Assembly (NCBI RefSeq): GCF_000003605.2
Contig: NW_003124895.1
Location: forward strand, 519,319 to 583,318
Origin: Saccoglossus kowalevskii
Lineage: Eukaryota; Hemichordata; Enteropneusta; Harrimaniidae
Length of the DNA stretch: 64,000 nucleotides
Reading direction: 5' to 3'
Positions within the stretch are counted from its first letter, which is position 1. The number at the start of each line of letters is the position of its first letter. Shown piece by piece: positions 1 through 64,000 of this stretch. The notes beneath the pieces were generated by a model, which did not search any database, was not told the origin of the DNA, and saw only the letters and a program-made list of their open reading frames with translations. Both the position numbers and the translations under genes were made by a program.

Positions 1-901
1 ATCGTCTTCTTGGTGTACATGCATATTTTCAATTATTCCCTTCTATATGATAATAATTATTATCCCGTCCGTATGGCCACTGTCTGCATTGATAATACTG
101 ATAATAATCATTTCATTCTTTTCAGTTATTCACATATGCGATTGAAACTGGGTGTTTCGATAAATTAAGGATTTGTTAATTAACACTAGAAAATAATGCA
201 GAAATCACTATGATTCATTTTTTTGTGTTCGCACTACCTGGCCACTGGCCATTATAATGCATTGATGCATCTCTTATTAATCTAGAGTAGTGTTATTCGT
301 TAATGACTGAGAACTCATTCATTATTGGTATAACTGCTGATTACCATGCCACGCTCCTGCACTTTATCATCCCAATTATTTGTATACAGTTGGAATATTC
401 ACATAATCATGACGTCATACTTGATTGAGTGTAGTGATGGTGTGTGGTGTTAGTGCTGTATCTGGATTTCTACCTTATTTCAAGAGAGCTGACGTTTTTT
501 TTTTCAAAACGAAGTAGTTTTCCCAAAGACTCAGCTGTTTGTCACGCCTTTGCACATTTCTAAACTTCATAATGTATGATAATTGGTGGATTACGATTCA
601 GAGAGAGCACTGTCACGTCGAGCTATGCAACGATTCCCGATTTCTTGCATATTTTAAGGTCCTCGTTTCAATCTATTTTTTTAACAACTTCATTGTGACA
701 CAATTTCAGTTATTGTAATAACGATACCCGGTTAAACGCTATCACTTGATTCTTAACATTTCTTGATTTCACAATAACGAATAAATTATATCCAAGGTAA
801 CACACTTGATTGTACGTTACCTTTTCAATCATGTCACCACATGCGTTATATTGCAGAGTTATAATGAGAGTATATGCTAGTCATTTCTGCACTTGGTTCT
901 C

Positions 902-978
<77 letters not shown>
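902..978 (+). repeat. (AAGT)n microsatellite
   Basis: About 19 perfect tandem copies of AAGT. Read on the + strand every unit boundary forms GTAAGT, the consensus 5' splice site. Confidence 0.98.
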
Positions 979-3900
979 GGTCTATGGTATTGCAAATAAA
1001 TTAATCTGTTAATTACCGATAGTGAATTCGCTAGTTTAAGAGAGCTCGTGAAACTTGATTACTTTTCTTGCAACATGAAGGGTAATGAGTTTGAACATTA
1101 TGCTCTGTCAGTCATTGCAGTAATGTTCTCTTTTCTCCCATGCATTTTACTGCCAGAACTAATATTGCAAACAATTAGGGGGATGTATCTGTCAACACAA
1201 TGTTCACAATGCTCTGTGTTGTACCTGTCATACTGTAATACTGAGAGTAACGTTATCTCGGTGGTCATGGTACCAATAATAACAATGGATTAAGAACGTT
1301 ACCAGATGTATGAGCAAATTAAGTTGGGGCAGATATATGAATGTATACTATTCCACCTCATTTTAGAAATTACCTTTTTTATTACTCTACACTTTGTTGT
1401 CTTCATTTGATTGTCAGTGTTATTACTCGTAATTAAAGCAATCAAAGAGTATTTGAGAATCGACAAATTCATGTCAATTACATTTGCTTATGGCTTCGGC
1501 TCTGTCTAACCGGATAATGTCACTGAGATAGTGGGTTCGACATCAACTATTGATACTCGATTGCTCTGCAACTCAATGACCTGGCTTCCCTACTTTACCA
1601 TAACTGCTTTACAAATCGTTATCATATGAAATATATATACTTATGTTTCGACTATATGTATGCGTGTAACTTTGTCTTGAGCAGAACCTCTACTTGCTAA
1701 ATCATGCTTTGTATCATCAGATACAAGAATGTCTATGCGTTTCATGCAATTCACGACTTCACGATTGAGTTCATTGTGTTTGCCATTACAAGTTGAGAAA
1801 GAGTTAGCGCCCTGTTAAGATAATTGTATTGATAAGGATCTGATTGTTTGTTAGTGTTCTGATAACAACTAATTAGTATTTTAATACAGTTACGGTAATT
1901 AATTGTTATCGTCTGTGACTTTAGGGATGTTACATTCTTGTTTATATAATATTTCTCCAATTTGCTCAAAAACTACACCGTGCATGTGGAGATTGTCGCA
2001 CATTAGTTAACACTGTCCAGGTAGAACTGTTTCACTTGAAATATGAAGCTTTTCTTTATAGCCTGTGGGACTATTTGAAATAAATCCGATGAATAAGTTA
2101 TGTTTTATACCGTCCTGGAACATAAAAAAACACCCCCTAGAGGTCATTGTAAATCTATTTCAAAAGTTGATTAATGAAGTGTTTTTTGTTATTAATGGTC
2201 AATTAGAATGGTGTGTTTTATATTTGTTAGCACTCCTGCATTACCATAATAATTACAATTTCGTTTCATGTCTCTGGTAAGAAAATTATGGTCTCTATTT
2301 CTATTTCCATGTGAGTCTTAAAAGACTAAATGTACGCGCCAAACTAAAATGGCTAATTTGGAGATCTCATTAAAATTGTGATCTGTTATGACAGCTAAAT
2401 TAACCCCCGAAAAAATATGATTCGATCACACGAAATTATTCATTCTCTGTGTGCTTTGTATGCATCAATGAATTTCCATTTACAGTTTCGCTTTTGTCAT
2501 CACTGGACCATGACTGTTCGTGTTTCTGTATGCGATGATGACAGATTCGTGGTCTCGTAATGTGAACAGCCTTAACATGCGTAGAGTTATGCTCATCACT
2601 CACACATACGCATACACACACCTAAGTTCTAGTCATTGTTGTTTCTAAAGGTTGGGTGTTATTATTGATGTATGTAGGAATGATTCATTATCATCGTCTC
2701 ATGCCACCTGCCTATTCCCTCGGGACTTGAGTCACCAGAGAAAAGTCATAACAGTACAAGTGACGTCTTCATGACAAATATGTATTTATGAATGTACTTT
2801 AAGGCCACCAGATCACGATAAGGATAAGAAACAGAGACAGAAAAAGAAAGGGACCTAGAGTAATAGAGAAAAAAACAAACTAGTGTTTCATTTTTCACCA
2901 GTCATCGCAGCCACTGTGACACGGTGACGGGTAAGATTCCGGGCCATTTGCACCCAAGTTCTATACTGCGATCGGGAGATGATGATTCCAGGAATACATT
3001 ACGACTGGTACTTTCACCATTGCATAGCTGAAACCGCTGGGTCTAGCAAACTTTATTAAATTCAATTAAGATGTACTGTGTGGTTTCTAACATGATGTGC
3101 TCACTCTCTTTGCCTGTCACGGATTAGTTAGGGTCAGGTTACGCTCACTATACCAGTAAAGGTTCCCACAAACTTATACTGACTTCAGCAGCACTAGTTG
3201 TTACATATTCCTGCATAAAAGAAACTGACATGTTTTATCACAGTTTATCTCCCTTTATTTTTACGTTTTAAATACATTGTTTATGACGATTAGACATTCG
3301 CGTTCCTACATTTGTATATCGATACATACATTTAGAGTGTTATTTCCATTTGCATGTTTATTTCCACGACGGGAAATGTATGTATGAATCATCAAGCCAT
3401 CTATCACTTTGTAAATTGGACTTGGCATGAATAGAGTATGAAATTATACGCTGAGGTAAGCCATAAAATATTTATAGGATAGAAATATAATGTTCTATTT
3501 TGATTTGAAATGACCCTAGGCAGAGTTCTTGCACACATTCTGATTTCACACAACACACAATTATCCTGTATATATTTTGACAATCATGCTATCAACGACC
3601 TTACCCTCAGTCGGCATTTCCTCATCCATCTCCTTACACCTTTATATAGGGCCGGTATTTGTTTGAAAATAGCTACTTCAGTAAAGTATTGCGCTTTGAA
3701 TGTGTGATGAATCAGATTCTAAAAATAGAACCTCATCTGCGACACACCATGATGGGATTGTTTTGCACTAATCGTGTGTGAATCTATTAATAGATGTTGG
3801 CTAAGTTGGCATTGAAATGGAAACTTTATAATTCATCACACGTATCATATTACTGAACTCTTGACGCTTAAGGCATATTATCGAGTAAAGTGGCCTTCAG

Positions 3901-6900
3901 GTATATGCAGGTAAACATTCCAATCCTGAAATGATATCATTGTGTTATTATATTTATATGTACACATTGCTGAACCACGCTACAATTTATAGTGTAGTGT
4001 ATGCGACATACGCCAAGTTGTGCCAATGCTTTCACGGATACAGGTTAAGGTGCTTACTAGTAGACGCTATTGGCTTCTGACCTTGTTTGGGAGTTCGCAA
4101 AACCAACTAATGTGAAAGTATTTATTATAACAAATTTGTTATTTAGAATATTTTTGTAACAAATAATAAATTCAAAGGTCGAAATGTGATGCTAAATTCA
4201 AATGTCACGTTTTTATAGACTCAGTGTTGAAAAACGCTACCCCTACTGTTCATAATTGGATGATCATTCCCAGCGTCAAACACGCACAATATACGTATCA
4301 TTTGATCATTAGTGGGGGTGATCAGATTGGTTGGTGGTACACACATACGCCAAGGTCTTTCACATGAATGATATATTAACTTTACAAATCTGTTTATGGT
4401 TTACTCAGTTTGTCGTCTGCTACTTTCTCAGTGGTGATTGATATTCATATGCATATTCCATGGCTGTAGCGTTCTACACTGCGCATCATTAATCCTATTC
4501 TCGGGGGCGGACATTTTCACCGCCTGGCAACCATCACGGTGAAAACCAATGCCGAAAATCACAGCAATTTTGGAAGGTATTATGGAATATTATTTCAGAA
4601 AAACGATTGGAAGTGTGATGAAACAGCTAATATGAAAATTCTATAATATAATAAATATAATATAAATTATATTAATATTATTTTACATGTATGCACACAT
4701 GGTTAGCTGTATACTCAATATAGTAAATGATATGATGCCGTTTTCACGTTTATGAGCAATGATGCTTAAAAATACATTAGGTTGACATAGATTATTTGTA
4801 ATTCAATGTGCTATACACTACCATTGGCTTACACTTTCTAGGTTGATGTAATGATAATGTCAACCAAGTCCCCACGCATTGTGTTATGGCTGTTAACTAT
4901 TTAACGTTTCTGTGCTTTCTTGATACATGAAATTTCTATTCGATCTTATTGCGTATAATAGTGGTCATAGTGGATGAAAGTAATCCCATTTTGTACACTG
5001 CGTGGACAAGTAGTGTGAAGTAGCTTCAGATAAATATTTAGTTAGTTAGGCTATGAAGGTTTCTGAAAACGGTGACGTTTGGTACAGTTTGACCTTCCCG
5101 TAACAGACAGCCGTTTAGTACTTTTATCAGACACGGACTCGCATTTCTGTGAAGGCGACGCTGATAGCTTAAAACCCTTGGATGGAAAGTAATATCTATC
5201 GCGACACGTTATCAACTTCTCCATGGAAATACACTGGTGTGGCCTGTAATAGCCAGCTGTAGTTCAGATAAATAGATGGCTGTGTCAATGTGCAATCGGG
5301 TATTAGATTCCAACCAATCAAATATTTAAATGCATGTTGTTATGATAAATTAATCTTTAACACAAAAGAACGATACCTGTACGATGAATTGATTAATTGC
5401 ATCACGTATTCATTTTACTCTTACTGGTATGTAATTGTATAATTTGTTGTTTAATAAAAAAACTCTTTGGAGGCAGTGGTAATAACGCTTTGTGAAAACA
5501 TTTAAAAATAAAAATAAAATAAAATATATGTAATTTTTTTTTTCATTTGTTGAAGTGTGCATTAATTCACTCGTACTATTAAAGTGTTTTAATATGGTCT
5601 TCCGAAGCCCGAAGGAGTTCATTACTGAAGGCATTTGCAAATAAGGTGAAAGCTTGTTACATTTGTGATAGATCGTACGTCAGTAATGGTAAAGCGTCAA
5701 TCGTGGACATGTGTCATTGATAATGGCACCCGGTCTGGTTTATTATAAAAAAGTCTCACATCCATGGAAATCAATTGGACTCGTTGGTGCGGTTGGATGA
5801 ACTTCACTCAGTTTTCGTTGAATTTGTACCTAATTATTGACAAGTTGAGGAACCGTATTCATCTAGTTCTGCTCACTTTTATAAACAGATACCAATCTTG
5901 TCCATCTACAATCTACAAGTCATGCAAATGGATATTGCATCATAACACATTTATATGTGTTAGCCTATGCTGCGTTCAAATTGAATGATGTGAGCACCCC
6001 ATGCTTTGTCTTATCCAGGGACAGTGATATATAGGTTTATAGAGATACTTACATGAAATAGTTTGTTCGTCCACTGTTTCTGACTTTCCCGTTGCAGGTA
6101 ATACAGTGAACCTTAAATATCCATTCGCCAGTTGTTGTAAGTTTCCAAATATTCAACGTAATGGTGTATATACACCTGTGTTATCACATAATTAGTGCAA
6201 AGAAATACGAGCATCCGACGTCCTTGATTGAACTTAGACGTTACAAGAACTAGATTGCCTTCACCAATTGTTAAATGAATGACATGATATTTATTCACCG
6301 AGGGTAATATATAATACATTCATTGATGGTGTTATAAGATGTAGACCTTTCCCGGGCGCCACGATTCCTATGTATCTCAGAGCGAAAGTAATCTTTATAA
6401 CTGAGACTGTATTGGCCAATCGTATCTAAGAAATTGATTTCCATCAATTGTCGATACTTTTTGGTTCGAATCCATTGAACGAAGTAACAGTTCAGAAATA
6501 TCGATGTTTGCAAATAGATGACTATTAAACATGTAGGCATATTGACTGTTGTCCCTTTTTACACAATGGTCGTGTGAAGAATAATGAACATCGATCGATA
6601 AAAACATGAATGCCGTCGCTGAGTTGTGTCAAGGAATTATAATGCGAATGTCAAAGGAATTGAGAATAATCTATGAATTATTGATTATTACGAGTAAAAA
6701 GAGCTTTCTGATATTCTGCCCCCGAACAGAAGGTTGACAATAGTATTTCTAAAAATCCATATATATTATTCTGATTCCTGTTAAGCGTTAATCGGTATTA
6801 CAGTGACATTGTCACATGTTTTAAAGCAACGTTGTAAAACATCTGCCCCTCTGACTATAGTAGTTATAATTTAAAAAAAAAGTACACGTGTATTCATTGC

Positions 6901-8410
6901 GAAAACAGTTAAAATTCAAAATAATTTACAATCGTGTGATTACAATTGCCATACGCGTCCCGCATCTCTGTATGGGGGTTGTGTGCCACAACAGCCATAC
7001 ATAATATACAAATATCTAAATCGCCCTTATTTGAGTGTGGTACAAGTGACACATTCAAGTGAAGGTAGTTGAGAAGATATTAAATAGTATTTACTTGCAA
7101 CGTATTGTAAGCTGTACACATGTATGTTGGGGTGCACCCTGCATGATTAACGAATGTATATAGCAATAGTATCAGTGATATGTATTTCATCATATCCCTT
7201 CTTATATGAATAGATATGTGCTTTTGGCGATACGAGGTACGTTCAGAAGATAAATGGTACACATGTTTCTGAGTAATGTGTAATTAAACCTGCCCCACAT
7301 CAACTATACAGATTCACGTGTATTGTATGTATATTAACAGCTTAACGTCTGGTACTCGTGTTGCGTGGACAAGACTTATAATATCCTAATCTAATCTATA
7401 ATCTATGTCGTCCGTGATAATTACGTCATTATCACAGCAATACATGCACAATTAAACAGAACATTAAATGATGGATTTCGAAAGAGTATTCCTATATATG
7501 CGTACACATAATTTGATTTGCCAAGTTCTATACGTCGCTCGCTAGGGTCTCGTGTCGAGCGCTACGCGGTGTACGCGGTGTGGCGACTGTAGCGCTGCTA
7601 GTCTACTCGAATCAGTACGTTCTCAATTAGTAACAGGGTGAAGTGTTGAGCGTTAGCGTACAACTGCATATGCATTATTATTGCCTTAGTCTCACGCGTG
7701 TCTGGGGTTGATGAACTATGCCACGAGTGCCACGACCAGTTTAAAGTTTGGTAATGGAATGTATACAATACTGTTACCATTTAAGTCATCTCGCACATCA
7801 AACTCGTAAATTGCATTCTCAGTGCGATTTTATTTTACATGGATTCAATTCAATTCGATTTAAATTTCATTTCGTTGACAGCCTCGAGAACGTACGTCGA
7901 AGTGGACATAGTTAAAATAAGTGCCAATGCTACTCGATAATATTATTTTATGTCAAATAAAACATGTACAAGTAGAATGCGCAAGGTTGTAGGTTGCCAT
8001 GCATTAGGAAGCTACTTCACTACATTCCCATTGCTTATAATGCACTCATCCCTTATTGCTTCTATCAATAATCGTATAACGGTGCCTCCTGTTACTAGTA
8101 AATATAGCTAATACGATGACGCATTTATCAGTGCGTTCTACGGATTTGATTGGCAACCCGCGTTTTCAGAAACAGGATTCTATCTTGGCCCGTGAATAAA
8201 TCGATATGCAATAAAACAATGCCGGACTGAATCTGCTTTTCACGGCTGCGCAAACTACGTTGCAAAGTGATCCTATCAGTTGACACGGTAATCAGACGTC
8301 AAAATATTCCCAGTCGTATTTATCACGTGATTGTTAGGATTAGGGGTTGTCTGACCAAGCAATCGCGTGATTATAATTGACCATTGTATGTGCTCTGATT
8401 TCATAGCAAC

Positions 8411-8422
8411 GGGGGGGGGGGG
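8411..8422 (+). repeat. G12 homopolymer
   Basis: Twelve consecutive G residues in AT-rich DNA; likely length-polymorphic. Confidence 0.95.
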
Positions 8423-11400
8423 AATTGTCGTATACGCGATTCCCAATTATGAAGCCAGCGTGCTTAAGTCCCGTATGTAGGACATTTAATGATCGGCTAA
8501 GGGAATCGTAACTCATTTGATGAAAAATATAGTCATTTGCATTATATCACATTACGTAATCGTAAAATTGTTATTATATGCCGATAAGAGTCTGGGTCAA
8601 CACATTCGTGTTTGTTTAATATTCGTACTAGTACATGAAGCTCCAAAGTGATCGATCTTTCACTTAACCTCGACTCCTCAGTTTTTGACGTCAGCCTGAT
8701 GATCCTGATACGTGGAATCGTAAAACTGTTAACCTGTTAACATATCGAAGTCTCGTAAGATTGTTCCACATTTTTCCCGGAGAAATGATAATCATGATAT
8801 AAAATGAATTAACAGATATAAATATATCTGCTTGCAAGCAATCTGACATTGAAGTAAGGAATGTTTTGATAAAAAAGAAATTTCATCCTATCAATCTACA
8901 ATGATAAAAAAATATCACTGCCATAAGTATAAAAAACAAATTCACTATTTTTTACGAGCATATTTTATTGACCACATAACTGTAAAATAACGTAAAGTGT
9001 ACACATAGCGCATTTTAGAAACAATAAAAATCCCGACCGAATTCTGCTTCCCGTGGCATTCATGGAACAAAAAAGAAAAACTGTGTCAGGTTTATAATGA
9101 CACCACAGGCTTTTATACAAAGGCTTGTCTGCTTTGTTGTTGTATTGTTTTGTGTTTAATGAGACGGCCTCGTATTATACTTGCTTACTATTAAATAGAC
9201 TATCAGAATTATTTCAGGATTATAGTAACATTTCTCTGTCCTTGTCAACTTAACGATTGGGAGATGGAATGATTTCGACAGACTGAGAGTATGATATCAA
9301 CATTCTAGACTAATTATGACGGAAACTGATTTCATGTGAAACAGGTCAAGTCTCACATGTGCTATATACTCCATACCATGACGTTGGCAAGGGAACAACG
9401 CACTATTCAGCAACTACGAGTTTGTTTTTTTAATATACACATCACATTTCTGGTGATCACCTTTGCTTTCTCAGGGTGATGCGTCGTTTGTGCTTACATG
9501 CTATTATTAGCTCATCGTATTGTGCGCACGCATTGTCTGGCGTCAGCTGGCGTCCTTCGGATCTGTAGACGACGACATCTCAAAAACAGTTTTACTTGAT
9601 TTGACGAGTAAAATAGTATACACAAAACATGTTGTGGCACAGAAGCAAGAAATAATTGTATTCTCACTATCATGTGTAAGATAAGGTGTATCATACATGA
9701 TTAAATTTTGTGATTACAAATAATTATTTCGACTGTTATATTTATCAGAACAGTCCGGAAGACAAACGACCACGCCACAATGCTTAGGTTGTGCGTTTAT
9801 ATGAAGAATATTGGAGTAAAAAAACATCTAAAGGCGGGGGAGGGTCACATTTAGAACACCTCTATAGAAAGGTCATGGACAAATAAGGGTGTGAAACACG
9901 CAAGTGGATGATAAGGTCGGCGATCTTGGCATCATGAATACTGATTGAATTTGTTTGGGGGAGGGGTACAAGTTTATGAAAGTATAATTCTACATTAACG
10001 ACTTATTAGCCCCTGTTCAATTCGAGACTTAGTATCATATGAGGATTGATAGTTGGATGTGCCCCTCCCCCTAGCAATCACGACGCCGTCCATATCACAG
10101 CAACCAGTTAAACAATTTGTGTTGTTTCTCTCCACCTGTATAGTTCGCCATGTTAGTACCGGTGTTTAGGGGATATCATGTGACCGCATTAATATGCACA
10201 AATGTCATTCTGAGCTAGCTACTACCAAATAATTGTCGACAACGTTGATGATGATGAGTGATAGTGGACATTTCCTTAGCAACCATTGCCACGTCCATAA
10301 TATCTAGTTATAAACATTACTTTTTAGGTCCGTTGTCATCCGGAATTTGTTTTAGCCTATGACGAAATAAAAAAAAAGTATAAATGTTGTGTTTTAAGCA
10401 AGCTATTGTAGCAATGGATATTTACAATATTGATGGCGAGTGTTAGGTGGACATGTAATTAGCAAAAATGACCACAAAATTGTCAACCAGTATAAAGCTT
10501 AACATTACCATTAAGTTATTCATCGTTTATTTAAGTTTATCGTCCACCTATTAAACATTGTTTATTTCTTCTGAAAATCCGCTATATGTCTAGCAATATA
10601 CAAAGTTGATCATATGTATCATAAACCTCTTTTTGAGAAACGAACAAAAAAGAAAAAGTCTGGCTGACTACTTATAATAATAAGATGGGGTGGAGAAGGC
10701 TGTTAAAACTGCAGTAACTACATATAGCTACCGAATGTAGTTGTCATTTTAATTAATGACACTATGCCGAACAAATAATATGAATACACCAAGTTGTCCT
10801 TTTGTACTTCAGGCAACTCAAGACCGTTGCAATAACGAGTGATCAATTGAATTTGCTGATGCGTTGTTTTTAAACATCGTTAACTAAATTGTTTTTTAAT
10901 GTTCAGTAAATTGTAAGCTAGATAGATTATTAATACACTGCCCATCATAATGACAGATGCGTATCCCTCATTGTGTCTAAAATAAGAACTGTTGCTATGT
11001 CAACTGCGTATTTGCATAACAATTCTAATCAAATGTTTATTAGGAATACATTACTGCCCGTTCATACAACATGATATCGACCACTTTGACCTAGATCCAC
11101 TCTAACGTTCGGTATATTAAGGTTTACGATTTCGCCGATGACTATTCCGATCAATTCATAAAAGACTTTATGTCCTGAAAATGTTTATATAAGCAAATTA
11201 TGACATGAATTATGAAAAAAAATATGTTCAGCTGTTGATTATATGTTGGCACAAGGTTGTTGAGTGGGATGTAGCTGTGTTATTGTTCTACTAAATATAT
11301 CTAAGCTATATGGCTGGTGATATGAACACCAGCAAACTATTCCACTCAGGTCATTGAGCATTTGTCGCAGTTGGTCCTGCGTCTTTTCACCGATGTAAAT

Positions 11401-12134
11401 TATCTTATACATTCTAACGTAAACTTTGACATTCATTCGTTCCCATTAATTAAACTAATTATTTCCTATGACGGTTGGATAAAGCTGGCAAATTGCAGGT
11501 CTGTTAGAAAAGGGTTTACACCGTGGTCACGGCTGACTGCCAAAGCTTTCAACAACGTCGAAGAATACTTATGTTTCTTGAATCTTATGATTTAAGTTAC
11601 AGCTAATGTGTATAACAACTAACCAACATAGAAACCACTCTTAAATAGTATTCTTGGTGACGTCATAATTACATCATCAAATTGCAAGTTTTCGCCATAT
11701 TTATTTTATTGTAATTCTCTTTTTTTGCGTTCCATAATTTTTCCCGTTAAAATGCGGGCGCAACACCTTGCCTGCATTTTTCTGTATTTTTGTTTCCCCA
11801 TTTATCGACAAAGTGGATATTACTTTTATTGGCTATACTTCTTGATTGCAATTGGAGCAAAATAATAATAAAAAAACTATAAAATGTCATTTGATGAACG
11901 GTGACAAAAGTGTCATTGGCTGTATATAACGTCTGGCCTTTATCAGGCCTTTATTGGTAAATGTTTCGAAAGTAGTTGAACATTGCGTATTTTAGTTGAC
12001 ACAAATAAGACACAAATAAGACTGGCTTGTGATGTCATGTAGACTTCGGTGATCCACTGTTGAATGTAATCGAAACAAAATATTACGCGTACTTGCATAT
12101 ACTATATGGTTTTTGAAGCCTGTATATGTATATG

Positions 12135-12138
<4 letters not shown>

Positions 12139-12172
<34 letters not shown>
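12139..12172. repeat. (TA)n microsatellite
   Basis: About 17 TA units, preceded by interrupted TATG repeats. Confidence 0.97.
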
Positions 12173-12176
<4 letters not shown>

Positions 12177-12261
12177 CGTGACTGATTAACTACTATTCTG
12201 TGACGACGGTTTGATATTATTACTATACATGCTCACTACTACATCCATCTTCTTGTACGAT

Positions 12262-12316
12262 ATGGCCGTGCTTAACTTGAAGGTCATTATGACCTGGCAA
12301 ATTTGAGTTCGATTCC
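12262..12316 (+). repeat. tRNA-like relic (possible SINE head)
   Basis: An A-box-like TGGCCGTGCTTAACTTGAAG is followed 40-45 bp later by a good B box, GAGTTCGATTCC. No full cloverleaf can be drawn, so it is not called a tRNA gene. Confidence 0.3.
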
Positions 12317-12329
12317 AAATCTGACCAAT

Positions 12330-13147
12330 TTCAATCCAATGTCATCAAGATAAGAATATGTAATCCAAAGACGGTGACATTCTTGTCGTAAAACATTTCT
12401 GAGGACCACAATAATTTATTTTTTAAGATACAGACATACACACCATTTCTGAAAGTATTATTATGTTATTACACTGAATAGTTGTTCAACCAGAAATAAC
12501 AAGTTTCTATTCGGGATTACGTTGTTATTATACTTACGCATGATCTGGGATTTAGTCGTGTATAATATCATGGTACTATGGTTACAGCCGTTGCTGGGGC
12601 CCTGAATTTTGTGATGTGGAAATGAATCTGAGTAACTATTCTGCTCTGGAATGCGCATTTATTGAAATTTACACACGAGCACGATCGCATGCGTGTATTA
12701 ACTATGTGCAATTTGCGCACCTTCCTGTCTGTGTGCACGCCACACTTGTACTGTACAACAGTCATAAAATAAACGAGCTCAATTTACGGGTGATAAATTA
12801 TATAAAATTTGACAAACAGTATTATACGATATGAAAACCAGATTGACGGAACATCTCGGGGGGAAAAAAAACTTCACAAAATAACCATAACAATTTGACC
12901 CAGTTAGAGATCACCACGTTTACAATGTGCATACATTTATGGATATGATTTTTGACGTAGTTGTCATGGTGTTTATTTTTACAGACATATTCTTCAGCTG
13001 TCACACAATAGGCACAAGCTGTGAAGCTCGTTTCTCTCGATGCATCCTCGTAAATATTAATCTGAAACTGTCGGAACATACCGCACATCCAACGTAAGAT
13101 CATGTCGTACGGAATGTAACCACTGAATTTTTAATTGCTGAACAACG
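12330..13147. other. intergenic or intronic, nothing recognised
   Basis: AT-rich sequence with overlapping short frames on both strands and no domain similarity. Confidence 0.5.
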
Positions 13148-13149
13148 AG

Positions 13150-13370
13150 CAATTAGACAGGGATCTCGCTGACAGCGGAGAGCTACGAGGCTTGTTTCTC
13201 CCCTCACATAGAACTCTTCCACCGCCATTGCGTCCACCGTCCTGGTCTAAGTAACCATGGTATGGAACAATAGACGCGGGAGGAGAATGGACACTCACTA
13301 TTCGAGGGGCGATTTCAAGTCGCGCGCCTCTCGAGATCTCTCTCAACGAGATCTTGACGCCCATTTTGTC
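13150..13370. mobile_element. MITE-like foldback repeat, family 2, copy A
   Basis: The left arm (GGATCTCGCTGACAGCGGAG then AGCTACGAGGCTTG) is the imperfect inverted complement of the right arm (CTCTCAACGAGATCTTGACG then CCCATTTTG). The interior shares ATGGTATGGAACA with copy B at 48565, which has ATGGTATTTGGAACA. It is locally GC-richer than its surroundings. The short - strand frame across it is a repeat by-product. Confidence 0.65.
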
Positions 13371-13371
13371 A

Positions 13372-15080
13372 TCTCGTTTTACCTGTTTCATATTAAGATC
13401 TTGCGTTTCAAAAAAATTAATTTTTAGCGCAATGAATGCGAGACTCTGTTGTGACTACTCACTGAGTTGATATATTCATGTGAATGCAAATTATGTGTAA
13501 TCGTCAAACGCATTTGATGGCTAACAATAATTTATTCGCATGCAAATATAGTTTATTACAGGGCGATGGTTGACGCGACTGCATGTGTTCCAGAGCGTTC
13601 GCAATTATGTTAATAAACCCACGCTTTTGAGAAACCATGGGTATTCGTTTCTCCGCGTAGTGATGGATCCACACGGAGCTTACACAGTGCGACAACCACC
13701 ACTATTTAATAAAATCTGATATCCAATGGAGCAATACTGAACGTTGAGACGGCAATGCAATCATTAATAAAACTTATCACATGTTTTTAACCCCTAAAGG
13801 ACAGATATATAATGGTATTTGTTGCTGTGTAATACCGAGTATTACATTTTTTTCCCATGTTTAACTTTTTACGTTTAAACTCAATCACAACTACTTGCAT
13901 TTTGGGGGAAAAAAATGTGAAATTCACATTAATTGTGAATGTTACCACCAGTTAGTACCAGTTTGACCTTTTATATATCGTGTATTGAGTTTTCATCCTC
14001 GGACTAGTACTTCTGAATCAGAATAAACAGAACAAAACAGTATGTAAAAGGGGAATGTCAGTTTGATTACAATACAATAAATGCTTGGTGAGATAATAAT
14101 TGAAATAAGGTCAACTATATTATTCAAAATTCGACGTTTTCATTATATCGAAACAGTATGTGAACAAAATTAGAAGTTTAGACTGGACAGCAACAATGAC
14201 ACGATAACGAATTTTCGGGTAAAAAATGTCGCTAAGAAATCTAATATTTCTGCCGATTATCAAAAACGACCTGTAACTGCAAATGCCTGTCAAGTTACGC
14301 GCTTGGACGTCTTGTCTTGTCTAATAATTTGTAAGCGTAATTGCCTGAAATTGTTGTAGTTGAAAAGCTCACGGCCACGGACTTAGATTAACTTCAGAGT
14401 GGAAACTAGAATAGCGAAACGCTTTATCCAACATTTCGTCGTAAACTATAAACTATGCTTAAGAAAGAGTTGTGTATTTTTTTGTAGAGTGGAACTACAA
14501 CAAAATAAGGTCATTGTTCGCACTATGTTTCCCCTCATTTATCTATCGTCATTTATTTAGAAGAGCAGATACTTTAATGGCTTTTAAAGGAAAAACAGTA
14601 TAATCCTAATTGTTTTTTCTCTCAGTACATGTTCTAACATGTCTCTCTAGACGTTTTTCTTTTCTATTCTGAAAATTGGTTTTGATTAATTGATACACGA
14701 TTGTATTTCTCGGATTTTCAAACATTATCTTAAGCTTAAGGGAAGTGTGTTATGCACGTACTACAACTATATGCTCTATCTGCCGCAAATCTTGAGCACC
14801 CAGTGTATGTAGGTTAACACTTACCAAACAAATATGATGACATTCTAGTAACATTCTAACAGATTTGTCCCCTTAAATTATCATTAGTGTTTATTGCCAA
14901 TTATTATTTTTCTTACTCGAAAGTAGTACATCAAAATCAATTGTGAATGAGATTTAATGCATCCTAATTGTGCACTGTGTATTTGTGAGACGCACGTTAT
15001 CCCCTATCAACTCAAATGACAACGCGATGCTGTTTGCACACAATTCTCGAAATCAGTGTTGCAAAGCATCACGGATAAAA
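13372..15080. other. intergenic or intronic, nothing recognised
   Basis: AT-rich; only short chance frames. Confidence 0.5.
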
Positions 15081-15082
15081 AA

Positions 15083-15123
15083 ACGTTCGGCGCATCATCT
15101 GTGAGCCGAGTATCGCCGAACGT
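15083..15123. repeat. perfect 10-bp inverted repeat
   Basis: ACGTTCGGCG at 15083-15092 and CGCCGAACGT at 15114-15123, loop 21 bp. It is followed by a second short inverted repeat (ACGTGGT / ACCACGT, 15125-15150) just before a foldback element. Confidence 0.85.
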
Positions 15124-15151
15124 ATACGTGGTTTGATTTAAATACCACGTG

Positions 15152-15264
15152 TTAAAGGGTGTGGTCGTTGCGCTGCGTCTTCTTCGGTATGGAACTCAAT
15201 GCAAATACATTGTTTATTTACATGAAATTCGAACACGTGCTGCGCAACGACCACGGCCCTTTAA
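15152..15264. mobile_element. MITE-like foldback repeat, family 1, copy 1
   Basis: Begins TTAAAGGGTGTGGTCGTTGC and ends with its near-complement, GCAACGACCACGGCCCTTTA then A, so it has about 22-bp terminal inverted repeats bounded by TTAA. Length 113 bp. TTAA boundaries are typical of piggyBac-type targets, but a TA duplication would also fit. Confidence 0.75.
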
Positions 15265-18200
15265 ATACTCTAGTAACTAGTGCATGTTATATGGTACGTT
15301 TTATTCATTCGTTAACTAAATCCACAACTTTACACTTAATGATTGGAAAACTGTATAAACAAACACCGTATCAATCACGTCCACGTAGTGTAATTAAAAC
15401 GGTTTGAGATTGGATCAGACTGAATGCGTAATGCAACTATTTTAAATTTCATTTACTACCGTAACGAGTGACCGTATTTTGCAACAAGAGTATAGTCAAA
15501 AGTCAGGCTCGAATGCAGTGATAGAAAAACAGCTTGGAATCGTGCTGCGAACCACGTTATTCATATATGTATACCTATCTGTATGTGACATTAATAACGC
15601 GATGGTTATATAATTACGACGTTTCGTTCGAGGAACTGCGCCCACGCTGAAAGTAGATCGCTCAGTTATATACCCCGCCAAACAATTGCTATTTCAACCA
15701 ACATAAATACGCTTCGCTATGCTAGCGCAAATGCTCACAAAGACACGCAAATATCACAGTCTCCTTTCATATCTAGTGCGCGGCAAATATTGTATCATGC
15801 TGCCTTGTTTGGACGTGTGTAGCGTATAGCGGTGGATATAATTGTACGCTGCTTTCCAAGTATTAATGCAGCTGTCGCATAATGGCAGACATGAATGCCG
15901 TCTGCTAACAGGAAGCTATTTTCTGAGACGACCAGGTGAATCACGGAGGGGTCGACCAATCGTATGGTCAAACTCCTTTGCTAAGGTCGCATGTCGACGA
16001 AATCCCACGCTGCTCCCCAAATTGGGCCTTATATTGAGTCACAATTCAATGCGGATTTATATTCAAATGTAACTGGTCAGTGATGAAGCTATCTCCCCCT
16101 CTTAACTGCTGAGCCCTACTTCACACTCGGCATCACGCATGTCATACCCTAATGAGTGTATTCAATTCAGACTATGCAATCCATAGATTATGCTATTTTG
16201 CGGATTTAGCGTTTCTTTTCAGTCACATTGATAACTAGATACGTGTGGCAGTTGCTTCCCCCGAGCGTCCCTTTGTAGTTCCCCGCTGTCATGCCGTGTA
16301 CTAATGTCAGACCTGCAAAATATGACTAATAAAAAAACTATTAAATGTTTTCCAAAGCCACATTAGAGGACAATACACGCCAGATTTGCGAATTACATTT
16401 TATTTCATATTCCTTATCTCTTGTGCGTAATGCGTGCCATACCCCCTAACTGCGCGGAATAAATGGTGTATTACTGAAGTATTCTTCAAGTTATCAGTTG
16501 TGTGTGTTTCAGATTGAAGTATTATATTGAGATATTATACTTGCGATCATAGTTTCCATAATTGATGAATCTGTGATTATTACTTATTTGTATTCATCTT
16601 TGTATGTGTAAACCTATGGTCTGAGAATTTAAATTCAACTTGTACCATTTATTTAGCATTCGCCAATATACACAAATAGCTTTGTCGTAATATAAATTGA
16701 CACACATGGCTTTTTCCGTTAGTTGATTACATTAATGAGGTAAGGTCCTTGGCGCTATCATTTACACTTTTGTTACTCACATTTGCAAAACAACCTTATA
16801 TGTCAGACAGGCTGCCACAGCAAAGTAATCTATTGATTGTTCATAGTAAATTTAAATTAAATTTTGAAATTTAATGCGACTTTGCAGTGTCAAGAAGCGT
16901 TAATATGGCAATTACGTCAATACAAATCGGACCTATCTGTATTTGTTTGACAATAATGATATAATATTATTAAAATAAGAGATCATCGAGATTAAAATGA
17001 CCGGTATAACCGGCAATGCGTTAAAGTACTTAGAACGACCACTACTAAGCAGTGATATTCCTTTAATCTTTATCTTTGAAAGTTCCATCTGATCTGTCTG
17101 ATACCAAAGTTCAGCAATTGTTGCTATAGCAATTGAACACTATAACATGCAGAGGCCACAATAGCCTACTCCTGATTATTATAATCTGTAACCACGGCAA
17201 CGTGACTATGTCACAGGAATTTATTCAGCCTGACCAATTTAACAATATACAAGTGGTGGGGGAGGGGGTCGCTGTCAAGTAATGTTATAAACATTATTTG
17301 GACTCGCTGTTATTGGTACGATTGGACTGTTGGCTGTAATCTATGCTCCTGGCGGTTGGAAATGACTTTTGATTTTGTATGTACTTGAAGATTCACTTTA
17401 ATTAGATCCCACCATTTCGTTTAATTGTTCATCCAACTGAAAACAGGATGTTTCACCAGTGAGTGGATTGATTGTACATTGGTCTATCTATTTGCGTCAT
17501 CAAGTTGAAAAAACACGGCAAATAGAATAATTCACGAGGTGAATTCAGTAATCTGACTGACCTAAACATAAGGAAAAAAATAGCTTAAGTCCCTGATCCG
17601 TCGATATTATCAATGTAATAAGGTGGAAACTACCTGTATTCATTTTGTTTGCTTTGCACATAGTGCCCCTGAATTACACCAATTGAGTCTACTTCACAAT
17701 CACTTTTGCCGCGGCCAGTGAATTGTTTGTGATTAGTTTTCCGATGCATGTATGTGCATGTTGCCATTCACTCATGTATGATTTCAAGTTTTTAATAAAG
17801 AACTGGAAATTACATTGATACATAACCGAATTTACTGAAAAACCAACAATTACACATATTGTTGTAAATTACCTTTGTGTGCACGTTTATATAAGTCTTA
17901 TTTATGACGTGTCAGTTTTTTATGTTCCACATGATACTAGCAAAGGGGCTAGAATGGTTTAGTGGTTATATTATAGACGTTCTATTAATAACTATGTGGG
18001 TCAATTTAAAAGTAAATTTGACATCTAATCATATATTTTCCTACCAGATTTTTATATTCATCAAGAAAGTATCTTGGCGGACATTATGAGGGTAGTGTGT
18101 CGACCCCATTGCTGTGCCCCTTTATTCATTATTCCTAAACCACATTCACATTTCAACTATGATGGAGTTATTTGAGAGTAAATACAATTTTCAAAAATAG

Positions 18201-20075
18201 GACTTGACGAGGAAGGAATATATTTATCTTGACATTGCGGTAACAGGGATAGTTCCACCATGGGACCAGGTGCGTTACACAACATGGAAAGTCCGTAAAT
18301 TAGGTTCCTCGCTCCGTTGTGTTGTTAAAAATAGCAGTGTATTTCATAACCAATCATATTGTACTACTACGACTTTACGGTACATTGATTACCCGTGATA
18401 CTCGAGGCATGAAGTGATATGCTGTATTCTGAAATAAATAAGAAATTCTTACTGTAACGAAACAACTGAAGATTAAAAGCTCTGTTTTCATTTGTACAAT
18501 TTAGCAAATTATGAAGAAATCCTGCCACTGCCCCGGATGAATTGCGAGATTTTTGCAATCAATTGCACTCGATCGGATCTCTTGGTTGTAGAATATTCCA
18601 GTTAAATTGTTTCTCCCTGCCCAACCCATAAACAACGCATAGTGTGTGAACGGATGTATTGTGTCTGTCAGGGATTATACAACTGTTCATCCAGGTTTAG
18701 TACGTTTCATTAAAGTTAGGTTACCTTAAAATCTAATTGATTATATCATTGAAGAACGACTTTTCGCTTTACTGAAATAAAATCATCTTGATTGTTTATT
18801 TTCTTTCAATTTTCTTGAAATATTGTAGAAAGCATAAATTACTTCATAATCCAGGCTATCGCTAATTCATCTGCTACAAATTTAAATGTACATACCAACT
18901 ATAACTATTGCACCGAATGTCTGAATCTCCATTATAGAATTCTTAGTTCAGTTTCCATGGGTGCCTTTCAAAAATATAATAATAAAGAAATGCGAACTCC
19001 GCTAATTATCCATGGAGTCACTTGAATTGACACAAACACAAATACACTCCGAGGAATAGAATAAATAGACTATTCTTGGGTTAGATTTCAAAGCTTGGAG
19101 CAAATGTAGAATCCTTTGATGTTCTTCAACGCAAAAATGAGACATTTGCGTGGGTGGATGATCAGTAATGAGTTAGGTCTTCCACGATTCAATGTGGTAT
19201 TTGCCTTGTGCGTTGAATTCGACATTCATTTTCTTGCAGACGACATGAAAATATACATATAAAAACAGGGAGGAATGGTGAGTGTTTTTCTAAGTTGAAC
19301 TGAATAGCGAACATCGTTACAGTAGAATCATTCTTGAGAAATCTTCTAGAAATGGTGCATGCATGTACTCCGTATTACTTAAACACGGCCAATGGTTGCT
19401 TGATAACCCGCTGTTTATTGATGAAGACTGAATGCAGAGATGGTTCTAAGGTTGAAGTAATTCATGAATTAATAGCTCCCTTATTCTCCATATGATTAAA
19501 ATGGTCAACCGTGGTTAACTATTTATAAAGAACATTGTTCAAAATGCGTTGCCTTGGCGGGTGTCCCGATGCTCAAATAGGCGATATCATAAATGGGTCG
19601 TGGACATTTTTGTCCATGGAGAAACGTTTTCTTTGTTTGAAAGAACATTGGATATAGTTGACTGTCCATATCACGTTGCGATCGTTAGATGTAGTCGCTT
19701 CTCGTTTTATGTACTCAAGTAACATGCAGTCTAGTACTTGGGATCACAGATTGGTCCATATTTTACAGCTTTCATAAAACAGACTTTGAAGCGAGATTCC
19801 TAACTAGAATAAAATAGTACCCATTTTTACGTTGCAAAGGCCGACATCACAACCTGTACATATTTGTGGTGAATGACTTGCTTTAAGTGCTTTGATTGTG
19901 GCATAAATTAATTTGCAGAAGATCCACACTCCTGATTTCAAAATAAATCCCATGTTTTTATGAATCCTCCCATCCAGATTCTGCGTATAACATTGAAGCG
20001 TAATTCGTCATCACATATTGTATTTAATTGGATATGAAATGTATATAATTATGTCCATGGTTTGCATTTTGTTCA
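15265..20075. other. intergenic or intronic, nothing recognised
   Basis: AT-rich; frames all under 80 codons with no recognisable product. Confidence 0.5.
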
Positions 20076-21010
20076 NNNNNNNNNNNNNNNNNNNNNNNNN
20101 NNNNNNNNNNNNNNNNNNNNNNNNNNNNNNNNNNNNNNNNNNNNNNNNNNNNNNNNNNNNNNNNNNNNNNNNNNNNNNNNNNNNNNNNNNNNNNNNNNNN
20201 NNNNNNNNNNNNNNNNNNNNNNNNNNNNNNNNNNNNNNNNNNNNNNNNNNNNNNNNNNNNNNNNNNNNNNNNNNNNNNNNNNNNNNNNNNNNNNNNNNNN
20301 NNNNNNNNNNNNNNNNNNNNNNNNNNNNNNNNNNNNNNNNNNNNNNNNNNNNNNNNNNNNNNNNNNNNNNNNNNNNNNNNNNNNNNNNNNNNNNNNNNNN
20401 NNNNNNNNNNNNNNNNNNNNNNNNNNNNNNNNNNNNNNNNNNNNNNNNNNNNNNNNNNNNNNNNNNNNNNNNNNNNNNNNNNNNNNNNNNNNNNNNNNNN
20501 NNNNNNNNNNNNNNNNNNNNNNNNNNNNNNNNNNNNNNNNNNNNNNNNNNNNNNNNNNNNNNNNNNNNNNNNNNNNNNNNNNNNNNNNNNNNNNNNNNNN
20601 NNNNNNNNNNNNNNNNNNNNNNNNNNNNNNNNNNNNNNNNNNNNNNNNNNNNNNNNNNNNNNNNNNNNNNNNNNNNNNNNNNNNNNNNNNNNNNNNNNNN
20701 NNNNNNNNNNNNNNNNNNNNNNNNNNNNNNNNNNNNNNNNNNNNNNNNNNNNNNNNNNNNNNNNNNNNNNNNNNNNNNNNNNNNNNNNNNNNNNNNNNNN
20801 NNNNNNNNNNNNNNNNNNNNNNNNNNNNNNNNNNNNNNNNNNNNNNNNNNNNNNNNNNNNNNNNNNNNNNNNNNNNNNNNNNNNNNNNNNNNNNNNNNNN
20901 NNNNNNNNNNNNNNNNNNNNNNNNNNNNNNNNNNNNNNNNNNNNNNNNNNNNNNNNNNNNNNNNNNNNNNNNNNNNNNNNNNNNNNNNNNNNNNNNNNNN
21001 NNNNNNNNNN
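20076..21010. other. assembly gap (935 N)
   Basis: Unresolved bases. Long frames crossing it are artefacts of translating N. Confidence 1.
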
Positions 21011-21261
21011 CATGTGTAATAACATTCACGAGCTGATGATGGTTTGTACTTTGCACCTTGTGATGTATCACTCACGCAGATGAAGGTGACTTCACTTGTC
21101 AGTTATCACCAAAGTTAAAAATATCTTCACCATCTTCTCACACGTGCGGATGTTCTTAATTACTATGATCACACTCATAGCTGCATAATATATTGCCAAG
21201 TACAAGTCTGTGAGGGTCGACAGTAAAGGCAAATAGAAAATGCGCTGAACCATAACCTGAT

Positions 21262-21295
21262 AATAAAACCTGAAAAAAAAAAAAAAAAAAAAAAA
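21262..21295 (+). repeat. AATAAA followed by A23
   Basis: AATAAA at 21262-21267 lies just before an uninterrupted run of 23 A (21273-21295). It could be the tail of a retrocopy whose body reaches toward the assembly gap, or a plain homopolymer. Confidence 0.5.
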
Positions 21296-21299
21296 CGTG

Positions 21300-24200
21300 T
21301 ATAAAGTTTGTTATCGATTTCTAATACATTACGGGCATACATATGTTGCACAAACAGAGCAGTAGTATAGGCTACTTGCATTCATTGATTGAGAAGTAGG
21401 GTATTTAATGTTTCGCTGACGCAATGGTGTTATCTTTCAGCAATCAGCGGCAAACAGCTGGACTATTGAATATTCCCCGTTATTTGATTTAGCCGGATTT
21501 GTGAATACAACCCACTTTTGTTGATTTTCCTCCATGTTCACATAAATATTTAACCTCCAGCGACCCTAATTCAACCCACTGGCACTCGTTGTGCAAGGCA
21601 CGTCGATATGATTCAGTGCATTTAAATTCATTGAAACTAAACTTGGATTAACACGAGGTTCTGCGGGCATACCAATCTCGCTCTCGCAGGTTTCCTAGAA
21701 ACGAGATATATGTAAATACTCTCCCAGGTGTAAAACTAATATTTGCAAGAATTATTTGATTCATAAATGCCTTGTTTGATTTTCAGGATGTATAGAGGCT
21801 CACCGAATCTCATTACACTACAATACAATCGCCAACACCCACGTCATAGGTGGAATTGACACTTGTTTCCAATCGGCTTTTTATTCTGAACTCGTTCACT
21901 GTGTGACATTAACGTGGTCTACGTATGGCCATACGAGATGAGAAGTATATTATTTCCGAGATAGTTGCAACATATTCTTCTTTGAATCTAACTGACGTAT
22001 CATGATAATTCATATTTGATTTTTGTACCAGTTGAAATATGTTGTCATGGATACCAGCGGAACATACTAGTATATGCTATATTCCACTGAAATTGCATTA
22101 CATTTGACCAAGCTATGATGACATATCTTGATGATATTTAAGCTACACAAATAAGGCGCTCGGGTAGCCAGGAAAAGGAACCGAGCAATAGCCTTAAATA
22201 TTTTTTTGGTGCGGCGGGGGTGGAGGCTCGTATTATTGCAAATTGCGATATGAGACCTATTGAACTTGAAATGCACATTTATTCATGATTGAAAACATCA
22301 ATATTGCGATCGGATGTGTTACATGTACATGTTGTGCATGTTCTTGTGATAACTACACGTGTTTTCGAATCATTTAGGCAGTCAGAATTTACTTACCCTT
22401 ATACCTAATAGTCAGACCAATCGAAGAACAACTCTTTCGTTGACAGATTTCTTCGACGTTTAAAATTCTGCCTCTTATTTGCTTCGACTTCATTCAGGGG
22501 TTTAGAAACCACCTGCAGATCCTCGGAAGAGGAGCAACACGTTGAGTATGTTTAACCACGTGATTTAAGAGCTTGCGAATAACATTTGTCAGGTGTTAGA
22601 TGCTGTTTCCTGGATAATGGATTTTAAATTAAACGCCTTGATTGAATATTAGCCCAGCATGACTAATGAGGTTTATGATTTCCTTGAACAGGAAGTGTTT
22701 GTGATCTTGTATTTAGGTCACGCGTTGAACATAAACCACGTGATGATATTGCGCTCGAAATCCACCCTGTCGGAACAAACGCTTAACATCGCTAACTGTG
22801 ATTTCAGCTTGGCTATTTGCTATAAAGTGGTGATTTACCAAATGAGGATATTTTGTTTATTATCTCGAATGTATTACTCTGCAATTTCGCAATTGAAAAT
22901 AAAATTCTCAGTTGATTAGGTAAAACCACTCTAAGATATTAGACTCATCACACTTGATAGCAAAAGTGCATTGAAAAGTTCATCCATAAAACTAACTCTC
23001 AACTAACCTTTAACCAAGAACAGAAATGTTCGCGTGATCCGCCTTGCAATTATTGTGTGTTGTTAGAATTCTTTCGACCATAAACATGAACACATTATTA
23101 GAATACATTCAGACATTTCCCGTGAAACAAGAGTAAATTCATGCACCGCAAACAGACAACTGAATTGTACTTGTTACTATAACTTGTCCTGCAGTGTGGA
23201 CATGAGCTCTTTAATGTTATGGTTGACGTAGCAATGAATTCCATTATGAATCTTACCAAGCCCGAGCATTTATGACCATGGTCTGCACTCTTTTACTAAT
23301 CACGTAGACTATAAACAAAGTTCTCATTTATATCTCCATGCACGATTTTGCAAATTGTCATTAAAACCTGTAGTCAGTATGATCTGATACAAATTATGCA
23401 ACGCCTGTGTACGTGTTATGTACTTCGATTGCCTTCCTTGACCCTCTGTAACATTTACTAGACTGCCGCTGGGTGTAGTTGAATTAGAGACACATACTCT
23501 GTGAATTAATATGTTCCGGTATGTATATAAACCCGGCATCATAGATTGAATTGCGAGAATTTCGTCAACCGATAAAAGATTCGTTTAAATTGAGACTATT
23601 ATTTATCTTCCTCAAGGTTTATGACCACGGATTCCTGATGCACCACGATATGACCGACGTTCCTACATCCGCTTAATAATCTTTTGCTATTAGGATAAAA
23701 GGGAATTAATTAGATCAACCATTATTGGGACTATTTCAACAGTCATACATGAAGTATACTCTAGAAAATTCCAGGTTACCGAGGCTTTTCAATTAGTTAA
23801 CATGCTACAGGAAATATATATTTATTTAATATATCAACATATTTTGTTGTGATAATGGATACATCTTGTCATATAGTACAAGAGACTCATGGTGATGGTG
23901 GTGGAGGTGACACGTGTGTAGGGTGGGGTGGGGTGTTTTGGGGATAGGTAATTGACTTAATGATGGTAGAAAACAAGCATTTTATGTGGCGCCTGTCTAT
24001 TATTACTGTACATGAAAAGATATCTTCCAATTAGTATCATCCCTGGTATTTAGAACTTTACTGAACTTGGGTTCTTTCAAACAAATTCACTCTGATTCGG
24101 CGTCAAACCAAATCGAAACGACGACCTCTTTCATGTGTTATTATTATCACCTGTGTAAACTATACTATTATAACGAAGTTAGGTGGCTCGCGTGCACATA

Positions 24201-27200
24201 GTATGGCTTTGTATCGAGTATGTGATTGATTGAATGATTGGTTGATTTATGGCAGTTAATTAATAGCTATTCAGCGTTGGATATGACCGTGACGGATATG
24301 GTGCAGCGTAATGTTACAGTGAATTAATGTCGCCTTGTCTTGGAACGTATGTAAATGAATGTCGCATTCTCTAAACTGAGGCAAATCAGTTGTTCAGTCG
24401 GCTCAGGATCTCAGACTACTTTCAGCTATCTTCATTCATGTCTGCGACTTCATTTGCCGCCATTTGTATTTGTATGCAGAATGTGGCAGCTGGAATATTT
24501 CCTTTTCGATGATCATACTAGCAGAGTAGGCTGTGTCTGAAATTATGCATCGATGCTTAGAGTGACATGCTCCTGACTGCAGGGAAAAATGAAGCAATAC
24601 TGTATCATATTTTCTAGTTAGCATAGAGACAAATATATGACTGTTGGATGTAAAAAAAACACTACACTGTCGACTACAACACGGATAAAACTACAGTTAG
24701 TGTACGAGTATGGGATTATATGATTAAATAATAAATAAACTTTCAAAATAATATGTATATCTATTGAAGGTATACGCTGCGGTAGATGGTAGCATTTCAA
24801 ACTGAGTATATGTATTATCATTAGCTTTCTAATGCACAGACTCAGTAGTAACGTATCGCCCCTTCCATCGACAGTAAATCCAGTCACGCGCGTCTGAAAA
24901 TACGCTGTCACATACCACAGAAAAGTCAATACTCCTATCATTGTTATTTAATGAGTCGTTTTCACCTAGTTGGTAAGCAAATTGATTTGATCCACTGTGA
25001 GACAGAAACCGCACACCATTTTGGAACACATATCTGTGTGTAGATGATATTACATTTTAATGTAAACAAAGTTTAATGTAAACAAAGTCGGCATACGGTA
25101 CGATGGATTCGCCGTTATCGAAGGACAGATGCGTCAGCTTTTCTCTTATTCTGTTCAATTTACTACAGTGGATACAAATTCAGAAAATGAATATTCATTC
25201 CTGAAACACGCGTGGGTAATTTACGTATTTAGTATACATAAACAAAAGCGGAAATACACTAAATTGTCCTTTAAGCCAAACACGCTCCGGTATATCTGCC
25301 CCAAAAAGAGGACACGCGGGGTTATTTAGCAAATTAATTAAAGCTACGACGTTCTTGTTACTATGTTCTTGCCATATAATCTTCTCCACGTGCGACTTGT
25401 ATTTGGGAGATCATTATTCAAACCAGTAGACGGCATTTCATACTTGATTACGACGCATTTTATTTTCCCCATATTGAAATACATAAGAGCAGTTTGTCGT
25501 CTTGTTTCCGGACTTGCTACTATTACGTTTTTATGCCTGACTTTAATATCCGGGAGGGCGACATACTTGGTAGAATGGGAATCCAATCTGTAGTAATTGA
25601 CACATGTTCATTTCTCAGTGCACAATAATTCATGCTTGGTGCACGCATACCTATGTTGCTTTATAAATAGCCCAACGATTTGAATATTCGTGTTGGACAT
25701 GTACACCAATCATGCTTACAAAATTCAATACCTCTGTTTGTTTGTCTCACCTGACCTTTCATTGAACCGACGATTCCTTGAATACTAATTAGGTCAATCG
25801 TTTCTCTGTTTGCCGTTTTTATTAATCGCAGCATACACATGTTTGCGGTGTTAAGTATTGAGTACAGTGATTTGCATCTGTTATATCGGCTGCCTTCATA
25901 TTATTTTGTGAAATGTCAGAGAATCGCGTGTTCCTCTTAAAACAACAACGATGAGAAGAAAAACATCAACATTGTTTTGTTCCAACCTAGCGTGCGAACA
26001 TAATCACACGATGAACGACATGAATAGCTCAGCTTGGTGCAGCTGGTGCAATGTCCTCCATGTATATATGATGGAACGACGGACTCGGGATAACGAGAGA
26101 TCGAGTATGGCCATGTCAGACATCTGTTGCACATATAACGTGTCATTGACGAAAAACTGAAGCAATTAGAATAATCGTATAAGGTTTCACTGTCTTGTGG
26201 TCATCGAAATTGTGAATTACTCCACGGGTTACTGGATGTAACTCGTTTTTACTTTCTATTCGAAAGGTACATATGTTGTTTGAGTGAATCCCCCGTACAA
26301 AAGATAAGAAGGACGACAGCTGTCATAAGATAATATGCACAAACAAATTGTTATATTGAATAGTAATACGAATATTCGGTTTAATTCAGGTGTAGTATTT
26401 GATTAACATTTATTTTTTATTGATTTGAAAACGGAACCTCTAAAATGTATGATAGGGATGCTTAGAAAACTGATGTAAACATCAGTAACGCTGGACAAAA
26501 TATCTACGTGAATAACTGATGAAGAACCCAAAGTCAACATATGATGTTGATTTTTCACAGTTGGATGTGTGTGTTGAAATTGGATTATGTTGATACGCGT
26601 CTACAAAGCAACGTCAATTGTGACTTTGATTCACAATATACCAACTATTGAATGTCAATATTTAATAACACAAATGCAATGTTGGGTTCACTTCTGGTTC
26701 TCTCGTATTTCACATTGGTCTTTGGGTGTTTGTAGACTGCGAATCTGAATCCACCAAGCTTTCATTTAATAATATATGTATCTTCCATACAGTTTATTCG
26801 GGAATGAATGTATTTAGGTAAAAAGCAATATTCAGTGCTGAATTATATTCATGTGCATGACCATTGACCGTGAATTAATGCAATAGTTGATAGTTTTAGA
26901 GTTTAGCTGTCGAATAATTCGATTTGACCGTTCGTGTTCACAATCTTGCTGAACATATTTGTTCATCATCGAATCTGAGACGCTTTGTGTGTACCTCTCA
27001 TTGATGCCGTGTTTGCTACTGTTAAGTGTTAAAAGGGAGTTAATGGAAATACATTACCAGAAAAGAGTAAAGGTATAAGAAATAGGTTAAGTTGTATCCA
27101 GTAAATACAAAAGTACGCCTACACCATAAGTTGTGTATTGGAATCATTCGTGAAGGAATTGGGTGGGTTTTTCGTGGACGTTATTGCATGCACGGTTTTG

Positions 27201-27465
27201 TTACGTCAGCAAATCTTCTCCAACTATTTGTATGTTGTATAATAAATATATTACATGACATGACATGTCACCATATGTTTTTAGTCTGGTTCAAATTACG
27301 ACGATTACAAAAAGGAAACAAGTGGCAGCACAGCTCATACTGGATTAGGTAGTTGACGAATCGTCACTGGTATTAAATTATGTCCATCATTCGTCTATTT
27401 CTGTTGTTTTGAATACGTAAATATTCTCTATAATATGTTCACTTGCGAATTGTTTTGTTACACGT
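21300..27465. other. intergenic or intronic, nothing recognised
   Basis: AT-rich with short frames only. The only repeat noted is the 16-bp tandem duplication at 25056-25087. Confidence 0.5.
25056..25087. repeat. exact 16-bp tandem duplication
   Basis: TTTAATGTAAACAAAG occurs twice back to back. GTAAACA matches a forkhead-type core in each copy, though such a short match is easily chance. Confidence 0.9.
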
Positions 27466-27467
27466 AA

Positions 27468-27630
27468 ATAGCCGTCCAGATCTCGTTGTTAGCGAGAGAG
27501 ATACGGGTTTCGTTTCGTAATCATGTTTTATTTTCGGGCATAATCGCGACCACTGTTCAAAGTACTATGGTAACATAGGCAAGAGGGGAAGTTGACACTC
27601 TAAATTATATCTCGCCGGCCATTTCAGTTT
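27468..27630. mobile_element. MITE-like foldback repeat, family 2, diverged copy
   Basis: Left arm AATAGCCGTCCAGATCTCG then TTGTTAGCGAGAGAGA; right arm ATATCTCGCCGGCCATTTC, which is its imperfect inverted complement. Same arm vocabulary as the copies at 13150, 48565 and 50034 but more decayed. Confidence 0.4.
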
Positions 27631-28224
27631 GGGGGCAGCAGTAGTATTATAAAAATAATTGGAATTTATTTAAAAATGTATGTTTATTTGAACAATCTAT
27701 AAATTATATTGCTTTTTGATTTTGACATGCTTGTATTTACAATTTCGATTTATAGAAGAGTAATTTTATTGTGGAAAATAAAGTGCACTTCATTTTAAAA
27801 CTCACTGTGACATGCGCAGAGGAACGTTGGGTAGCTACAATAGATAGGTATATTTAATTGCCAGAATTGCACCATGTGTTCAAGTTAAATTTGCTCAGCA
27901 AATGATATGATTGTATTTTCGTCCGTCCGAACAACAGTGATGGAAGCGTAATCCCGTAAGCACGTCTCCTGTCAGATTACACAGAGTGACAGCTGAGACT
28001 AACTATTTAGTTCTGAGGTTGCCCAGCAATAATCTAGGAGATTCGATCAACATTGTATTAATTTACCTATCTGAAATAAAATTGTTTATGTAATTGGGAT
28101 GTAACATCCTTTTAAACAATAATGCATTGTAGACGAGCAGGTCTGTAATCCTCGTTTTTAATCAACGTCCCTGTGAAATCCAAATCAATTATATGCATTC
28201 CACCAATTGATTGCTGTCTTCTAT

Positions 28225-28300
28225 TAAATGGTGTGGCCGTCGCATTGCGCGTGTCCGAGTTCCGAACAGGACGCGGCGAGACGACCATTGCCCCTTTATG
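28225..28300. mobile_element. MITE-like foldback repeat, family 1, diverged copy 2
   Basis: Starts TTAAATGGTGTGGCCGTCGC and ends with an imperfect complement, GACGACCATTGCCCCTTTAT. Shorter (76 bp) and more diverged than the copies at 15152 and 45594. Confidence 0.55.
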
Positions 28301-31300
28301 CTCAAAAGCAACACGTAGCCTTGCCCGCGAATGTTAACACTGTATAAAAAAATGTTCTTTTGCTTGAAGTTGGTTATGTGACTGTTTCCGATTTTTTATC
28401 CTCGTATATATTAACTGTGTGAGAAATAATGACTAGCGGAAGTACCTTAGTAATGCATTGTATTTAATTTTGAATGTGTTCAGTTTACTGATTCCACTTT
28501 CATTTTTAATTCTGTTCTATTTCGGTTGCATGCAGTTATTCGATTAAAAAGATTGCATTTTACTGTCATGTCAAAATACATTTGTTATTTAAAAACAATC
28601 TCCAGAGACTTGTTCTCCTGTGACCCGATTGAGAGAATCGTAATTATATTGTCAAATTATTACAAATTGTCGAGATTAATTAATTAAATAATTAATTAAT
28701 TAATCGTTCATGCGTGATGAATTCATACAAAAGGTAGAACATTTGCACGAATAAAGGATAATTACAAAATATTGTACAGTTATTGTACAGAAAAAAACAC
28801 CATATAATCAAATAACCTTGCTTAGTAAGTTCATTATAGTTGCTGGCAGATGCAACGGACAATGCTATACAAATGTGTGTTCATATTATTTTGCAATGTT
28901 AAGAATTCAAAACACTATGTGAGCTTTAATACCTCTATTCATTAACACCGCGTACGGAAACGCATCTTTTTCAATTTACTCTAACCATTTTATCGTTTCC
29001 ATGGTTATTATATATTATACAGGTGTTGCCATTACTACAAATCCATGACTACAATACGCATTTGATGGGAACTCTTTGACAACTCATTTGAAGTGGGTGA
29101 CATGTGAAACGAATTGCCAAATGGGATATATTTTAAATACAAACACACAGTGTCGTTTTGATGGTCGCCAGTAACTAGTTTTGTACGCATGTTTTCTATA
29201 TGCACTATGTTTAATTCTAACTATGACTCGTATTCAATCAGAAGAGACCCACTCTTTCACACTGTTTTTAATCGAATACTCGATTTCCTTCGTAATGTAG
29301 TGGTAAACCCTGTGACGTGCCCAAAAGTACCACATAAACTGATTGTACATGGCGAGATTACTCGCTTGCAGGCGCAGCTTGCATGTGTCAACGAAAAATG
29401 GAAAAATAATGTAGTATCTACAAACACACCCGTTTCACGCGCTAAACACAATCTTGGGTTTCTCTTGGCCTGTGAATAGCTCTCAATGGTCTATGTAGAG
29501 TATAATCGCGGAGAGAAAGCATTTTGTTCCACCTGTGTATTCGTACGCGTATTTGTGTGCGACGTAACTTGTGCATACATTGGCTAATTTGCCCAACACT
29601 TGCTGCAAGCATGAGATGTTCTGGAGAATAATGAAGTAGCAAAATCGACATGTGAAAACTTTTATTCTCGATGTTTTAAAAATGTGAAGCACCATTGTAT
29701 ATTCTAGTGGGCACTCTGAAAGTCAATTCCGATTACCTTTCGGGTTGTGCAGGAGGCTGTCAGGCTTCTAGAAATGCCTGACATTATTATTGTCTCGAGG
29801 TTCTCATGCTATTTGACGCATGTTTTTTCAATGTGTTGTAATGTTTGTCATTCAGTTTTTTTTTACATAATATTTATGTGACATCTCTTATTCTCCCCTT
29901 TGATGAAATTACTATGGCACAAAATATATATCTTTAATAGAAACGTAAGAGGAATAAATGCATACTTTACACGCATATGTCATCGTGAACAGAAGGATGG
30001 CTTGAAACACTAACAACTAATTTTCTCTGCACACGCACATTGGAAGGGATTCTGAAAAGGAAACGGTAATTATAAATAGTAGCTTAAAGGAGTTATACCA
30101 TCTGCTACGACTGATCATAAAATCATACAAAAGTGAAAACCGGTATTTACATTTGTATTCATGTTACCAGTGAAATTTATTCTTGAGATTAATACATTCT
30201 CAAAGCAAAGCATTTTTCACACACCTATTGAAGTTAAATCATCGAACATAAAAAAACAGCTGGTCGATAATTATTCAGCGATGTTTATTCTCAGCAAGGG
30301 TTTCGGCTACTTGGCTATCACCAGTATATATTTCGGTTGCTTAGATTGGTGTTCATCAATCGTATTCGATGAATTTGTTTTAATTTAATAGTTTTGTGGA
30401 TTAGTAAACATTTTCGCCGTGAATTTATGTTAAGATACAAAACATATGGTGAGTTATTATGCATGGACTGTTCGGATTACAGATCTCGCTATAAAGTAGT
30501 ATTTTGTAACTCCGCCTACCATCAATAACTAGTGCCTATCACTGGGGTAACTGTTTTCAAGTATCCGCTATCAAACGCAATCAGCTCTGTAGCACTTCGT
30601 TAATAATACACGTCATTACTGCATTCAGTATCTGTAATTCCAATTCTTCAGCTACATTCAGTAGCTGTCAATCTTCGGCCATTCATTCATTCATTCTAAT
30701 CACGTAAGAGGGAATCCCTAATACGTTTCATTTGTCAATTACGTATTTAACATATGCCTTCACAGCTTGATATCAGAATAAACGAGCTTGTTGGACTTTT
30801 TTTCTTCTCAACTGACGCAATGCCTTGACATTTGCGCTGTGTCTATAAATCAAACACTCCCTTGATACTTGGTGTGAAATAACCGCCCCTGAGTGGCGCA
30901 AAAATAATATAATTGTGTTAAACCTTGTGCAAGGTCTCTATGTGGTTTTCACGGAAAACGTTAAATTTAAAATCATCTGTCTTACGTTGAAATATCCCGT
31001 TTTGGCCATGCTTTGAGAAATGCACGTAATTAAACAGAATTCACCATAGGATTATCGTCAAATAATTTGTTGTTATGTTTTTCTTTGGACAATTTTCTTG
31101 CTATTCAACACTAAACACAGACTTCTTTGATGCAGTTGTTTAAAATGATAAATCCATCGGCCGTATATATATAAATACATGTGGCAAATGGTCACACAAC
31201 AGTTACTGAAGATGACACATGGCATCGTGGTAGACTGGACTGAATGATCCCCGACTGCTTGCTTCAGTAATCTAATCTACAATCGGCCCACTCACTGTAA

Positions 31301-34300
31301 TTAAAGACACGTTAATGATATTTCAGTGAGGTAGGCACAGTACATTTGCATGCTGAGTGTACTTTTGCTGTAGGCTAGAAAAGCTTTTATCTCATGCCAG
31401 CAAATTCGGAAAGGATTCGAAGTTAACCTCAATAAGAAGATCTGTGTCTTATTCTAGTGATGGGCATTATCATGCACGCTAATAGTTTATTAAATTTAGC
31501 TGTTAAAAATGTCAACATGTTGATTCAATTGGTCCAGGGACAAAATGCTACACTCCTTAATGTCTTATTATATGCATGGCTATAAAATAAAATATGTTCA
31601 AATAATTACATTGCCATTTTGTGTTACACGCAGAACTCCCTGTTGATTATTGTAATTACCGTGAGAAAAGATAACATCAGTTGCTTTGCTAATCATGTTC
31701 ATGGTGACTAATCATCAATCAAACATTATTGTTATCACTCAAGGTCATTTGCATGTATTTTATAAATTCGATTTCAGGATTGTGTTGGATAACATTTCTC
31801 CTGAAATTTACAAAACCTAAGTCCTCCACGATGCATACAGTTAGTTTTCTACAGATCATACACAGTGGGAATGCAACACATATAATGTGTTTAAACATGT
31901 GTGTACATTATTGCCCAATTTTACTGTACATCACTCTGTCACTCAATAGGTTAGCAGTGAGCGCATTGTTCATCTCAGCTAGCGTGATTCTGCATCAGCT
32001 CTCTGATAAGCAGCCAATTTATTTACTGTGGAGTTTGACAGTTGATTCGCCTATACGTATCGTGTAATGTCATCCTAGTGTTCTAGAGAATGCATTCGTA
32101 CTATAAGATAGCAAAGAGTGATTTTAAATGTACACGCAATGGTCTAATTTTTTTCAACATAACAATATAAACATAAGGGATTCAATAATGACAACAACAT
32201 CATGTTGTAATATTTGATGGACATGCTGTCGAGCACGTATATTTCCAAGCTGAGTATTCCAGATATGTAAATAGATTACAGATGTATTATTAAGTAGTGA
32301 ATCGAGTTCAGTTTATCATCATGTTAAATGACATTCCCAGTTAGCTGCATACATCCACCACCCACTAGATCAACGAATGTCTTGTCAGATATCCATTTTG
32401 AATTCGTAAATGTGTCCTTTTGCTCTCGCTCAGTATCTGATTCAATGGCTAGTTACAGACATTCAAGGACGGGAAGAAATAAAGCCCAAATAGATAGACT
32501 CCTGAAACATGATATTCTTTATTCGATCATATCATTGCCATCATATTCGTGAATATTTCTCACCCTGGGACTGTGTAACAAATTATTCGACCAGTCCATT
32601 AGTGTATCGTACTGTATGCTTTGTCCTCGTCTTCCTTAATATCATCGCAACAACATGAATTCGTCTGTACAATTTGTGTATATCTTTTACTATGATAGTA
32701 CACTGAATCTTTTTAAGATGATGGCATGCCTTTTGGCAGCTACTGGGTATAGAATCTGTGTTTACCTTTGAGGCAGATCAGGTTAGATAGACACGCAGCA
32801 TAACTATTGAAATATGTATATACACACGCTATGTTTTATGTTCTGACGTGCACGCATGATTAGGCTCGAAATCTCTGTCCCTAATGACATTTATGGCAGT
32901 ACGCTAATAATTTTTGATATTTTACGTATGTGCTATAAATACACATGGCATGTGATTTCTTGTAATACATGTAGCCATGAAGATTGGCTTTACCTCACGC
33001 ATGCGTCCATTGAATTTATGGCGCCATACTTCCCAATCAAGGTTTTGTAGGGGAAAATTAATATATATACCTAGACGGATCCGCTTCCAAAATCATTTAG
33101 CGTTCATGATGGTGTAGCCCATTGTCTTCCTAACTAGCTTGCCCGTTGATTTGTCTCGTTCAACGTTTTAAGATAAACAGAATGATTTTACATCGCATGC
33201 GCGTTTCGTCCTGCTACAGTCAGTGAAATCAAACTGGGTATATAGCTGTATTCGAGTATAATTGAAAATGCTGCTAGTATGGTGCATAACACGTGACATG
33301 ACAATGTTAATTTATGGTTCGAACGCACGCTGGTAAAACGATTGGACTGTAGCTTTCTAGCTTAATTGTATTTCATTTTAAATCACAATGAGTTATGGCT
33401 CGCAAATATGGATGTTGCATGTCCCCTTCGGTGTGCACAGTCATTTTTAACGAATTGCTTGTTCGCAATGCTATATTTTGATAATTAATATCCAATATGG
33501 TTCAGAAACATGGGTTATTGCCATGATGTAACAGCATTAGTCGACCTGTCAGTTTTATATGCACGTGTTACCATCTATTCCTCCTTGACAAGACTTTTCC
33601 CAGACTATTACAATAGCTGAATCGTTATAGGAATAACAATAGGCCGTGATTTGCACACTATCAGCAATGTCATGAAAAATCATGTAGTTAACACACATCG
33701 TTGGATGTGGACCTTAAAGTAAAGTCTTATTTACTACGTGTACAACCACACACCATATACTTATATTCGTTTCAATTTAAAGTGTTCAGTGTTAAGGTCA
33801 AAGCTGTAGTAAATGCGTTTAGCCAAATTACTTTTTTCGTATAGTGAGCGGACATGTACATGTAATTTATTCTAGTGGAGTGTGTTTATTTTACGAAATT
33901 ACAAACATGTGTTAAAAACAACCCCTTTCAAACAATGACTTTATTAAATTCAACAATGTCACGCACAATTTTTGTTACATTGTCCCACTGAACAAGCACC
34001 CATCGTTTTTTTGCTTATCTACTCTGGCGCTAAAATCTCGCTGTTTCTGTAGGTTTCCTAAATAATTGAACTATATAAGCCATTGTTACTCCGTAGATAT
34101 GCAACTTTGCAGTGTATTATGGGTAACCAGAAAGCGTGAAGGAGTTAGCACCTAATAATATTTATGTTCAGAGTATATTATATCATATGGAATGGGATTA
34201 CAAATCAGTCATGCGTAAGTCTTAATTTCCTATGCAAACATGGGAACCTTCATAGCGCCTCGGGGCATGATTTCCTGGTATTGGCTTTATTTGTAAGCTT

Positions 34301-37300
34301 GCAAATGATAAGTCTATTATTTGCAGTGAAAATTGCAATCAAGATTAGATACGTACGATTTACAACATCCCGGAAATATGAGGTTGTATCATATATCATT
34401 AATCGCAAACACACAGATGCAGGCGTATGTTTCGAACATAGCAATGTTTTATAAGGCTTGACATTTCCATGTTATCTTCGCATTGGGAAATATCACGCAA
34501 TGCGCACATCTATATATTCGAATGCCCTGTGAATGTCCGGTCAGAGGAATATGTGTGTATCTATCTAAATGTGTGTGTGGATAATACTCAAAATGATTAA
34601 TCAGCTGTCTGTGCAGTGTCCAATTTTAGCATGAATTTAGTATGGCACACGAATAAATACGTAATATACAATTAAGTCACTATGTCCCCTTGATGATTTC
34701 GCAACAAGTATAACACTTAATAATACATATGTATGTCTAGTTTAATACTTATTGATATTTGTTCGTGGCGGAAGGTTAGATTGAAAAGTGACAGATTTTT
34801 TTCATTAGGTATGCCAAGCACGTATTAGGCTACATAGTATACCCCACAACCAAACATTCCACCTTTTGTTTCCTATTAAACACTTCATCTGTGATACTAA
34901 CTCCCCTAATACATGTCTTTAGTATACGACATATGCCACATCAATGGGTACATTTGATTATCTATACATTTGAAAGGAATAGGCATGAATAGTTAATCCA
35001 ACAACGTTATTTAAGGCGGATTTGAATAAACTGCTTTTCTTTGTATGAATTGCTCGTGTCTCTCCAGTTGAGCACGTTTCACCGTGCTATAGTTTGGCTG
35101 TGTACTGCGTGAATAACCATACGCGGATGTTCGTATCTTGCGGTCATGAGAGCTATCCATCTTCGAAATCAGGGTTGGCTTTCTGAATGACCATTTAAGC
35201 ACTTCATGAATCTCCTCTCGAAAACAGCCACTAAGAGATTACGTCGACTTACGTGAACACCTTTGCGTCTGACGCCGAGAATATTTAAAACTATTGAAAC
35301 ACCATCCCTTGTGATTAACAGTCTGACAGATGTCTTGTGATATATATTATAGTACAGTATCCTGTCAGTGTAAAGACATAATGACCTGACTGGTCATTGT
35401 ATCATAGCATGCCTATGTTATCTACTGCGTTAAGTCACATATAGAGCGCATCTAGATAACAATGTATTATCGATGGCTTTATTTGATTTTTATCATCATG
35501 CCTAAATTCTTAATCAGCGATCAATGTATTATGGCGTGCTTTGAAACGTTGTATGATCGCCTGTTAGGCAAGATTGGAGCTCTAAATCGCCACACAATGA
35601 GAACATTGTTTAGATAAGGGAAGCGAGATGTAACCTACTCTGCTGTGTCTTTGATGCGGATCAGAATTACCAACCACTTCTTTATGGCCATCAATACATT
35701 GACTGCTGATTACAGTCGTAGCCATATGGTCAAAAAGAGCCTTTGAAAGTATAACCGCTCTCGTGTCCATCACAGGGTTTTTACCATTTAAAATACTGCA
35801 TCTGCGTCGGTATACATGTATGTGTCATATCTAGGAAACTAGACGACGCTACACTGACAGACCATTTGTATGTGACAGGCCGCTTCGACTGTTGGAGCCA
35901 GACGGCTCCCAGGAGGGTATAACGTATTCAAAAGGCAAGTCTACCTTCTAGTCACGCGTCGAGTTATTCGTTCAGTCAAATCAAATTTTACAGTCCCTGT
36001 CTTTAATGACATTCCGGAAGAGTTCGTCACTCAGTTGTTACCGAAGCAGAGCTTATAAAACTCATTTGATATTCCCTGCATCCTTTAGAATGATTTCTCT
36101 GATGACAGCATTGTATAGAAGAGTGCGAGAAAAAAAACAAGAGCGTTGTTCATGAAAAATTAGGAATATTAATCAATAAAACCAATTAAGCTGAACCAAT
36201 TTACTGTATTTTACTTAAGGATTTGTAGTATCCCATTTATTTCACAATTTCGAAGCTGATCCGCAGCGTTTGTTTTATTTAGTCAAACCGTTGAGAGAAA
36301 ATATGCATCTAGTCCATCAATTGGAAGAATGTAGAAACGTAAACGGATTCATTCGATCTGAAAGGATCAAGCAAAATACATGTGGCAATATTGATTATTT
36401 CTGGTGTGTATTATGAGATTTAATGGAGGTCCTTTGATGAACTTACTGAACATTTAACCTCTATTTAAAATGTGATATTTGATTTGAACTCTTTGTTCAA
36501 ATTCACGGATAATATGTATGTATCGTCATCGGATGTTATGTTTATGCGATCCCTAAGTATGGTTTCTACACATCAATAGAAAGTCAGAATATATTTATGT
36601 ATTTCACGAAGTTTACATAATTTAAGAATGAGGATATTCAGAAATAGAATTGAATTAAAAGTAATGTTGGAGGTAATCCTTCGGGTAAATTGCAATCCAG
36701 AGACTGTTAACAAGGTGTATTATTTATTTATTGAAGCGAACTTCATTAAACAAAACAAAAACGTAAAAACAACTTATATTTAGTCGGTCAAAAAATGTAT
36801 TCAAGAGTTGGGTTAAAAGAGTAATATCGATGTGTGTCTTTGCACCCGTCCAAAACATCATTTACATTTGTTTCACCATGGTATGAGCGCTAATTCAATA
36901 TAACAATTTGTTTTTACTTTTTCCCTTCCTCTAATCCTAGTCGCGGTACTTTAAATATAACAGAACTAATGTATAAACGTAACTAGAAAACAGAGACGGA
37001 TTTTCCGCTCGTGTTGATTCGATTCACTTCATAAGTATAGTGTAGATGATCCCACACCATGTCATATAGACTTTGGATCCTCTAGGCTGGTTAATTCTCA
37101 ACTCGCTGAAGAGAAATTGTAATTATTATATAATTATATTAAAATAGAGCTTATTTTAGGCCTAAAAACTTGTAATCTTTATATACTTACAATGAAATCA
37201 TAATTGACGTGTATTTGTACGCAAAGCATTATTATGTATTACTTCATTTTATTCGATATGAGCTTTGGTTCATATGTGTCATACAATTTGTTTATGAAAT

Positions 37301-39200
37301 ATGCTGTATTTACTACTGTAAGGTAGATTTGCCCACTCAGGGTTAACTGTCAAGCTGAAATCTATAAACCTAATGCAGGGGTAATGTAAAATCAATGGAA
37401 TACATTGACATGCAGTCATCATCGAACTCGTTGACAGGTGCACCTTGCATTTAAAAAATGTCAAGCTGTAACCAATAGTTGGTTAATATACAGATAACTG
37501 TCGAGCTTTCCAGACTTTATGTTTGTTGTTCCATGCAATTCGATAGTTATACATATATTGTGAGTTAGATGTCTGTCACCTGCAATTATTTTCACCTTGT
37601 TTTGCTGATTTGTATCACATCAGTAAGCAACATAGCCAATTTATTTGCCGTAGTATGGTGAAGTATTAGAGTAAACAAACTATTAATATATATAATATGG
37701 TTAGTAGCAAATTTAAAATAAATGAATATTCAAAAGTATCTCGTCATTATTTATCTTACACATGTACCTACATGTATACCTGTGTCATTATAATATTGGC
37801 CTGCATTGCTTAGACATGCCTGTTTAGTTGATTAGTTGTACTGTAGAAAATATTGATGACAATCCGATCTAGTACGCAGGAACAAGAGGTATCAATCAGA
37901 TTGTTGTCTCGGTATTCGTGGCAGAGCTTGACTGAGCGGTTGAATGCACTTTTCGATTCAGTAATGGTGATAGGTTACGGTTTCTCCGATCAGCATGTAC
38001 GTCGATATATGTGTTTGATCGATTCATATGTACCAAGTTTGCGGTGTTGACTAGCTACGTGTGTAGTACCAGACAGCAGCAACATACTATCGAATCTATA
38101 ACTTGCTGGTTAATCTATATGTCAAGTAAAACAAAACACAGTCTATATTATATTACATGCAACTTTCCCCTGTCTGATATAAGCGTCCGTACGATTGATT
38201 CTACTAGCTATATGATTTTTCATGCCTATCACGGAAAATATTTAATTCAAGAAATAGTCCTTTTACCATTGAACCTTACAGTCAAACACATGGACCTTTA
38301 TTGTCTTAGACAGTCATGTTCTTTAAATCCCATGCCAACGTTGAATTTTTTTTTCGAAATCTTCTGTCAAACAGTTCTGAACTCAAAGTGCCAATTATTT
38401 CACGAAGCCTGTGTCGTGCATGGCAGCTTAGCAGACAGAAAGGGCTTCTTACCATTGGCTTTTCCGTGAGTAACTCTCAATAAACTCGGCACGCACAAGC
38501 GCTGCAATTAGGGAGATCACATAGGCACCCGATGATATAAGTCGTCAGAAATCGCATACGAAGCCGTAAAATGTATAGGAATATTATACGATGATCTTTC
38601 AGTGTTGTTGTCACTGAAACATGCATTTAAAGTTCAAACTGTCGGTACATCTGTAAGAGAGTTGTAACGATAGCCTTGGTGTGTGTCATGTGTAGTCCAC
38701 GCTGTGGCAATCACGTGACCATCGTACTTTAGGTGTCCACGCATTTCGTGTTCCACAATACGAAATGCACTCTGGGCAATAATATATACTCATGCAGGGG
38801 GGAAATAATAATTTGACATGATACAACTCAACTCGAAAAACCATTAACCTAATTACGCACGACTTTTATTATAAATTAATCCTAGTACGAGTAGTTCTTC
38901 TTTTGATGCGAATGCATATTTACTCTATGATACAATGCGCGAAACTGAGTGAAAATGTGCCGCCATGGCATGTATACATATAGAAGGGTAGTATTGAAAG
39001 AAATTCCATTGTAAAGAATCTCAAAATTGCTGTGTTTGCTAATCTATGTTAAAACAGCTGACTGTGCTGATGAACTCGTGTACAAACAAAATTATGACCC
39101 TCCACGTCGTAATTTGAATATTCGACCGTGTGTACATTTCACAGTGTATATATAGTTTTTTCATTTAACACATTTTGTTTTTAACTACTATTTACTATGC
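28301..39200. other. intergenic or intronic, nothing recognised
   Basis: AT-rich. The longest frame in the left half (152 codons, 38011-38469 +) has no recognisable domain and is treated as chance. A hairpin (GCATTTCGT / ACGAAATGC) lies at 38741-38768. Confidence 0.5.
38741..38768. repeat. 9-bp stem hairpin
   Basis: GCATTTCGT at 38741-38749 and ACGAAATGC at 38760-38768 with a 10-bp loop. Isolated; not followed by a T-run. Confidence 0.8.
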
Positions 39201-39289
39201 GTTGTTATTTTTGTTTTGTTTTAGACATTAATTTCTAAAGGAGTTAATTAGTTTCCGTCGAAAGCAAGGGCTTATATTTGGGGTGTCAT

Positions 39290-39800
39290 TCTTTTATGCA
39301 TCCGTACTTCTATCCGTCCGTCAATTTATCGGAGATGTTCCAAAAATTGAAATGTGATCATTGCATCAACCATTTGCCAGGCAAGCTTGAGCCGATTTCA
39401 TTTCAACTTGGCATTGTAATCACGTGTGGTGTATTATGAATGAACGTCGTTTTGTTTTGTGGTTCGAGTCAAAGCAGCCGACTGGCGCAATTTTGTTCGT
39501 TCTGTTGTTTCTCAAAAACATAATGCATATCTCTGGTTTGTATGTTGTACAGGTGAAAAATGTATGATGAGTTAAATATTTTCTTTCAATATTTGTGTAT
39601 TTTGATAAAATTTAGTCGACTGATGGCCATTTCCGTCAACAAATATTTCTCCCAATATGCCTAGAGCGATTTTATTCAAACTTGGTATGGTCTTGTAGTT
39701 TGATTGAACAAATCATTTTTGGATATGCCTTGAATTAATTTGTTGAAAGTCGGTAAAAAGACAAGATATCTTATACATATGAACAATGATTGATTTATTC
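39290..39800. repeat. possible decayed dispersed repeat with internal duplication
   Basis: Two diverged segments about 275 bp apart share a pattern: GATTTCATTTCAACTTGGCA near 39397 and GATTTTATTCAAACTTGGTA near 39668. The first is preceded by a 'CCGTACTTCTATCCGTCCGTC'-type stretch (abridged here to the CCGT-rich string at 39301-39325). No coding frame. Confidence 0.35.
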
Positions 39801-42800
39801 ATTAACCTTTGACCGATTGGCAGCCCGTTTAATATACACAAACAAGATTCGAATATGGCATAATATGTTAATCAAGTGTGCAGTTTCATTTAAACTTTGT
39901 GTTGTCTAAATACTCGCGTCCTGGTTTAGATAATTTATGTTTTCAATATGATTCAAAATGGTCGATTGGCGGTCATCTTAGTTTTATTAGTATAGTATAG
40001 GACGGAAAAATATCATTAAACTCTACAGTATTTGCAGCACTAACTTCAATCGACACGTTTAAATTGGTAAATTCCAAGAAATTGTCTTCATTCACACAGA
40101 ATCTATCCCATTTCCTTGGGGGTGTATGGTATTAGCTCATGCAAGACCACTCTGAACAAGTACAGGGACTGTGTCATTGTTAGACTCATTGTGCCCCAAA
40201 TATGCGGATTTTAAAACGAGTAGCTTCGCCACAAGCGTCATTGTAGCTCTCACAACTTTGATTGCAATCTGAAAGTCTGTGATCACATTGTGTATTCTTG
40301 TCAAACCTTGTTTTGGTACACGTTCAGTGAGCAGTAAGATCCTATCATGTAGGTAGAAAAGTCAACATGCTTAGACGAGAAGTAGTTTTCGCCTGTTTGC
40401 CAAATTTTTTGGATCTTATCAGGGCTAGAAGTATTAGGAAATGTAGGAAAGACGGAAACAAAACTACGTATATCTACGTCATATTTACCATTTTGAGCAA
40501 CCATGATAATGCATCAGGAATTAAATAAAAGAAGGAATAATAGAGATGTATTTCTCCGGGTATATGTAACTGAAATGCCCATGCTAAGATTGTTATATAA
40601 TATAAAGAGTTCTTTTCCAACAATAGACCCGGTGATAGTCATCATTTGCCGTTTGTGTCATGGACTACTTGTCTGTCGTATATTTTACTATAAGAGAAAA
40701 ATAGTTTTGACTAATCTAATTATCATTGTGTTTTATATTACACCGTTATAAGAAGTTATAGCTTCTAATGATTCAACAATATGCGCATCTCTGGTCAGGG
40801 GATTTCACGGGAGAATCCATCTTATAATTGTCTTTCAATGTGTATATGCGGCATATTCTGCAATCCCTAGCGGTGGGTAAAACATCACTATTGTTGCTTT
40901 GAATAATAATGAGACTTCCGTAAAAAACGTTTCTCAGTTTGTTTTATTTTCTTTGCTGTAATGGCTATTTTAGTCAACGATACAGCTAAACCCCTGCCGG
41001 TTTCGGTGAAGCAAAGTCTAGATTTACTCCATCAAATACGACATTCATCATTCTCACGCCTCTCCACTTTATTACTCTCTGTAATTACAGTTCTAAATCT
41101 ATGGCCACCGTGGGAGTTTGCTTTAGCGATTCAGCCTAGTTTCTTAAGTTGACATGTTACTGTTTGATGCAATTAAACTCGATGCTCGAATTTGGTTACC
41201 TCGACCTCCGCCGACCCTACGCAATGTGTGATGTGCGATAATATTTTTCTTTTATAATTCCCTTGAAAGTAATATAGCTACTCGGTCAATGATTTATATG
41301 CAAGACGAGAAAATAGTACGAGCTATATCGCGGAACATGTACACATATAATTATACGAGGGAATATAGTCTTGAAAAAGTTAGCTTGTGGTTTTTTTAAT
41401 CACTGTAACACGATTGATTTTAAAAATGGCACATGTTGTTGCCATCAGCTTTTGAAAAAAAAGAGTATGTCCTGTCTCCTGGTACCAAGGGTATTTAGAG
41501 ACTGAGAGAAAGAATCGAATTAGTCCACTGCTGTTCAGCATCCCTGATCAGATATCTCGGTCTCAGGTGGGCATGACTGTCCAGTGTCCTATTAAATCTT
41601 TCCTATCAGAGATTGCTTGTTAAGTGTATGCTCCCGTCGTAAGAATAGCTTGGTTGCTATTAAATCACCTTGATGCGCGGCATGACGAAAGAAAGCACCT
41701 GGTTCCCTCAGGAGGAACAATGCAATCTCCTCCTAATCTGATACAGGATTACTCTCGACGGAAACTTATTTTCAAGAATATTTTTGTAAAGGGCATTATG
41801 GTTATAGTGTTGATGCATTTTTGAAAAAAATTGAGGAAGAATATTTGCTTTTGTTTAGCTCTGAAGTATAAACTATACATGTAGTTAGAGAAGCTATTTA
41901 CGTTGTTCTTAGACTGATTAGAAATGTAAGTTTGTAGAACATGGAAATATGGTCTCAAAGGAGCCTTTTTGTGAAGTGCTTCTCGAGTGAGTACTAAGTT
42001 TTACTGTCAAATTAAGTCGTGAATTAGGACGAAATCACGCTAGTGATAAAATAAATTAATATTTATTACCTGAACATATACATCATGATTTCTAAGCCTA
42101 GTAAAAGTTAATGCGTGTGCGTTCAAATGTATATTTATTGGATACTTTCGAGAATTAACATTATTAAATGATAAGCGAGTTGTACTTGAAATCAACAGTT
42201 TTCAGAAGGATGTTATTTGGGTCATCTCTTTGTGCGGGTAATCTTTGCTCCTCCGGAAACATCAACTAGGGTCTAGTTTGTCTGTTAACGTCTAGTTCGC
42301 GTTTTATCTGAATGTTTCCTCGTACATTCAGTAGTCACGTCTTTCCTGCTGGTGCTTGTATTGGTTCTTCGCTCTGCGTTGTAATATGTATTTCTGTAAG
42401 TGTACGCAAAAAAGAAACATACTACACGCTGGCATACTTGAGAAATTCGAAATGCATTACGTAGTCCACGCGCTAAACCCAATGCTCTTAAATTGCCTAA
42501 AGGGATATTCACATTGTCAACTTTTTTCTTGGAGTATTTTATACGTTGCTTGCAACCACTTGAGTTATCTGTCCTTTGGGTATATAGAGCGTTGCAATAA
42601 ATGCATCTTGTCAGATAGTGAATGCCCTGGAAAATATACTTGATAGCATTTCGATCTTCTGTGTGATGTAATCGCTTGGCATTGCACGGAGTGGGCACAT
42701 CGATCTGGATTGTTTTATCCATCTAGTACCATTATATATTACGCTTATCGCTTAAGACATTCTCGGAATACGTGTGCCAGTTAAATTGATTTTGTTGTTT

Positions 42801-45590
42801 GTAACCAATTTCAGTAATCTCTGGCATATTGACACAGTGTCTGAATCTACATCGTGCGGATTATTTAGCATCTCTGATCCCATCATGGCTAATATTTTTC
42901 CCCGCAGTATGTACATCTTGCATGACTAATTGATAAGTTCATAATTGCTGTTAACAAAATGTCATGTTCATCATTTTCTGAGATTACCTCTGTGAATTGT
43001 TTTGGGAATTTGTGTTGTTATATTGTTCATTGCTAGTCGTATAGTATATATGCGTCATGGCAGTTCAATATATCTAGCATGCATAATTAATTAGACGTTA
43101 GACTTTGATGAATGAAACCTATTACATGAAAATATGACCTTATGAAATTCTGAAGGGAAATGAAACTCAAATGGGAAAATACAATATTGTTATTTATGCT
43201 ATTGGCTTCGTAGATCAATCGGTCTACCTGCGTATTACAAAGCAAAGTTGTCAATGTTTCACTTTGTCCTTGTCCACTGAACGCACAGGCACTGTAGTAT
43301 ATCGCTAAACCAGGTAGTATGGTCACCATATCTGTTTATCTGAGTCAATCGGAGCAACTTGCAGGATTGTAAGCGAGTACCTACACAGCCCTAACTTCTA
43401 ATAATCAAGCCAATGCAGTTTATGTTGACTGGCAGTTCATATTACTTTAGCTAAGCGCTTGTAGCTAACCAATTGAGTTTGCAGTTATATTATTGAAGGT
43501 CACACTGTCACAAACGCATCAACAGAGGGCGAATTTTAATGAACCGTCAAGGTCAGCCGCATATTCAAAATATTGTCTCGTTGTAGGTCATACGGGTCAT
43601 GAGTGACATACAGCAAATATCACATATACTATAAGCTTGCCAATACTGCTTTGCTCTATTTGAAAGGAATAAGGTTGCAATATGTCTCGTTATCGCAGTA
43701 CAGCTTGCCTGACTTGTACGCTTGACAAACCACTCAAGGCCGCATTCGTTAACGTGAAAATTTTTTATCAATAGCGACAGGTACTCTAACACTTAGGATT
43801 ACATGCCGTAACATCCCCAAACACGTTTAGTAATCGGCCTAAATTGAAGCGTAGCTACGGGCATACCACGCTTACAGTGCGTACCATGTCGCAACTGTCC
43901 TAATCTCATCTAACTTACTATATTAATGGAATGTAATTTAAAAGTCGAGAATTTTTATTTAAAGGCACCGATGATTCACGAACAGTTTCCCCACATAAAC
44001 ACTAGTACTTTCAGGTACAGTATTCAATTAAATCCACAGACTGTCATGTCAACAGTGTTAAAGCCTCACATTTTTAGCCGCATTCGGGTGAAACATTATC
44101 ATCGCAACATCGGACGAGGAAATTTTCAAATAATTTCTTTCCAACACACGTGGTTTCGTGTGGATGTATATTACACATGTATTGTTGTCGCGCGAACCCG
44201 CGAACCCGCAGATGCGACTCCGAGTCTAGCGAGGCGTGAATTCTGAACGTACCGTGCGAGGGCAAACTTTAAGTTTCAATCCACTTGTATGAAAGGTATG
44301 CATGCCAGGTCGCTTCACTGTAAGTGATAGATCACCGTGATAATAATGTGACGGGTTCCATGTACACGACTCATCAATTTCGTTTTATTTTCTCGTTTTA
44401 GCTCAAGGACGTTCAACCGAACACGGCTATCCGGGAGTTGTTGTTGACATTCGACTTGTTCCTAGATTGTTAGATTTTCATTGCGTTTATTAACTAGTAA
44501 TTGTTTAACATTAGTAAATAAATCCAACTACTGTGTTTGGAAAAAAGACATACATGTATGAGCATAGTGTAACAAAGGAGACGTGAATTTGTTTACTGAA
44601 AGACGTGGGCCCAGATTACACATCCCTAACACGTTGATGTTGCTGATAGAGATTTGTTAGTTTTCAACCTGCGAACATATATGACCGTGTTTTCACTTTC
44701 AAATGTACATTCGGCTGAAACTAAGTAGTAATGCAAAGAGTGTCCACCCACTTCCCCTGAATTGTGTGGTACTTATCGATGGTCTCCTCCATTTGTTTGC
44801 CGCATACTGTGCTCAGTTTTAAATGATTTTAATCAATGAACATGTATTAATCCATGATACAACTGTTAGATAGCAAAACAATGACGAACGTATACACAAG
44901 ACGTGAACGTCTTTGAATTCGTTCGAGTAAAGTGTGTTCACCTCTCTATGTCTCTCCCTGTCTTCAAATTTCGAACTCCACAAAAAGAAATCACTAAGAC
45001 TAGCAACACGAAATTCTATTCATGTCTGTATTGCGGAGGATTTAAGTCAATTATCGGCGCATTTACAGGCCCATTATGTACGTGATTACGACTACGGGAC
45101 GTGAAGGCGATCGTCACGCCGACCTGTTATTGTTTTCAGGACTAATTAATGCACACATCGATAATCGCACTTTTTAAAAATAAAATGCATCTTCACCGGC
45201 GACGAGCGTATTCTTAATAGTTTTATTTTTTAATATGGATGTTTTTTCTTATATATAACTGCATATCGACGTCTTGGCACAATAAATAAGCCATTATTAA
45301 GCAGCGGTTATTGAAAGTCACTGCGTTGCGCCATCAATCAGTTGAGATGCGACATGATATTTTTTGATCCCTTCGGGTTTCATCCATGCAAACTGCGCCC
45401 TCAGCGTTTATCGTCAAGCGCAACAGTGTATGGTATATTACTTTAAAACAACAATCATAAAAAAACGTAGCTACATTAGTATATAAATTAATTTTATTTT
45501 TGTTTCAAAGAAATGCTGAATACCTAGTTAACAAGGGGGAAGAGCATATAACCCGACACATACCCCTTTTGTGACAGGCGGCATTTCCGG
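39801..45590. other. intergenic or intronic, nothing recognised
   Basis: AT-rich; the longest frame (145 codons, 42285-42722 -) shows no domain. The PAS-cap exon of the channel was looked for by eye here and not found. Confidence 0.5.
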
Positions 45591-45593
45591 ACA

Positions 45594-45695
45594 TTAAAGG
45601 GCGGTGGTCGTTGCGCCACGTTCTGTTATTGTAAAATACATTGTTCATTCAAATGAAATTCGAGCACGCGCTGTGCGACGACAACTGCCTTTTAA
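45594..45695. mobile_element. MITE-like foldback repeat, family 1, copy 3
   Basis: Begins TTAAAGGGCGGTGGTCGTTG and ends with near-complement GCGACGACAACTGCCTTTTA then A. The interior (AATACATTGTTCATTCAAAT then GAAATTCGAGCACGCG) closely matches copy 1 (AATACATTGTTTATTTACAT then GAAATTCGAACACGTG), so the two are copies of one element. It lies about 470 bp upstream of the first Elk exon seen. Confidence 0.75.
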
Positions 45696-45792
45696 AGTCT
45701 CTGCTGTCTCTTATCTTTGAGCCCTAATACCACGTGTTTGAAAGACAGGGCAGACTGTACAATTTATTTATAGCGCTGACTGAACAGTTAAC

Positions 45793-45866
45793 ATGAATCA
45801 AACCCAGAACTTCTCTGGTGCGAGGGAAACACCCCTATCATTGTACCATCGCCCAGGGTCTCCACT
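45793..45866 (-). repeat. tRNA-like relic (possible SINE head or tRNA pseudogene)
   Basis: On the - strand: A-box-like GATGGTACAATGATAGGG, an anticodon-arm-like GGTG...CACC and B-box-like GGGTTTGATTC with plausible spacing. The acceptor ends do not pair, so no functional tRNA is called. Confidence 0.4.
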
Positions 45867-46163
45867 TGCCTCTTTTACACATCACCAGTTGAATATTGGT
45901 GGTTGATTCAAGACAATTATCGTAGTCTATATATAACGGAGGACAGGATAGCGTGTACATTGCGTGTACGCTGCGAGTCTAAAGACGCGATGATGCGTTA
46001 TCAAGGCTTTAATTGCGTGCTATTCTGTCCTCAGTTGTATCACATAAGTCGATACTGCAACGTACTGTGTACTCTCTTGTGAAGAAATTCCTTGTGAGTG
46101 AAAATAACGACTCCTGAATATAAATAAAAAATAACCCCGGTTTTCTTTTTCATTATTTTATAG

Positions 46164-46397
46164 ACAGCAATTTCGTCCTTGGCAATGCCCAGGTTGCAAA
46201 TGGTTACCCTATCGTCTACTGTTCCGATGGATTCTGTGAACTTACGAACTATTCTCGAGCCGAAGTCATGCAAAAAGGATGTGCCTGTAAATTCCTGTAC
46301 GGCGCGCAAACCGACGAGGACAAAAAAGAAGAGATTGAAAATTCACTTGAACATAAACAAGAACTTAAAACGGAGGTCATGTTCCAAAAAAAAAGCG
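46164..46397 (+). CDS. Elk: Elk exon: N-terminal half of PAS domain
   Basis: Acceptor ...TTATTTTATAG before 46164 and donor GTAAGA after 46397. The exon enters with two bases of a split codon and leaves with one. It encodes [19 protein letters not shown] followed by [19 protein letters not shown] and CACKFLYG, the first PAS strands and helices of an ELK channel. An upstream exon ending in one base of a split codon (for Asp if it is G) is required. An unspliced frame reads on past the donor, but it loses family similarity at once. Confidence 0.93.
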
Positions 46398-49300
46398 GTA
46401 AGAATAGAATATTATTATTTACAGACCGTTTCTCTCTGCAATATCATGGTAATCAACTTGAAGACAGGAGCATAAACACGTATCCCATAATACTCATGCT
46501 TCCTGGCCTCAAAACCTCTTATAGGTCGCTTGTCATTCTACAACCTATACGTGTTCATCAACATACAAACAGTATCAATTACAAGAAACGTTACATGAAC
46601 CCAGCCATATTGCAACTTCAACACGCACACACGGATATGCAAATAAGCTAGCACATTATAACTTGACTTTAAATGGTTGCTCATACGGTATCCCAACACG
46701 CCATAATTCTTAATATTCCTGTTTCTACAGAAACTCCTTTTTGGTGCTTACTGGACATCGTACCGATTAAAAATGAAAAAGGAGAAGTAGTTCTTTTTCT
46801 TGCGTCTTTTAAGGATATCACGAAAACGAAAGTAACCAACATGGAAGAAGACAAAAGTAGCGAAGGTAATTCACGCCATTTTCTATATATCAACTAGTGC
46901 GCAACGCACGTGATTAGACACCTGACTATAAAATTGTGCCAATATAAATTACTCCTGCTCAGTTGAAAAGTTGTTTTTTGAAATTTGAACATCGTTTATC
47001 ATTATAAATGATTTTTATTAACTTCCGATAGGGAACGAAATCTAAAAATGCTTTGATTGCCCAGAAATAGTTTAATGACATTAAATGAAAAGAGAGTTGT
47101 TTAAATATTTTTTGTTTTCGTTTCGCCCTGCAGCTGAGTTCAGTGACGATGAAGAGGAGGCCATTAGGCAAAGATATCTTCGAGGGCGTGGAGGTAAAAC
47201 ACCCAACGGATCGGGAAAACAGTTTAATTACCAAAGACGACGGAGTCGAGCAGTATTGTATCACTTATCAGGGCATCTTCAAACAAAACAAAGGAAAAAA
47301 AGAAAATTAAATCTCAGTAATGTAAGTGACGTGTACTTTAATGGCATCGAATTCCGGTTAGAGTAATCATGCAGATTACGTCGACTTTTGGTTGAAGTAA
47401 TCGTGCATGTCCCGTTTTTTTGTTCCGGTTTGGGTAATCATGCTGGTTGCGTCGACTTCCGGTTGGGGTAATCAGTCGCGTTGACTTCCGGTTGGGGTAA
47501 TTATACAGGTTGCATTGACTTCCGGTTAGGGTAATCATGCAGGTTGCGTTTAATTCCGGTTGGGGTAATCGTTGCGATTTCTCCCCGATCGAGGGGTTTG
47601 GTAATCAGACTGCACCGACCATTTAGAGTTAAAAGTAAAAATATAATTCATTAATATTTGTTTTGCAAAAGTATTTGTTTTCTAGTAAAAAACATAATAG
47701 CGTGAAAAAATACATTTGCGCTTCTACTATAAACTATTTATTTAGTTTAACTATTTAACATAATTAATGCATGTTTGGCTTATTATTATATTTAATATAT
47801 ATTAACTATTTATAGATCACCATTTTTAGTAAAACTCGTCATTCTACTTACGGAAGATATATAGCTGATTTTCACTGTTATCGCAAGTATTAACGAGTCC
47901 GTATAATGTTTTTTACCCCTACACGTGGCAGACAAAAGCACATAGGAAGGTACAACCTATACAATCTAGCGTTTTATCAACGGTTTGATTCTGGGACTAA
48001 CTTCCTGCTCGACATGCGATTAAGTTTTAAATCTATTACAGTTAATTGTGTGTTGCATGTTCGTGTGAATATATATATATATTTAATTTTACTAACAATC
48101 GGACTCCCAGTTCGAATTTTGCTCCAATTTGCACGACACAGATGGTCCATGATAAGAAAATACATTGCATGCATCTCCATTCAGTTCAATTGTCACAGAT
48201 TGCATCCTTGCCATGAAACACCACACGTATACACTTATACAAACTCAAGAACCTTCGGCATCAGGTTTCTTTGCCAATGAATAATTTAATCGAGATGCTT
48301 GTGTTTCTATTCTGCTATCTAAATAATTTATCTTTGCATACTAAATTCTTCAAAGGTAAACGACACACCGAACTTTGCTTTTAATTTAGTTATTTTGTAC
48401 TCAATAAAACTAAACTAAACTATACTCGGTAATCGCCGAGATATTGATGTATTTCCAGATTTACTGTGGGTCCATATTAGGTACAAAAGCCATATACAAA
48501 GTAATACGCCCAGGTTAAAAACAATACAATACATTACAATTATGCGAGAATCGACATTAAAAGCAAATGACCGCCGAAATCTCGTTGAAAGCTAGGAAGT
48601 AGCGAGGCTTGTTCTTGCTCTTCAAATAGTGTTTCATTCTGTACCGTATCGTGTCCACTGTTCCCCTGAGCAACGTAGCTATGGTATTTGGAACAGTGGG
48701 GCAACGACGGGAGAAAGAATGGCACACTACATGAGGAACAAAACAAATCGCGTGGCTCTCTCGTATCGTTCTCAACGAAATCTCGGCAGCCCCATTTGCG
48801 AATAAGGCCTATTTTAAAACCTGTACTTCGACTTGTGAAGAAATACAGATCGACTCTCAAACATACATAAATACCATATATGGGTATTGCTGTATTTGGC
48901 GTTATACGCATGCGCAATGTATCCTAATTATTTCCTTGTAATTTCTGGCTACCTAATTTAAATATATGCAACTCAATCAAACGTGAAATTGTTAAATAAG
49001 TCTGGAACTATGTCAAGAAATCAATAATTGCAGCGTCAGAAGGGTTTCGTAAAATCCACGTTATTTATGAATCAATTAAAACACGTTGTTTATGACATTG
49101 CGTATTAACTATGGAAAATTAGCTTTTAATCACGTAAAATGTTGAGAATAAATGAGCTACATAAACGAAAAAAATACTTGGGCACTTTTGCATTCGGATA
49201 TATCCAAATATAAAATATAAACAACGTGGTTTTTACAAAAAAATTTAACTTAGACTTAGACTTAATATTAAAAATACGTACTTTATTCTCTATCTGACTA

Positions 49301-52300
49301 TTAGTAACTTGTGACCTTTTTTCACCTGTTCCCACAGAACCTCCTTGCTCCTACGAAGAGGTCAACCTTACCAGAGTACAAACTAGCAACTGTGAAAAAG
49401 TCTAGATTCATTCTTTTGCATTATAGTACTTTCAAAACGGTGTGGGATTGGCTAATACTTTTAGCAATGTTTTATGTTGCCATTGTCGTGCCGTATAATG
49501 TGGTTTTCTACAAGGAAAAAAATACGGATAGTACAGCTATTTATACTGACCTTATAGTTGAATTCCTTTTTATATTTGGTGAGTAAATGATATAACTAAA
49601 TGTTGTTCTTTATTTTATAATGTGTACCTATTTATGTACTAGTAATTCAATTTACTAATTGATGTATTAAAGTATGTTTCATCTATTTGCATTTACCAAC
49701 AATATTGACCTCATACTAACCGCATATTTCGATGCAACAATTCGCCTTTGATGCGTATAGTTACATAGTGTTTTCATGGTTTTCAATCAACAGACATCGT
49801 TCTAAACTTCCGCACAACATACGTCAGTGAGTCGGGCCAAGTTGTATATACACCAAGGGCTATAACTATTCACTATCTTAAAAGCTGGTTTTTTATTGAT
49901 CTTTTGGCTGCAATACCTCTTGATTTACTTTATTTGGCAAAAATCAATACGGTGAGTAATAATTTCTTTTTTCTGTGTTTTTCCCGGATGCGCTTCCAGA
50001 TACACTCGAGCGGATAGTGTAGTGTATAGACTACAATGGCCGTCGATATCTCGCTGGGAGCGAAAGAGCTGCGAGACTTGTCTCAAATCGTGTACCATTC
50101 ACTTCCGTCATGGCGGCCACTGTTTCGTGTAACTATGATATGTGTAAAAAGTGAACGCGATGAAGGGAAAGAAAACGCTATTGTAGGTGCAAAACCAGTC
50201 TCGTGGCTCTCTCGCCTCCAACGAGATCTCAACAAGAGTTTTAACACCTATTTTGCTGATTTGAATAGCTGGGCCTTAGACACGAATGGCCGCCATTTTC
50301 TCGTTGAAATATCGTGAGGCACGTGACTTGTTTTCGTCCGTAAGTTGTGTTCTTCTCTTTTCTCTCGATCTGTCCACTGTTCGAATGATCTGTGTAGTAA
50401 TGACATTCGAACCAGTGAATGCGAAAAATCAACAGCTATTTGCATTGAATGTAGATTACTCATAACCAGTTGCCTGTAAATATAAATGTACTCGGTTCAT
50501 CTTTATCGCTATTTGTCAGTAGGGTACTGGTGCTATGTATTTACTGAAACTTGTTCGTCTTCTACGGGTTGCAAGGCTATTACAAAAAATGGAAAGATAT
50601 TCTAACTACAGCGCAGTTGTTATATCCTTCCTTATGTGTATGTTCGCTTTGGTGGCGCATTGGTTGGCGTGCGTATGGTACGTGATTGGCCAGCAAGAGT
50701 TACAGAATGCAGACCATGCCACAGCAGGTGAGACAACATATACTTACTTGTCAAGTGCTCTTTGAGGGAGTGGGGGGTAATCAACATATTTGACGGATTG
50801 ATTATATTTTCTAATATGAGAGTGATATACATTGTACGTTTTCAATACGATGTTGAGGTTGTGATTAGAGTATATATTGTTATATTTGCGTGTTATTCGC
50901 AATATTTATTTTCACTTAATACCAAGAGTGATCGCAAAATGCTCTAGGCAAAATGTTATCATTATTTATTTAAAAAATGACGTTTTTATGACTCTACCAA
51001 AAAACATTTATTCGATAAATCGATTAAAATACAACATACAACGAACATTCATGAAAAAATATGAAATAGATGGGATTCGATAGATGGATGTCGACTGGGG
51101 GGCCCGACGCATGAAAGAATGGTGATAATAATCTACTAATTCATTTTTTTTCGTTTGAAGGTTGGATACACGATCTGGTCCACGATCTTAATTTACATTG
51201 GCCTAACGCCACCAACGTTGATGACCTGTATATCACATCATTGTATTACACATTAAGTACTATCACCAGTGTCGGCTTTGGGAATGTGTCAGCTGATACG
51301 AATAACGAAAAAATATTCACAATTGTCATAATGCTAATTGGAGGTATTTATTTTGTTTTATTTTAACGCCAAAGTCAACTTCAGTCCCCATAATTTGCTA
51401 CCGTACATTTCAAACATTTTGATCAAAACTTTATTAAAGAATTTATGTTCAGATGCTCCAAAATTATAAATATACAAATGTGCGAAATGAATAATTATGG
51501 CGTCCAGAGAGTTACATTTGTATGGCGTCATTATCAGTCGCTAGAGCATCTCGAGGTATGAAGAGGGCTAGGATATTACTGGGTAACCAATACGCTTTTT
51601 TCCCCTTTATTTTCCAAGGTCGCTTCTGAGTTTTATTTTTCGTAACGCATTAGACGACTAATCTAGTTATGTGTTTTCCTTTTTGCCTTTGATTCTTTAA
51701 ATAAATGGTAGAATTGGATAGGTTTACTTTTGCTTTCATTCGGAACCGGAAGCATTTTATCACCCCGCATGATTTGTAGATATGCAAAACAGATAACGAT
51801 GCACCGTATGTTAAATTTCACAGCTCTCATGCATGCCGTAATATTCGGTAATGTGACTGCGATTATCCAACGTATGTACTCTCGAAGAGCTCTCTACCAA
51901 GCTCGGGAACGAGACTTGAAGGATTTTACGAGATCACAAAACATTCCAAAGCCATTAAAAAGGAGGATAATGGAGTATTTTATGACACTGTGGTCCATGA
52001 CAAACGGAATTGACGCGCACGAGGTGAGTCACGTGCGTGTTTAACACTGAGGACGTTCGTGAGAAAACATCGTTTTAGTGTTATTTCAACGACTATTAGG
52101 CTAATGTTACGGTGGTTGACTCTACAATGACTTAATTCACTTAGTCTAAGCAACGTTTGTTAAACAATCATGAATAGGTAAATCACAGCATGTAGTTGAG
52201 TTTGTGAATTATGTTATGATTGTTACCTTATGTTAAGATTGTTATCTTTAACTTTTTCTCGTTATGACTAACAAATTAGGTATTCCGATTCGCATCTCAA

Positions 52301-55300
52301 CTCATGAGACAAATGGTGGAAATTTCCTTGTAAAAATATTTTGTAATGTACGTAAGGTGTAGAGAAGAACGCAAGCGAGAACGGACACGTGATATAGGTT
52401 GAATAACATATACAGCTAGTTTTTTGTCAAGTATCGTGTTCCCCTTTGTACTTTAGATCGAACAGATTTTACTACAATACGCACATTATTTACCTCTTTT
52501 GTCATTTTCTATTTCATTTGTTTTTCTATTTTATCCCCGGCAGATGTTACGAGATTTCCCGGAAGAGCTGCGAGCAGATATATGCATGCACCTTCATAAA
52601 GAAATACTGTCCCTTCCAATTTTTGAACTCGCAAGTGCTGGCTGCTTGAGATCCCTTTCGCTTCACATAAAAACTAGTTTTTGTGCTCCCGGGGAGTATC
52701 TCATACATAGAGGTGATCCCCTTAACTCAATTTGGTATCTTCTAAACGGGTCCATGGAAGTGCGACGAGATGGCATGGTTGTTGCAATATTAGGTAAGCC
52801 TGGGATGGGTCTGTGTAAATTAAAATATAGCAATATTGCATTGCAAAATACATATGTATTAGTAAATTTTCTTTCAACAGAGTTAGGTTTTTAGCGTTCT
52901 TTGAATAGTTATATACGCTTTCTTCAACTTTGTTTTTGCATTCATTGTCACAATATTCAAATCACGTGTTACTTTTGTGTCGTACTTCAAATAGGAAAGG
53001 GCGATTTGTTCGGGTGTGACCTATCGACGGAAATCGACACAGTGGTCCAGTCTAATGGTGACGTCCATGCGTTAACGTACTGCGATCTCCAATCTTTGAA
53101 CAGGTATTGTCAGATAATTATTCATGAGAGCGAAGATTTCAAATCGGTCGACATTTCTGAACAGGTTGACAGTTAATTGTGTCGAATCAAAGTTGCACAG
53201 TCACCAACAACTCGTTGTATGACATACACGTTGCTTTCTAGCACGATTTGTATTCCTGTTCTCATACCAAAAGATACTAATTACTTACAAGTGAATTTTT
53301 TTTTATTATTGTACATAGCAGGTCAGGTTTATCAGAAGTTCTCACTAATTACCCGGAGTACGCTGCAAAGTTTGCACAGGAGATTTTGCACGACCTCACC
53401 TACAACCTCAGAGAAGGATACGACCCGGATGTGAGTACACTTTCAAATTCAAATCATTATGGTATTATACTGGACGTGTCATGCGTGGCTTAAAGGTTAG
53501 AGTGTCCGCCCAGCGAAACGGACACTGCCCGTTGACTACCGTGACTATGGTCGATTGTCCGCTTAGCAATGAGAAAGAGTACAATATGCCCATTTGATAG
53601 AAAACATTCAATGTGCGAACGCAATCACAGTATCCCTGTCACAACGAATAGCAGAACAATTATTGCGGGGCGACTGGGATATACCTGTGAAAGGGTTAAT
53701 AAATAAATGCAAATAAATTACGTTGTTCTGTACAATAAAATTAAAATTGATTTTTTTTTAAATAATTTGAAGCACCGTTCGAAAACGCCGCACGCGTTTG
53801 ATTAAAGAAACATTGTACTTAGCGCGTGTTGTGAAGGTCATACAAGACCAATAACCACAATGAGGCGCGGTAATGTGACGTTTTCCATCTAAACATCCCC
53901 ATAGTCTAGCTATCTAACTATTTAATACAGCCTTAGAATAAAAATTAACGTTATTCCGTCAAATTGGAAATCTTGAGTGGCCCAATTGTATTGCAATATG
54001 ATGTATCATTGTAGGCTATATTCTGTTTGTTTTGTAACCTTGTGCCCTGAAAATACCTGCCACTTCAGGCAAGGGAATTTGTATTCAGTTCTAGCACGAC
54101 CAGCAGACTAATCCATTGCCGAAGAGCAGTGTCTGTCTGACTCATAACAAATGTACGGAGAAAAAAAAATACATATAAAAAAGCCTATGATTAATATCAT
54201 GTGTTAATCAAATTGTTACACAACGTGCATTGCTTGTTTCAACTTGCACCTATTCTCATCCTCACATCGATCCATTTGTTTATACCCACCTGCTTTTACC
54301 GAACACCCAGCGCGAGGACGACGATATTAAACCCAGCGTAAGTACTTATACAACCTTTATAACAATAATTCACTTATTTAGTCCACCTTTTGAGTATAAC
54401 TGTATTGCTGGTTAGTTGTTCATTTTTCCCATAAAAATTAAAGTTACATGTTATGTCGTGTTTAAATTGTGTGTACGCTCACCTTTGGTTTCTAATGACA
54501 ATTCTTGAAAACAAAACTTTTCATTTCTACTTGCCCGGCCCATCCACAGAGAACATGTCGTAAAAGAGTAAGTTCAAACAACATTTCTTAGCATTGGGTG
54601 GATTTATCTCTATCACCCCAAAGTATTTTATTCATTTATTTATTATTTTTTTTGGAAATACATTATCACTTACGGGGTATCTGATGTGTGCATGCGACAT
54701 TCAAAATTACGTTTATAGTATTTACATCTTGCATGGGACTGTCAGGCCACGTATTCATTCATCGTGGAAAGACAGTTACATTTATATTACAGTAATCTTT
54801 GTCTGTGTCTTCATTCTGTAACGTATTATCAAGGACTGCATATTTAAATGAAATCATTTATATTCATAATAATTTGATATATCATGCCTGTGGTCGAGAT
54901 TCCCATCTGTTTTGGTTTAATTTGCTTCCGGTATATTGATTGTTTTTCTCTGCATGAATAAGACTTGTAAACACTTCATCCATTCAATAAATCTCATGCC
55001 AGTTTAAATACCTAGACTTGCATGCTGTTAAAACCATTTTATCAATACTTTTCCTACTCATAGTACCACTTCCTAATACACTACTTTTCCCGTTTTACCT
55101 AAATGTCTCGTATGTATGTTTTTGGACTAGTGTTTACTAAAACCCCGCAGCAGACTTCCTAAAGTAAGTGTTTTTTCTCTCTCATGACAGTATTTCCCTT
55201 TTTGTTGTAACTTCTCTAAGCTGCTCCATCTTTCATTTCTCTCTGCGTATTAGTACGTCCGCAAACAATTAAACGTATATCGTGATCATACACAACATTA

Positions 55301-58300
55301 CCTTTCATTGCAATTGTTAACTATTTGCCACATGCGAAATAACTTAATGCTGGAACTTTGAGTTCGATTTTCCTCAAACTAACGTTATATTAGCTTCAAA
55401 TATCTTTCCAATAACCACGCCTTGATATATTTGAAATATGCAGTCTTTGTGTGCCTGTAAATACCCAATGTGTAGCATACACCTGGTTTTTTATAATATT
55501 TTAATTCCGTTTTCGGGCACTTCACCAGTTGTTGCACTTGTTCTGCTGTCAATGCTGTAGTATTAAATGTTGGCAAAGTTGAAGGAGAATGTTATCTGTT
55601 CTATCTTATATTGTGGAAGCAATTCTTGGACAGTTTTTTTGGGGGTGACCTATCTACATTTTGTATCTTGTTACTATGTCTATAGCGTAGTAAACATTGT
55701 CGTGGATTTCCGTCTTAACATTGTTGTATTGTTATGCACGAAGCAGTTACCTTCTACGCTTGTTGTGCGAGTACGTCGTTATACCGTGGTTTATCGTACT
55801 CACTGCCGCGGTTTTCACCTTAATTTTTCACAGTCTGAGAATGAACTTAACGGGTTGCATTCCCACCTGCCGTCAATTTCCGAAGACGAAGAATACGAAG
55901 AAGACGATGAAGACGAAGATGATTCCGATGATGACAACAGTACAGGATCACCAGCATCTTTAAAAAGAGAAGGTGTAACGAGGCTGGAAATTCCAAATGT
56001 TCCCTACGCGCCCTCTACCGGTGGGCCCAGTGGGGATCTCAGTCCAAGGTATTTACAACAATGTACTTCAGAATGTATTCGCGATAGGCGATTGTACTGG
56101 CTGTTGCAATTAATGCCGCGAGGGAAATGAGATACAACTATTGGGTTTGTGTGGGGTTACGCCACTGCTGCCTCTCGTTACTTCTTGTACATACAGTACT
56201 GACAGCACACTTTTACACATATATCCCATTTGGAATATAGCACCGATGTTCCTATCGTAATTTCATGATAGCAATTCAATACCCTAACCTATCGAGCACA
56301 GGCACATGAGGATCACTCCCGGTTGCCCTTACCGTTGTCTCGTTCATTGGTGAACACAAGTTCACAGTATAAGATTCGACCTATAATTTGTTGGTGTTAG
56401 GAAGTTCCGGTCACGTGCCCGGCACAGCATGCTCGACTAACGGCGATTACCACTTCGCTATGTGATCTTTTTTCCGCATTGGCACAAATCGATACTTAAT
56501 ACTACAACGATCTTTGGTTATTGAATTTGTTCAAAACTAATCGATAACCTATGCTCTTGGTTCTCTCCTAGGTTCGTTGATGGCGTTGAGGACGATAACA
56601 ATCAGTATAAAAACAAGACGTTTGATTTTCCATTGACCAAGCTACCCACGAGCTCGAGGAATCGAAGCCCTGTCCTTGTAAGAGCGAGGACTCGACCCGG
56701 AAATTGTCAACAGGACAGCGCAGTAAAACCAAATTGCCCACCACGTCAGCTATATCAGGGTACGGAGCTATGTTATCCTTGTTATGATTAGTTGTGTGTT
56801 AATAATACTACTACATTCGTCGGAAATTCGAGTTGTTTCTCTGCGTTTGCAAACGGTTTGCGTATATCAGTTTGTGTAACTCAAAGACTTGCTAATTTAT
56901 AACCCCCAACGAATGTTTGGGGTGTTGCTATGGTATTTTACAACCTGAGATAAACATGACACCATTTCAAATCAGTAAAACAATTTATCTCAGTGAATAC
57001 AAAAGCGAGATCTCCAATTAATGTATCAAAATAAAGCTCATGTAGTGATCTTAAACATTAAACCTAGTTTAAAATAATTTCAATATTTAATATTGTGGCC
57101 CTATCTTGAGATTTTTTGTATTTTGTAAATTTACTGCGACGAAGCTGTTCTAATGACGTAAATTAGATTGGTGATATTAATGTTGTGCACAGCGACAACT
57201 TTCTGTAATTCGTGGTTTACAATGAAGGCAGTAATTATTAACATTATCAGTAAAGATAAAAACATAGCGATATAATGTATTCGTCCCTAGAGGGCGCAAT
57301 TTCAACACAAGTTTCACACACAGCGATTGCGATCGCGTGTGCCAGTGTTGTGCTATATGTGTGCGCGTACTATTTTTTACTCAACGAACTAAGTGATTAC
57401 AGCTACTCACGAGAATGAACAAACCGAAACAATCAAAAGCTGTTGTCTCATGACGTGACCTTTCGTGTGACTGTCCGCACAGAATCGTTCAAATAATATT
57501 GCTTTTCTATTTTAGGGAACAGAGCAGACTCTACGGAATCTATAGCGGGAGCCGAACTGAAGCAAGAAGTAGAGTATACGAGAAACAGTGTTGAAAGGTT
57601 GGATAAGCAGGTAACACTCAGTTTCATAGCACCGAATTCACCACGAACAACTGTACACATTCTAATAGCTGTGATTTTGAACATTTTTTTTTAAATAACC
57701 AAATATAGATGACTTCGCGTCATCTCACTGAAGTACTATTTTAGCCAAGCTAAGCTAAGGTAACATAAAATGTAATTTGGAAACTAAGGGCCGAGTAGCC
57801 GCCATTTCCTTTATATTTTGAAAATTATGACGCACACTTATGGGAATGATACATGAAGTCATCTGTAAGAGACCTTCTATGAGCGGCTTCGCCTCTCAAG
57901 ATGGCAAATTAATTGACAGTTTTCCCATCGATAAATTGTCATCTTGTACCCTAATCCCTTTGGCTTGCTTGACAAAACGGGATTTCAATAGATGGCACCC
58001 TTTAGAGACGTGGACGCAACCCGCGGCAATCTTCTTTTATTTGCAAGTAATTTGATGTATAACGTCGGTATATTGTATATGTACTAGTCATTGAGTGTCC
58101 ATATTTTGGCAATGGTCGTTATCATTTGGCTAATGGCACGGGAAATGTTTCATTAAAATTGCCGCTTTATGATAAACGCAACTTTAATTAAATTGCCAAA
58201 TATTATACACCGAAGTCTTAAGGCAATATTTTAGATTTGTTGACTGAATTACGCAGACTAAACCCGGCTAGATAACTATATATACACACTGAAGAGTTGT

Positions 58301-59003
58301 ACGTATATGGTCGCCGTGCATACAATTTGGCGAATGATTAACTTATTTTTACGCATGTACTATAACAATTCAGAACGGTTTCTCTGGTTCATTTCTACTG
58401 CTGATCAGATATGCAAGCTCATGTACAAATTGTTGTACGTAGTATCGGCTGCGCTACGCTGCCTGAAATATAGTTAATGCCCATAGGGGTTAAACGCCAG
58501 TTCGTCTTCATCATTTCGCTGTCGTTTTTTCACAGGTATCAACCTTGAGTCAGGATGTTGCCAGTTTAAGCCAGGACTTGCGATCAGTCATTCGCCTTTT
58601 GCAGATGTCAACGCCCCCACCTGTTGGTGCAAATGATCCGGACAGCTTAAGCAATGTGCCAAAAACTCAAAATACACAAGGAAACAACGCAAACCGACAA
58701 AGTGCACTTCAAGAGACTTCTTTTCCGTTACGGACTGCCTCTGACGGATCAGCGGGTTCCAGACCCTCTTTGATCACACAACGCTCAGGTACTTCGACGC
58801 CGCCCAGTGTCTCGTCTGGGAGCGGCGTTTGGCAAAAACGAGATGCCTTTGTAAGGAGGAGGGACTCGCATCCACCGTTGAAGCCAGTCAAAAGTACGAA
58901 CCTAGATGAAACACTCAAGAACGATAGCCAAGATGAAACGAGTGTCACTGGGTTAGAGAGCGACGGGTATGATGATTCCGAATGTAGTGGCACAGATCTA
59001 TAG
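46164..59003 (+). CDS. Elk: ELK-type (KCNH3/4/8-like) voltage-gated K+ channel, 18 exons seen, first exon missing
   Basis: A tetrameric plasma-membrane potassium channel of the EAG/ERG/ELK (KCNH) family, which sets subthreshold excitability. Seen: joining the exons listed below keeps one frame throughout (about 1017 codons after two leading bases, ending TAG at 59001-59003). Domain order is the family's: PAS with NFVLGNAQV and YCSDGFCEL, then [35 protein letters not shown]1-S4 voltage sensor, S5-pore-S6 with SVGFGN, C-linker, CNB homology domain, intrinsic-ligand YNL, C-terminal coiled coil. From memory of the family, the PAS text and [10 protein letters not shown] stretch resemble KCNH8/Elk more than EAG or ERG. 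Odd: the first exon (about 20-25 residues of PAS-cap) is not recognised upstream, so the true start is unknown and may lie in the 46-kb upstream tract, the N gap or outside the window. Three microexons sit before the acidic linker. I am sure of the family and fairly sure of the exon borders; which microexons enter the mRNA is open. Confidence 0.95.
46731..46865 (+). CDS. Elk: Elk exon: C-terminal half of PAS domain
   Basis: Acceptor TTTCTACAG, donor GTAATT, phase 1 at both ends. It encodes [19 protein letters not shown] and [15 protein letters not shown], the last PAS strands and one of the most conserved blocks in ELK channels, then a charged linker. The split codon across the intron reads Glu. 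The preceding intron is 333 bp and unremarkable. Confidence 0.93.
47134..47321 (+). CDS. Elk: Elk exon: linker between PAS and S1
   Basis: Acceptor TCGCCCTGCAG, donor GTAAGT after 47321, entering in phase 1 and leaving in phase 0. It encodes an acidic stretch ([19 protein letters not shown]), a Gly/Ser/Asn spacer and the ELK signature [16 protein letters not shown]. An internal GGAGGTAAAA could act as an earlier donor at 47193, but it would drop that signature. A minisatellite begins about 20 bp past the donor. Confidence 0.9.
47343..47572. repeat. minisatellite, ~34-bp unit, about 7 copies
   Basis: Degenerate tandem units, each built around CTTCCGGTTGGGGTAATCAT then GCAGGTTGCGTCGA. Unit length varies from about 29 to 39 bp. 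It begins about 20 bp past the donor of the [10 protein letters not shown] exon. The 66-codon - strand frame here reads the repeat and is not a gene. Confidence 0.9.
47590..48560. other. Elk intron, no feature seen
   Basis: AT-rich intron sequence between the minisatellite and a foldback repeat. Frames in it are short and unrecognised. Confidence 0.6.
48565..48799. mobile_element. MITE-like foldback repeat, family 2, copy B (in Elk intron)
   Basis: The left arm CAAATGACCGCCGAAATCTC then GTTGA is the imperfect inverted complement of the right arm CAACGAAATCTCGGCAGCCC then CATTTGCG. About 235 bp. Interior similarity to copy A at 13150. The overlapping - strand 125- and 72-codon frames are by-products. 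Confidence 0.7.
49338..49578 (+). CDS. Elk: Elk exon: pre-S1, S1 and start of S2
   Basis: Acceptor TTCCCACAG, donor GTGAGT, phase 0 in and 1 out. It encodes [20 protein letters not shown], then S1 ([20 protein letters not shown]) and the beginning of S2 ([10 protein letters not shown]). The S1-S2 loop is short and charged. The upstream intron (about 2 kb) holds a minisatellite and a foldback repeat. Confidence 0.95.
49794..49951 (+). CDS. Elk: Elk exon: end of S2 and S3
   Basis: Acceptor TCAATCAACAG, donor GTGAGT, phase 1 in and 0 out. It encodes [19 protein letters not shown] and then S3 ([18 protein letters not shown]). The Asp residues of S2/S3 that pair with S4 charges in KCNH channels are present. 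The exon has the length and borders expected for the family. Confidence 0.95.
50034..50262. mobile_element. MITE-like foldback repeat, family 2, copy C (in Elk intron)
   Basis: Left arm AATGGCCGTCGATATCTCGC then GAGCTGCGAGACTTGTC; right arm AGTCTCGTGGCTCTCTCG then CCTCCAACGAGATCTC. Inverted and imperfect. The 93-codon + frame over it is a by-product. Confidence 0.65.
50283..50335. mobile_element. partial foldback repeat, family 2 (one arm)
   Basis: AATGGCCGCCATTTTCTCGT then TGAAATATCGTGAGGCACG and TGACTTGTTTTCG match the left arm of family 2. It lies about 20 bp after copy C; no clear partner arm is seen. Confidence 0.5.
50523..50727 (+). CDS. Elk: Elk exon: S4 voltage sensor and S5
   Basis: Acceptor TTTGTCAGTAG, donor GTGAGA, phase 0 in and 1 out. 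It encodes the S4 helix [16 protein letters not shown] with regularly spaced K/R gating charges, the S4-S5 linker (MERYSNYS) and S5 ([20 protein letters not shown]), then the start of the turret. The upstream intron holds two copies of a foldback repeat. Confidence 0.95.
51161..51343 (+). CDS. Elk: Elk exon: turret, pore helix, selectivity filter, start of S6
   Basis: Acceptor TTTGAAG after a T-rich tract, donor GTATTT, phase 1 both ends. It encodes a turret with a possible N-glycosylation site (NATN), the pore helix (YYTLSTIT), the KCNH filter SVGFGN and the beginning of S6 ([12 protein letters not shown]). The filter is complete and canonical, so the channel should conduct K+. Confidence 0.95.
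51824..52023 (+). CDS. Elk: Elk exon: S6 end and C-linker
   Basis: Acceptor AATTTCACAG, donor GTGAGT, phase 1 in and 0 out. It encodes the S6 gate region [19 protein letters not shown] and C-linker helices ([37 protein letters not shown]). The next intron (520 bp) shows no further coding. Confidence 0.95.
52544..52793 (+). CDS. Elk: Elk exon: C-linker end and cyclic-nucleotide-binding homology domain
   Basis: Acceptor TTATCCCCGGCAG, donor GTAAGC, phase 0 in and 1 out. It encodes [40 protein letters not shown] and [16 protein letters not shown], the beta-roll of the CNB homology domain. In KCNH channels this fold is thought to bind the channel's own C-terminal strand rather than cAMP. Confidence 0.95.
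52995..53103 (+). CDS. Elk: Elk exon: CNB homology domain, continued
   Basis: Acceptor CTTCAAATAG, donor GTATTG (weaker than its neighbours), phase 1 in and 2 out. It encodes [10 protein letters not shown], a variable loop ([12 protein letters not shown]) and [14 protein letters not shown]. The 'LTYCDLQ' string is diagnostic of the family. Confidence 0.92.
53322..53430 (+). CDS. Elk: Elk exon: end of CNB homology domain with YNL intrinsic ligand
   Basis: Donor GTGAGT, phase 2 in and 0 out. It encodes [20 protein letters not shown] and [19 protein letters not shown] matches the intrinsic-ligand tripeptide known in ELK/EAG channels, which occupies the nucleotide pocket. The acceptor is a TAGCAG tandem (NAGNAG): the second AG gives the length expected from vertebrate homologues, the first would add one residue. 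Confidence 0.93.
53482..53560 (+). repeat. tRNA-derived SINE-like head (in Elk intron)
   Basis: A-box-like GTGGCTTAAAGGTTAGAG, then a 7-bp stem GTGTCCG/CGGACAC, then a damaged B box ATGGTCGATTGTCC. Spacing suits a tRNA-derived Pol III promoter. No clear tail or target duplication. Confidence 0.45.
53580..54310. other. Elk intron before microexon 1
   Basis: No coding or repeat signal apart from the SINE-like head upstream. The 3' end is pyrimidine-rich, as expected for the microexon acceptor. Confidence 0.5.
54311..54337 (+). CDS. Elk: Elk microexon 1 (27 bp)
   Basis: Candidate microexon: acceptor ACACCCAG, donor GTAAGT, length 27 and phase 0 at both ends, so it can be included or skipped without shifting frame. 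It encodes REDDDIKPS, an acidic insert between the CNB homology domain and the acidic linker. Transcript evidence would be needed to confirm use. Confidence 0.72.
54550..54567 (+). CDS. Elk: Elk microexon 2 (18 bp)
   Basis: Candidate microexon: acceptor CCATCCACAG, donor GTAAGT, 18 bp, phase 0 at both ends. It encodes RTCRKR, a basic hexapeptide with an RXR-like tripeptide (RKR). It is very short, but both splice sites are strong and correctly spaced. Confidence 0.62.
55131..55163 (+). CDS. Elk: Elk microexon 3 (33 bp)
   Basis: Candidate microexon: acceptor TTTTGGACTAG, donor GTAAGT, 33 bp, phase 0 at both ends. It encodes [11 protein letters not shown], a basic insert. An internal CGCAGCAG gives alternative acceptors, but these would break the frame, which favours the 33-bp form. 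Confidence 0.6.
55834..56048 (+). CDS. Elk: Elk exon: acidic linker
   Basis: Acceptor ATTTTTCACAG, donor GTATTT, phase 0 in and 2 out. It encodes [13 protein letters not shown], a run of almost pure Asp/Glu ([18 protein letters not shown]) and the conserved GDLSPR at the exon end. Vertebrate KCNH8 also has LPSI followed by an acidic run here. An unspliced frame extends about 270 bp upstream into intron, where no family similarity is seen. Confidence 0.9.
56572..56759 (+). CDS. Elk: Elk exon: conserved VDG/ED/FDF block and basic tail
   Basis: Acceptor TTCTCTCCTAG, donor GTACGG, phase 2 in and 1 out. It encodes [20 protein letters not shown], which continues LSPR into the LSPRxVDGxED...FDF pattern of ELK C-termini, then a Ser/Arg-rich variable stretch. 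Confidence 0.9.
57516..57610 (+). CDS. Elk: Elk exon: first half of C-terminal coiled coil
   Basis: Acceptor TTCTATTTTAG, donor GTAACA, phase 1 in and 0 out. It encodes [20 protein letters not shown], which has heptad spacing and joins the next exon to form the tetramerising coiled coil. The preceding intron (756 bp) has no other coding signal. Confidence 0.9.
58536..59003 (+). CDS. Elk: Elk last exon: coiled coil end, Ser/Thr-rich tail, stop
   Basis: Acceptor TCGTTTTTTCACAG, stop TAG at 59001-59003. It starts [20 protein letters not shown], the second half of the coiled coil as in KCNH8, followed by a low-complexity Ser/Thr/Pro/Gln tail of about 125 residues ending [10 protein letters not shown]. 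The tail is shorter than in vertebrate KCNH8. The terminal four residues (GTDL) resemble a class I PDZ ligand (S/T-X-hydrophobic); this is an inference from pattern only. Confidence 0.92.
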   Translation, partial: VSTLSQDVASLSQDLRSVIRLLQMSTPPPVGANDPDSLSNVPKTQNTQGNNANRQSALQETSFPLRTASDGSAGSRPSLITQRSGTSTPPSVSSGSGVWQKRDAFVRRRDSHPPLKPVKSTNLDETLKNDSQDETSVTGLESDGYDDSECSGTDL

Positions 59004-59416
59004 TAACACAGAAGATCCTTTCTCATTTACATACACAGCATATTCTTTTTTGATACATTTAAAATGTGTCAGTGATTTGCTTTAATTATTGAAGCGAAGG
59101 TGTCTTTCATCTTTTCAGTGTGAAGTGTTGCATAGGTAATGTTGTCAATTTTAAAGTGGACAATTTAATCAAGTTTTATTCGAATATGGACATTTTTACC
59201 ATTCTGATATTTGATTTTTTTTATATTTACTTTGAAATGACTTGTAAATACAATCGACTTTTTTCCCTGCCGTTTGTTGAAAAAAAAATCCCGGTATTTT
59301 TCATTCTTGTATATATTTGCTATTTCAAATCAAGTATTGAAATGTACATATTGTTGGTTATATTCTCCGTCTATAAAGGCATTTTTCAATAGTGGCGTGT
59401 GATAGTTAGAAATAAA
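59004..59416 (+). other. Elk: Elk 3' UTR with first polyadenylation signal
   Basis: Downstream of the stop the sequence becomes AT-rich and has no continuing frame. The first AATAAA is at 59411-59416; further ones at 60464-60469, 61111-61116 and 61122-61127 could give longer 3' ends. Which is used cannot be told from sequence. Confidence 0.55.
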
Positions 59417-61440
59417 CAAAACAATGCGACAATTTCAATGAAATGTGATAATCGGAAAATATGCAATAACATGCAAATTACCAAACACAGAATTATTTTC
59501 TCATGCTGCTGGCTGACTGGCATGCTGCTGACTCTGCTGGCTCGTTCCTTTCAACATTTTTTGATTTTTTAACCTGTGACATGTAATTCAACATGGGCAC
59601 ACCATATTTAAAGTGTGTGTCTGGTCTATATATTATGTTGTTGGTTTATTACTTGTGTTGAGTCACCATCATTTACGACCCCTTGAAACATGTACTGGTT
59701 GATCTCGAATGATTGTAGTTTTATTTTCTTTCGTTTTTATGTAGGCAAAAGAATCGTAAAGATCTACTAATCATGGTAATCCAAATTCTTTTTTTTTATC
59801 CGCACATTGATCATTGAAAAAAACCCGCATTGTATAGGATGCGTTTTTTAGCATTAGTTTGTAAGATTTTAAACATCCTGGTTCAGTTTATTTTCTTTCT
59901 ACAATCGTTAATTAGTGACTTTTGTGCTAGTCTACCTTCCCATGTATGTATAAAGTAGACGATTGTACAATTTTATTTTTCTACGCGTGAAATATTATTC
60001 TTTGCGCAATTTTACGGAGAAAAATGTGATTAAGTGTGCGTGCGTTTGCTAACAATTGTAAAGGCTACTATGTTGCCATACATGTGACACTTGCCACGAT
60101 GCAATACTTGTATATTGCAATATTATGTGATATGCTAATTTTTAACACTGCCATTTTAATGTATTATGTATATTTTCGGACAGGGTAATCTATAATGTTG
60201 CATCTGTCATGTTTAACTCGTTATCACACTGCCAGTGTTTCCGATCTCGGCGTTACTAGGTATCACACTAGGGATGAAATGACCAACACTCTCCGTCACG
60301 TTGAAGTGTCGCCACGGTTACCCCATGCCTACTCGATTTTTTGTTTACTTCACTGTATCAACCCACTCACTCCTCGGTGTCCCACGGCTCTGCTCTGTGT
60401 ATCTAAGTCCCAAAATCTCGAATTTGTAAAAAGCCTCTTTTTCATCAAAGTCGTTGTGCTTTGAATAAAATCTATATTTCTGTCGTTAACACAATAACAA
60501 AATCAAGGCATTTACTGTGCGGGAGATGTCTATAATCGTGTTGTACGGTGAAAGTCAAGTAACGCCGAGGGAAGTTGGAGAGTAAATTAGTATTTCAATT
60601 AGTATGCCACTACTTTATTCGAGTTTTCTATCACGTATTATTAACATGCAATATTCAATATTTTTGCTTTCTAACCACGTACGCATAAAACGGACTTGTG
60701 TCAACTATTTCTAGACCCGTATTCATTTGGTATGCTTTATTGCCGCTGTTACCAACTCGCTTGAAAAACTGTACTGGAAGAAAAACAGTTGCGTAGAATT
60801 CATATAATGCCGTTGCCGACAAGCCAAACTGATTTCAAGATGCCCGCCACATCTCGTGGACCGCGAAAACAAGTTTACATGCAAGATCACCGAGATGCAT
60901 TGTGGTAAATAATTCAGATGCGGATGGAGATATATGCGTCAGATGTGAAGGAAATGCACCCATCTGATGTGATATTATGCGGTCCATTCATGCTATTTCT
61001 ATACGTGTTGTAAATACAATATTTGGATGTATCCAATTATTTTCAGGAATTATTTTCCTGACCGTTACGAGAATTAAGAGACCTCTTTGCTTTGTTCTAT
61101 ATTATATTTCAATAAAAGTTTAATAAAGATTTGTTACTGATTATTTCTTAAAATGTTCCCACTTGTCATTTCATTTTCACGGTACATGGTATGTTTCGGT
61201 CACAGAGAATATAGTCGACTTTGAAAATACAGAATGTGTATACATAGCTTGAATTTTGGAAACTAATATGTATTCACAATTTCCGGTGATTTGAACGCAA
61301 TTTTTATTTTTCTATCCGATGATAATGAACTATTCTGGCTTCTGCCACCAGACTCGATGTAATACATAACATTGGCTCTCGTCCTTCTTACGATATCGTT
61401 TTCACGAAATTGCCTGTTGTATTAACAAATTAGTACAAGC
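59417..61440. other. downstream flank, nothing recognised
   Basis: AT-rich; may include extended 3' UTR up to the AATAAA signals at 60464 or 61111. The 89-codon frame at 60195-60464 (+) has no recognisable product. Confidence 0.5.
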
Positions 61441-61705
61441 GAGTAGTAGTAGTAGATTAAGTGAGCTTACTTTATTGTAAATTATCACGATGAATTCATT
61501 ATGCATTCCCGAGTATCTATTTCATGTTCCAACATGTGGTATCTCGAAGAATCGTGTGGTGGCCTAGCGAAATATCTATATGGTTTAGATATAAAAATGA
61601 CTAAAATATTATGTGTAATAATAATATAAACGAACTACTGGTACAACGAATTTATATGCAGAAGAAAAGAAAAAAATGCAGAGAAATGGGAGGTAATCGA
61701 GGAAT
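61441..61705 (-). mobile_element. probable 3' UTR and (CTA)n tail of the LINE
   Basis: Between the end of the RT similarity and a short trinucleotide run, (CTA)4 on the - strand at about 61443-61456. Short simple-repeat tails are common in CR1-like LINEs; this boundary is inferred. Confidence 0.4.
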
Positions 61706-63366
61706 TTAACAAAGCAAATAATGTTTCATTTCATATGTACATTTGTTTCTGTTGGTGATGTTTTTGAGGGACTCTGGAAGTGAATTCCAGTGTTTTACTG
61801 CAGCAAATTTAAAATTATGTTGTGAAACTGTAAGTTGAGCAACAGGAATTGACAAGTTTCCGCTAGACACTGAACTTGTGGGATAGCAATGTGAGTAATC
61901 ATTAACATACTTATTGAGGCTATGTGCATATCTGCTGTGTTTAAGGTCGAAGATAAATAGGCAGGTTTGTAATTTACAAAGTTTGTGAATATCAAGTATG
62001 CGTAATTGGATAAAAAGAGGAGCAGAATGTGCTTTAAGTGCGAGATGAGTGCGAGAGGTGATAAGGCGCTCAACTTTTTTTGTGAAAGCAGAACTGGTTC
62101 AAGAAGTGTTGGGTATGTGTTTCCCCAGATTTCAATAAAGTACATTAAGTGTGGGAGAATAAGTGTGTTGTAAAGTAGTATGAGAATTGATCTGGGAACA
62201 TAGTGACGAATGCGAGATATAATGCCCACTTTGGGACTAATGGTTTTCACATTTTTTTCAATATGAGAATTCCAATTTAGGCATGGGTCAATGGTTACTC
62301 CCAGATAAGTGGCTTTAGACACGCCCTCTATCAACGTATCATTGATTGCGAGCTGTCCCTCCACTTTTACTTTTCTTTGCGGGATTTTCAGGATCATATA
62401 GTTTGTGTTTTCTACATTAATTGTAAATTTATTAGCATTGCACCACTGTACAACATTTTCAAAATCATTGTTAATATTAAAAAGATCAATAGAGTTAGTT
62501 TGCAGGTATTTAAATAAATTTGTATCATCTGCAAAGAGGTGGAAATTGAAAGCATCAGTGGAGTGGTTAATATCATTTATGTAGAGAAGAAAAAGTAAAG
62601 GCCCTAATATTGATCCCTTGGGCACCTCGTATTGAAGCTGTCTGGATGTGGATGCAGTTCCGTCAATGTTTACTGTTTGGTGTCTATTAGTTAGGTAGCT
62701 TCGGAACCACAAAAGCGGGAGACCCCTTATCCTATAATAAGCCATTTTTTTAAGGAGAATATTGTGGTAAATAGCATCGAATGCTTTTTTTAAGTCAATG
62801 AATACCCCAAATGTAACAAAACTGTTATCCATGTTGGCAGTGATATCAGAAACAAGGTCAACTAGGGCAAGGGCGGTACTGTATTTTTTCCAAAAACCAT
62901 ATTGTGAGGACAAGAGTATGTTGAACTTATTTAGAAAACCAAATAGCTGATGATTTACAGCTGATTCAAATATTTTACTGAATACGGGTGGAATAGATAT
63001 GGGCCTATAATTGCCGACATCCAGGGCAGATCCCGTTTTATTTACTGGTGTGATTGTGGCGAGTTTGAGAGAGTCAGAAAAAACACCTTGAGCTATAGAA
63101 CAGTTCAGAATGTGCGCCAGAGGTTTAGAAATATACTTTATAGCATCAATTACAAGTTTAGGATGCACGTGATCATGTCCCATTGCTTTGTTGGGGTCTA
63201 ATCGGTAAATAAATTCCATAATATCCCGTTCTGTGACTGCTTGAAGGAAAAAGGACGACGGTAAATTCCCTGTGAGATAGTGATTAAAATTTACAGATGG
63301 GTGAATTTTTCTGGCTAGCTCAGGGCCAATATTTGTAAAGAAATTATTGAATTCATATGCAATATC
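61706..63366 (-). pseudogene. non-LTR (CR1/Rex-like) retrotransposon reverse transcriptase, truncated and frameshifted
   Basis: A relic of a LINE polymerase, which copies element RNA at a nicked target. The main frame (474 codons from the Met at 63219) is open without a start up to 63366, where TGA (63367-63369) interrupts it. RT motifs: DPNKAMGHDHVHPKLV near the start, NYRPISIPPVF at 70-80, IDLKKAFDAI at 141-150 (motif A Asp), KGSILGPLLFLLYINDI at 201-217, FADD at 229-232 (catalytic), YLGVTIDPCLNWNSHI at 305-320. After residue ~382 the frame loses similarity at a T7 run (62075-62081); the LINE-like C-terminus continues in a second frame down to a stop near 61706. No endonuclease domain is seen. 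The family assignment is by motif style only; a Jockey/L2-clade element is possible. Confidence 0.88.
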
Positions 63367-63377
63367 TCAACTTCCTG

Positions 63378-63709
63378 TCAAAACTTTATCGGGAGCATCA
63401 CGGTTTGAAGTTTGTACCAAAATGTTAACGGAATGGAGACGATCCCGTGGTGTTCCCATAGTAAGCAGGCCTACATATGATAAGAGAATTAAATGCGATC
63501 AATTTACCGATATTTATTATATCGCAGGCAGACATCTTGAATACGGCTTGAAACTAAAGAAAAAGAAAAGTTCTACAAATCAGGAAAACAAACACCAAAT
63601 TTCCACAGCTAAACGATCCGTTTTAACATTAAGCCAAACGCTAATACAATCCGATTCTATTCGTCGCTTTTGTGTGGAAAAGTCTCTGGCTCAAGCAATC
63701 TGGTATTGA
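63378..63709 (+). CDS. unrecognised open frame between LINE and satellite
   Basis: A 120-codon frame from the ATG at 63347; its first ~10 codons overlap the LINE relic, so the meaningful part starts around 63378. The text is basic and polar (RFEVCTKMLTEWRRSRG, GLKLKKKKSS) with no membrane segment. No family is recognised. It stops six bases into the satellite array. It could be chance, a captured fragment, or part of a split gene. Confidence 0.2.
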
Positions 63710-64000
63710 TGTGGGGATTGCAAACTTCACACTTCTATTCATGTGAACATTCAATACGTCACACTTGTATTGATGTGGGGATTGCAAACGTCACACTTGT
63801 ATTCATGTGAACATTCTATACGTCATACTTGTATTTATGTGGGGATTGCAAACGTCACACTTGTATTCATGTGAACATTCTATACGTCACACTTGTATTC
63901 ATGTGGGATTGCAAACGTCACACTTGTATTCATGTGAACATTCAATACGTCACATTTGTATTGATGTGGGGATTGCAAACGTCGCACTTGTATTCATGTG
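63703..64000. repeat. satellite/minisatellite with 64-bp dimeric unit (runs off window)
   Basis: Two related ~32-bp half-units alternate. Form A reads TTGTATTGATGTGGGGATTG then CAAACGTCACAC; form B reads TTGTATTCATGTGAACATTC then AATACGTCACAC. About 4.6 dimers are visible, with few substitutions between copies. The right edge is not seen. Confidence 0.95.

Follow-up and report, generated by a model that had tools for sequence, protein, structure and literature searches.

The window analysed here, a 64,000-nucleotide stretch of the Saccoglossus kowalevskii genome (contig NW_003124895.1, positions 519,319 to 583,318, forward strand), carries a potassium channel gene whose exons were mapped one by one on the plus strand from about 46164 to 59000. 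The encoded order runs from a PAS domain through the transmembrane segments, with GFGN in the pore, to the C-linker, the CNBHD, an acidic linker and a distal stretch. When the exons are joined, Pfam PAS_9, Ion_trans and cNMP_binding are all found in one gene. The last CNBHD exon, which has one match in the source assembly (572,110,611 bases, 4830 contigs), matches PDB entries 3ukn and 2mhf. The entry name of 3ukn is potassium channel subfamily H, and we take it to be the zebrafish ELK CNBHD. A PDB search at E<=10, restricted to a 177-residue C-terminal part of the protein, returned four matches, namely 2mhf, 3ukn and two unrelated entries, with no EAG or ERG chain among them. The YNL motif present in this exon is common to ELK and EAG (PMC7515569). 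Together, the three domains and the structural matches agree with the family named in the first-pass annotation and support the reading of the gene as an ELK-type (Kv12/KCNH) potassium channel.

The gene model is incomplete at two points. A scan with a KCNH N-terminal motif gave no convincing first coding exon in the window; this exon may lie upstream of the window or inside the N gap near 20000-21000. Further downstream, the exon starting RFVDGVEDD ends at 56677 in phase 0 with a good donor (GTAAGA), whereas the exon at 57516 (GNRADSTES) can be joined only to a phase-1 exon. It is likely that a small exon of 3n+1 nt has been missed between them or that another donor is used, and scanning 56678-57505 gave no convincing candidate for such an exon.

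Several other features accompany the gene. A 34-base degenerate tandem repeat occupies 47352-47570, about 30 bases past the donor of the exon at 47134-47321. Adjoining the channel gene, a 523-codon open frame on the minus strand (61798-63366) has a reverse transcriptase match (RVT_1, E 6.8e-26) and is retrotransposon-like. A tandem array at 63703-64000 can be read with a period of 32 (9.3 copies, 78% matches) or of 64 (4.7 copies, 94% matches), and it probably consists of two alternating 32-base variants. At the other end of the window, an (AAGT)n microsatellite at 902-978 alone supplies 18 of the 30 GTAAGT hexamers of the plus strand.

The region of main concern lies between the CNBHD and the acidic linker, where three small candidate exons are found:

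53322..53430, plus strand: upstream exon, end of the CNBHD, encoding (R) plus 36 residues, donor GTGAGT, phase 0, matching PDB 3ukn/2mhf
53401..53409, plus strand: codons of the intrinsic-ligand motif YNL, seven residues from the end of the exon
54311..54337, plus strand: candidate microexon 1, 27 nt, REDDDIKPS (acidic), GTAAGT
54550..54567, plus strand: candidate microexon 2, 18 nt, RTCRKR (basic), GTAAGT
55131..55163, plus strand: candidate small exon 3, 33 nt, 11 residues (basic), GTAAGT
55834..56048, plus strand: downstream exon, acidic linker, phase 0 acceptor

All three candidates lie inside one 2403-base phase-0 intron (between 53430 and 55834). The upstream exon ends GAC CCG GAT before GTGAGT and the downstream exon starts TCT GAG AAT at 55834, both in phase 0, and each candidate has AG directly before it, GTAAGT directly after it and phase 0 on both sides. 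The insertion point falls seven residues after YNL, the motif named for the ELK intrinsic ligand (PMC7515569). The first-pass annotation had proposed segments of 27, 18 and 33 nt at 54311..55163, and their coordinates, lengths, peptides and phase proved exact. Its description of the donors as perfect GTAAGT sites holds for the six intronic bases, but not for the last exon bases, which are C, A and A instead of the consensus G. The eight in-frame isoforms it proposed are likewise right as to frame, which stays open in 8/8 inclusion patterns; they are combinations permitted by frame, not transcripts observed. Across these combinations, 0 to 26 residues would be added, and the net charge of the stretch from YNL to EDEEYEE would range from -12 to -2.

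Two origins of this arrangement were considered and set aside. Tandem duplication of one ancestral microexon finds no support, as the intron holds no direct repeats of at least 18 nt. A repeat origin of the intron finds none either within the sequence compared, as blastn gave no copies of it in the window or in 20 control loci. Among viral and prokaryote contigs, no relatives with the intron were found; 20 pattern matches in prokaryotes are not relatives.

The sequences upstream of the candidates were compared with those of neural microexons that depend on the enhancer of microexons (eMIC), for which long AG exclusion zones, a UGC near the 3' splice site and CUAAY branch points have been described (PMC8797185). 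The corresponding features in the intron are as follows:

54184..54308, plus strand: 125-nt AG-free zone ahead of microexon 1; TGC at 54291-54293 (-20)
54444..54547, plus strand: 104-nt AG-free zone ahead of microexon 2; branch-point-like CTAAT at 54492-54496 (-58) and TGC at 54532-54534 (-18)
55064..55128, plus strand: 65-nt AG-free zone ahead of exon 3; CTAAT at 55073-55077 (-58) and no TGC within 35 nt

The AG-free zone is clearly long before microexons 1 and 2 only. Such zones are rare in the window as a whole, where 47 of the 6037 AGs on both strands have one that reaches 100 nt. The gene's 15 other acceptors show the same features in several cases: a TGC between -10 and -30 at 4/15, a CTAAY within 120 nt at 4/15, and AG-free zones that reach 60 nt at 6/15 and 100 nt at 1/15. 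For this reason, TGC, CTAAY and AG-free zones do not single out the microexons and are only partly distinctive. The likeness to neuronal microexon programmes noted earlier finds support in the cis-features themselves (the zones before microexons 1 and 2, two TGCs, CTAAT before microexon 2 and exon 3), and weakened by their limited distinctiveness.

These observations bear on the best-surviving alternative, according to which the three segments are genuine but constitutive small exons, so that the channel always has a 26-residue linker and no splicing switch. The full GTAAGT donors are consistent with it, as are splice-site scores within the range of the gene's other exons, and an open frame in all combinations is equally expected of constitutive phase-0 exons. 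On the other hand, the splicing machinery does not easily recognise unaided an exon as short as 18 or 27 nt. The rare long AG-free zones (125 and 104 nt), as in regulated microexons (PMC8797185), also argue against it; this rarity is not decisive, because one of the gene's 15 other acceptors exceeds 100 nt too. Constitutive use is unlikely on balance, and carries some weight nevertheless.

The strength of the splice sites was scored with approximate matrices typed from general knowledge. On this scale, the donors of candidates 1-3 score 1.7, 2.6 and 4.2, against 0.7-8.0 for the gene's 12 other donors; these moderate values result from the non-consensus last exon bases. The gene's 14 other acceptors score -2.3 to 8.1, and the acceptor of exon 3, at -0.5, is the weakest of the three candidates. 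Exon 3 also contains two inner AGs, the use of which would give an exon of 13 or 10 nt and a frameshift. Microexons have been defined as 3-27 nt long (PMC7935315); with a length that is a multiple of three, the candidates of 27 and 18 nt fall inside this range and that of 33 nt outside it. A second alternative is that exon status is confined to the first segment or the first two, and that the third is a chance match. Its weak acceptor, the lack of a nearby TGC, an AG-free zone of only 65 nt, the inner AGs and the length all point that way. Against it, segment 3 has an open frame and a symmetric length, and it passes a filter based on signals alone, which only seven other places pass across about 293 kb of strand. 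This makes a chance origin of the third segment rather improbable.

The signal-only filter was a frame-blind scan for GTAAGT preceded by a segment of any length from 6 to 60 nt, with 60 nt or more free of AG ahead of the acceptor. It covered the rest of the window and 20 control loci, 147,633 real bases on both strands (the ~293 kb of strand), and left out sequence lying up to 200 bases from an N or from an end. Three matches lie in the 2.4 kb intron and the seven mentioned elsewhere; lengths that are multiples of three account for 3/3 of the former and 0/7 of the latter. An intron-sized stretch would be expected to hold 0.06 such matches, and the Poisson probability of three is 3e-5, before an extra factor of 1/27 for symmetry. 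With an AG-free cut-off of 50, there were 12 matches elsewhere, four of them at one AAGT microsatellite, and 2/12 were multiples of three. Relaxing the donor to GT[AG]AG at a cut-off of 60 still gave three in the intron, and 38 in other sequence, of which 13 were multiples of three. The gene's other mapped introns yielded no further GT[AG]AG candidate, whatever the frame, at lengths of 6-60 nt and an AG-free cut-off of 60.

Any GTAAGT has some AG shortly upstream, and an AG at a multiple-of-three distance before it is easy to find. When the matrix threshold is placed at the score of the weakest candidate, open symmetric candidates number three in the intron, and seven on the plus and six on the minus strand in the rest of the window. 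GTAAGT counts alone are not convincing, given that at least three per intron occur in 63/2000 dinucleotide shuffles. A strict scan required exact GTAAGT, an open symmetric segment of 9-51 nt and 60 nt or more without AG ahead of the acceptor. Candidates 1-3 were its sole matches on both strands of the window, and control sequence from the same scaffold, with 84,568 real bases (200,000 letters, the rest N), gave none on either strand. Among 2000 dinucleotide shuffles of the intron, 1965 contained no match, 34 one, one two and none three. The cut-off of 60 was picked once the zones (125, 104 and 65 nt) were known, so these strict-scan figures flatter the case somewhat. When the AG-free zone is dropped from the strict rule, the intron has four matches (three donors), the rest of the window four on the plus and three on the minus strand, the scaffold controls 15, and 10/2000 shuffles at least three.

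The view that all three segments only mimic splice sites by chance, within a long intron, draws on these last counts, in which open symmetric matches become common and chance GTAAGT triplets appear in shuffles, but the signal-only enrichment, the 3/3 symmetry and the lack of any shuffle with three strict candidates make it very improbable. Candidates 1-3 are very probably real exons, a reading that is supported by the strict scan, the shuffles, the scaffold control and the frame-blind enrichment.

If the candidates are real exons, they may join the CNBHD to the acidic tail through a linker of modular build, made of cassette exons that would each be included or skipped separately. At least one of the three is probably alternatively spliced, and the joint claim that they are real exons with at least one of them spliced alternatively is reasonably likely. 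Inclusion might occur mainly in neurons through the eMIC (Srrm234) route. Regulated neural use is plausible, and the chances of neural, eMIC-dependent inclusion are slightly short of even. In favour, fly eMIC-dependent microexons are enriched in ion channels (PMC8797185). Against it, the eMIC exons of fly and mouse show no overlap, and the words Elk, Kcnh and potassium are absent from the main text of that fly paper (PMC8797185).

The consequences for the channel can be proposed on the basis of related proteins. In ELK channels, activation is shifted when YNL is mutated, voltage changes are accompanied by movement of the intrinsic ligand, and PIP2 acts on potentiation (PMC7515569); moreover, potentiation involves contact between the eag domain and the CNBHD (PMC5440166). 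Inclusion of the small exons would alter the length (0 to 26 residues) and charge (-12 to -2) of the tether behind the intrinsic ligand. An altered tether could change how firmly the ligand strand is seated in the CNBHD, or how the tail contacts PIP2 and the eag domain, and such changes might tune voltage-dependent potentiation and deactivation. An effect of the candidates on gating through the intrinsic ligand is possible and somewhat doubtful. A bolder proposal, absent from the papers searched, is a combinatorial three-microexon code behind the KCNH intrinsic ligand that would set tether length and charge neuron by neuron and so control voltage-dependent potentiation; as a whole, this is unlikely.

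Subthreshold excitability is thought to be set by ELK channels (PMC7515569). If the proposed regulation is true, a potassium channel would join the ion channels in the microexon programmes of non-vertebrates. Additionally, in-frame inserts right behind a ligand that moves with voltage would offer ready-made constructs to test how the tail of the CNBHD tunes gating. No report of ELK microexons was found in the open-licence literature searched, which is consistent with the earlier remark that the site had not been described for these channels. Vertebrate ELK proteins presumably also have, between their CNBHD and acidic region, a variable segment that is basic and rich in serine, which offers no more than a lead for comparison. 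For KCNH3, an ELK gene, a review has a table row on splicing misregulation in autism, apart from its microexon text (PMC7218542). Passages from other papers deal with KCNH2, Kcnh7 or aligner settings.

The closest comparison within the family is human KCNH4, an ELK gene in which calcium-regulated skipping of a C-terminal exon, with a predicted premature stop, was seen in neural cells (PMC2374990). As there, the S. kowalevskii candidates lie in the C-terminal coding region of an ELK-family gene; unlike the predicted premature stop and truncated tail of KCNH4, they are tiny, and every combination stays in frame (PMC2374990). With regard to structure, the alignment of the upstream exon with 3ukn spans residues 177-211 of a 212-residue chain and takes in YNLREG. 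The solved chain, however, stops where the inserts begin, and the insert region has no structure in the match.

Compared with eMIC (Srrm3/Srrm4/Srrm234) neural microexons, candidate exon 3 differs in being 33 nt long and without UGC. The candidate donors agree with the consensus at all six intronic positions, in contrast to the fly eMIC set, which is described as having weak donors (PMC8797185). In other respects, the candidates resemble these neural exons: they are very short, preserve the frame and lie in an excitability gene, with long AG exclusion zones before them, UGC near two of the three acceptors and a branch-point-like CUAAU before two of the three (PMC8797185). The three candidates are most likely a real microexon cluster in an ELK gene, of an already known kind and at an interesting site.
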